Notes under the pieces: model-generated
Told to the model about the DNA's origin: nothing
Database searches by the model: none
What the model saw: only the letters and a program-made list of their open reading frames with translations
Position numbers and translations under genes: made by a program
Part shown: positions 1-35,609 of the stretch, in pieces
How the letters are laid out: each line of letters opens with the position of its first letter
Numbering within the stretch: position 1 is the stretch's first letter
Assembly: GCA_027486795.1 (NCBI GenBank)
Contig: JAIXOI010000014.1
Span: 1-35,609 of the forward strand
Reading direction: 5' to 3'
Length of the DNA: 35,609 nucleotides
Source of the DNA: Sphingobacteriales bacterium
GTDB taxonomy: Bacteria; Bacteroidota; Bacteroidia; Chitinophagales; CAIOSU01

Positions 1-168
1 CTTGCAAACGCCCACTTTATACTATATAACAGTATTGGCCAAGTAGTTATCAATGGATACCTAAACCAAAATAATACCCAATTAGATTTATCCGAACTGC
101 CTATGGGTGTTTATAATTTTCAGGTAGTTGGTACTGAAATCAATAAGAAAGTAGTAGTGGTAGAGTAA
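1..168 (+). CDS. C-terminal end of a T9SS-secreted protein (type A sorting domain), partial
   Basis: The window opens inside a gene; the last 55 codons are read in frame 1 and stop with TAA at 166-168. The peptide has the layout of a T9SS type A C-terminal sorting domain: a 'LYNSIGQVV' strand, then 'LDLSELPMGVYNFQVV', ending in 'KKVVVVE'. This pattern of short beta strands with a G-x-Y-x-(F/V)-x-(V/I) motif and a basic pair before the last strand is typical. Such domains send large extracellular enzymes or adhesins through the outer-membrane T9SS and are then removed. The cargo domain lies outside the window, so the function of the whole protein cannot be given. It sits two genes from porX, a regulator of the same secretion system. 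Confidence 0.85.
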   Translation, partial: LANAHFILYNSIGQVVINGYLNQNNTQLDLSELPMGVYNFQVVGTEINKKVVVVE

Positions 169-205
169 ATTCAACTTTAACTACTACAATCCTCTATATC
201 ATCCA

Positions 206-240
206 TTGGGCCCTGCAAAAGCGGGGCCCAATTATTTTAT
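206..240 (+). terminator. Rho-independent terminator of the T9SS cargo gene
   Basis: An 11-bp stem (206-216 with 221-231, one G-T wobble) closes an AAAA loop and is followed by TTATTTTAT. It lies 37 bases after the stop of the left-edge gene. The T-rich tract is on the plus-strand side only, so it fits the upstream gene and not the HD gene that converges on it. Confidence 0.8.
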
Positions 241-284
241 AACAAACCATTGACCTTATCTAAAATTAAGTGTAACCTAATGCT

Positions 285-1526
285 TTAATTGCTCTCCTTC
301 GGGTAGCATACATAATACTTAACAACCGGTGTAGATAGGTATTGGATGTTCAGTTGGTCGCTGGCTTTGGCTACATCTTTCAAAGTGCCATCTTTAAAAA
401 GGATGTTAATATTGCCCTTATCCATATTATAAGCACTATTGCTGGTGCTGCCTTGCAATACTAAATAATCTAACTCGTGATCGGAAACAGCAAACTGTTT
501 TTGAGCTTTCTCACGAAGCTCCATAACGTGCAAATCAGATATGGGCTCGTTAAACAATTCCACCCGGTAAAGCTTGCGCTCTACAAGGCCTTTGCATAAA
601 CGGCGAAGCACTACATCATCATGATAAACCCATTGCTTCACACTGGCCATAATATCGTTATCATCCATACGCAAGTATTGCTCAAGCGCATCGCTATATG
701 GCGAATCAAACTCTTCTCGTTGCACATCGGTATACAAAAAGTAGCGAAAGCTGGGTGTGGCAAACAAATCGGCTCCAGCCACTGCCAACTCTTTGGCACG
801 CAAAAGCACCTTCACCATCATTTGCTCAGCACACAACACCGTTTTGTGCAAATACACCTGCCAATACATCAACCTACGGGCAACCAAGAACTTCTCAACG
901 GAATAGATGCCTTTGGCCTCAATTACCAACTCGTCGTTCTTTACTTCCAGCATTTTAATAATGCGATCGAAACCGATGGAACCTTCCTGCACGCCAGTAT
1001 AAAAGCTATCGCGCACTAAGTAGTCCAGCCTATCCATATCCAATTGGCTACTGATGAGCTTTTGCAGAAACTGCTTATGATATTTGCCTTGGAAAATTTC
1101 AATAGCCAACGTTAGCTTACCTTTAAATTCGGTATTCAAAGAGTCCATTATTAACTCTGATAAGAACTCGTGTGAAATACCTGGAGCCAAACAGCGTTCT
1201 AATGCATGAGAGAAGGGCCCATGACCAATATCGTGCAAAAGAATACCAATACACACAGCCTCCTGCTCTTCTGCGGTAATGTCGTGCCCTTTAGCGCAAA
1301 GCTCGTCAAGTGCCAGCTGCGTGAGGTGCAAGGCGCCCAGTGCATGATGAAAACGGGTATGGTACGCCCCAGGGTAAACGTAATGGCTCATGCCCAATTG
1401 CTTGATGCGGCGCAAGCGCTGAAAGTAGCGATGCTCTATGAGGTCGTAAATGACTTCGTGGCGGATGGTAATAAATCCATACACGGGGTCGTTAAATATC
1501 TTTCGTTTATTGATGGGCGTTTGCAA
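285..1526 (-). CDS. HD-domain phosphohydrolase, SAMHD1/dGTPase-like
   Basis: A 413-residue protein of the HD superfamily, close in plan to bacterial dNTP triphosphohydrolases and SAMHD1. Visible motifs: HTRFHHALG at about residues 56-64, the HD pair in ILLHDIGHGPFSH (H98-D99), and the late metal-binding aspartate in QLDMDRLDYLVRD (D165). In this family these residues bind the active-site metal, and the enzymes split dNTPs into nucleoside and triphosphate or act on related phosphoesters. The substrate cannot be told from sequence. The start is TTG at 1524-1526: there is no ATG in frame before the conserved 'NKRKIFNDPVYGF' segment and an in-frame stop lies upstream. It is divergent from porX with 58 bases between, and from memory this pairing is seen in other Bacteroidota. 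Confidence 0.85.
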   Translation of the reverse strand: MQTPINKRKIFNDPVYGFITIRHEVIYDLIEHRYFQRLRRIKQLGMSHYVYPGAYHTRFHHALGALHLTQLALDELCAKGHDITAEEQEAVCIGILLHDIGHGPFSHALERCLAPGISHEFLSELIMDSLNTEFKGKLTLAIEIFQGKYHKQFLQKLISSQLDMDRLDYLVRDSFYTGVQEGSIGFDRIIKMLEVKNDELVIEAKGIYSVEKFLVARRLMYWQVYLHKTVLCAEQMMVKVLLRAKELAVAGADLFATPSFRYFLYTDVQREEFDSPYSDALEQYLRMDDNDIMASVKQWVYHDDVVLRRLCKGLVERKLYRVELFNEPISDLHVMELREKAQKQFAVSDHELDYLVLQGSTSNSAYNMDKGNINILFKDGTLKDVAKASDQLNIQYLSTPVVKYYVCYPKESN

Positions 1527-1584
1527 GTGTAGCGTCTGAAATACTATATTAACTTTAACTTAGCAACAAAATTAGCCAATCCTG

Positions 1585-3147
1585 ATGAACAATATAAACA
1601 TACTTTGGGCCGACGATGAGATTGACTTGTTGAAACCCCAAATTCTTTTCCTTGAAAGCAAAGGTTATAGCATAATTGCCGTAACCAATGGCCGCGATGC
1701 TATCGACAAATGCAAGACAGAACCCATTGATGTTGTTTTCTTGGATGAAAGTATGCCTGGTATAACTGGCCTTGAGACATTGGCTGAGATAAAAAAAATC
1801 AGTCCCGGCTTACCCATAGTAATGATTACTAAAAACGAGGAAGAGGATATAATGGAAGAGGCCATCGGTTCGCAAATAACCGATTACCTGATTAAACCGG
1901 TTAAGCCAAACCAAATATTACTTACCCTGAAGAAGATTATTGACAACAAACGCTTGGTAAGCGCTAAAACCAATAGCGATTACCAAAAGGAGTTCCAACA
2001 AATATTCTCTACCATTCAAGACCAATTGGATCATAAGCAGTGGATGGATTTGTACAAAAAACTCATCCACTGGGAGTTGGAGTTGGAGAAAAGCAGCGAC
2101 AATGGCATGAAGGAAGTATTGAACATGCAAAAGCACGAGGCCAACGTTGAGTTTAATAAATACATCATCAAACATTACATTGATTGGGTAAAAGGCAAAG
2201 ACAAGGATGCACCGATTATGTCGCACCAAATGATGGCAGAGAAAATAGTACCGGTTGTAAAGGCCGACCCAAAAACACCAACTATTGTAATATTAATAGA
2301 TAACCTGCGGCTAGACCAATGGCGCACAATACAGCCCATGATAAACGAGAGTTTCCGTATGGTAACTGACGACAGTTTTTATAGCATACTGCCTACTGCC
2401 ACCCAATACAGCCGCAATGCCATTTTTGCCGGAATGATGCCCATAGATATTGAAAAGCACTTTCCGAACGAATGGAAGAACGACGAAGATGATGGTGGAA
2501 AAAACCTATCGGAAAACGTTTACTTGAAGTCTTTTCTTAAGCGTACTTTCCACGAGCCAATCAAAAGCGACTACCTGAAAATAACCAACCATGCAGATGG
2601 TCGTAAGTTGGAAGACAATATATTGAACTACCTCAACAGCCAGCTAACAGTTATCGTGTACAACTTTGTAGATATGCTTTCGCATGCCCGCACCGAGATG
2701 GAGGTACTTAAGGAATTGGCTAGCGACGAAGCCGCTTACCGCTCGCTGACTTTATCTTGGTTTGAACACTCACCGTTGCACAATGCCCTAAAAAAGCTCG
2801 TGGGCAAAAAGGTAAACCTAATATTTACTACTGACCACGGCACCAAGCGAGTAAACACCCCAAGTAAATGTATTGCCGATAGGGCTACCACCACCAATAT
2901 CAGGTATAAAAGCGGCAAAAACCTCAACTTTGACCAACGTGATGTATTTGAAGTAAAAAACCCTTTGGATGCAGGCCTACCGCGTCAGCACGTAAGCTCC
3001 ACATTTATATTTGCCAGAGAAGATAAATTCTTTGTGTACCCGAACAATTACAACCACTTTGTGAGCTATTTCAGGGATACTTTTCAGCATGGCGGCATAT
3101 CTTTGGAGGAAGTTATTATCCCTTTTGCGGTTTATAGCAACAAATGA
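1585..3147 (+). CDS. porX: PorX, response regulator with PglZ phosphodiesterase domain (T9SS regulator)
   Basis: A 520-residue two-domain protein. Residues 1-120 form a CheY-like receiver with the acidic pair D10-D11, phospho-acceptor D54 (VFLDESMPG), T82 and K104. After a helical linker (about 125-225) comes a PglZ domain of the alkaline-phosphatase fold. Its likely metal and catalytic residues are D239 (ILIDNLR), T271 (LPTATQYSRN), D363 and H367 (VDMLSHA), D417-H418 (TTDHGT) and H502. This full set fits an active zinc-dependent phosphodiesterase, as known for PorX of Porphyromonas and Flavobacterium, where PorX works with kinase PorY and a sigma factor to control T9SS genes. It is 520 residues, the usual PorX length. 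The stop overlaps the tsaE start (ATGA), so the two are co-translated. No porY is in the window. Confidence 0.95.
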   Translation: MNNINILWADDEIDLLKPQILFLESKGYSIIAVTNGRDAIDKCKTEPIDVVFLDESMPGITGLETLAEIKKISPGLPIVMITKNEEEDIMEEAIGSQITDYLIKPVKPNQILLTLKKIIDNKRLVSAKTNSDYQKEFQQIFSTIQDQLDHKQWMDLYKKLIHWELELEKSSDNGMKEVLNMQKHEANVEFNKYIIKHYIDWVKGKDKDAPIMSHQMMAEKIVPVVKADPKTPTIVILIDNLRLDQWRTIQPMINESFRMVTDDSFYSILPTATQYSRNAIFAGMMPIDIEKHFPNEWKNDEDDGGKNLSENVYLKSFLKRTFHEPIKSDYLKITNHADGRKLEDNILNYLNSQLTVIVYNFVDMLSHARTEMEVLKELASDEAAYRSLTLSWFEHSPLHNALKKLVGKKVNLIFTTDHGTKRVNTPSKCIADRATTTNIRYKSGKNLNFDQRDVFEVKNPLDAGLPRQHVSSTFIFAREDKFFVYPNNYNHFVSYFRDTFQHGGISLEEVIIPFAVYSNK

Positions 3148-3569
3148 GCGGACACTTTAGCATGATGGTGAGGGACCTACAACTGCTGCCCGAGGCTGCG
3201 GCTGCGCTATTAAAGTGCTTTCCTTCTCAAAAAATATTTGTATTTTATGGTGAAATGGGCGCAGGAAAAACTACGTTCATAAAGCAATTGTGTGAGGTAT
3301 TGGGCACCACCGAGGCGCTTTCAAGCCCTACATATGCCTTGGTAAATGAGTATAATGCAGCCACGCAGCGCATATTTCATATGGACCTATACAGGCTAAA
3401 TGACTTAGAAGAAGCCCTTCAAATGGGGATTGAAGAGTATTTGGACGATAAGGAAGCGTATTGTTTTATTGAATGGCCGCAACTAATTGAAACCTTGTTG
3501 CCACTTAATGTGGTTAAAGTAAGTATAGCAGCTAATGAAGACGGTTATCGTGTAATAGATGCTGTTTAA
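3144..3569 (+). CDS. tsaE: TsaE, tRNA threonylcarbamoyladenosine biosynthesis ATPase
   Basis: A 141-residue P-loop ATPase of the TsaE (YjeE) family, which with TsaB and TsaD makes N6-threonylcarbamoyladenosine at position 37 of ANN-decoding tRNAs. Visible: Walker A GEMGAGKT (36-43), the switch-like SSPTYALVNEY (61-70), the HMDLYRL motif with D81, and FIEWPQ (109-113), all hallmark TsaE segments. Length is normal. The ATG overlaps the porX stop by four bases, so expression is tied to porX. Met7 or Met8 could also serve as start, but the overlap favours the first ATG. TsaB and TsaD are not nearby. Confidence 0.95.
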   Translation: MSGHFSMMVRDLQLLPEAAAALLKCFPSQKIFVFYGEMGAGKTTFIKQLCEVLGTTEALSSPTYALVNEYNAATQRIFHMDLYRLNDLEEALQMGIEEYLDDKEAYCFIEWPQLIETLLPLNVVKVSIAANEDGYRVIDAV

Positions 3570-3658
3570 GTTGAGTTGCCTAACTTAGGGTAAAATTTGT
3601 CCTATTAATCAGTCAACAATAGGCCAAATCAACGAGTAAGTGACCACGAGTTGTGGGC

Positions 3659-3687
3659 TTTGTACATTACACTAATTAGTAACTTTG
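3659..3687 (+). promoter_or_regulatory. Bacteroidota-type promoter of the alanine dehydrogenase gene
   Basis: TTTG at 3659-3662 and TAACTTTG at 3680-3687, separated by 17 bases, match the Bacteroidota consensus (TTTG near -33, TAnnTTTG near -7; spacing is usually about 19-21, so this is slightly short). The start of transcription would be near 3693. This excludes the TTG at 3651 as the translation start of ald. Confidence 0.6.
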
Positions 3688-3710
3688 CATCACCGACTAA
3701 AATCGACACC

Positions 3711-4934
3711 GTGACTGAAAAGAAACCGACCATATCTGGTTATGCAGTTCAATTTGGGCTAGAACCACAAGAAATGCCCGTATCTATGAACAGCAGAACC
3801 CAAAGGCTGTTTATCGGTGTTCCCAAAGAGAACTCGTTTCAAGAAAATAGGATACCGCTTACTCCGGAGTCGGTGCAAACCCTTACCAGCAATGGCCATA
3901 GGGTAATAGTGGAAACTAAAGCTGGGGCTGGCTCGCACTTTACAGATAAAGATTACTCAGAAGCGGGTGCAGAAATTGCTTACGATGGCAGGCAGGTATA
4001 CGAGGCTGAGATAATTGTTAAAGTTGCCCCGCCTACCGATGAGGAGATTGAGATGATCAAAATGTATCAAATCCTTATTTCGCCTATTCACTTACCTACA
4101 CTTAAAGATGAGTACATACGCAAACTGATGGCCAAAAAAGTTACATCTATTGCGGTTGAGTATATTAAAGACGATTCGGGTACTTACCCTTTTGTGCGCT
4201 CAATGAGCGAAATAGCTGGTAGCAGTGTTATGCTATTGGCTGCCGAATACCTAAGCACCACCCGTAATGGGCAAGGAGTGTTGATTGGCGGCATATCGGG
4301 CGTGCCCCCAGCCAACGTAGTTATTCTGGGAGCAGGTGTAGTAGGTGAGTTTGTGGCTCGTGCCGCATTAGGCCTTGGTGCTACGGTTCGGGTATTCGAT
4401 AACAACATTTACAAATTAATGCGCCTGCAGAATAACTTAGGCGCGCGCATATATACCAGCAGCCTTTACCCAGAGGTGCTAAAACGCGAACTACAAGTAG
4501 CCGATGTGGCCGTGGGTGCCATCCATTCTGAGTCTGGAAGAACCCCAATTTTGGTTACCGAAGAGATGGTTTCGCATATGAAGCATGGCTCTGTAATTAT
4601 TGATGTAAGTATTGACCAAGGTGGTTGTTTCGAAACCTCAGAAGTAACCACACACCAGAACCCAACCTTTAAAAAGTACGGTGTTATACATTACTGCGTG
4701 CCCAACATTGCCAGCCGGGTAGCCCGCACAGCCAGCTATGCCATGAGCAACTTACTGAGCCCTACCCTATTGCGCTCTGGCGAAATTGGTGGGTTTGAGA
4801 AAATGCTTAGCCACGACCACGCAAGCCGCCACGGGGTGTACATATACAAAGGCTGCTTAACCAATCGGCATTTGGGCGAGAAGTTCAACATTAAACATAC
4901 CGACATTGATCTGCTCTTTACCGCAAGCATGTAG
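3711..4934 (+). CDS. ald: Alanine dehydrogenase
   Basis: NAD-dependent alanine dehydrogenase (L-alanine + NAD+ + H2O to pyruvate + NH3 + NADH), about 407 residues from the GTG at 3711. The N-terminal half starts with LFIGVPKENSFQENRIPLTP, the family's substrate-domain signature, followed by the conserved GAGSHFTDKDYSEAGA segment. The nucleotide-binding domain has the Rossmann motif VVILGAGVVGEFVARAALG. The C-terminal part has the conserved DVSIDQGGCFETS and VPNIASRVARTAS blocks. The ORF can be extended to TTG 3651, but the promoter lies inside that extension and GTG 3711 gives the usual family length of about 400. Transhydrogenase alpha subunits are related, but the DQGG and VPNIASRVARTAS blocks favour Ald. 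It ends two bases before the convergent thioesterase gene. Confidence 0.93.
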   Translation: MTEKKPTISGYAVQFGLEPQEMPVSMNSRTQRLFIGVPKENSFQENRIPLTPESVQTLTSNGHRVIVETKAGAGSHFTDKDYSEAGAEIAYDGRQVYEAEIIVKVAPPTDEEIEMIKMYQILISPIHLPTLKDEYIRKLMAKKVTSIAVEYIKDDSGTYPFVRSMSEIAGSSVMLLAAEYLSTTRNGQGVLIGGISGVPPANVVILGAGVVGEFVARAALGLGATVRVFDNNIYKLMRLQNNLGARIYTSSLYPEVLKRELQVADVAVGAIHSESGRTPILVTEEMVSHMKHGSVIIDVSIDQGGCFETSEVTTHQNPTFKKYGVIHYCVPNIASRVARTASYAMSNLLSPTLLRSGEIGGFEKMLSHDHASRHGVYIYKGCLTNRHLGEKFNIKHTDIDLLFTASM

Positions 4935-4936
4935 TA

Positions 4937-5410
4937 TTATGGCGCTTTTTGGGCAAGAATAATATTGGCAACCCGCTCCTTGATTGTTCCTTCGGTAACT
5001 GGCTGCAATACTTTTTGCGTGAAAGCATAAAATTCATCTGGGTGGGGTATGCGTTTTCCTGTTACAATACTCACAGGCGAAAACCTGGTCCATAACACCG
5101 CTTTGTTGTGGCTTTCCTTCATATCCATCATACGCACTTCAACAAGCAAATGATTTTCGCTGGCCTCTAATAGCCTTGAATGGATACAAATACCCTCGTT
5201 ATATCTCGCTGGTTTTAAGTATTGTATTTCGTGGCCACCTACAACCCAGCCAATACCTTGCTTTGCAAATTCAGCCAAATCCAACCCATAAAACTCTTTC
5301 AGGTGGTCTTCGCGGGCATTAATCATATAATCTAAATAGCGGGCATTGTTCAAATGCTGGAAAGGATCGCAATCGCTGAACCTAACTGTGTAGAATGATT
5401 TCAACTCCAT
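4937..5410 (-). CDS. Acyl-CoA thioesterase, hotdog fold (4HBT/YbgC-FadM type)
   Basis: A 157-residue single hotdog-domain protein. The motif FSDCDPFQHLNNARYLDYM (11-29) carries the D-x-D-x3-H-x-N-N pattern (D13, D15, H19) of 4-hydroxybenzoyl-CoA-type thioesterases, followed by the long hotdog helix and the strands WVVGGHEIQYLKPARYNEGICIHSR. These enzymes hydrolyse acyl-CoA thioesters in the cytoplasm; chain-length preference is not visible. It lies directly downstream of a tetR gene on the same strand (45-base gap), and that gap holds the same inverted repeat as the region upstream of tetR. It is therefore a likely target of that regulator, perhaps in fatty-acid handling. The ATG at 5408-5410 is the only sensible start. 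Confidence 0.88.
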   Translation of the reverse strand: MELKSFYTVRFSDCDPFQHLNNARYLDYMINAREDHLKEFYGLDLAEFAKQGIGWVVGGHEIQYLKPARYNEGICIHSRLLEASENHLLVEVRMMDMKESHNKAVLWTRFSPVSIVTGKRIPHPDEFYAFTQKVLQPVTEGTIKERVANIILAQKAP

Positions 5411-5424
5411 AACGACTTAATTAA

Positions 5425-5438
5425 ATACCGATTGGTAT
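5425..5438. promoter_or_regulatory. Putative TetR operator upstream of the thioesterase
   Basis: ATACC-GATT-GGTAT, an inverted repeat with 5-bp arms and a 4-base spacer, 14 bases before the thioesterase ATG. The arms and spacer length equal those of the palindrome in front of the neighbouring tetR gene at 6063-6080. Confidence 0.65.
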
Positions 5439-5455
5439 ATTTTTAGGTAAAAAAA

Positions 5456-6052
5456 TTATTTCAATCTGTACGATTCAATAACCGCATCCAAAAAATTCAT
5501 AGGTGATACTACAAAACTTTCATCTGCTGTTGCCTTTGACACTACAATAGACCCCTGTATGGTCACTATCATCAAATTCGCAAATGCCTTCACATCCACG
5601 TCATGTTTAAACTCTCCGTTAGTAATGCCTTCATTAATTATAATCTCAATGCCTTTGCGCCATTTAAAATAACGGCTCTTCACTTTAGCCTGCAATGCCG
5701 GGTGGGTATCATCGCATTCAGTTGCAGTATTGGCCATTGGGCAGCCATACTTATACTTATCCGCAGCAAAATACTCCCTGTAAAAACCCGTAACTGCTTT
5801 TAATTTACCCACTGCTGTAACCTCATGGCTCATTGCCTCATATATGCCCGAGAATACCTTGTCCACATTGTATTCAAAGGCAGCCAGCGCCACTTCGTCC
5901 TTATCGGCAAAGTTGCCGTATAAAGCGCCTTTCGAAAGCCCAGTTGCTTCGGTGATATCCGACAACGATGTACCCACCACACCTTTTCGATTAAAAACCG
6001 GTGAGGTCTTTTCAATAATGAAAGCTTTAGTGCGTTCGGCTTTTGTGCTCAT
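5456..6052 (-). CDS. TetR/AcrR-family transcriptional regulator
   Basis: A 198-residue one-component regulator. The N-terminal DNA-binding domain reads TKAFIIEKTSPVFNRKGVVG, then SLSDITEATGLSKGALYGNF (29-48), the standard TetR helix-turn-helix followed by the ADKDEV helix. The C-terminal ligand domain is helical and contains a conserved CPMANTATEC-type segment known from a TetR subgroup; the ligand is unknown. The start is ATG at 6050-6052: a longer ORF reaches 6097, but that extension runs through a perfect 18-bp palindrome that looks like the operator. The gene is followed by a thioesterase on the same strand with a matching palindrome between them. I infer an autoregulated repressor responding to an acyl compound or a toxic hydrophobic molecule. 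Confidence 0.9.
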   Translation of the reverse strand: MSTKAERTKAFIIEKTSPVFNRKGVVGTSLSDITEATGLSKGALYGNFADKDEVALAAFEYNVDKVFSGIYEAMSHEVTAVGKLKAVTGFYREYFAADKYKYGCPMANTATECDDTHPALQAKVKSRYFKWRKGIEIIINEGITNGEFKHDVDVKAFANLMIVTIQGSIVVSKATADESFVVSPMNFLDAVIESYRLK

Positions 6053-6062
6053 TGATGTAAAA

Positions 6063-6080
6063 TTATACCATTTGGTATAA
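6063..6080. promoter_or_regulatory. Putative autoregulatory operator of the tetR gene
   Basis: TTATACCATTTGGTATAA is a perfect 18-bp palindrome 10 bases before the tetR ATG. It shares ATACC-N4-GGTAT with the site at 5425-5438. Part of it overlaps a TATAATTTTA stretch on the minus strand that could be the -7 element, so binding would block transcription. Confidence 0.7.
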
Positions 6081-6147
6081 AAATCCAAATCATACAACTC
6101 AGGTTAAGTAAAACAAGTTCAAAATTGGCGAGAAGTATAGGGAGTAT

Positions 6148-6672
6148 TTAGTTGCAAAGCAATATAATATTGCCTGTCTCTATCTTGTTGCTGAAGTTAC
6201 CAGCACGGTCTTTAATAACTATGCTGTAATTAACGGTATCAGTTACTTTACCTGGTAGGCAAAATTCATTGGTGAGCAAAACCGTAATACTGCCTGAGAT
6301 AGCCTCGGTAGCACCTTTAGCAGGTACAAATGGCACATTGAATGGCTTCAAACAACGAACTGTATCACCATTAACAATATTGAACCGGCTATCTAAAACA
6401 AACAATGAGAAAGTTGGATGCACGTAGCAACTGCTATCGCAAAGCTCACAATCATCGGTGTTAAAATCCTCGAAGCCCAAATCGCCATCGCCATCAGTAA
6501 ATTTAAACTCAATGTACAGGCTATCTTGCAATTGCTGAATGGTATCTGCCGAAATCGAAACCAATTCAATCGCTGGCTCGTTGGGGTAACGTGGCGGTTC
6601 TACGCAGCTTTGCGTAGAAAGTAGAAACACTAAGCCAAAAATTAAACAAGCCACACACCATGTGCGGTGCAT
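6148..6672 (-). CDS. Hypothetical lipoprotein with a DGDGDLG motif
   Basis: I do not recognise a named family. From the ATG at 6670-6672 the product is 174 residues. It starts with a short basic stretch and hydrophobic core ending LLSTQSC, a Bacteroidota-style lipobox (Cys23 lipidated), so it is expected in the outer or inner membrane facing the periplasm or surface. The mature part has FKFTDGDGDLGFEDF, an acidic, possibly calcium-binding loop seen in many Bacteroidota hypothetical lipoproteins, then a beta-rich fold with several cysteines (ELCDSSC, RCLKP, NEFCLPG, LLCN) that may form disulfides. Earlier in-frame ATGs (6681 and up to 6723) are possible but would lengthen the signal peptide. 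Confidence 0.75.
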   Translation of the reverse strand: MHRTWCVACLIFGLVFLLSTQSCVEPPRYPNEPAIELVSISADTIQQLQDSLYIEFKFTDGDGDLGFEDFNTDDCELCDSSCYVHPTFSLFVLDSRFNIVNGDTVRCLKPFNVPFVPAKGATEAISGSITVLLTNEFCLPGKVTDTVNYSIVIKDRAGNFSNKIETGNIILLCN

Positions 6673-6801
6673 TAAATGCATTCTTAAAACCTGAATTTGA
6701 ACACTGAATTTACTCATTGTCATTAGTAAATTGGTACATAGGCATATCGGTACATGAACCTATAACTACAATATTACCAAGAATATTGCTAACATTACTG
6801 T

Positions 6802-7803
6802 GTGTTTTCGGTAGAAGAGCTAAAACAGTGGCCAGAGCGCCTTTTTTCGTTGCGAGATGCAGACTTTGAAGCATTGGCAATTAAGGTATTTCGGTACCAA
6901 GCAACGCATAATGAGGTTTACAGGAAGTACGTGCAACTTCACAATGTAAACATTGAAAAAGTTGAGCGGTTGCACCAAATTCCCTTTTTACCCATTGAGT
7001 TGTTCAAATCGCATACCGTAATTACAGGACATGCCAACCCTGAACTTGTTTTTGAAAGCAGCCGCACCACAGGGCAAATTCCATCAAAGCACTTTGTGTT
7101 GGATGCCGGGCTGTACCATAAGATATACGTTGAGGGTTTTAAGCGCTCCTTTGGCCCAGTAAAAGACCAATGTATACTTGCTTTATTGCCTTCTTACCTT
7201 GAAAGAGGTAATAGCTCATTAGTCTATATGGCACAAGGACTTATTAAAGAGTCAAACCATCCTGATAATGGGTTTTATTTAGATAATTTGGTGGAGTTGA
7301 CCACAGCCATAAAGGGGCTGTTATATGCAGGTACTCCTACCCTTTTGCTGGGTGTTTCATTCGCATTGCTAGATATGGCAGAAGAGTTTGCCCTGCCTTT
7401 AGGGCATATTAAGGTGATGGAAACTGGTGGCATGAAAGGCCGCCGCAGGGAGCTGCTGAGAGAAGAATTGCATGACATATTGAAGTCTGCTTTCCAGCTA
7501 CCACATATTTACTCGGAGTATGGCATGACAGAGTTATTGTCGCAAGCCTATTCTGATGGTAGCGAATGGTTTACTCCGCCTACTTGGATGCGTGTGCTGG
7601 CACGAGATGCCTATGACCCACTCGATACTTATGCTACACCAGCATCTGGTGGATTGAATGTGATTGATTTAGGCAATATTCACTCGTGTGCCTTTATCGC
7701 AACATCTGATTTAACTACCATTCATGCAGATGGCCGAAGATTTAAAGTGCTGGGGCGCATGGATATTAGCGAAACAAGGGGCTGCAATTTAATGGTTGGA
7801 TAA
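6802..7803 (+). CDS. LuxE-like acyl-protein synthetase / acyl transferase
   Basis: A 333-residue protein of the LuxE (acyl-protein synthetase) family, a branch of the adenylate-forming enzymes. Visible: the early IPFLPIELFKSHTV segment, the ATP-binding-like SSRTTGQIPSKH, the METGGMKGRRREL block, the IYSEYGMTELLSQAY motif typical of ANL enzymes, and the late LGRMDISETRGCN. In luminous bacteria LuxE activates fatty acids for the reductase LuxC. No luxA, B, C or D is nearby, so the role here must differ, for example activating a carboxylic acid for transfer to a protein or lipid. The start is GTG at 6802. The OmpA-family gene follows 44 bases later on the same strand and may be co-transcribed. 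Confidence 0.82.
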   Translation: MFSVEELKQWPERLFSLRDADFEALAIKVFRYQATHNEVYRKYVQLHNVNIEKVERLHQIPFLPIELFKSHTVITGHANPELVFESSRTTGQIPSKHFVLDAGLYHKIYVEGFKRSFGPVKDQCILALLPSYLERGNSSLVYMAQGLIKESNHPDNGFYLDNLVELTTAIKGLLYAGTPTLLLGVSFALLDMAEEFALPLGHIKVMETGGMKGRRRELLREELHDILKSAFQLPHIYSEYGMTELLSQAYSDGSEWFTPPTWMRVLARDAYDPLDTYATPASGGLNVIDLGNIHSCAFIATSDLTTIHADGRRFKVLGRMDISETRGCNLMVG

Positions 7804-7847
7804 TCCATGTACATACTTAACTACTTTACCTGCCGTTATAACCGCTG

Positions 7848-8888
7848 ATGTTCTACTTTCGGTACATATTCTTATTGGCGTGGGTATTGTATTTGTGCCG
7901 CCCTGGCTGTGGCTATGCTCAAAACCTAGTACCGAACGGTGATTTTGAACAAGGCGCTAAATGCCAAACCACCTACACTAAACCCAGCATACCCAAGCCT
8001 TGGCAAACAACTGGCACGCCCGACCTATACCTTGATAGCTGCGAAATAATTTCACCGAGCAATAACCTCACCGGTGCTTGCGAATTGCTCTCTGGCAAAG
8101 CTTTCGCTGGCTTGGTTATGGATTTGCCAAGTAAACAGAATGGTTATTGGGTAGAACGTATGCAAACCCGGCTCTTGCAACCTCTTGAAAAGGACAGCCT
8201 ATACCAGCTAAGCATGTTCATTAGCCTAGGGCCCAATTCACCGAGCAGTATTAAGCAAATGTCGGTTCGGCTGGCGGCTGAAATTTATGCGCATTATACC
8301 CTACCTAAAGAGATAAAGGTGCTTGATATGCCTGAACCTCTGTTGCCAGGCAAGTGGATTCATATTGTTGATACCATAAAGGCTGTTGGTGGAGAACAAT
8401 TACTGGTTATCGGGAATTATTTAGAGGCAGATAATTTCCTCAAACTCCGCAAACCAAAAGGCAATGAGATACGGTGTTATGTATACTTGGATAGCATTAG
8501 CCTTACACCACTGTTTAAGCTTGCCAGCCCACCAATAATTTCTGACACCATCACTTTAGCTGGCATTAATTTTAATACTAACGAAGCTATTTTATTGCCA
8601 GCCGCTTATCCGGTTTTGGATAACATCTTATTACCATTGCTAAAATCAGATAATTTCTCGCTGACCATAATAGGGCATACTGATAGCGTCGGAAGTTTTG
8701 AAAATAACCTAACCTTGTCGCTCAATCGGGCCGAATCGGTTAAGGCCTATTTTACTATTAATGGAATTGACCCCAACTTAATATCCGTTGAAGGCGCTGG
8801 TACGCTCAAACCCATTGCCCCAAACAACACAGAAAGCGGGCGCGCCATTAATAGGCGGGTTGAGATCGTTATCAAACGCCAACGGTAA
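7848..8888 (+). CDS. OmpA-family outer-membrane protein with N-terminal lectin-like domain
   Basis: A 346-residue exported protein. An N-terminal signal peptide (hydrophobic YIFLLAWVLYLC, cleavage probably after GYAQ) precedes NLVPNGDFEQ, the opening of a jelly-roll domain often seen in Bacteroidota surface proteins (about 26-230). The C-terminal 110 residues are an OmpA-like peptidoglycan-binding domain: INFNTNEAILLP, TIIGHTDSVGS, LSLNRAESVKAYF and SGRAINRRVEIVI. The conserved Asp and Arg that hold meso-diaminopimelate (HTD and the NRR motif) are present. The protein likely anchors an outer-membrane or periplasmic assembly to the cell wall. Its ligand is unknown. Confidence 0.88.
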   Translation: MFYFRYIFLLAWVLYLCRPGCGYAQNLVPNGDFEQGAKCQTTYTKPSIPKPWQTTGTPDLYLDSCEIISPSNNLTGACELLSGKAFAGLVMDLPSKQNGYWVERMQTRLLQPLEKDSLYQLSMFISLGPNSPSSIKQMSVRLAAEIYAHYTLPKEIKVLDMPEPLLPGKWIHIVDTIKAVGGEQLLVIGNYLEADNFLKLRKPKGNEIRCYVYLDSISLTPLFKLASPPIISDTITLAGINFNTNEAILLPAAYPVLDNILLPLLKSDNFSLTIIGHTDSVGSFENNLTLSLNRAESVKAYFTINGIDPNLISVEGAGTLKPIAPNNTESGRAINRRVEIVIKRQR

Positions 8889-8889
8889 C

Positions 8890-9834
8890 TTAATGAGCCT
8901 GCGGCAAGAAAATTTCTGCCACCATACACCTTACACTACCACCGCCATATTTTTCAATGGTCGGAATAGGAAAATGCAATATTTGGTTGTGCTGCGCAAT
9001 TGCTTCTCGTTGTTTGGCTATCAATGCCTCATATGCAGTAGTCGACATCAACAGGTAGGGTAAACCCATAGGGCCCTGCACCTCGAGCATATTACCGCAG
9101 AAGCTATCCAGCATTTGATTAAGGCTAATTTCAACTATAAGCTTGCCCGATTGCGTTAATGATTTAACAACTCGCTCCCTATCTTCTGGTACAATAGCAT
9201 CAGTGCAAATTACCACCAAATTGGTAGCAATACACATCATTACGTTGGTGTGGTATATGGCCGCCTCAACGCCAGTAGCACTGGTATATCGGTTGGGACT
9301 AAAGGTGACTACTTGATAGGCAAGTTGTTTGCCCACCTCGTTTGTTAGTGCTTCTTGGGTACGCTCTGATAAGGCGGCGTAGATGATGCCATTTACATGG
9401 TCGATAATCATGCTGCCAGTACCTTCCAGATATTTACCTTGCTTTTCGTTTGGGCTCAAATCCAACACTTGTGCTACTTGATTGGTACTTTCAAGCTTAG
9501 CTACCACATCCGCTCTCCGCTCCCATTGGCGGTTTTCCCAACGCATGGGATATATTATTACAGAGCCGTTGCTATGTGTAGATATCCAATTGTTCGGAAA
9601 CACTACATCCGGCGTTGGGCCTGGAGTATCTAGGTTTTCTTCAAACACGGTCACATCAATACCCTTGTTGCGCATTTCTGTTACCATGGCATCAAACTCG
9701 GCCAATGCCTTTACTGCAATTTCTTCCTGGGTTTGCTCGCCTGGTATACTCTGGAAGGTATTGTCCTGTGCCGTTTGTGGGTTGTAGCCAAATCGTTTTG
9801 GCCGCACCATAAATACATGATTGGTTGATTGCAT
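8890..9834 (-). CDS. ctlX: CtlX-like hydrolase of the amidinotransferase/arginine deiminase superfamily
   Basis: A 314-residue guanidino-modifying enzyme of the group annotated as citrulline-utilisation hydrolase (CtlX, COG4874). Visible: VVFPNNWISTH (substrate-binding Asn and Asp region), LEGTGSMIID (the general-acid Glu motif), AIYHTNVMM (catalytic His) and GGGSVRCMVAEIF with the nucleophilic Cys at residue 303. The catalytic set is complete. It lies four bases downstream of an arginine deiminase on the same strand, so both are surely co-expressed: the deiminase would turn arginine into citrulline and this enzyme would act on citrulline or a related ureido/guanidino compound. The exact reaction is inferred from context; a dimethylarginine hydrolase activity cannot be excluded. 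Confidence 0.85.
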   Translation of the reverse strand: MQSTNHVFMVRPKRFGYNPQTAQDNTFQSIPGEQTQEEIAVKALAEFDAMVTEMRNKGIDVTVFEENLDTPGPTPDVVFPNNWISTHSNGSVIIYPMRWENRQWERRADVVAKLESTNQVAQVLDLSPNEKQGKYLEGTGSMIIDHVNGIIYAALSERTQEALTNEVGKQLAYQVVTFSPNRYTSATGVEAAIYHTNVMMCIATNLVVICTDAIVPEDRERVVKSLTQSGKLIVEISLNQMLDSFCGNMLEVQGPMGLPYLLMSTTAYEALIAKQREAIAQHNQILHFPIPTIEKYGGGSVRCMVAEIFLPQAH

Positions 9835-9838
9835 AGCG

Positions 9839-11572
9839 TTACATTTGCTCTCTTAACAATGGCATCGACATACAATGCGAGCCGCCCCTAGCCCTCGACA
9901 ACTCACCCGAAGGAATGAGGAATAAGGTATCTTGTTGCACCAGTTCATCTCGCAGGGTTTCAACACGCTTTGCAAGCTGCTCTGCTGGCTCATTGGCGCC
10001 AAGGCCTGACCACACCTCATTTTGCAACCTGTCCAGTAACTTAACGGTTTCTACAATCTTAAATCCCACTCGCTGAAAAGCCCTGCAGGTCTCATGGTTT
10101 CTGTCGTAGCCTATTATTAGGCCTTCTTTTATTGCCAATACGTTGCAGGCATCCGTCCATTGTTCCCGATCATTAAATGGGTATCCATCCATTTTGCTGG
10201 TAGAGATATCTTCCCATTCTTCCGAGTTATTTACTTCGGTGGTTACATCCGGATTGCCGCAATATACAAAGCGCATATCGTCCTCTTCAACACCAAAATC
10301 GTTTATGCCGATATCCGTAAACAGGTCTTCAAATGAATCAAAGCTTTTATCGTCTTCATGGTACCGTTGTATACCATCATCGTCGGTAATTATTTGGTTA
10401 TTGTAGCGCACTATCTTAATGCTATCTGCTTCACTTTCTTTTACATCGGTGGCCCGGTGCAGGTTTTTGCGATAATTGGCCGTCCAGTTAAGGCTTTTTA
10501 GTTTTGATAGCGGTCCATATAGCACCCAAGTGCGCTTGTCAACCATGGTTACAATAGTATCAATATGCATCATGGTGCGTTTCTTGGGTATCACTACCAC
10601 CGAAATCTTGTTCAATACCTTATTGCCATCATCATCCCTGAGCCTAAACAGGTGCTTAATGATTTTATCGATGGCATTTACCGATGTTCGCTCGCTGCAG
10701 CCCACCAGCAAGTGGTCTTTGGCCACCATCATTACATCGCCACCCTCAATCGTTATGCGGGCGTTTTCGCGCTCATGCTCATCGCCGAGCAAGTATTCCA
10801 TGTCGTTGTTTATTTCAACAATACGGTCGGGTCTATCCTTAAAAAAGTAATTGAGCATTACATATTTGGTCAAAATTGACTCCCTTGACCGCGACGTTTC
10901 CGCAGCCTTGCTCAATAGCACATACTGCCCTATCATGATACTAATGTCGCGGGTAAACACGAAATTGGGCACTGGCGGAAAAACCTGCTCAACAACAGCC
11001 TTTTCGCTATCTGGCTTGTAATACTTCAACTGGCCCGACAACAATGTTTTAGCCAATTGGCGGCAATAGTAAGCTTTATCGTAGCTGCCTCTCCAAATCT
11101 TACCGTTTTGGTCGTTGGTGGTGTTAAGTAATATCTGTTGAACAGTATAAGAGCAGTTCTCTAATGCGCAAATGGCGGCTACCATTTCGTGCCTTAGGTT
11201 ATCGTCCATCAGCATATCCGAAATAACCCTTTGAACTTCTACCACCTTGCTTGAGTTTATAAACTCCTCATGGTCGGGCCTTTTCCAACTGCCGCGCTTG
11301 ATGGTGTGCCATTCAATACTATCGGTTTGGGGTGTTTGGTTTTGGTATTCCTTAATAAACCACGCTACCAAACTGGGTACATCCAAATAGCACAGCAGCA
11401 GTTTTTTAAAAACGTCGTACTCCTCCTGCATTTTGGCAAGGTCAACTATGTCTTCGTACAACCACTCTTGTGCTTTTGATGGCAATACTTTACCAATACC
11501 GCCATCGGGGCTATGTATCAATACCTTTTTTAAGGTTTTTACTTCCGAAGTTACTCCTAATCCATTCGTCAT
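9839..11572 (-). CDS. Arginine deiminase family protein, enlarged
   Basis: A 577-residue protein with all arginine deiminase hallmarks: LKKVLIHSPDGGI at the N terminus, LYEDIVDLAKMQEEYDVF, PNFVFTRDISIMIG (substrate-binding FTRD), ITIEGGDVMMV (EGGD), MMHIDTIVTMV (catalytic His) and RARGGSHCMSMPL with Cys567 as nucleophile. It should hydrolyse L-arginine to L-citrulline and ammonia. Typical deiminases are about 400-480 residues. The extra length lies in the helical region before FTRD and in a strongly acidic segment between the His motif and the C-terminal Cys (rich in D and E, about residues 375-450), possibly regulatory or an oligomer contact. No arcB, arcC or arcD lies near, so this is not the classical ATP-yielding ADI operon; the partner is the CtlX-like gene four bases downstream. 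Confidence 0.9.
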   Translation of the reverse strand: MTNGLGVTSEVKTLKKVLIHSPDGGIGKVLPSKAQEWLYEDIVDLAKMQEEYDVFKKLLLCYLDVPSLVAWFIKEYQNQTPQTDSIEWHTIKRGSWKRPDHEEFINSSKVVEVQRVISDMLMDDNLRHEMVAAICALENCSYTVQQILLNTTNDQNGKIWRGSYDKAYYCRQLAKTLLSGQLKYYKPDSEKAVVEQVFPPVPNFVFTRDISIMIGQYVLLSKAAETSRSRESILTKYVMLNYFFKDRPDRIVEINNDMEYLLGDEHERENARITIEGGDVMMVAKDHLLVGCSERTSVNAIDKIIKHLFRLRDDDGNKVLNKISVVVIPKKRTMMHIDTIVTMVDKRTWVLYGPLSKLKSLNWTANYRKNLHRATDVKESEADSIKIVRYNNQIITDDDGIQRYHEDDKSFDSFEDLFTDIGINDFGVEEDDMRFVYCGNPDVTTEVNNSEEWEDISTSKMDGYPFNDREQWTDACNVLAIKEGLIIGYDRNHETCRAFQRVGFKIVETVKLLDRLQNEVWSGLGANEPAEQLAKRVETLRDELVQQDTLFLIPSGELSRARGGSHCMSMPLLREQM

Positions 11573-11760
11573 ATAGCATAGCGTTTAGCCGAAATGCATT
11601 ATTCAGGCTGACGCTAATTTAAGGATATTGCTGTGTAGGAGGAAATATGAGTAATTAACATTAACCGAAACGGCCAAACTAAGCACCAACTGTAAAGGCT
11701 GCACAATGACAATAAAATAGCGATGTGCCGAATAAAAAAACCAGATTGAAAAAGGGACTA

Positions 11761-11790
11761 AAAAAAAAGCGGGAAACTTGCGCCCCGCTT
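11761..11790 (-). terminator. Terminator of the tRNA-Gly/tRNA-Leu transcript
   Basis: On the minus strand AAGCGGG (11784-11790) pairs with CCCGCTT (11767-11773) around a 10-base loop, followed by an uninterrupted T run (A at 11761-11768 on plus). It lies directly after the 3' end of tRNA-Leu. Confidence 0.85.
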
Positions 11791-11792
11791 AG

Positions 11793-11878
11793 TACCCCGG
11801 GCGGGACTTGAACCCGCACGAACATTGCTGCTCACAGGATTTTAAGTCCTGCGTGTCTACCGATTCCACCACCAGGGC
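11793..11878 (-). tRNA. tRNA-Leu (anticodon UAA)
   Basis: An 86-nt tRNA with a long variable arm. The acceptor stem GCCCTGG pairs with CCGGGGT (two wobbles), discriminator A. The anticodon arm is CAGGA-CTTAAAA-TCCTG, giving anticodon TAA. The T arm GCGGG-TTCAAGT-CCCGC is complete. CCA is not encoded. It is transcribed after tRNA-Gly, with 39 bases between. Confidence 0.96.
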
Positions 11879-11917
11879 CTATAATGCGTATTGTGTTCTC
11901 TAAGGAGGGAAAAAGAG

Positions 11918-11990
<73 letters not shown>

Positions 11991-12085
11991 TTGGTATATT
12001 TTTACAGAAAAGAACGCGTTATTCCGTAATTGTGGATGCAAATATAAGCACTCTAATCTTACTTGTGCAAGCTTTTTATAAAAAA

Positions 12086-14704
12086 TTATGCGTCTGCATT
12101 GAAGATTTGTTTCAACTCATTGAGTTTCATAAGGCTTTCTACTGGGGTTAAGGTGTTAATGTCTATCTTTTCCAAGAGTTTACGGGCTTCGGCGGCGGCG
12201 CGGTCGTTCATTTCGAAGATGCTGAGCTGGTAGCCGGGGTTCTCAATTTTCTTTACTTTGCTGCCTAAACTATCATCGCTGATGTGTTTTTGCTCCAGTT
12301 CTTTGAGGATGGTGCCCGCACGGTCTACTATCTGTTTGGGCATACCGGCCATTTTGGCCACGTGTATACCGAAGCTGTGGCGGGTGCCGCCCTCTTGCAA
12401 TTTGCGCAGGAAGATTACCTTATTACCCACCTCTTTGGTAGCTACGTTGTAATTTTTGATGCGTGGCAGTTTGTTGGCCAGTTCGTTCAGTTCGTGGTAG
12501 TGTGTGGCGAAGAGCGTTTTAGGGCGATACAGGCCGTTGTTGTGCAAATATTCAGCAATACTCCAGGCAATGGAGATACCATCGTAGGTGCTCGTGCCGC
12601 GGCCAATTTCATCCAGAAGAATCAGGCTACGGTCGCTGATGTTGTTCATGATGCTGGCCGTCTCGTTCATCTCCACCATAAAGGTCGACTCGCCGCTGGA
12701 AATATTGTCGCTCGCCCCTACCCTGGTAAATACCTTATCTATGATGCCCAGCCGCGCTTTGGTGGCAGGCACAAAACTGCCCATCTGTGCCATCAGCACT
12801 ATCAAGGCTGTTTGGCGCAGCAGTGCCGATTTACCCGCCATGTTGGGGCCTGTAATCATAATCACTTGTTGGGTTTCGTTATCCAGCATCACGTCGTTGG
12901 GCACGTATTGCTCGCCCACGGGTAGTAGGCGCTCAATAACCGGGTGGCGACCAGCAGTAATGTCCAGCGTTACGCTGTCGTCAATATCCGGTTTTACGTA
13001 ATGATACTTCACCGCCGCATCAGCAAACGACATTAGGCAATCCAATCGCGCAATCAAATTGGCATTTACCTGTATAGGGCGGATGTAATCGTGCGTAAAA
13101 TACACCAACTCTTGGAACAACTCGTTCTCCAGCGCCTGTATTCGCTCGTCGGCAGTCAGTATTTTCTCTTCGTATTGCTTCAGTTCTTCGGTAATGTAGC
13201 GTTCGGCGTTGGTGAGGGTTTGCTTACGCATCCACTCGGCGGGCACCTTATCTTTATGTACGTTGGTTACCTCAAGGTAATAACCAAACACGTTGTTAAA
13301 TGCCACCTTTAGGGAGCTAATGCCTGTAGCCTCGCTCTCTCGACGCTGAATGTCCAGCAAGTAATCTTTCCCGGTGCGCACAATCTTGCGCAGGTCGTCC
13401 AGTTCTGGGCTTACACCCGCCTTAATGGCATTTCCTTTCTGGATGCTAACGGGGGCATCATCCTCCATCGATTTCTCGATGCGCTCCCGCAGCAAATCGC
13501 AGGGGTTAAACTGGTCGGCAATCTTCTTCAGGTACTTGCTGCCACTGGCTTTACATGCTTCACGGATGGGCACTATAGCTTGCAACGCACGCTTTATCTG
13601 CACCAGTTCGCGAGGGTTTACCTTGCCCAGCGGTACTTTGCTTATCAATCGCTCCAAGTCGCCAATCTGCTTGATGTGCACGCGTAGGGTATGGGCGAGG
13701 TCGGGGTCTTTGATTAGATGTTCCACTACCTCCAGCCGTTCGGCAATCGGTTTTTTGTCCTTCAGTGGCATCACTACCCAGCGTTTCAACAGGCGCGATC
13801 CCATCGGTGAGCAAGTCAAATCGAGTACATCAATCAATGCTTTGCCACCGTTAGGGCTGTTAATCAACTCTAGGTTGCGGATGGTAAACCGATCGAGCCA
13901 CACAAAGTTGTCTTGCTGCAATCGGCTCAGGGCGGTTATGTGCTGCAAGTTGGGGTGCTCCGTTTCGCCGAGGTAGTGCACAACGGCACCGGCGGCAACG
14001 GTTCCAGCCTTCAAATCATCGATACCAAAACCTTTTAAAGATGCGGTACCGAAGTGTTTCAACAATAAATCGTTGGTGAAATCCAGCGTAAATATCCAAT
14101 CCTCCAATTGGTAAGTATAAAACTGCCCACCGAAATCCTCTTTAAATATCTTTTGCCGAGCCTTGCTATAAATAACCTCCGATGGCTTGAGGCTTTGTAA
14201 CAGGTTTTCGATATAATCTCTGCTACCCTCACTCACATAAAACTCACCGGTGCTAATGTCCAAAAACGCCACACCCAAAGTATCGCCATCATAATGAACG
14301 GAGGCAAGGAAGTTGTTTTTGTTATGGTCGAGTATTTTATCGTTGATAGCTACCCCCGGCGTAATCAATTCCGTAACCCCACGTTTCACGATGGTTTTGG
14401 TCATCTTGGGGTCTTCCAGCTGGTCGCATATAGCTACCCTATAACCGGCCCGTACCAGCTTGGGCAAATACGTATCCAGCGAGTGGTGCGGAAAACCTGC
14501 CAGCTCAATCTCGCTGCTGCTGCCGGCGCCGCGTTTGGTAAGCACAATGCCCACTACCTTGCTGGTTATAATGGCATCTTCGCCGAAAGTCTCATAAAAA
14601 TCGCCCACCCTAAACAGCAGCACCGCATCGGGGTACTTACTCTTTATCTTATTGTACTGCCCCATTAAGGGCGTCTCTTTGGTGGGTTTTTCGGTCTTGG
14701 TCAT
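12086..14704 (-). CDS. mutS: DNA mismatch repair protein MutS
   Basis: An 872-residue full-length MutS, the sensor of base mismatches and small loops that loads MutL. The mismatch-reading F-x-E motif is in VGDFYETFGEDA (F36, E38). After the connector, lever and clamp domains comes the ATPase: Walker A GPNMAGKS (619-626), the SSGESTFMVEMNETA signature (669-683), Walker B LILLDEIGRGTST (694-706) and the FATHYHEL switch. Length and domain order are those of MutS1, not the shorter MutS2. It starts at ATG 14702-14704. The C terminus is a short KLNELKQIFNADA tail. The gene stands alone, with the tRNA pair downstream and a terminator-flanked gene upstream. Confidence 0.97.
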   Translation of the reverse strand: MTKTEKPTKETPLMGQYNKIKSKYPDAVLLFRVGDFYETFGEDAIITSKVVGIVLTKRGAGSSSEIELAGFPHHSLDTYLPKLVRAGYRVAICDQLEDPKMTKTIVKRGVTELITPGVAINDKILDHNKNNFLASVHYDGDTLGVAFLDISTGEFYVSEGSRDYIENLLQSLKPSEVIYSKARQKIFKEDFGGQFYTYQLEDWIFTLDFTNDLLLKHFGTASLKGFGIDDLKAGTVAAGAVVHYLGETEHPNLQHITALSRLQQDNFVWLDRFTIRNLELINSPNGGKALIDVLDLTCSPMGSRLLKRWVVMPLKDKKPIAERLEVVEHLIKDPDLAHTLRVHIKQIGDLERLISKVPLGKVNPRELVQIKRALQAIVPIREACKASGSKYLKKIADQFNPCDLLRERIEKSMEDDAPVSIQKGNAIKAGVSPELDDLRKIVRTGKDYLLDIQRRESEATGISSLKVAFNNVFGYYLEVTNVHKDKVPAEWMRKQTLTNAERYITEELKQYEEKILTADERIQALENELFQELVYFTHDYIRPIQVNANLIARLDCLMSFADAAVKYHYVKPDIDDSVTLDITAGRHPVIERLLPVGEQYVPNDVMLDNETQQVIMITGPNMAGKSALLRQTALIVLMAQMGSFVPATKARLGIIDKVFTRVGASDNISSGESTFMVEMNETASIMNNISDRSLILLDEIGRGTSTYDGISIAWSIAEYLHNNGLYRPKTLFATHYHELNELANKLPRIKNYNVATKEVGNKVIFLRKLQEGGTRHSFGIHVAKMAGMPKQIVDRAGTILKELEQKHISDDSLGSKVKKIENPGYQLSIFEMNDRAAAEARKLLEKIDINTLTPVESLMKLNELKQIFNADA

Positions 14705-14811
14705 GGTTTATAGGCGGGCACCTAAATTAAGGAATCTGCTTTATTTATTGGATGGTATGTTAATTACTTTATCGACAATCGTTAGCAAGTTTTAAAGTTT
14801 TCATAAGCCCC

Positions 14812-14851
14812 TAAAACAAAACAGCCCTGCTAAAAGCATTTAGCAGGGCTG
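14812..14851 (-). terminator. Terminator of the DUF2167 gene
   Basis: CAGCCCTGCTAAA (14822-14834) pairs perfectly with TTTAGCAGGGCTG (14839-14851) around a 4-base loop. On the minus strand it is followed by TTTTGTTTT, 20 bases past the stop of the gene at 14871. Confidence 0.85.
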
Positions 14852-14870
14852 CACTGTTAAGGCTTATGTT

Positions 14871-15785
14871 TTAAGATTGGCTGCTACCTCCAAAAAAGAA
14901 CTTTTTAACTGCTGCACCGGCGGCTACAGCACCTATTGCAATTACTTTCCAAAACTTGAGTAAGGCAACCCAAATACCTGCTTTCGCCAAAACCTTGCCC
15001 GCTACCAAGGCACCTATACCATAAGCTGCAACCTTGTCATATTCAGGGTCAAAATCGGCGTAGGTGTGCGATTCGTTAAAATTAACACTTGGCAAAATAG
15101 TTTCCACATAGGGCTCAATTTCTTCCAATTGATTTACCGTGCCAATGATGTTGAGCACCAAATAGCCTCGGCGTCCCAGCATACGGATATTGTAATTCAA
15201 TCCAAGATCATCGGCATCAACCTCAAATTTCATGGCCCAGTGCAGTTTTTTGTTGGCGCTATCATAGTAGGGTTTTTTGGCCCATCCTAAGAACAACATT
15301 TTGCCATAACCAGCCTCTTCGCGGGCTTTGCTGCTCTCTATGCTCTCTTCTTTCATTTGAGTTTCAAGCTCGTCAAAGTTCATATCTGCGGCATCTTCGT
15401 CGCTTATATAGCCTTCTTCTTCAAATGATATATCAACTGCCCATGAGCTATAATCGGCAGGGCCGTATTGCTCCAAAAACAACATGCCCAATGAACCGCT
15501 TTGTGGAGGATTGCCCCAAAGGTTTACCAGCACATAATCTGCTTGTTTACCATTCAAATATTTAAAACCTGGAGGAACTACCAACGTTGCCAAGCTATCG
15601 CCCAGTATAACCGTGTCTCTAAGGTACTTAAACGAATTATTGATGCTGTCTACTTCAGCCATATAATCCTCCAATACTAGCTCCGTTGTATCGTCAAGTG
15701 TAACGGCTGCCGAATCATTTTCGCCTTCCGCTCTCAAACTAAAAACGCTTAGCACTAAGCAAAGCAATAACCAACCCTTTTTCAT
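14871..15785 (-). CDS. DUF2167-family membrane protein
   Basis: A 304-residue protein matching the plan of DUF2167. The start is ATG at 15783-15785 (MKKGWLLLCLVLSVFSLRAEG), a clear signal peptide; a longer frame to 15845 lacks support. The exported part has FKYLNGKQADYVLVNLWGNPPQSGSLGMLF and SWAVDISFEEEGYISDEDA, the family's most recognisable segments. Near the C terminus a hydrophobic stretch (ALLKFWKVIAIGAVAAGAAV) is followed by KKFFFGGSS. The biochemical role of the family is not established. It has its own terminator downstream and no clear operon partner. Confidence 0.85.
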   Translation of the reverse strand: MKKGWLLLCLVLSVFSLRAEGENDSAAVTLDDTTELVLEDYMAEVDSINNSFKYLRDTVILGDSLATLVVPPGFKYLNGKQADYVLVNLWGNPPQSGSLGMLFLEQYGPADYSSWAVDISFEEEGYISDEDAADMNFDELETQMKEESIESSKAREEAGYGKMLFLGWAKKPYYDSANKKLHWAMKFEVDADDLGLNYNIRMLGRRGYLVLNIIGTVNQLEEIEPYVETILPSVNFNESHTYADFDPEYDKVAAYGIGALVAGKVLAKAGIWVALLKFWKVIAIGAVAAGAAVKKFFFGGSSQS

Positions 15786-15885
15786 AACTTCTATTTTTAA
15801 AAAAAATGAAGCGATTAAGGTAAAACATTCCTGAATACCGTACAAGGAAATTTAGTAAATACTTTAATGCGATACGTGGAATAGG

Positions 15886-16725
15886 CTACTCAACCCGGCG
15901 AATACCCGATTCCTCAAGCGTTATCTTCCTTTCTTTATATAAAGTACCCACTGCCTTTTTAAAAGACTTTTTGCTCATTTGGACCGATTGATAAATTATC
16001 TCAGCATCGGTTTTATCGGTAAGCGGCAGGAAACCGTTGGTCCTATCCAAAGCACGCAAAATGCGCTCAACTGCGGTAGCGTTGGCATTATCAAAACCTA
16101 TGGGCTGCAAGCTTATATCAATTTTGCCATCTTCGCGCACGTTCTTCACGTAAGCTTTCAGCCTATCGCCGTGGTATAGTTTCCTAAACGTTTCGTTTTC
16201 ATATACGAGGCCCCAATATTGGTGCTCTACTACCACGGTGGTGCCCAAATCAGACGATTGACCCACAACAATGTTCACCTCATCGCCTACATTATAAGCC
16301 GGCGGTTCGCCCTTACCCAAGTGCTTGCGAAGCTTGAAGCTACCCACAATACGCTCAGTGGTTTCGTCCAAGTAAACGTAAGTTAGGTAAAACTTCCCTT
16401 CCTCAGCTTTCAAATCTTGCTCGCTATAAGGCACCAGCAGGTCTTTCATCAGGCCCCAATCCATAAACGCACCTACATTGGTAAGTTGCGTGCAGCGCAT
16501 CCGTGCCACTTGCCCAATAGTGGCGCTTGGGTGCTCAGTTGTAGCTATCAATCTATCTTCGCTATCGCGATAAATAAAAACATTCAATATATCATCAACG
16601 GCAGTAAGGTTGGGTACATATCGCAATGGCAGCAATATCTCCCCAGCATCTTCCCCGTCAAGGTAAACGCCAAAATCTACTATTTTAACTACTCTTAACT
16701 GGTTATAAAGTCCTACCTGCAGCAT
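15886..16725 (-). CDS. S1-domain RNA-binding protein, CvfB/YitL-like
   Basis: A 279-residue protein with tandem S1-type beta barrels and a C-terminal winged helix, the CvfB arrangement. Visible: YNQLRVVKIVDFGVYLDGED (first S1), ARMRCTQLTNVGAFMDWGLMKDLLVPYSEQ (second S1), GDRLKAYVKNVREDGKIDISLQP (third S1-like) and a winged helix ending in YKERKITLEESGIRRVE. CvfB proteins bind RNA and affect virulence gene expression in Firmicutes; the role in Bacteroidota is unknown. The start is ATG at 16723-16725. The upstream TTG at 16734 lies inside a TAGCTTTG promoter box and is rejected. Confidence 0.85.
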   Translation of the reverse strand: MLQVGLYNQLRVVKIVDFGVYLDGEDAGEILLPLRYVPNLTAVDDILNVFIYRDSEDRLIATTEHPSATIGQVARMRCTQLTNVGAFMDWGLMKDLLVPYSEQDLKAEEGKFYLTYVYLDETTERIVGSFKLRKHLGKGEPPAYNVGDEVNIVVGQSSDLGTTVVVEHQYWGLVYENETFRKLYHGDRLKAYVKNVREDGKIDISLQPIGFDNANATAVERILRALDRTNGFLPLTDKTDAEIIYQSVQMSKKSFKKAVGTLYKERKITLEESGIRRVE

Positions 16726-16731
16726 AAGGTA

Positions 16732-16739
16732 CAAAGCTA
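16732..16739 (-). promoter_or_regulatory. -7 promoter box of the CvfB-like gene
   Basis: TAGCTTTG on the minus strand matches TAnnTTTG exactly and ends 6 bases before the ATG, which implies a very short or absent leader. I found no clear TTTG at the expected -33 distance. Confidence 0.4.
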
Positions 16740-16915
16740 ATCAATAAAACGCTTGCTTTAGGGCTTCTAAATCTGGAACGCATTGTCTCGGTATATTGTT
16801 TAAGAATAAGTTTTAATTCGATAAGCATTGATATTGGCATTTTTATAACCTTGCAGACACTGCTTCGCTTAAGCAACAATATCATTTCACAAACAGCATA
16901 CTAGCAAATAGCCTT

Positions 16916-17083
16916 ATGAAAGTTTTAAAGTCAGGAATATTTGCACTCTGGTTGGTTGTAAGCCTTAGCTCTTGCATAACCACCAAAGACCTTATTACCC
17001 CAACAAACGAGCAGCCCCCAAGTGGCGGAATGGACGGTGGCACCGGCAGCGGCACCATAGGCAATGACCCAAGTAACCCATGA
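16916..17083 (+). CDS. Small lipoprotein, 55 residues
   Basis: ATG at 16916 opens a 55-codon frame ending in TGA at 17081-17083. The product begins MKVLKSGIFALWLVVSLSSC, a textbook lipoprotein signal peptide with Cys20 as lipidation site, followed by a mature part of 36 residues rich in T, P, G, N and S, including GGMDGGTGSGTIGNDPSNP. No domain is recognisable. Small disordered lipoproteins of this type are common in Bacteroidota. It stands between the divergent CvfB-like gene and plsC, with a terminator about 95 bases downstream, so it appears to be its own transcript. TAACCTTG at 16846-16853 is a possible -7 box. Confidence 0.72.
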   Translation: MKVLKSGIFALWLVVSLSSCITTKDLITPTNEQPPSGGMDGGTGSGTIGNDPSNP

Positions 17084-17176
17084 GGAAATTTGGCTGAGGC
17101 CTTTTTGCTAAAAAGGGCTCAAAAAGTGCTATGAACCACTTCTTTCCAAAACATAACACTTATTATGCCTAGTGCT

Positions 17177-17201
17177 AAGGTTTGTAACCTTTTTGTTTTT
17201 T
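17177..17201 (+). terminator. Probable terminator after the small lipoprotein
   Basis: AAGGTT (17177-17182) and AACCTT (17186-17191) form a 6-bp stem with a 3-base loop, followed by TTTGTTTTTT. The stem is weak, but the T tract and position after the small lipoprotein gene fit. Confidence 0.5.
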
Positions 17202-17289
17202 GACCGTTAAGAGTATATAGTTTATATGAAACAATTGCTCAAAATGGCTCAAAACCCTTCACGTATTACAATTTTGCTATTTTTACACC

Positions 17290-18054
17290 GTGAGCGCATA
17301 TAGCAAATACATACGACGTTCCATCGCTTGGTGGTCAGTGGTAGTTTTCGGACTTACCTTTATGCTCCTATACCCGTTATTTTATATTACATTGCAATCG
17401 CCAAAATGGCACCCATTAGCTAACAAATTAAGGGTGTTTTGGGCCAAGATATTGTTCCCGCTTACTGCTAGCAGTTATGAGGTAAGCTACATTACACCCC
17501 TCGACCCTAACAAACAATACGTAGTGTGTGCAAACCACACGAGCATGATAGATATACCACTTTCAGCCATATTGCTGAACGGGGCCAATTTTAAATTCAT
17601 GGCCAAACACCAATTGGCCGACATTCCTGTTTTTGGTATATTCTTCCGCACCATCGACATTCCGGTAAACAGGGATAGTAAAATAGCCTCCTTTAAAGCT
17701 TACAAAAAAGCCTTAGAGGCACTCGACCAGGGATATAGCCTTATTATTTATCCAGAAGGTACTACTAGCGACATTGCCCCGCAAATGTTGGATTTCAAGA
17801 ATGGACCCTTTAAAATTGCCATTGATAAACAAGTTGCCATTATACCGGTTACTTTTTTAGATAACTGGCACATGTTTTTGTACGATGGCTCCATGTTGTA
17901 TCGCCCAAGCTGCGCAAGGGTTATAGTGCACGAACCGATTGAAACGGTTGGCATGACCCAGGCTGATGCCGATAGCCTTAAAGAACTGGTATATAACATC
18001 ATTGACCACGACCTGAAAAACGAGTATGGAAGTAAATTTGCCTTTGGTAGATAA
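17290..18054 (+). CDS. plsC: 1-acyl-sn-glycerol-3-phosphate acyltransferase (PlsC family)
   Basis: A 254-residue membrane acyltransferase that adds the second acyl chain to lysophosphatidate. Visible: an N-terminal hydrophobic anchor (WWSVVVFGLTFMLLYPLFYI, 14-33), the catalytic NHTSMID (H83, D88), the FFRTIDIPVNR acyl-binding block, the IIYPEGTTS substrate motif (152-160), and IIPVTF. Length is normal. The start is GTG at 17290. The last 29 bases overlap gatC, and gatC in turn overlaps the ABC ATPase gene, so the three are one transcript. Other 1-acylglycerophosphate acyltransferase subgroups cannot be ruled out. Confidence 0.9.
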   Translation: MSAYSKYIRRSIAWWSVVVFGLTFMLLYPLFYITLQSPKWHPLANKLRVFWAKILFPLTASSYEVSYITPLDPNKQYVVCANHTSMIDIPLSAILLNGANFKFMAKHQLADIPVFGIFFRTIDIPVNRDSKIASFKAYKKALEALDQGYSLIIYPEGTTSDIAPQMLDFKNGPFKIAIDKQVAIIPVTFLDNWHMFLYDGSMLYRPSCARVIVHEPIETVGMTQADADSLKELVYNIIDHDLKNEYGSKFAFGR

Positions 18055-18328
18055 ACTGGCGACCCTTGCCAAACTTAAGTTTGATGATGTTGAAAAAGAA
18101 GCCATAAGAGCCGACTTGTCGAAAATATTGGGCTTTATGGAAAAACTTGATGAGCTAGATACTACTGGCGTTAAACCTTTGGTGTATATTTCGGATGCGG
18201 TGAATATGCTCAGGGAAGATACCGTGTTGCAAAACACCACCCGCGAGCAATCATTGCAAAATGCGCCCGACCAAAATGGCGTTTATTTTAAAATACCCAA
18301 AGTAATCAATAAAGAAAGCCATGAGTGA
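18026..18328 (+). CDS. gatC: GatC, Asp/Glu-tRNA amidotransferase subunit C
   Basis: A 100-residue protein of the GatC family, the small scaffold subunit of the GatCAB complex that converts Glu-tRNA(Gln) or Asp-tRNA(Asn) to the amidated form. Visible: [48 protein letters not shown], the GatC signature, and the tail LREDTVLQ and [11 protein letters not shown]. The start lies inside plsC (29-base overlap) and the end overlaps the ABC gene by 8 bases. GatA and GatB are not next to it, so the complex is encoded at separate loci here. Confidence 0.93.
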
Positions 18329-19028
18329 GGTTATTAAGCTAGCCGACATTACCAAGTTTTATGTAATGGGTACCGAAACCATTCGGGCACTCAACGGTGT
18401 AAGCCTTACCGTAAACAATAACGAGTACGTGGCCATGATGGGCCCTTCAGGCTCAGGCAAATCGACGTTGATGAATATTTTAGGTTGCTTGGATAGCCCA
18501 ACTACCGGACAATACATCCTCAACAATCACGACGTGAGCCATATGCGCGACAACGATTTGGCGGCAATACGCAATAAAGAGATTGGTTTCGTTTTTCAAA
18601 CATTCAACCTCCTACCTCGCTTAAGTGCTTTGGAGAATGTGGAATTGCCGTTAATATACTATGGCCTTGGTAAAAAAGCCCGCCGCGAACGCGCCGAGGA
18701 AGTACTGGTGCAAGTGGGATTGAAAGACCGTATGGAACACAAGCCCAACGAACTATCAGGCGGACAGCGCCAAAGGGTTGCTATTGCACGGGCGCTGGTA
18801 AACAATCCATCGATTATACTAGCCGATGAGCCCACTGGTAACCTCGATACCAAAACCTCAATCGAGATAATGGCGATGCTGGATACCATACATAGCAACG
18901 GCAATACGGTAATACTCGTAACGCACGAAGAAGACATTGCCAGCTACGCGCACCGCATCATTCGTATGCGCGATGGCATAGTAGAAAGCGATGCCATGAA
19001 CGAGCAAATTGTCGGATTTAAAGGATAA
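18321..19028 (+). CDS. ABC transporter ATP-binding protein, MacB/LolD type
   Basis: A 235-residue ATPase of the MacB/LolD/FtsE cluster (COG1136). Visible: Walker [10 protein letters not shown] (41-49), Q-loop [17 protein letters not shown] (91-107), signature [15 protein letters not shown] (145-159), Walker [13 protein letters not shown] (165-176) and the H-loop LVTHEEDIA. Such ATPases work with a permease of the MacB/LolCE fold in lipoprotein transport, antimicrobial efflux or cell-envelope stress. No permease gene is adjacent, so the partner is elsewhere. The gene overlaps gatC by 8 bases and ends immediately before the convergent histone-deacetylase-like gene. Confidence 0.92.
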
Positions 19029-19928
19029 TCAACCCCAAAGACTTTTGGCAACCCTAAACGTATTGGCGTGCGCCTCTACTATTTGCCACACATCGGCCGA
19101 ATAGCCGCCACCCATACTAACCTGTACCGGAATACCGAGTTCGTGCGCAGTACCTAGCACTAATTTATCACGTTGTTTACAGCCATCTATAGTTAACCCT
19201 AGTCGGCCCAACTTGTCGGTAGCCAATACATCCACCCCACTCAGGTAAAATATAAAATCGGGTTTTACCTGTTCAATCAATTTTGGCAATGCTTCTGCCA
19301 ATAATGCTAAATATGGCCCATCGGTTATGCTATCGGGTAGCGCAATGTCCAAATCACTTACTTCTTTTCGGTGTGGGAAGTTTTTAGCACCGTGCATACT
19401 AAAGGTAAACACCCGTGGCTCGTGCTGGAATATTTGCGCCGTACCGTTGCCTTGGTGCACATCTAGGTCTACTATCAGTATTTGTTTAGCGAGACCCTGG
19501 TGAAGCAAATAGGTGGCAGCAATGGCTTGGTCGTTTAGCAAACAAAACCCCTCACCAGCATTGGTAAAAGCATGGTGCGTGCCACCAGCAATATTAAAGG
19601 CAATGCCGTGTTCCAAAGCATGCAAAGTCCCATCGAGCGTACCTTGGGCAATGGTTATTTCGCGCTGCACCAACTGCGCCGATAGTGGAAAGCCCGTGCG
19701 CCTAATCTCGGCTTTGGTTAGTTGTAATAATTTGAGCCGCTGCCAATAATCGGCATCGTGTGCCAGCAAAATAACTTCGTCGGCCATTGCACCGGGAATA
19801 TGAAAATCCTTCGGTTCCAGCGTGCCTTCGTGCAGCAATTGTTGGGGCAGCAGTTCGTACTTTTCCATAGGGAAACGATGGCCAGCTGGCAGCGGATGGG
19901 CATATATGGGCGAATAGGCGGTGTACAT
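19029..19928 (-). CDS. Histone deacetylase-family (class IV-like) protein
   Basis: A 299-residue zinc amidohydrolase of the HDAC/acetoin-utilisation/acetylpolyamine amidohydrolase superfamily. Visible: NIAGGTHHAF (His118-His119 dyad), LIVDLDVHQGNGTA (zinc ligands D156 and H158), FYLSGVDVLATDKLGRLGLT (third ligand D233) and VSMGGGYSADV with the transition-state Tyr. The HQGNG and DKLGRLGLT forms resemble bacterial class IV enzymes. Natural substrates in bacteria are mostly unknown (acetylated proteins, polyamines or small molecules). It converges on the ABC gene with no gap. The start is ATG at 19926-19928 with a TATATTTG promoter box 10 bases before it. Confidence 0.9.
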   Translation of the reverse strand: MYTAYSPIYAHPLPAGHRFPMEKYELLPQQLLHEGTLEPKDFHIPGAMADEVILLAHDADYWQRLKLLQLTKAEIRRTGFPLSAQLVQREITIAQGTLDGTLHALEHGIAFNIAGGTHHAFTNAGEGFCLLNDQAIAATYLLHQGLAKQILIVDLDVHQGNGTAQIFQHEPRVFTFSMHGAKNFPHRKEVSDLDIALPDSITDGPYLALLAEALPKLIEQVKPDFIFYLSGVDVLATDKLGRLGLTIDGCKQRDKLVLGTAHELGIPVQVSMGGGYSADVWQIVEAHANTFRVAKSLWG

Positions 19929-19938
19929 ACAATTGCCA

Positions 19939-19946
19939 CAAATATA
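19939..19946 (-). promoter_or_regulatory. -7 promoter box of the HDAC-like gene
   Basis: TATATTTG on the minus strand matches TAnnTTTG exactly, 10 bases before the ATG. It gives the gene its own start of transcription, downstream of the non-coding RNA terminator at 20007-20053. The upstream RNA therefore need not be its leader. Confidence 0.5.
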
Positions 19947-20006
19947 GGCAGCATGGATGCAACAATGGTTGGAAGGGTTTGTTCGTACCTAAAGTAGAAA
20001 CCACCC

Positions 20007-20053
20007 AAAACACAAAGCGGGCTCAAAACTTTTAACAGTTTCGAAACCCGCTT
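20007..20053 (-). terminator. Terminator of structured RNA copy 1
   Basis: On the minus strand AAGCGGG (20047-20053) pairs with CCCGCTT (20015-20021). Inside it TCGAAAC pairs with GTTTTGA, and TTTGTGTTTT follows. Copy 2 keeps both helices with different bases. Confidence 0.8.
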
Positions 20054-20352
20054 CCATTTCCTAAAGGCTAATGCCCGAAAATGTCAAGTTACTGTTGAGC
20101 AGCTTTGTCCTTTCTAATAAGCCTCGTGCCGAAGCACTTATCCTAAACTGGACGCTGACCCTCGCATGAAAGTTGGTTTTCGGTAAGCGTTGCTTCCTAA
20201 GAAGTGTTACCTTTAATTTATTGGTCGTCTTCTGAAGCCGAAGCTTTCCCAGAACCTTCCTCTCGGTCGGAACCCTTTGACTAAACCAACAATTCAAACA
20301 ACTTTCTGGAGTGCCTGGCTTTTGCAAGCCTGCTGTTTATCCCTCGCTTGAT
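20007..20352 (-). ncRNA. Putative structured non-coding RNA, copy 1 (unknown family)
   Basis: A transcript of about 346 nt is predicted between the promoter at 20358-20388 and the terminator at 20007-20053. Visible helices: GGCTT-GCAA-AAGCC with a GNRA tetraloop (20317-20330) near the 5' end; TTCTG...CAGAA enclosing AAGC-TTCG-GCTT (20230-20254); GGTAA...TTACC (20182-20211), whose partner in copy 2 is GGTAT...ATACC, a compensatory change; and ATAAG...CTTAT enclosing GTGC-TTCG-GCAC (20117-20141). An 88-codon frame crosses the region but is shifted and stopped in copy 2, so it is not counted as coding. I see no match to RNase P, tmRNA, SRP or 6S RNA signatures. Function is unknown; a trans-acting regulatory RNA is one option. 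Confidence 0.7.
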
Positions 20353-20357
20353 GTTAT

Positions 20358-20388
20358 CAAAATTATACTACCTGCCCTCAAATTCAAA
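20358..20388 (-). promoter_or_regulatory. Promoter of structured RNA copy 1
   Basis: On the minus strand TTTG (20385-20388), a 19-base spacer and TAATTTTG (20358-20365) form a complete Bacteroidota promoter. Copy 2 has the same elements with the same 19-base spacer. Confidence 0.78.
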
Positions 20389-20404
20389 ATAATTATCGTA
20401 ATAT

Positions 20405-20508
20405 TTATACACAAGATACAAACCCGTTTACGCACACATTAATCTGTTTCTGCACCTTTTTTGGCTGGTTATTAACATATTACGGGATTCGTTTTATGCT
20501 TATGCACA
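20405..20508. promoter_or_regulatory. Three DnaA-box-like sites upstream of RNA copy 1
   Basis: Reading the plus strand: TTATACACA (20405-20413), TTACGCACA (20428-20436) and TTATGCACA (20500-20508). They start 17, 40 and 112 bases beyond the -33 element at 20385-20388. The first and third match TTATNCACA in full; the second differs at one fixed position. Copy 2 has sites at 17, 40 and 111 bases. They could bind DnaA or a transcription factor with a similar site. Confidence 0.5.
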
Positions 20509-20667
20509 ATACCATCAAGATTAAGGTATGTTTTATCAATTACTATTTTTACCAAAAATTGAAAAAAACCTAGAAGGATTTTATTAATGTGTGAAGCAGA
20601 TAACAATCTCCCGGCTTTTTGCAATCAATATAGGAGCAGCAAAGCGATGTAAAAGTAAAACTCCCCT

Positions 20668-20714
20668 AAAACACGAAACGGGCCTCAAACCTTTGACAGT
20701 TTAAGAACCCGCTT
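20668..20714 (-). terminator. Terminator of structured RNA copy 2
   Basis: On the minus strand AAGCGGG (20708-20714) pairs with CCCGTTT (20676-20682, one wobble). Inside it CTTAAAC pairs with GTTTGAG, followed by CGTGTTTT. Compared with copy 1, several pairs changed on both sides. Confidence 0.78.
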
Positions 20715-21015
20715 CCATTTTCGTATGGCCTAAGCCGGAAAACGTCAAGTTACTGTTATTATGGCTTTGTCTTCTTCCTTGTTTCCAGCCGAAGCTTTCT
20801 TCTTGGTTTCCAACGCTGACCTCCTACTGAAATGTTCTTCTCGGTATTGTTTTTCCTCCTAGAAGGTCATACCTTTAATTGATTGATCGTCTTCTGAAGC
20901 CGAGGCTTTCCCAGAACCTCCCTTGCGGTTGGAACCCTTTGACTAAACCAACAATTCAAATAACTTTTCTAAGGTGTCTGGCTTTTGCAAGCCTGCCTTT
21001 TATCCCTCCCTTGAT
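20668..21015 (-). ncRNA. Putative structured non-coding RNA, copy 2 (unknown family)
   Basis: Paralogue of the RNA at 20007-20352, about 348 nt by the same reasoning. The 5' GNRA hairpin is identical (20980-20993). The TTCTG...CAGAA hairpin is kept with loop CTCG in place of TTCG (20892-20916). The GGTAT...ATACC helix (20843-20873) covaries with copy 1. An AGC-TTCG-GCT hairpin (20787-20796) takes the place of copy 1's second TTCG hairpin. Overall length is equal to within a few bases although many positions differ, which suggests selection on structure. All minus-strand frames are broken by stops when followed through both copies. Copy 2 lies upstream of copy 1 in transcription and ends before copy 1's promoter, so they are independent units. 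Confidence 0.7.
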
Positions 21016-21020
21016 GATAT

Positions 21021-21051
21021 CAAAGTTAGCATACCACACCGCATTTCCAAA
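21021..21051 (-). promoter_or_regulatory. Promoter of structured RNA copy 2
   Basis: On the minus strand TTTG (21048-21051), a 19-base spacer and TAACTTTG (21021-21028). Same architecture as copy 1; the spacer sequence differs while its length is kept. Confidence 0.8.
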
Positions 21052-21067
21052 ATATTTTCATTAATAC

Positions 21068-21170
21068 TTATACACTCTAAATGAACAGGGTTATACACCA
21101 ATATAGAGGCCTTATTAACCATTATACTTGGTTGTAAACAATTTACGCATCTCCTTCAAGGTTATGCACA
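21068..21170. promoter_or_regulatory. Three DnaA-box-like sites upstream of RNA copy 2
   Basis: TTATACACT (21068-21076), TTATACACC (21091-21099) and TTATGCACA (21162-21170), starting 17, 40 and 111 bases beyond the -33 element at 21048-21051. The third is a full match to TTATNCACA; the first two miss only the last base. Confidence 0.5.
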
Positions 21171-21278
21171 AAGTTATCGGTATCAGTCACTTTTTGAGTA
21201 GGTCCATTTTTCGATAAAAAATACCAAAACCGCATAATTGGGTTGTTACCTGCGCGTTTTATACTCAATAAAAAGCGC

Positions 21279-22175
21279 ATGAAACTTACCGCCATAAACC
21301 CACACTTTAATGCCTGCGATCAAAATTGGGAGCTAATGCCCGAGCAAGATGGAGGCAGACTTTGCCAGAGCTGCGAACGTGTATTGATTGATTTTATTCA
21401 AACAACCGAACAGGAAGTGCTAAACCAGCAGCGCGCCAACGATTTTAAACTTTGTGGGCGCTATACCCGCAGCCAAGTGGATAGGCTGCACCGCCACCTC
21501 ACCTTGGAAGAAAGCCAAAAAAATCGCCCGTGGTTAGTATCGTTGGCAATGGGGTTGGGTAGTTTATTGCCTGTGGGGGTTGCCGCGCAACACAATACCT
21601 TACATGTTGAAGACATTAACTTGACGCCAGATAGCACTGAATATGAGATAATTAACATTGTTGCAGGTAAGCTGCGGCCTCCTTCATCTACTGATGAGGT
21701 GATTAATGTAGAAGTACCCATTACCTATTCGGTGCCTATGCCTGGGGTGCCTGGAGATTTACGATACCCGCTGTTGGCGATAGATAGCGCGGGAAAGGAA
21801 TATATTGAAATCAATGGCAAAGTTTTGGATACCGAAACAGGTGAGACAATTCCATTTGCCAGTGTTTGGGTTGAAGGCACCAAAATAGGCGTGGCAACCG
21901 ACTTTGATGGTTATTTTTCACTAAAAGTACCTGCTAGTTATGGAAAGCTCACTCTAGTAGCATCTTCATTAGGATACTTAGCAGATTCTGCAGCTGTCGA
22001 TTTGTCAATAGTACTTAAGCAAGAACTAAAACTTGAGCTTGTTATGGATTTGCATGTAAAAGGGATGATGGTAGGCATACTATATAGCAAGCCTACTTTT
22101 GGTCAACAACTAAAGCGCTGGAGCAACCCTGCTAATTGGTACCGGGCTATAAAAAATAGGCTGGAATATAAATAA
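21279..22175 (+). CDS. Membrane protein with N-terminal four-cysteine module and CarboxypepD_reg-like domain
   Basis: A 298-residue protein from ATG 21279 (the frame extends to TTG 21243 without support). Residues 1-60 carry C13, the C29-x2-C32 pair and C59 in a pattern seen at the start of many Bacteroidota proteins (Cys-x3-Trp-x2-Met, then Gly-Gly-Arg-x-Cys-x2-Cys and an Asp-Phe pair), probably a metal-binding knuckle. One hydrophobic segment (WLVSLAMGLGSLLPVGVAAQ, about 85-104) follows. Residues 165-245 form a CarboxypepD_reg-like beta sandwich (INGKVLDTETGETIPFASV, TDFDGYFSLKVP) like the plug-side domain of SusC proteins. The layout suggests a cytoplasmic sensor or assembly module joined across the inner membrane to a periplasmic domain. 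No enzyme motif is seen. Confidence 0.8.
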   Translation: MKLTAINPHFNACDQNWELMPEQDGGRLCQSCERVLIDFIQTTEQEVLNQQRANDFKLCGRYTRSQVDRLHRHLTLEESQKNRPWLVSLAMGLGSLLPVGVAAQHNTLHVEDINLTPDSTEYEIINIVAGKLRPPSSTDEVINVEVPITYSVPMPGVPGDLRYPLLAIDSAGKEYIEINGKVLDTETGETIPFASVWVEGTKIGVATDFDGYFSLKVPASYGKLTLVASSLGYLADSAAVDLSIVLKQELKLELVMDLHVKGMMVGILYSKPTFGQQLKRWSNPANWYRAIKNRLEYK

Positions 22176-22213
22176 GTTAACATTGGGAGCTAAAAGCATA
22201 GCCTTGAAGTAGT

Positions 22214-22221
22214 TACATTTG
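22214..22221 (+). promoter_or_regulatory. -7 promoter box of the HD oxygenase gene
   Basis: TACATTTG matches TAnnTTTG and ends 24 bases before ATG 22246. It overlaps the TTG at 22219, which would be the longest-ORF start, so the ATG is preferred. No clear -33 TTTG is seen. Confidence 0.4.
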
Positions 22222-22245
22222 CAACATCACCATTTGCAAAGCCCT

Positions 22246-22812
22246 ATGCCTACCGCACAACAAATAGCCGACGAGATATTTGACCTATACGCCAAATACG
22301 GCCGTGCCGACTATATAGGCGAGCCCGTTTCGCAAATTGAGCACATGGCCCAGGCAGCGCAATGCGCCCAGCAAGAAGGCTTTGATGATGAAGTGGTTTT
22401 GGCGGCCTTCTTTCACGATATTGGCCACATTTGTGTAAACGAGGAGCAATATAAAAACATGGGCGGCTTTGGTAACCAAGAGCACGAAAAGGTGGGTGCG
22501 GAATTTCTACGCCAACGTGGCTTTAGTGAGAGCCTCTGCCAAATGGTGGGAAACCATGTAATAGCCAAGCGCTACCTTACTTATAAAAATCCCGATTATT
22601 ACGCCAAACTATCGGAAGCAAGTAAAGAAACCCTGCGCTACCAAGGCGGTCCCATGAGCACCGATGAAGCTGCGGCATTTGAGCAAGATCCATTATTTAC
22701 GGCAAGCATTAAGCTGCGCGAGTGGGACGAACTAGCCAAAGAAGAGCATAAACCGCTACCTGACTTGGAAGTATATAAGCAAATGGCTATTAGGGCTTTA
22801 TCAAGCAATTAA
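22246..22812 (+). CDS. HD-domain mixed-valent diiron oxygenase, PhnZ/TmpB-like
   Basis: A 188-residue HD-domain protein of the group called phosphonate-degradation HD-domain oxygenase. The family signature DYIGEPVSQIEHMAQAAQ is present, with Tyr23 and Glu26 corresponding to the substrate-positioning Tyr and Glu of PhnZ. Six metal ligands can be assigned: H33, H57-D58 (FFHDIGH), H80 (QEHEKVG), H104 (NHVIAKRY) and D161 (REWDEL). PhnZ cleaves 2-amino-1-hydroxyethylphosphonate to glycine and phosphate with O2; TmpB acts on a trimethylated analogue. No PhnY/TmpA hydroxylase or phosphonate transporter is nearby, so the substrate remains open. The start is ATG 22246. Confidence 0.85.
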   Translation: MPTAQQIADEIFDLYAKYGRADYIGEPVSQIEHMAQAAQCAQQEGFDDEVVLAAFFHDIGHICVNEEQYKNMGGFGNQEHEKVGAEFLRQRGFSESLCQMVGNHVIAKRYLTYKNPDYYAKLSEASKETLRYQGGPMSTDEAAAFEQDPLFTASIKLREWDELAKEEHKPLPDLEVYKQMAIRALSSN

Positions 22813-22829
22813 ACAACCTTTCGATACTG

Positions 22830-23702
22830 CTATTCGCATGCGTACTCGTAGGTCCAAAGTAGTGAATTTTGGGTAAAGCCACCGTACAGAAACACTTGGT
22901 TCAGACGGGTTATTTTTCCGTCGGAATCAAAATTATACGTGTTCTCAAACACGGTCTTTGATTCGGTGGTGTTCTTTTTGCGGATTAAAACATTCTTCGA
23001 AAACGGTTGTGCATCAAAACGCTCCCCAAATGAGTATTCCCGACCCAATATCGGACGATAATTAATGGTAAAGAACCGTTCATTTGGGTACAAATCATGG
23101 TCATAGGTCTTATTCAAGTCGTACTCAAAAGTGTAGCTCTCTTCAACAAAAACGGTATTCGGAGAAGACTCCAACTTTTCGGTGTAATCATACGAAATCA
23201 AATTGCCGTTCCGGTACACAATGTTATCTATTATGTGCTCTCGGGTTCTGTCATTCGAGGTAATAAAATCATATTCCAGCACAATTCGAATTAAATCGGT
23301 ATAGCTACCAAGCATGCTAAAGGTTTCTTCTACACTGCCAAAATCATATAGTGCCGATGTAGCGTATTGGCTATCCTTTATCCTCACCCTGCAATCAATG
23401 GTAGTAAACTGGTTTAGAAAATCAAAGTAAATATTGCCGTCGTTTCCGTTATGATAAAAGCTTCCCCAATCGCTCAATTCCGATACATTGTCGTTATTGC
23501 TCACATTCACAAACCCAAGCACTTTATCGCTGGTGTTGCCATCAATGGTGCAGGTAAAATTGTTCAGTACGCAAACAGCGGGCAAGTCTGCTGGGTCGAG
23601 ATAATAATACTTCTCGCAGCCGGCAGACACCATTACGAACAATAAAAGCAGCGACAAACGCACGCTTGTGCGCGAAAAACTAAACATGGCCCTTTTAAGC
23701 AT
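22830..23702 (-). CDS. Hypothetical lipoprotein
   Basis: I do not recognise a characterised family. From the ATG at 23700-23702 the product is 290 residues: MLKRAMFSFSRTSVRLSLL leads into a hydrophobic core ending MVSAGC, a lipobox with Cys29. The mature part is beta-rich with repeated aromatic strands and a late YNFDSDGKITRLNQVF segment that recalls the repeats of DUF4595/RHS-like Bacteroidota lipoproteins. It was probably surface- or periplasm-exposed. Met19 (23687) could also be the start. It converges on the HD oxygenase gene with 17 bases between and no obvious terminator. Confidence 0.75.
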   Translation of the reverse strand: MLKRAMFSFSRTSVRLSLLLLFVMVSAGCEKYYYLDPADLPAVCVLNNFTCTIDGNTSDKVLGFVNVSNNDNVSELSDWGSFYHNGNDGNIYFDFLNQFTTIDCRVRIKDSQYATSALYDFGSVEETFSMLGSYTDLIRIVLEYDFITSNDRTREHIIDNIVYRNGNLISYDYTEKLESSPNTVFVEESYTFEYDLNKTYDHDLYPNERFFTINYRPILGREYSFGERFDAQPFSKNVLIRKKNTTESKTVFENTYNFDSDGKITRLNQVFLYGGFTQNSLLWTYEYACE

Positions 23703-23863
23703 AAAACAAACAGCTTCTTGTGGAAGAATAATGAGCTGCAATAATAATGGTTAAAACACTTTTAGCCTAATAATTGGCTTCGTTTGTTAAAATATAGTGT
23801 TTTGCACAAGCGGCATCTGAATTGCTAAATTATCGCTGGAACTGAGGTTGAACCTATTACGTG

Positions 23864-24057
23864 TTGGATTGCAAATCCAAAGCTCGGTCATTCGGATGGA
23901 ACATCCGAACGGGCAGGGGGAAAAACTCGGGATGACAACCGTTTTGTGAAATAGCGGCATCATCAACTACCCTACTCGCCCCAACAACTCCCACCTTCGC
24001 GAAAAGCTACGGCGGGCTGCCAATCGCGCGCACCCTTCAATCTCGTTTGAAACGAGA
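23864..24057. repeat. Cluster of small palindromes in a gap between genes
   Basis: The gap 23703-24058 has no gene that I can support. It holds TTGGATT-GCA-AATCCAA (23864-23880), TTCGGATG-GAA-CATCCGAA (23891-23909) and TCTCGTT-TGA-AACGAGA (24041-24057). These resemble dispersed palindromic repeats seen between genes of many Bacteroidota. None is followed by a T tract, so they are not ordinary terminators. Confidence 0.6.
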
Positions 24058-24058
24058 C

Positions 24059-25417
24059 TCAGGATGACATGCTAACTTCCGTAACTGTTTTTGTGTTAGC
24101 TCCCACCTTAAACCTATCATCCACCTTCAACCCCACCACCCAAACAATATGCTCGCCAGAGCATAATACCCAAGTATGTTCTTTCTGCAGTTGTGTCAGC
24201 TTCAAATCACTAAACAAGTTGCTTAGTTTTTTCTTTTTGCGCTTAGGTCCTATTGGGTATAGGTAGTCGCCGCGCTGCCAGCGGCGCAGCACCAGCGGCA
24301 TTTGCAGCTTGTCGGCATCTAAGGCCGCCACGGTGGCTTGCGTGGGTATGTGGTAGTTGGTGGCAGTCTGCACATGAAATTTCAGCTCCAGCCCTGGCAC
24401 TTTCACCCGCTTACTGAATTTCTCAATCACTACCCGGTGGTCGTTTTCGATGGCCTTATCGGTCAGCACCAAAAACTGGCGGTCTTTTATCAGTCGGTAG
24501 TTGGGGCTATAAAACTGCTTTACCTCGGTGCTATCCAATGCCGCCAATATATCGTGCACCTGCGCTTCGTTAAATCCCGCTGGGCTTAGCCACTCATATA
24601 ATAAGGTGCTTTGCGCGGGGTACAGTTGTAGTTTCTTTATCGGCACATGTTGTCCGCTAGGGCGTTTCTCTACGAGTTTCTTCAAATAGTACTTTATGCC
24701 CTGCTCGTATATAGTGGCAGCATCTTTAAAATAGCTGGCCTCTTGCGCCAGTGTGTTTACTACCGATGGGTTTATCTGCTCTAGCAGCGGCAATACCTCG
24801 TGGCGCAAAAAGTTGCGCTGGTAGTGCGTGTCGGCATTGCTGGCATCGGTGCGCCAGGTAAGGTTATGGGCTTGGGCATACTCCTCCAACTCAGTCCTAG
24901 TAAACGCAAGTAGTGGCCGCACCAAATGCCCCTGCTTAGGCAGCATGCCGTGCAAACCGCGTATGCCCGTGCCTTTAATAATATTCAATAGCACGGTTTC
25001 GGCTTGGTCGTTTTTGTGGTGGGCGGTGGCTAAGTAGTAGCACCCTTCCTGCTTCCGGATGCTCTCTAACCATTCGTATCGCAGTTCTCGTGCCGCCATT
25101 TGAGTACTGAGGCCATGTTGCTTGGCATAGCCCTTGGTATCGAATTTGGTGCTGTAAAAAAGCAAATCCAATTGTTTAGCCAAATCTTTCACAAAAGCCT
25201 CGTCCCCATCGGCATCCGCACCCCGAAGCTGAAAGTTGCAATGTGCCACGGCCGTTGCATAGCCAAGGCCGTGCAACAGGTGCGCCATCACCACGCTATC
25301 CAACCCACCGCTTACTGCCAATAACACTTTGTCGCCCGTTTGTAGCAGGCCGTCTTGCTGCAATTGCAGGGCCAGTCTTTCTTGTAGCGCACTATTAATA
25401 CTCGTCTTCCTCGTCAT
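24059..25417 (-). CDS. tilS: tRNA(Ile)-lysidine synthetase TilS
   Basis: A 452-residue TilS, which attaches lysine to C34 of the CAU-anticodon isoleucine tRNA so that it reads AUA. Visible: PP-loop LLAVSGGLDSVVMAHLL (SGGLDS at 36-41), AVAHCNFQLRGADADGDEAFV, LATAHHKNDQAETVLLNIIKGTGIRGLHGM, and the C-terminal TilS domain with LVLRRWQRGDYLYPIGPKRKKKKLSNLFSDLK. Length and order are normal. The ATG at 25415-25417 lies inside the preceding TPR gene (23-base overlap), which indicates translational coupling. Confidence 0.95.
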   Translation of the reverse strand: MTRKTSINSALQERLALQLQQDGLLQTGDKVLLAVSGGLDSVVMAHLLHGLGYATAVAHCNFQLRGADADGDEAFVKDLAKQLDLLFYSTKFDTKGYAKQHGLSTQMAARELRYEWLESIRKQEGCYYLATAHHKNDQAETVLLNIIKGTGIRGLHGMLPKQGHLVRPLLAFTRTELEEYAQAHNLTWRTDASNADTHYQRNFLRHEVLPLLEQINPSVVNTLAQEASYFKDAATIYEQGIKYYLKKLVEKRPSGQHVPIKKLQLYPAQSTLLYEWLSPAGFNEAQVHDILAALDSTEVKQFYSPNYRLIKDRQFLVLTDKAIENDHRVVIEKFSKRVKVPGLELKFHVQTATNYHIPTQATVAALDADKLQMPLVLRRWQRGDYLYPIGPKRKKKKLSNLFSDLKLTQLQKEHTWVLCSGEHIVWVVGLKVDDRFKVGANTKTVTEVSMSS

Positions 25418-25730
25418 CGGCTATTAGCGACAGTGCGCCCTTTAATTCGTTATAATCGTGGTGCGCGCCCCTTTGTTGCGTAATTACCAACCCCTGTTTA
25501 TAAGTATCTATGGCTGCTTGCACTTGATCCATAGCTTCGTACAATTTGCCCAAATGATAATATGCACCGGTATAATGAGGATTGGTTTTCAATAAGTTAT
25601 CGAAAAACTTTAACGCCTCTGATTTGTTATTAAGCTTGGTATATTCCTGTGCAATAGCATACAATAGAAATGAATCATCCGGATTATCCTTCAGCATTCC
25701 CTTAAGTTGTTCCAAACGAGCTTCAATCAT
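25395..25730 (-). CDS. Small TPR-repeat protein
   Basis: From ATG 25728-25730 the product is 111 residues made almost wholly of tetratricopeptide helices: MIEARLEQLKGMLKDNPDDSF, LLYAIAQEYTKLNNKSEALKFFDNLLKTNP, HYTGAYYHLGKLYEAMDQVQAAIDTYKQGL, with an acidic tail DDEEDEY. The alternation of small and aromatic residues matches the TPR consensus (about two and a half repeats). Such proteins mediate protein-protein contacts; no partner is evident. It overlaps tilS by 23 bases. The frame reaches 25784, but the extra 18 residues start at TTG and look unlikely. Confidence 0.85.
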   Translation of the reverse strand: MIEARLEQLKGMLKDNPDDSFLLYAIAQEYTKLNNKSEALKFFDNLLKTNPHYTGAYYHLGKLYEAMDQVQAAIDTYKQGLVITQQRGAHHDYNELKGALSLIADDEEDEY

Positions 25731-25807
25731 TTTGATATTGTTATGATAAATGGCTATTTTCGCTACCGAAATTTTGATTACCAATCTTATAAATCAAGCC
25801 TAAAAAT

Positions 25808-26548
25808 ATGAAATTCCTAGTTTGTGTTAGCAAGGCGCCCGATACTACTACCAAGATTACCTTCACGGACAATAATACAAAGTTCAACGAAGATAAGGTG
25901 CAGTGGATCATGAATCCTACTGATGAGTGGTACGCCCTTGTAAAAGCCCTTGAGTTGAAAGAAAAGCTTGGAGGCACTGTAACTACCGTAACCGTTGGTA
26001 AAGCCGACGTAGAGCCGGTTATCCGCAAGGGTTTGGCTATTGGTGCCGACGATGCCGTGCGCATTGATGCCGACGACGTGGACGCTTACCAAGTAGCTGC
26101 CTTGATTGCCGATTATGCCAAGAGCGAAGGTTACGACATTATCTTCACCGGTAAAGAAACCATTAACTACAACGGTTTTATGGTTGCCGGTATGCTATCT
26201 GAGTTGTTGGATTTGCCATATATCTCATTAGGCGTAAAGCTTGATTTGAACGGCAACACTGCGACTGTAGTGCGTGAAATTGAAGGTGGTGAAGAAACCT
26301 TGGAAGTAAAAACCCCGTTTGTGGTTAGCTGCCAGAAAGGCATGGCCGAAGCCCGCATACCTAACATGCGCGGTATTATGGCTGCCCGCACTAAGCCATT
26401 GAAAGTAGTTGCTGCTGCTAGTGTAGATACCTATACCACGGTTCACCACTTTGAAGCTCCTAAAGAGCGTGGCAACGTGAAGCTTATCAGCCCCGATAAT
26501 GTTGAAGAATTAGTAAGATTATTACACGAAGAAGCTAAAGTAATCTAA
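25808..26548 (+). CDS. etfB: Electron transfer flavoprotein subunit beta
   Basis: A 246-residue ETF beta subunit. Visible: MKFLVCVSKAPDTTTKI at the start, NPTDEWYALVKALELKEKLGGTVTTVTVGK, the AMP/FAD-site segment DIIFTGKETINYNGFMVAGMLSELLDLP, and the ETF-beta recognition-loop region LEVKTPFVVSCQKGMAEARIPNMRGIMAAR. With EtfA it carries electrons from acyl-CoA dehydrogenases to the quinone pool through ETF:quinone oxidoreductase. etfA follows after 3 bases. The recognition loop looks like that of classical, non-bifurcating Bacteroidota ETFs, but that is an inference. Confidence 0.95.
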   Translation: MKFLVCVSKAPDTTTKITFTDNNTKFNEDKVQWIMNPTDEWYALVKALELKEKLGGTVTTVTVGKADVEPVIRKGLAIGADDAVRIDADDVDAYQVAALIADYAKSEGYDIIFTGKETINYNGFMVAGMLSELLDLPYISLGVKLDLNGNTATVVREIEGGEETLEVKTPFVVSCQKGMAEARIPNMRGIMAARTKPLKVVAAASVDTYTTVHHFEAPKERGNVKLISPDNVEELVRLLHEEAKVI

Positions 26549-26551
26549 GCC

Positions 26552-27526
26552 ATGTCAGTATTAATATTCGTAGAAACCCAAGAGGGTAAACTAAAAAAAT
26601 CGGCCCGTGAAGCTGCTAGCTACGGTGCCAAACTTGCCGGCAAACTAGGTACTGATGCAGTAGCAGTTGCTGTAGGTAAAATTGACCATAGCGAACTAGC
26701 TACCCTTGGCCAACAAGGCGTAAGCAAAGTATTGCACGAAGAGAACGCAAAGCTTGACCATTTTGACAGCCGCGCTTTTACCAAAGTAGTAGCTGCTGCC
26801 GCTGACAAAGCTGGCGCTACCGTATTGGTATTGAGTAGCACCTTCAATGGTAAAGCCCTTGCCCCTCGCCTATCGGTTCGTTTGAAAGCTGGTGTGGTAA
26901 CTAATGCCACCGAACTTGCCAATACCGAAGGCACCTTCACCGTTAAGAAAGCGGTGTTCTCTGGAAAAGGTGTTGCAAATTTTACTTTTGCTACCGATAA
27001 AAAAATCATTACTGTTAATGCCAACTCTTTCCCGATTGCTAAGGGCGAAGGCTCTGCGGCAGTTGAGGATTTTAGCGCTGGCCTTGCTGATAGCGATTTT
27101 GGTGTAAAAGTATTGCACGTTGAAAAAGCTGGCGAAGGCATTCCGTTGCCAGAAGCTGAGTTGGTAGTATCTGCCGGCCGTGGCTTGAAAGGCCCTGAAA
27201 ACTGGGGTATGATTGAGGAAATGGCCAACCTACTTCACGCTGCCACCGCTTGTAGCCGTGCGGTTAGTGACGTTGACTGGCGCCCTCACCACGAGCACGT
27301 TGGCCAAACTGGTTTGACCATCAGCCCTAACCTATATATTGCCGTTGGCATCTCTGGTGCTATACAGCACTTGGCAGGCGTAAGCAGCAGCAAAACGATT
27401 GTTGTTATCAATGTCGACCCAGAAGCTCCTTTCTTTAAGGCTGCTGACTACGGTATTGTTGGTGATGCATTTGCAGTAGTACCTAAGTTGAACGAGGCAC
27501 TTAAGAAGTATTACGCCAACAATTGA
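26552..27526 (+). CDS. etfA: Electron transfer flavoprotein subunit alpha
   Basis: A 324-residue ETF alpha subunit. The N-terminal half mirrors EtfB; the C-terminal half is the FAD domain with VVSAGRGLKGPENWGMIEEMANLLHAATACSRAVSDVDWRPHHEHVGQTG and LYIAVGISGAIQHLAGVSSSKTIVVINVDPEAPFFKAADYGIVGD, the family signature. It is the downstream partner of etfB with a 3-base gap and forms the heterodimer that holds FAD. Codon use here and in etfB is biased toward frequently used codons, as expected for a well-expressed metabolic pair. Confidence 0.96.
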   Translation: MSVLIFVETQEGKLKKSAREAASYGAKLAGKLGTDAVAVAVGKIDHSELATLGQQGVSKVLHEENAKLDHFDSRAFTKVVAAAADKAGATVLVLSSTFNGKALAPRLSVRLKAGVVTNATELANTEGTFTVKKAVFSGKGVANFTFATDKKIITVNANSFPIAKGEGSAAVEDFSAGLADSDFGVKVLHVEKAGEGIPLPEAELVVSAGRGLKGPENWGMIEEMANLLHAATACSRAVSDVDWRPHHEHVGQTGLTISPNLYIAVGISGAIQHLAGVSSSKTIVVINVDPEAPFFKAADYGIVGDAFAVVPKLNEALKKYYANN

Positions 27527-27557
27527 TAATTTGGGCTAATAAGCCTACATTGTATAT

Positions 27558-28205
27558 ATGGAGAAACTCGAACTCGAGATTGTAGCACTCTCTCACAGCA
27601 TTGCAGGCTCACACTCATATGCCGTAGTGCTGGGAGAGGTGCAAGGTGTGCGTCGCTTGCCCATTGTGATTGGCGGCCCAGAGGCTCAGGCTATTGCTGT
27701 GGCCCTAGAGAAGATGAACCCAAGCCGACCGCTTACGCATGATTTGATGCGTAACATGTTTCTTACGTTTGATATCGAGCTCCAAGAAGTAGTAATAAGC
27801 AACCTTAAGGACGGTATTTTCTTTGCGCAATTAGTGTGCAGCCGTGGCGGCGAAACCGTGGAAATTGATTCGCGCACCAGCGATGCTTTGGCATTGGCGG
27901 TGCGCTTCAATTGCCCCATTTATACGTTCGAGTTTATACTAGACCAAGCGGGCATTGTAATGGAAGATAGCCAGCAAGAAGCTAGCGATGCTGACAAGGA
28001 CAATGATGACGACGAGGAGGACAAAGCACCCAAAACCAATTTAGAGGCTATTGTTTCGCCAGCTGCCAAAAGTGGTAGCAATTTATCAAATTTAGGGTTG
28101 GATGAATTGAAGGAAATGCTGAATAACTTGCTAGCCAACGAGGATTACGAAACGGCAGCTAAAGTAAGAGACGAGATTGGCCGTCGCAAGGAAAAAGAAT
28201 CATAA
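27558..28205 (+). CDS. Bifunctional nuclease-family protein with C-terminal UVR domain
   Basis: A 215-residue protein. Residues 1-135 are a BFN (DUF151) domain: LGEVQGVRRLPIVIGGPEAQAIAVAL, SRPLTHDLMRNMF, DGIFFAQLVCSRGGETVEIDSRTSDALALAVRFNCPIYTFE. A strongly acidic, low-complexity linker (about 140-162, DADKDNDDDEEDKA) leads to a UVR motif at the C terminus (LGLDELKEMLNNLLANEDYETAAKVRDEIGRR) like that of UvrB/UvrC. BFN proteins of plants have RNase and DNase activity; the bacterial role is not settled. The BFN-UVR fusion is common in Bacteroidota and suggests a link to DNA repair or stress. It lies 31 bases after etfA and may share the transcript. Confidence 0.9.
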   Translation: MEKLELEIVALSHSIAGSHSYAVVLGEVQGVRRLPIVIGGPEAQAIAVALEKMNPSRPLTHDLMRNMFLTFDIELQEVVISNLKDGIFFAQLVCSRGGETVEIDSRTSDALALAVRFNCPIYTFEFILDQAGIVMEDSQQEASDADKDNDDDEEDKAPKTNLEAIVSPAAKSGSNLSNLGLDELKEMLNNLLANEDYETAAKVRDEIGRRKEKES

Positions 28206-28233
28206 AATTTTATCCGAACCCTAATACTTTCCA

Positions 28234-29526
28234 GTGGCAATTGATATCCTTCGTGCTGTTTTAGGTGTTTCAGTATTACTGCTAATAGCTTTTGCGTTTA
28301 GTAACAATCGTAAAAAGGTAGATTGGAGATTGGTGGGTACTGGAGTGGTTTTACAGTTGGTCTTTGCTTTGCTAGTGCTTAAAGTTAGTTGGATAAGCAA
28401 TGGCTTTGACAAGCTTGCCAAAGGATTCGTAAAAATTTTAGAATACTCTGACCGCGGTGCCGATTTGCTTTTTGGTCCACTGATGAATCAAGATGCTATC
28501 GGTTTTATTTTTGCCGTAAAAGTACTCCCCACTATCATTTTCTTTTCTGCACTCACTTCTTTGTTATATTACCTGGGTATCCTTCAAAAGGTAGTGTATG
28601 TTTTTGCCTGGGTAATGACTAAAACCATGCGCCTAAGTGGCGCTGAAAGTTTGGCAATGGCCGGCAATATCTTTTTAGGGCAAACCGAAGCGCCGCTTTT
28701 GGTAAAGCCTTATCTGGAGAAAATGACCCCCTCGGAAATTATGTGCTTGATGACGGGTGGCATGGCTACCATTGCAGGCGGCGTGTTAGCGTTATATATA
28801 AACAACCTTAGCGCTGGCGATGAAATGCAGAAGTTGTACTTTGCCAGGCACTTGATTGCTGCATCTATTATGGCAGCCCCTGCCGCATTGGTAGTGTCTA
28901 AGCTCATTTATCCAGAAGACCAACCAGACAAGATTGACCGAAAGCTGGTAGTTCCCAAAGAACGAATTGGCAGTAATGTACTGGATGCCCTTTCTATAGG
29001 CACTACCGATGGCCTTAAGATGGCCGTAAACGTAGGTGCTATGCTGCTGGTGTTTACTGCTTTAATGTATATGGTTAATGGTATTTTGGGCGGCATTGGC
29101 GATTTAACTAACCTGAACGACATTATTAAGACATCTACCAGTGGGCGCTTTGAATCGCTTAGTTTACAATATTTACTAGGTATGTTGTTTTCTCCACTGG
29201 CTTGGTTGATGGGAACAGACACTAAAGATGTGTTCTCCATAGGACAACTTTTAGGCGAGAAAACTATTTTGAACGAACTAATTGCCTATCAAACTTTGGC
29301 AGACATGAAAGCTTCTGGAGTGCTTACTAACGAGAAGTCCATCATTATCGCTGTGTATTCGCTTTGTGGTTTTGCGAACTTCGCTTCCATCGGCATCCAA
29401 ATAGGCGGTATCAGCATTCTTGCCCCCAACCAGCGTGGCAATTTGGTTAAGCTTGGTTTCCGCTCTATGGTAGCTGGCACACTTGCAACACTCATGACCG
29501 CAACAATTGTGGCCGCGTTGGTCTAG
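28234..29526 (+). CDS. NupC-family concentrative nucleoside transporter
   Basis: A 430-residue inner-membrane protein with many hydrophobic segments, matching the CNT family (Na+- or H+-driven nucleoside uptake). Visible: the N-terminal LRAVLGVSVLLLIAFAFSNN, the gate region VKVLPTIIFFSALTSLLYYLG, the substrate-site motif GNIFLGQTEAPLLVKPYL, ELMCLM-type GGMATIAGGVLALYI, and the C-terminal LCGFANFASIGIQIGGI. All hallmark segments are present and the length is normal. The start is GTG at 28234, 28 bases after the BFN gene on the same strand. Confidence 0.92.
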   Translation: MAIDILRAVLGVSVLLLIAFAFSNNRKKVDWRLVGTGVVLQLVFALLVLKVSWISNGFDKLAKGFVKILEYSDRGADLLFGPLMNQDAIGFIFAVKVLPTIIFFSALTSLLYYLGILQKVVYVFAWVMTKTMRLSGAESLAMAGNIFLGQTEAPLLVKPYLEKMTPSEIMCLMTGGMATIAGGVLALYINNLSAGDEMQKLYFARHLIAASIMAAPAALVVSKLIYPEDQPDKIDRKLVVPKERIGSNVLDALSIGTTDGLKMAVNVGAMLLVFTALMYMVNGILGGIGDLTNLNDIIKTSTSGRFESLSLQYLLGMLFSPLAWLMGTDTKDVFSIGQLLGEKTILNELIAYQTLADMKASGVLTNEKSIIIAVYSLCGFANFASIGIQIGGISILAPNQRGNLVKLGFRSMVAGTLATLMTATIVAALV

Positions 29527-29623
29527 TTTTTAGACCAAAGACGAAGAATAATTCTGCTTAACAGTGCTTAACTGCCAAGTTAAGATGCATTACAAAGCAA
29601 ACTGCGAGTATACTTAGTTGAAG

Positions 29624-29664
29624 GAGGTATTGAGTTTGACATTGTCAATCTACTCCAATACCTT
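29624..29664. other. Long imperfect stem-loop of unknown role
   Basis: AGGTATTG (29625-29632) pairs with CAATACCT (29656-29663), then AGT with ACT, then TTGAC-ATT-GTCAA at the tip. No T tract follows on either side, so it is not a canonical terminator. It may be an RNA-stabilising 3' structure of the nupC-like mRNA or a decayed mobile palindrome. Confidence 0.4.
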
Positions 29665-29942
29665 ATCATCAAACAAAAGCTGTTTGCCTATACATTACCT
29701 TCAATTGGCAATTGCTGCTGAATAAGTATGGGTTGATTTAAGATACCCAAAATACCATTACCTTTCGTTTTAAACTTTAGGGCTAATCACACTTTTTTAG
29801 GTAGGAAAACAGGGTAAGTATCCCTTGAGCAAGTATTAAATGTGACACTAGCTATATTTCTCGCTGTGACACGCCGGGAACGCTGGCACTACAACTTAAT
29901 GAATTTATCCCTCGCCGTTTTATCATCAGTTGATACTCGTTT

Positions 29943-29985
29943 AAAAAAAAAAAAAAAAAACGGCCACCGATTGCTTGGTAGCCGT
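29943..29985 (-). terminator. Terminator of the DEAD-box helicase gene
   Basis: ACGGC-C-ACC (29960-29968) pairs with GGT-A-GCCGT (29977-29985). On the minus strand it is followed by a T run of 18 bases (A at 29943-29960 on plus). It lies about 50 bases past the helicase stop. Confidence 0.88.
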
Positions 29986-30038
29986 TCTTGCTATATTATA
30001 TATCCTTGGACTTTCGCCCGTGGACTGTGGACTAAAAC

Positions 30039-32024
30039 TTACCAGTTTCCGCCTTTGCCTTTCGACTTAAAGCCACCACCGGTGCGACCACCGCCAGCAC
30101 TGCCGTCGGTTTTGTAACGGTTACGCTCGGGACGGTCACCACCACGTGCTGGTGGGCGACTGCCGCCACGGTCTGAACTACCGCGATCGGAAATAGCACC
30201 GCGCTCAGGACGGCCACCACCGCTACCGCCACCGCGGTTAGCATAACGGTCGCCACCGCCGCCGCTGAAGCTACCACCGCCTCCGCCACCACCAAATGCT
30301 GGCTGTGCGTCGCGTTTAATGCTTACGGTTTGGTCTTCGAAGAACACATTATTGTCAAATGCTTTCAAAAGCTTATCGGCAACCTGGGTTTCTACTTCAA
30401 CCAAAGAAAAACCAGGCTTAATTTCAATCTTACCGATACGCACTTTCACGTTTGGCAAGTTTTCATTAATTAACCCCATCAAACGGGCAGGGTTTACTTT
30501 ATGGTTCTGTCCAAGGTTAACATGGAAACGGGTGAAATCACCTTCACGACGGGCACCTTCACGTGGGAAACGCTCTTCGCGATCTCCGCCACGCTCACCA
30601 CCACGCTCACCACCACGCTCACGGTCACGACCTCTGCGGTCGCCTCCACGTTCGCTACGGTCACCAAAACGATCGCTGCTGCGCTCTCCGCGCTCGTTGC
30701 CAGCCAAATTCACATCGCGAGATTGCTCATAATCTGTTACAAAACGGCCCAATTCCTTGGTCATAATGTAATGAATTAATTGGTCACGGTCAACGCCAAC
30801 CAATGCATCTTCCAGCTCGTTAGAGAATTTAGCCAACTTGTCGTCGGTAAAGTCAAAGCTCTTAAGCTTTTGCGCCAACATTTTGATTTTGTTATGGAAA
30901 ATCTCTTCTCCATTTGGCACCAATTTGCGGTTAAAAGTTTTACCACTGATTCTTTCCAGTTGGTTTACCTTGTACAACTCGCGTCCGTGAACGATAGAGA
31001 TAGAGATACCACTGCGTCCGGCACGGCCAGTACGACCGCTGCGGTGAATGTATGCCTCCAAATCGTCAGGCAATTCGTAGTTGATAACGTGGGTCAAGTG
31101 ATCCACATCAATACCACGGGCAGCCACGTCAGTTGCAACCAATAGCTGTATACCACGATTACGGAAACGGGCCATTACCTCATCACGTTGTTGTTGGGTA
31201 AGGTCGCCATATAAAGCATCAGCATTGTATCCATCATCCATAAGCTTGGTGCTTATCTCACGGGTCTCGCGGCGGGTGCGGCAAAATACAATACCATAAA
31301 TATCAGGGTGCAAATCGGCAATACGTTTCAAAGCCTCATAGCGGTCTTTCGCACTTACTACATAGTAGTTATGCTCCACGTTTTGCGCACCAGAGTTTTT
31401 GCTACCTACGGTAATTTCCTCTGGGTTGTTCATATAGCGCTTAGAAATACGCGCAATATCGGTTGGCATAGTAGCCGAGAAAAGCAAAGTGCGCTTCTCA
31501 GCAGGGGTGCCAGAAAGGATAAAATCCAAATCTTCCTTAAAGCCCATGTTCAGCATCTCATCTGCTTCATCAAGCACTAGGTACTTAATAGACTGCAGTT
31601 TCAATGCGCCTTTGTTAATCATATCCAACACACGGCCAGGGGTTCCTACTACAATTTGGGCGCCTCTGCGAAGCTCCTTGATTTGTACAGAAATGCTTGC
31701 ACCACCGTAAACGGCAACTACATTCATCCCTTTAATGTATTTGGAGTACTCGTTAAGGTCGCCAACAATTTGGATGGCCAACTCACGGGTTGGGCTCAAA
31801 ATCAAAGCCTGCACTTCGTTGCTAAAAGGTTCAATCATGTGCAATACGGGCAAACCGAATGCAGCTGTTTTACCAGTTCCGGTTTGGGCCAAGGCAACCA
31901 AATCGTTTGTAGCGTTAAGAAGGTGTGGAATTGTTTTCTCCTGAATAGGGGTTGGATTTACGTATCCAAGCTCGCTTACAGCGCGCACGATTTCCGGTTT
32001 TAGGCCGGTTTCTTCAAATGTCAT
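30039..32024 (-). CDS. DEAD-box ATP-dependent RNA helicase with DbpA-type RNA-binding domain
   Basis: A 661-residue helicase from ATG 32022-32024. The core has Q motif (F3...PTPIQ), motif I AQTGTGKT (46-53), Ia PTRELA, II DEAD (152-155), III SAT (183-185), and VI HRSGRTGRAGR. After a helical dimer-like region comes a first RG-rich segment (RGGERGG repeats), then a DbpA/CsdA-type RNA-recognition domain (FTRFHVNLGQNHKVNPARL, VRIGKIEIKPGFSLVEVE), and a Gly/Arg-rich tail with SFSGGGGDRYANRGGGSGGG. This is the CsdA/DeaD layout: unwinding of rRNA and mRNA during ribosome assembly and cold growth. RGG tails may drive RNA binding or condensate formation. The frame to 32078 is not used. Confidence 0.95.
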   Translation of the reverse strand: MTFEETGLKPEIVRAVSELGYVNPTPIQEKTIPHLLNATNDLVALAQTGTGKTAAFGLPVLHMIEPFSNEVQALILSPTRELAIQIVGDLNEYSKYIKGMNVVAVYGGASISVQIKELRRGAQIVVGTPGRVLDMINKGALKLQSIKYLVLDEADEMLNMGFKEDLDFILSGTPAEKRTLLFSATMPTDIARISKRYMNNPEEITVGSKNSGAQNVEHNYYVVSAKDRYEALKRIADLHPDIYGIVFCRTRRETREISTKLMDDGYNADALYGDLTQQQRDEVMARFRNRGIQLLVATDVAARGIDVDHLTHVINYELPDDLEAYIHRSGRTGRAGRSGISISIVHGRELYKVNQLERISGKTFNRKLVPNGEEIFHNKIKMLAQKLKSFDFTDDKLAKFSNELEDALVGVDRDQLIHYIMTKELGRFVTDYEQSRDVNLAGNERGERSSDRFGDRSERGGDRRGRDRERGGERGGERGGDREERFPREGARREGDFTRFHVNLGQNHKVNPARLMGLINENLPNVKVRIGKIEIKPGFSLVEVETQVADKLLKAFDNNVFFEDQTVSIKRDAQPAFGGGGGGGSFSGGGGDRYANRGGGSGGGRPERGAISDRGSSDRGGSRPPARGGDRPERNRYKTDGSAGGGRTGGGFKSKGKGGNW

Positions 32025-32210
32025 AAGATGTTGTTGCTCCCGTTCTGCCCGCCAATAATTATAGCCATTAGGGAGCAACCTGGGAAAATGTTAAAAATCA
32101 ATTTCGCTGCAAAGATACAACTTTAATATTACGATGCTAGTTTTTCTTTGCATGTTGGTAACCGAGGCGCTGTGGGTTAAGTTCAAAATAGGACATTTAG
32201 GTAAAACCCC

Positions 32211-32218
32211 TACCTTTG
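32211..32218 (+). promoter_or_regulatory. -7 promoter box of the cytochrome lipoprotein gene
   Basis: TACCTTTG matches TAnnTTTG and ends 5 bases before the ATG at 32224, suggesting a nearly leaderless mRNA. A -33 TTTG at normal spacing is not evident. Confidence 0.4.
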
Positions 32219-32223
32219 CCTTA

Positions 32224-32658
32224 ATGAAATACTTACTCGTTTTAGCGTTTGGTGTATTGGTGGTGGCTTGCGGACAACAGTGCGAAAAGCACAGCTCCTC
32301 ATCACCTGCCGGCAACCCTGCAGATAGCGAACTGACCTTATATATGCGCCATTTGGAAAAGCAGGCGCAAGCTTGGCGCGATGCCGTTGCCAATGGTGGC
32401 ACCGTAGCTGTGCAGCCCGAAATGCTGGATAGCCTGTTTACCGCCGTACCTACCGACGGCAAGATTGGCGACTCGGTTTTGTTCAGCAATTTTGGATTGG
32501 CTTTTAAGCAAGAGGTATTGGCTCTGAATACCTCAACCCCTCAAGACCTAAGCAGCCACTACAACCTAATGGTAACGGCCTGCGTAAACTGCCACCGCAA
32601 CTTCTGCCCCGGACCTATAAAAAGAATTGAGAAATTGAGAGTGAGTGAGGGAATTTAA
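32224..32658 (+). CDS. c-type cytochrome-like lipoprotein (CxxCH)
   Basis: A 144-residue exported protein. MKYLLVLAFGVLVVACGQQC gives a lipoprotein signal with the lipidated Cys at residue 16. The mature part is helical and ends with LMVTACVNCHRNFCPGPIKRIEKL. C-x2-C-H (codons 32581-32595) is a covalent heme-c attachment motif, and the conserved FCPGP following it is typical of small Bacteroidota cytochrome-like proteins. It likely carries electrons at the periplasmic face, but a distal heme ligand cannot be named. A longer frame to 32134 has no support, and the promoter box lies inside it. Confidence 0.82.
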   Translation: MKYLLVLAFGVLVVACGQQCEKHSSSSPAGNPADSELTLYMRHLEKQAQAWRDAVANGGTVAVQPEMLDSLFTAVPTDGKIGDSVLFSNFGLAFKQEVLALNTSTPQDLSSHYNLMVTACVNCHRNFCPGPIKRIEKLRVSEGI

Positions 32659-32688
32659 TTTACGATTTCAGATTTACGATTTACGATT
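32659..32688. repeat. Short direct repeats TTTACGATT
   Basis: TTTACGATT occurs three times (32659-32667, 32673-32681, 32680-32688) just after the cytochrome lipoprotein gene. Such runs are common between genes in Bacteroidota; no function is implied. Confidence 0.6.
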
Positions 32689-32777
32689 GAACCTTGTTAA
32701 AGGCAATTGTATAATTCGGTTAATTCTGCAGGATTTTGTCGTCCAAGAATCGTTATTTAAGGCCGCTTTGCAGGCAT

Positions 32778-32809
32778 AAAAAAAAAGCCCCAGCTTTCGC
32801 CAGGGCTTT
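32778..32809 (-). terminator. Terminator of the alpha-2-macroglobulin gene
   Basis: On the minus strand AAAGCCC-TGGC (32799-32809) pairs with GCTG-GGGCTTT (32784-32794, with wobbles) around a GAAA tetraloop, followed by a T run (A at 32778-32786). It is about 45 bases past the stop of the gene. Confidence 0.88.
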
Positions 32810-32852
32810 GAGTCTATTGTCTCTTATTTGATATTTCACATCTGTTATCTAC

Positions 32853-35609
32853 CTACAGTTCTCCCGCTTTCACCACCTTCACCCATTTACCGGCTTTGGA
32901 ACTGCTAACCGAATTGTCGTACATAGCCTCGCAAAATGGGCCAGACAAGTAATACTCACCTTGATAGGCCGCATTGAGCAATACCCTAAAGGTAACCTGC
33001 TTTTGTGGCCAAACATTGAAGTAGCTATATACCCTGTCATCGCGAATGTCTTCGTAGTCAGGCTTATCAGCGGTGTGTACGTTTTCAAAACCATCTATAC
33101 GGGTGTTGTGAATCTCCCAGCCCGACGGGAAGATTTGAGATAGCGCCATATCCTTGTACAACTGTATCGGGTCGGGGTTGCGAATGGTAACTTCGGCCAT
33201 AAAATCGGCACCTTGCTCCAAGCGAGTTGGGTCGAGGGTTTTGCCATCCAAGGTTTTGTAGGTAACATTCATAATCAAGTTATTCTCAAACGACTTCTCT
33301 TGGCCCGTTAGCGGCACTCCCTCCAGCACAATGCGGGCATACAATATACCTTGGCCGCTGTTGGTTACTTTAATTTTACCGTTATCCTTGTTTTTGATAC
33401 CGATATTGTATTGTGCCAGCGGCTTGTTGCCCGTTACCGTTTTTGGTGCCACACCATTTATGCTATAGGTGTAGGTAAAGCCGCCTTGCTTGGCATATTT
33501 GCCGGCATACTTACTTACGGCTATCAGGCAGTAAGCGGTGGTTTGTGTGCTCATCCATTGTTTACCGTTCAATGATTTGGATAGGTTTTGCAACAGCTTA
33601 AATGCCTTAGTATTATCGCCCAGCAACACTGCCGTTTCCAATATCATAGCCTCGTCACGTTCCAATGAGCCATAGTTGTAATAGTACCAATTACGGTCGC
33701 GTTTTACAGGGGCAATGTTAGCCGCATTTACCAACTGCTTTGCAGCCTCTGGCTGCCCTGCCAAAACATAGGCCGCTGCCAATCGCCAACGAGCTTCTAT
33801 ACTTATATCGGGCCTTTCGCGTAGGCGGTTCATGGCACCCATTTCTGGTTTTTTGGCCAAAGCAAGGGTATATAAGCGGTACGCTTGCGTAAAGTCCGTC
33901 TCGTTCCAATAGGTCGACGCGTTTTTATAACCGGTCCAGTTGCGGGCCTTGTTGGTTTGGTAGTTTATCCAGTTATCTTTTAAACCAATGGGGGGCGTAT
34001 AACCCTTTGCCTCTGCTTCCAGAATAAAGTGACCCGCATAAGTGGTAGCCCAATCGCTTGAGTAGCCGCCACCTGGCCAATAGCTAAACCCGCCATCATG
34101 CATCTGAAATGAACGCAATTTGTTAAGCGCCTCGCGTATGTTATCCGAAACTTCAAACTTCTGTTGCTCCGTTAATGTCAACAAATCACTTAAATACAGT
34201 TGCGGGAATGCCGATGAAGTTGTTTGCTCAATGCAACCATGCGGATACATAATAAGGTACTGCAACCTTCCCGACAAATCGATAGGTGGCATGCCAGATA
34301 GCTCTAAAGTGCCTTTATTGGTGCCTGCCATACCTACCGGTACATAATCGGTTTCCCAAGTTTGTCCAGGTTGCAGGGCTATGTCTTTAAAAGTAGTAAC
34401 AGGCGGGTTAGGGTTGCGCACGTTCAGCTCAATGTCGTAAGTGGCTTTATGCTTGCCGCTAGTTACTACTACTTGTACTTTGCCAATGCCAAGCTTTTCG
34501 GCTACCTGAATATCGAAATCAACAATCTGGTCGCCAAGGGCATCAAACGTAATAGTTTTGGTATTGGTAACAGCCAGCTTCAATAGGTCGTTTGCCTTTA
34601 CTTCTACCTTCACTGTTTTCACATCTTTTTCCATGGCAAACACCGTTACTGGTAGCTTCACTTTCTCGCCTGGGCCAACTACGCGTGGAAGTGTAGCCAA
34701 CACCATCAATGGTTTGCGCACCGGCGTGGTTACGTCAGTACTGCCATAAGCGCCATCTTGCGAGGCTACTACCATAGTGCGCACCGAGCCAATATAATTA
34801 GGCACCTTTATTTTATGTGTGGCAGTAGTGCCAGGTTTTAACTCAAATGGGCCTATATAGCGCACCATAGGTTTAAAGCGCTGGGCGGTATTACTGCCTT
34901 TCTTGCTTATCTCGCCATCGCCACCAAGACTAAGCAAGGTGTTTAACTTACCACCAAAGGCACCAATTACATGGTCGAACATGTCCCATGTTTTTACGCC
35001 CAGTGCCTCACGGGCATAAAATACGGGCCATGGGTCTGGGGTTTTGTAGCGGGTAAGGTCAAGCAAGCCATCGTCAACTATGGCCACGGTATAGGTCATT
35101 TTTTTACCGGTAGCCTCTTTTACTTTTAGTGTAAATTCCGATTCGGGCTCCAATACCTTCGGCATTTCCACCAAGGGCTTCAATCGGGTATTAGGGTCTT
35201 CCACAAACAATGGTATCACCCCGTACATCCTAATCGGCAAGTCGTTGGCGGTTTGGGCATGCGGCTGTATCAAGGTAATGTGCACATACACATTAGGCGC
35301 CATTTCTGGCGTGGCTTTAAACTTAAACTTGGTTTCGCCTTTGCCAGCCTCTACCCAATATGTCTCTATAACCTTACTACCCGATTCAACACTTACCAAA
35401 GCACGGCCTACACCGCTTGATGGGAAGGTAACGGATACCTCATCGCCCACCTGATATTTCTCTTTGTTTGTAGCAAACACCAACATCGATGCCCCTTCGG
35501 GGTTTTGGCTCGCACTGCGGCTAGCCCAGCCTGGCCAATCAACATATACTATTTTACCGGTACAGTGCCCACTTACAGGGTCGCATACTTTTAACAAATA
35601 GCGGCCCCA
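32853..35609 (-). CDS. Alpha-2-macroglobulin family protein, C-terminal 918 residues (partial)
   Basis: The frame runs off the right edge of the window: the codons before the apparent TTG start at 35597 continue in frame as WGRYL, so the beginning is missing. The visible part has macroglobulin beta domains, the bacterial A2M core (KVLEPESEFTLKVKEATGKKMTYTVAIVDDGLLDLTRYKTPDPW), GPFELKPGTTATHKIKVPNYIGSVRTMVVA, and the thioester domain with YPHGCIEQTTSSAFPQLYL. C-I-E-Q (Cys codon 34233-34235) fits the CxEQ thioester motif, so the protein may covalently trap attacking proteases. The domain then continues with the alpha/alpha barrel (HDGGFSYWPGGGYSSDWATTYAGHFI) and receptor-binding-like tail. These proteins sit in the periplasm, often as lipoproteins. 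PbpC is not visible. Confidence 0.93.
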   Translation of the reverse strand, partial: WGRYLLKVCDPVSGHCTGKIVYVDWPGWASRSASQNPEGASMLVFATNKEKYQVGDEVSVTFPSSGVGRALVSVESGSKVIETYWVEAGKGETKFKFKATPEMAPNVYVHITLIQPHAQTANDLPIRMYGVIPLFVEDPNTRLKPLVEMPKVLEPESEFTLKVKEATGKKMTYTVAIVDDGLLDLTRYKTPDPWPVFYAREALGVKTWDMFDHVIGAFGGKLNTLLSLGGDGEISKKGSNTAQRFKPMVRYIGPFELKPGTTATHKIKVPNYIGSVRTMVVASQDGAYGSTDVTTPVRKPLMVLATLPRVVGPGEKVKLPVTVFAMEKDVKTVKVEVKANDLLKLAVTNTKTITFDALGDQIVDFDIQVAEKLGIGKVQVVVTSGKHKATYDIELNVRNPNPPVTTFKDIALQPGQTWETDYVPVGMAGTNKGTLELSGMPPIDLSGRLQYLIMYPHGCIEQTTSSAFPQLYLSDLLTLTEQQKFEVSDNIREALNKLRSFQMHDGGFSYWPGGGYSSDWATTYAGHFILEAEAKGYTPPIGLKDNWINYQTNKARNWTGYKNASTYWNETDFTQAYRLYTLALAKKPEMGAMNRLRERPDISIEARWRLAAAYVLAGQPEAAKQLVNAANIAPVKRDRNWYYYNYGSLERDEAMILETAVLLGDNTKAFKLLQNLSKSLNGKQWMSTQTTAYCLIAVSKYAGKYAKQGGFTYTYSINGVAPKTVTGNKPLAQYNIGIKNKDNGKIKVTNSGQGILYARIVLEGVPLTGQEKSFENNLIMNVTYKTLDGKTLDPTRLEQGADFMAEVTIRNPDPIQLYKDMALSQIFPSGWEIHNTRIDGFENVHTADKPDYEDIRDDRVYSYFNVWPQKQVTFRVLLNAAYQGEYYLSGPFCEAMYDNSVSSSKAGKWVKVVKAGEL

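Follow-up and report, generated by a model that had tools for sequence, protein, structure and literature searches.

The window, that is, the whole stretch of 35,609 nucleotides that was analysed, is contig 36 in a draft genome of 3.9 Mb and holds two direct copies of a segment of about 450 bp. What do these copies encode? The initial annotation had proposed that the gene of a structured non-coding RNA is duplicated here, each copy having its own promoter and terminator. Our comparison with relatives points to a free-standing gene of a family of large RNAs in Bacteroidota, with an upstream region that may link it to DnaA.

Two tandem copies in the window

A repeat comparison of the window placed the copies 661-663 bp apart, close to the 662 bases given earlier. 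Direct repeats of 106, 34, 116, and 133 nt with these offsets lie within 19991-20435 and 20652-21098, and the stretches between them are less similar. On the minus strand, both copies carry the arrangement TTTG-N19-TAAYTTTG, followed by a body and by a GC-rich hairpin with a T-rich tail. This arrangement, which had been named for both copies by the initial annotation, was located at the exact coordinates given in Table 1. It is of the type that we take to be the main promoter of Bacteroidota, and TANNTTTG is the predicted promoter element of the RNA gene. The RNA ends of both copies were placed from the promoter and the terminator, and the resulting lengths agree with the two RNAs of equal length, about 345 nt, that had been expected. 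The terminator hairpins were read from sequence and conservation; a generic terminator scan reported neither of the two.

Table 1. Features of the two RNA gene copies in the window
Feature	Position	Strand	Evidence or remark
RNA gene, copy 1	20007..20352	-	about 346 nt, predicted ends; orthologue in G005 98%, in G002 approximately 81-84%
Promoter, copy 1, TTTG-N19-TAATTTTG	20358..20388	-	sequence and same arrangement in relatives; TTTG at 20388-20385, TAATTTTG at 20365-20358
P1 5' strand (UCAAG), closing helix, copy 1	20347..20351	-	comparison/covariation
P1 3' strand (CUUGA), closing helix, copy 1	20084..20088	-	comparison/covariation
3' hairpin after P1, copy 1	20055..20083	-	pairing in 100% (helix 4) and 87.5% (helix 5) of cells
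Terminator hairpin GCGGG...CCCGC and T-rich tail, copy 1	20007..20054	-	sequence; helix 6, with 97.7% of cells paired
RNA gene, copy 2	20668..21015	-	about 348 nt, predicted ends; orthologue in G005 98%, in G002 94%
Promoter, copy 2, TTTG-N19-TAACTTTG	21021..21051	-	sequence and same arrangement in relatives; TTTG at 21051-21048, TAACTTTG at 21028-21021
P1 5' strand (UCAAG), copy 2	21010..21014	-	comparison/covariation
P1 3' strand (CUUGA), copy 2	20745..20749	-	comparison/covariation
DnaA-box-like site TTATACACA, upstream of copy 1	20405..20413	+	motif scan; sites in same region of relatives
DnaA-box-like site TTATGCACA, upstream of copy 1, 95 bp beyond the 20405 site	20500..20508	+	motif scan; relatives
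TTATACACT, one mismatch to TTATNCACA, upstream of copy 2	21068..21076	+	sequence
DnaA-box-like site TTATGCACA, upstream of copy 2	21162..21170	+	motif scan; relatives

Over the RNA, copy 1 and copy 2 are 75-76% identical, and a BLASTN search with copy 1 found no place in the whole own genome beyond the two copies. In G000, the RNA genes are flanked on one side by a gene for a histone-deacetylase-domain protein and on the other by one for a protein that contains a carboxypeptidase-regulatory-like domain; the gene neighbours of the RNA differ between G000 and G003.

Relatives and distribution

When copy 1 was used as the BLASTN query, four of the seven genomes of the family were matched, all of the same genus. 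Tandem pairs were present in G000, G002, and G005 and a single copy in G003, and this search found no copy in G004. Identity is higher between orthologues (Table 1) than between the two copies of one genome (0.72-0.76), and both copies were kept in G002 and G005. Therefore, the duplication is older than these species.

A sequence-only model of eight members was searched over 396 genomes of the order. At E <= 1e-10, it recovered the four genus genomes and gave full-length matches in G011 and G016, both from the order, and in G006 of the own family, where two copies were found. A weak match in G001 (E 0.06) was accepted on reading, as promoter, 5' core, P1, 3' hairpin, and terminator follow each other in order, with a longer RNA. 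A second model consisted of the promoter and the first 60 nt or so. This 5' model revealed a third copy in G006, which was complete on reading, and matched 22 of 395 class genomes at E <= 5e-4, the own genome included. Among 22 other class loci that were read, the 5' core was present in 21, and 19 of these had the TTTG -7 element (L132 and L135 were without it); one of the 22, L134, was rejected. Eight of the 396 genomes of the own order were accepted, namely 8 of the 44 matched at E <= 1 by the eight-member model and 8 of the 301 matched at E <= 1 by the 5' model, with a minority of the other weak rows read. The weak matches in G091, G170, G134, G261, G327, and G121 were rejected on reading. 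G073 and eleven further hits in the order were also rejected, the 3' half being absent in the stretch examined (L109 aside).

In named genomes, the pattern TTTG-N5-8-CAAGYGAGRGATAAA gave at least 120 matches in at least 115 stretches, and at least 93 matches passed the promoter test. Among the matches listed, all but four of the 93 promoter-bearing ones are labelled Bacteroidota. Twenty of the stretches listed carry another label, of which 16 failed the promoter test and four passed: L152 and L162 (Chlorobiota), L213 (Alphaproteobacteria), and L196 (Anaerolineae). L213 is probably mis-binned, because its RNA is nearly identical to that of L234 from Bacteroidales, and L196 was judged a chance match. 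L196 and L166, which had passed the promoter test, were later dropped as chance matches together with L145 and L214 from the neighbour, box-density, and cUUCGg counts; the two are still within the 93 promoter-bearing loci and the 113 matches of the 3' motif count given below. The promoter test was failed by 27 of the 120 matches listed, some of which are probably real (L148, L160, L248) and lie outside the box count.

An 81-row model was used for the searches of the phylum and of the family of G488. Seven of the 296 genomes in the phylum sample were matched, and four of them (G000, G488, G519, and G655) are supported by the 3' motif; G112, G566, and G996 had no 3' motif and were not relied on. 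The family of G488 gave matches in 38 of 118 genomes. The 3' motif was found in 17 of 28 newly examined loci of this family, and none was found by pattern within 1.5 kb in the other 11. Since the models cover the 5' end only and the filters are strict, all these distribution figures are lower bounds. The spread is patchy. By record label, the relatives span several orders, and the carriers include the cultivated genera Algoriphagus, Aquiflexum, Cecembia, and Mariniradius.

The neighbours of the RNA gene are ordinary chromosomal genes that are kept within lineages, with biotin carboxylase, PhoH-PIN, and steroid dehydrogenase groups, and no constant neighbour gene was found across the loci. As a separate observation, and as a lead only, a protein with both PhoH ATPase and PIN domains is encoded beside the RNA gene in three lineages, with differing orientations.

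Conserved anatomy and paired changes

The members share the promoter, the 5' sequence CCAAGYGAGRGAUAAAAGGC, an interior that is rich in hairpins and varies greatly in length, the 3' sequence AAUAACNGUAGCUUGG, a hairpin, and the terminator. In terms of structure, the parts follow in the order P1 (CCAAG:CUUGG), loop strand YGAGRGAUAAAA, P2 (GGC:GCC), branched interior, loop strand AAUAACNGYAG, P1, a hairpin that often has a UACG-type loop, and the terminator. The 3' motif AWAACNNNRGYTTG was found in 56 of 113 matches, where it begins 151 to 585 nt past the start of the promoter TTTG; it was also seen by eye in several further loci, in L126 farther along. RNA length thus varies from approximately 250 to more than 700 nt across the members. 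The interior can be aligned only within lineages, and its identity between the genus and G011/G016 is 0.34-0.46. It is enriched in cUUCGg, which was present in 21 of 44 non-redundant RNAs compared with 2.5 expected. In three Algoriphagus-type members, one module is present three times.

Folded as single sequences, the two window copies reached z values of -2.7 and -2.4 relative to dinucleotide shuffles, and 1 of 100 shuffles was as good for each copy. In the eight-member alignment, 97.5% of the cells in the proposed helices were paired, and 10 of the 40 pairs showed two-sided changes. On four measures, 0-1 shuffles in 500 did as well as this alignment; on the fifth, which concerns further pair types, 146 did. 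When the partners were slid by one column, pairing fell to 54-56%. P1 and P2 had been set by hand from the wider comparison for this test; the single-sequence folds and RNAalifold on the eight-member alignment gave neither P1 nor P2 and preferred other partners. RNAalifold paired CAAG with CUUG in all of four lineage alignments.

The search patterns had fixed CAAG and CUUG in part, whereas all of them left P2 and the pair flanking CAAG/CUUG free. Across 51 distinct distant rows, the three positions of P2 were paired in 47, 49, and 50, which gives a sum of 146 compared with a mean of 136.7 and a maximum of 143 in 5000 shuffles, although such shuffle counts, here and above, are not probabilities, since the rows are related by descent. 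The first position is invariant on its 5' side, the second is A-U in 9 rows, and the third is U-A in 5 and G-C in 1. A fourth position showed no covariation, being paired in 33 rows of 51 compared with a shuffle mean of 32.6. The two window copies themselves differ at one P2 pair, A-U in copy 1 and G-C in copy 2, and in a copy of G1130 the P2 strands are GAG and CUC. The pair flanking CAAG/CUUG was formed in 48 of 56 rows (C-G 17, U-A 17, U-G 12, A-U 1, G-U 1) and unpaired in 8. Furthermore, the models found P1 variants with CAAAC:GUUUG (L120), CAAA:UUUG (L136), and CGAAU:AUUCG (G006). At the level of sequence comparison, paired changes support P1, P2, the 3' hairpin, and the terminator, and the proposal of a duplicated structured RNA gene gains support from the relatives in the same way.

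Comparison with known RNA families

The covariance models of Rfam 15 (4227 families), which the initial annotation had named as a check, were run on the whole window. At the gathering score, they gave only two tRNA genes elsewhere and nothing at the RNA locus; with E up to 10, the locus gave three matches only, all far under the cut-off. The RNA in 22 loci of relatives (6 + 16) had no match at E <= 1, and the sole hit over the cut-off was a tRNA gene in L066. In length, the new RNA resembles RNase P RNA and tmRNA. However, neither model matches it, in line with the initial annotation, which could not match it to either RNA, and both RNAs lie elsewhere in most of the genomes. RNase P RNA (RF00010) was found with 228-262 bits in six of the seven genomes, G005 being the one in which this search found none. 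Full-length tmRNA (RF00023) was over the cut-off in six of the seven as well, and only below it in G016; ARAGORN found no tmRNA in the window.

The 6S model RF00013 matched none of the 10 genomes of this set, which says little, because the Bacteroides control was silent too. The new RNA matches neither this model nor, at the window locus, that of 6S-Flavo (RF01685). Moreover, it has a branched interior that is closed by the P1/P2 stem with its invariant internal loop, whereas 6S is one long hairpin with a central bubble. It is like 6S and 6S-Flavo in being free-standing, with a growth-related role as a possibility here. According to a table in PMC2864571, 6S-Flavo is the Bacteroidota form of 6S and an Rfam family. 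6S, RNase P RNA, and tmRNA have been reported in B. thetaiotaomicron and F. psychrophilum, and the accessible parts of these two papers mention no similar RNA (PMC7366714, PMC9723704).

OLE, ROOL, and GOLLD likewise are large RNAs of bacteria, free-standing and rich in hairpins, whose functions are unclear, as far as the accessible part of PMC12286853 describes them. The new RNA differs from these in being without any Rfam match, in the DnaA-box-like cluster upstream, and in a minimal form of approximately 250 nt; it occurs in Bacteroidota, whereas OLE is described, in the part of the source consulted, from Gram-positive bacteria.

Upstream boxes resembling DnaA sites

The region upstream of each window promoter is conserved, and the three TTATNCACA sites that the window has (20405, 20500, and 21162) all fall within these regions. 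This upstream conservation was absent from the initial annotation. Three TTATNCACA sites in 35.6 kb are not unusual in number, as 27 of 100 shuffles had as many, but their placement is. In the 200 bp before the promoter TTTG of the 92-93 listed loci, TGTKNATAA occurs 147 times (102 forward, 45 reverse), whereas each other 100-bp bin within 1.5 kb has a total of 0-4. The exact TTATCCACA was found at 1.36 per kb upstream (26 in 19.1 kb) and at 0.064 per kb in the flanks (13 in 204.6 kb), a 21-fold difference, the box counts including related strains more than once. With at most one mismatch, its density was 4.55 per kb upstream and 0.43 per kb in the flanks, an 11-fold difference, and 67 of 108 loci carried it. 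Among 27 scrambled boxes, the top upstream density was 0.89 per kb (0.32 in the flanks), compared with 4.55 for the real box.

The exact classical box is present in only 23 of 108 loci. The boxes of Bacteroidales are TTGTTAATAA palindromes, which differ from the classical TTATCCACA. When every second one of the 93 loci was inspected, the commonest upstream element was a TTATTAACAATTGTTAATAAC-like palindrome in Bacteroidales records and TGTGGATAAC in Cyclobacteriaceae. We call these boxes DnaA-box-like from their match to what we take to be the DnaA box; they are known here by resemblance.

Alternative explanations

Could the region be a small-protein gene or an mRNA leader? Copy 1 does hold an ORF of 88 codons, and its longest open stretch has 91 codons. 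However, this frame is broken in the 98% identical orthologue of G005, where 48 codons remain open; open stretches are at most 40 codons in copy 2, and the longest in another member has 79 (G003). The initial annotation had seen no frame open through both copies, and this extends to 11 of 11 members examined: on the RNA strand, two or more stops interrupt each frame, and none of the frames is conserved. A coding role is barely credible. A very divergent form of a known family (6S, raiA/ModT, OLE, ROOL, GOLLD, RNase P RNA, or tmRNA) missed by the Rfam models would agree with the size, the tetraloop-rich hairpins, and the variable length, which resemble those of ornate large RNAs, and with the result that RF00013 found no separate 6S in 10 genomes. 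Nevertheless, that result carries little weight given the silent control, 6S-Flavo is represented in Rfam and still gave no match, no other model matched the locus or the 22 loci of relatives, and RNase P RNA and tmRNA have their own genes elsewhere in six of seven genomes each. We consider such a hidden kinship very unlikely.

The patchy spread and the tandem and multiple copies might suggest that the RNA travels with a mobile element or phage, but the ordinary, lineage-conserved chromosomal neighbours speak against this, and the copies follow the genomes within the genus. Moreover, viral contigs gave one match, L316, without the 3' half, and a blastn search of phage records with copy 1 gave none, so that we regard a passenger as very unlikely indeed. 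The conserved stretch may also act mainly as DNA, either as oriC or as a DnaA-titrating site, with the RNA as a by-product or a priming or opening transcript. The 147 boxes upstream and their densities relative to the flanks and to scrambled boxes favour this, as they form a DnaA box cluster, by resemblance, of the kind expected at oriC. However, the RNA itself covaries, for which selection at the DNA level fails to account. The locus is also not confined to one per chromosome: G1130, a single contig of 5.04 Mb, has three complete copies at 553, 561, and 4867 kb, the first two about 0.7 Mb from the third, G006 has three complete copies on two contigs, and Mariniradius has two approximately 250 kb apart. 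An origin of replication is therefore unlikely, the more so because the three copies of G1130 and the third copy of G006 were all complete on reading. In G003, neither GC skew nor gene orientation underwent a lasting switch at the locus, as judged over 400 of the 732 kb of the contig; such a test has little power in this phylum. A longer box palindrome is present in G777 at another site that lacks the RNA, and the GC skew of this genome is flat everywhere. The multiple-copy and skew points bear on an origin; a DnaA-titrating site in several copies would be compatible with them. On balance, we hold it very unlikely that the stretch acts mainly as DNA.

Proposed role and significance

Our preferred reading is the RNA of a growth-linked ribonucleoprotein, centred on the P1/P2 junction. 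Since promoter, end motifs, covarying helices, and terminator are shared, and neither a conserved frame nor a constant neighbour exists, each copy is predicted, from sequence comparison and with a probability of roughly 0.9, to be a free-standing gene of a large structured non-coding RNA family of Bacteroidota outside Rfam. Covarying helices, no coding frame, and a predicted promoter and terminator place it among the large structured bacterial non-coding RNAs as a descriptive class. The explanation as a whole, which adds a ribonucleoprotein role and a growth-linked output to the RNA family, seems likely to us.

The two ends of the RNA would be joined by P1 and P2 around the nearly invariant internal loop. 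This loop, with YGAGRGAUAAAA as the 5' strand and AAUAACNGYAG as the 3' strand, may be the working core and most likely the seat of a protein, whereas the interior would serve as a lineage-specific hairpin scaffold that may shorten, lengthen, or repeat. The gene would be read from a housekeeping-type promoter behind the DnaA-box-like cluster; because of this position, RNA output would probably be tied to the level of DnaA and hence to growth or replication. The RNA may act in trans as a component of a ribonucleoprotein with a dose that follows growth, comparable to 6S, CsrB, and OLE, which have their roles in other bacteria. Because no neighbour is constant, a dedicated protein with its gene next to that of the RNA seems less probable, and a protein partner would be a housekeeping protein or have its gene elsewhere. 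The link of the gene to DnaA, suggested by the box motifs, is tentative, and that the RNA works as a protein scaffold is more speculative. It appears unlikely, though worth stating, that this is a new RNA class of Bacteroidota, which forms a ribonucleoprotein, or is itself catalytic, around the invariant loop. Its gene would be wired directly to DnaA by the box cluster, and the RNA, which would be abundant, would signal or feed back on the initiation of replication.

The broad kind to which this RNA belongs, large structured bacterial RNAs of unclear function, is already known. Judged by its sequence, the RNA class itself would be new, with no match in Rfam and no description found in the open-licence literature. 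The word undescribed, used in the initial annotation, survives for open-licence papers, a scope that most subscription journals lie outside. To our knowledge, no other large RNA has such a candidate link to DnaA.

Large structured RNA classes are rarely found, and several have proved to be unusual particles. The RNA biology of Bacteroidota is little studied, and here an RNA family would span several of its orders by label. The minimal form is easy to study, and cultivated genera carry the RNA. The upstream box cluster offers a direct and testable link to DnaA.

Copy number and interior of the RNA gene

The duplication of the RNA gene in the window is not unique, since tandem or multiple copies, spaced about 0.8-8 kb apart, were also found in Cyclobacteriaceae-type genomes (DNA stretches L183, L193, and L216; genomes G1101, G1083, G1091, and G1130). 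In the Algoriphagus-type members (L128, L130, and L203), the module GG-N1-3-ACCNCAGAA was present three times per RNA with similar spacing, at about 110, 330, and 432 nt past the promoter TTTG. Therefore, part of the length variation of the RNA results from the tripling of this module.

Related sequences and record labels

The RNA of L213, a stretch labelled Alphaproteobacteria, was near-identical to that of the Bacteroidales record L234. The label of L213 looks doubtful, as does the Chitinophaga pinensis label of L254. A weak order-level match on the minus strand of L109 (about 1500-1850; genome G184) began with TCAAATGAGGGGAAAA behind a good promoter, but what came after was a 3' end resembling that of a tRNA (GGTTCGAGCCC...). 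ARAGORN reported nothing at this locus, which might be a different RNA gene.

When the 6S RNA model RF00013 was searched against 10 genomes (G000, to which the window belongs, and nine others), no match was obtained, and the Bacteroides control likewise gave none, so this general model seems to be blind in Bacteroidota.

A longer run of the TTGTTAATAA palindrome, the same as that upstream of the RNA genes in Bacteroidales records, occupied an intergenic region of CP070687.1 (L255, 1490-1540; about 2146.8 kb). The RNA gene was absent there, and the true origin of replication of this genome may lie at this run.

PhoH-PIN protein beside the RNA gene

In three or more lineages, a protein with a PhoH ATPase domain and an N-terminal PIN domain was encoded next to the RNA gene, and its orientation relative to this gene varied. 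Comparison of neighbour genes counted it at eight loci, and the PhoH and PIN domains were confirmed for four of the eight proteins. The adjacency may be accidental or due to old synteny, or the protein may be a working partner of the RNA.

PhoH-PIN protein genes and their locations
Feature	DNA stretch	Coordinates	Location
PhoH-PIN protein gene	L140	610-1980	beside RNA gene
PhoH-PIN protein gene	L126	15-1358	beside RNA gene
PhoH-PIN protein gene	L125	1746-3053	beside RNA gene
PhoH-PIN protein gene	L205	4498-5838	beside RNA gene
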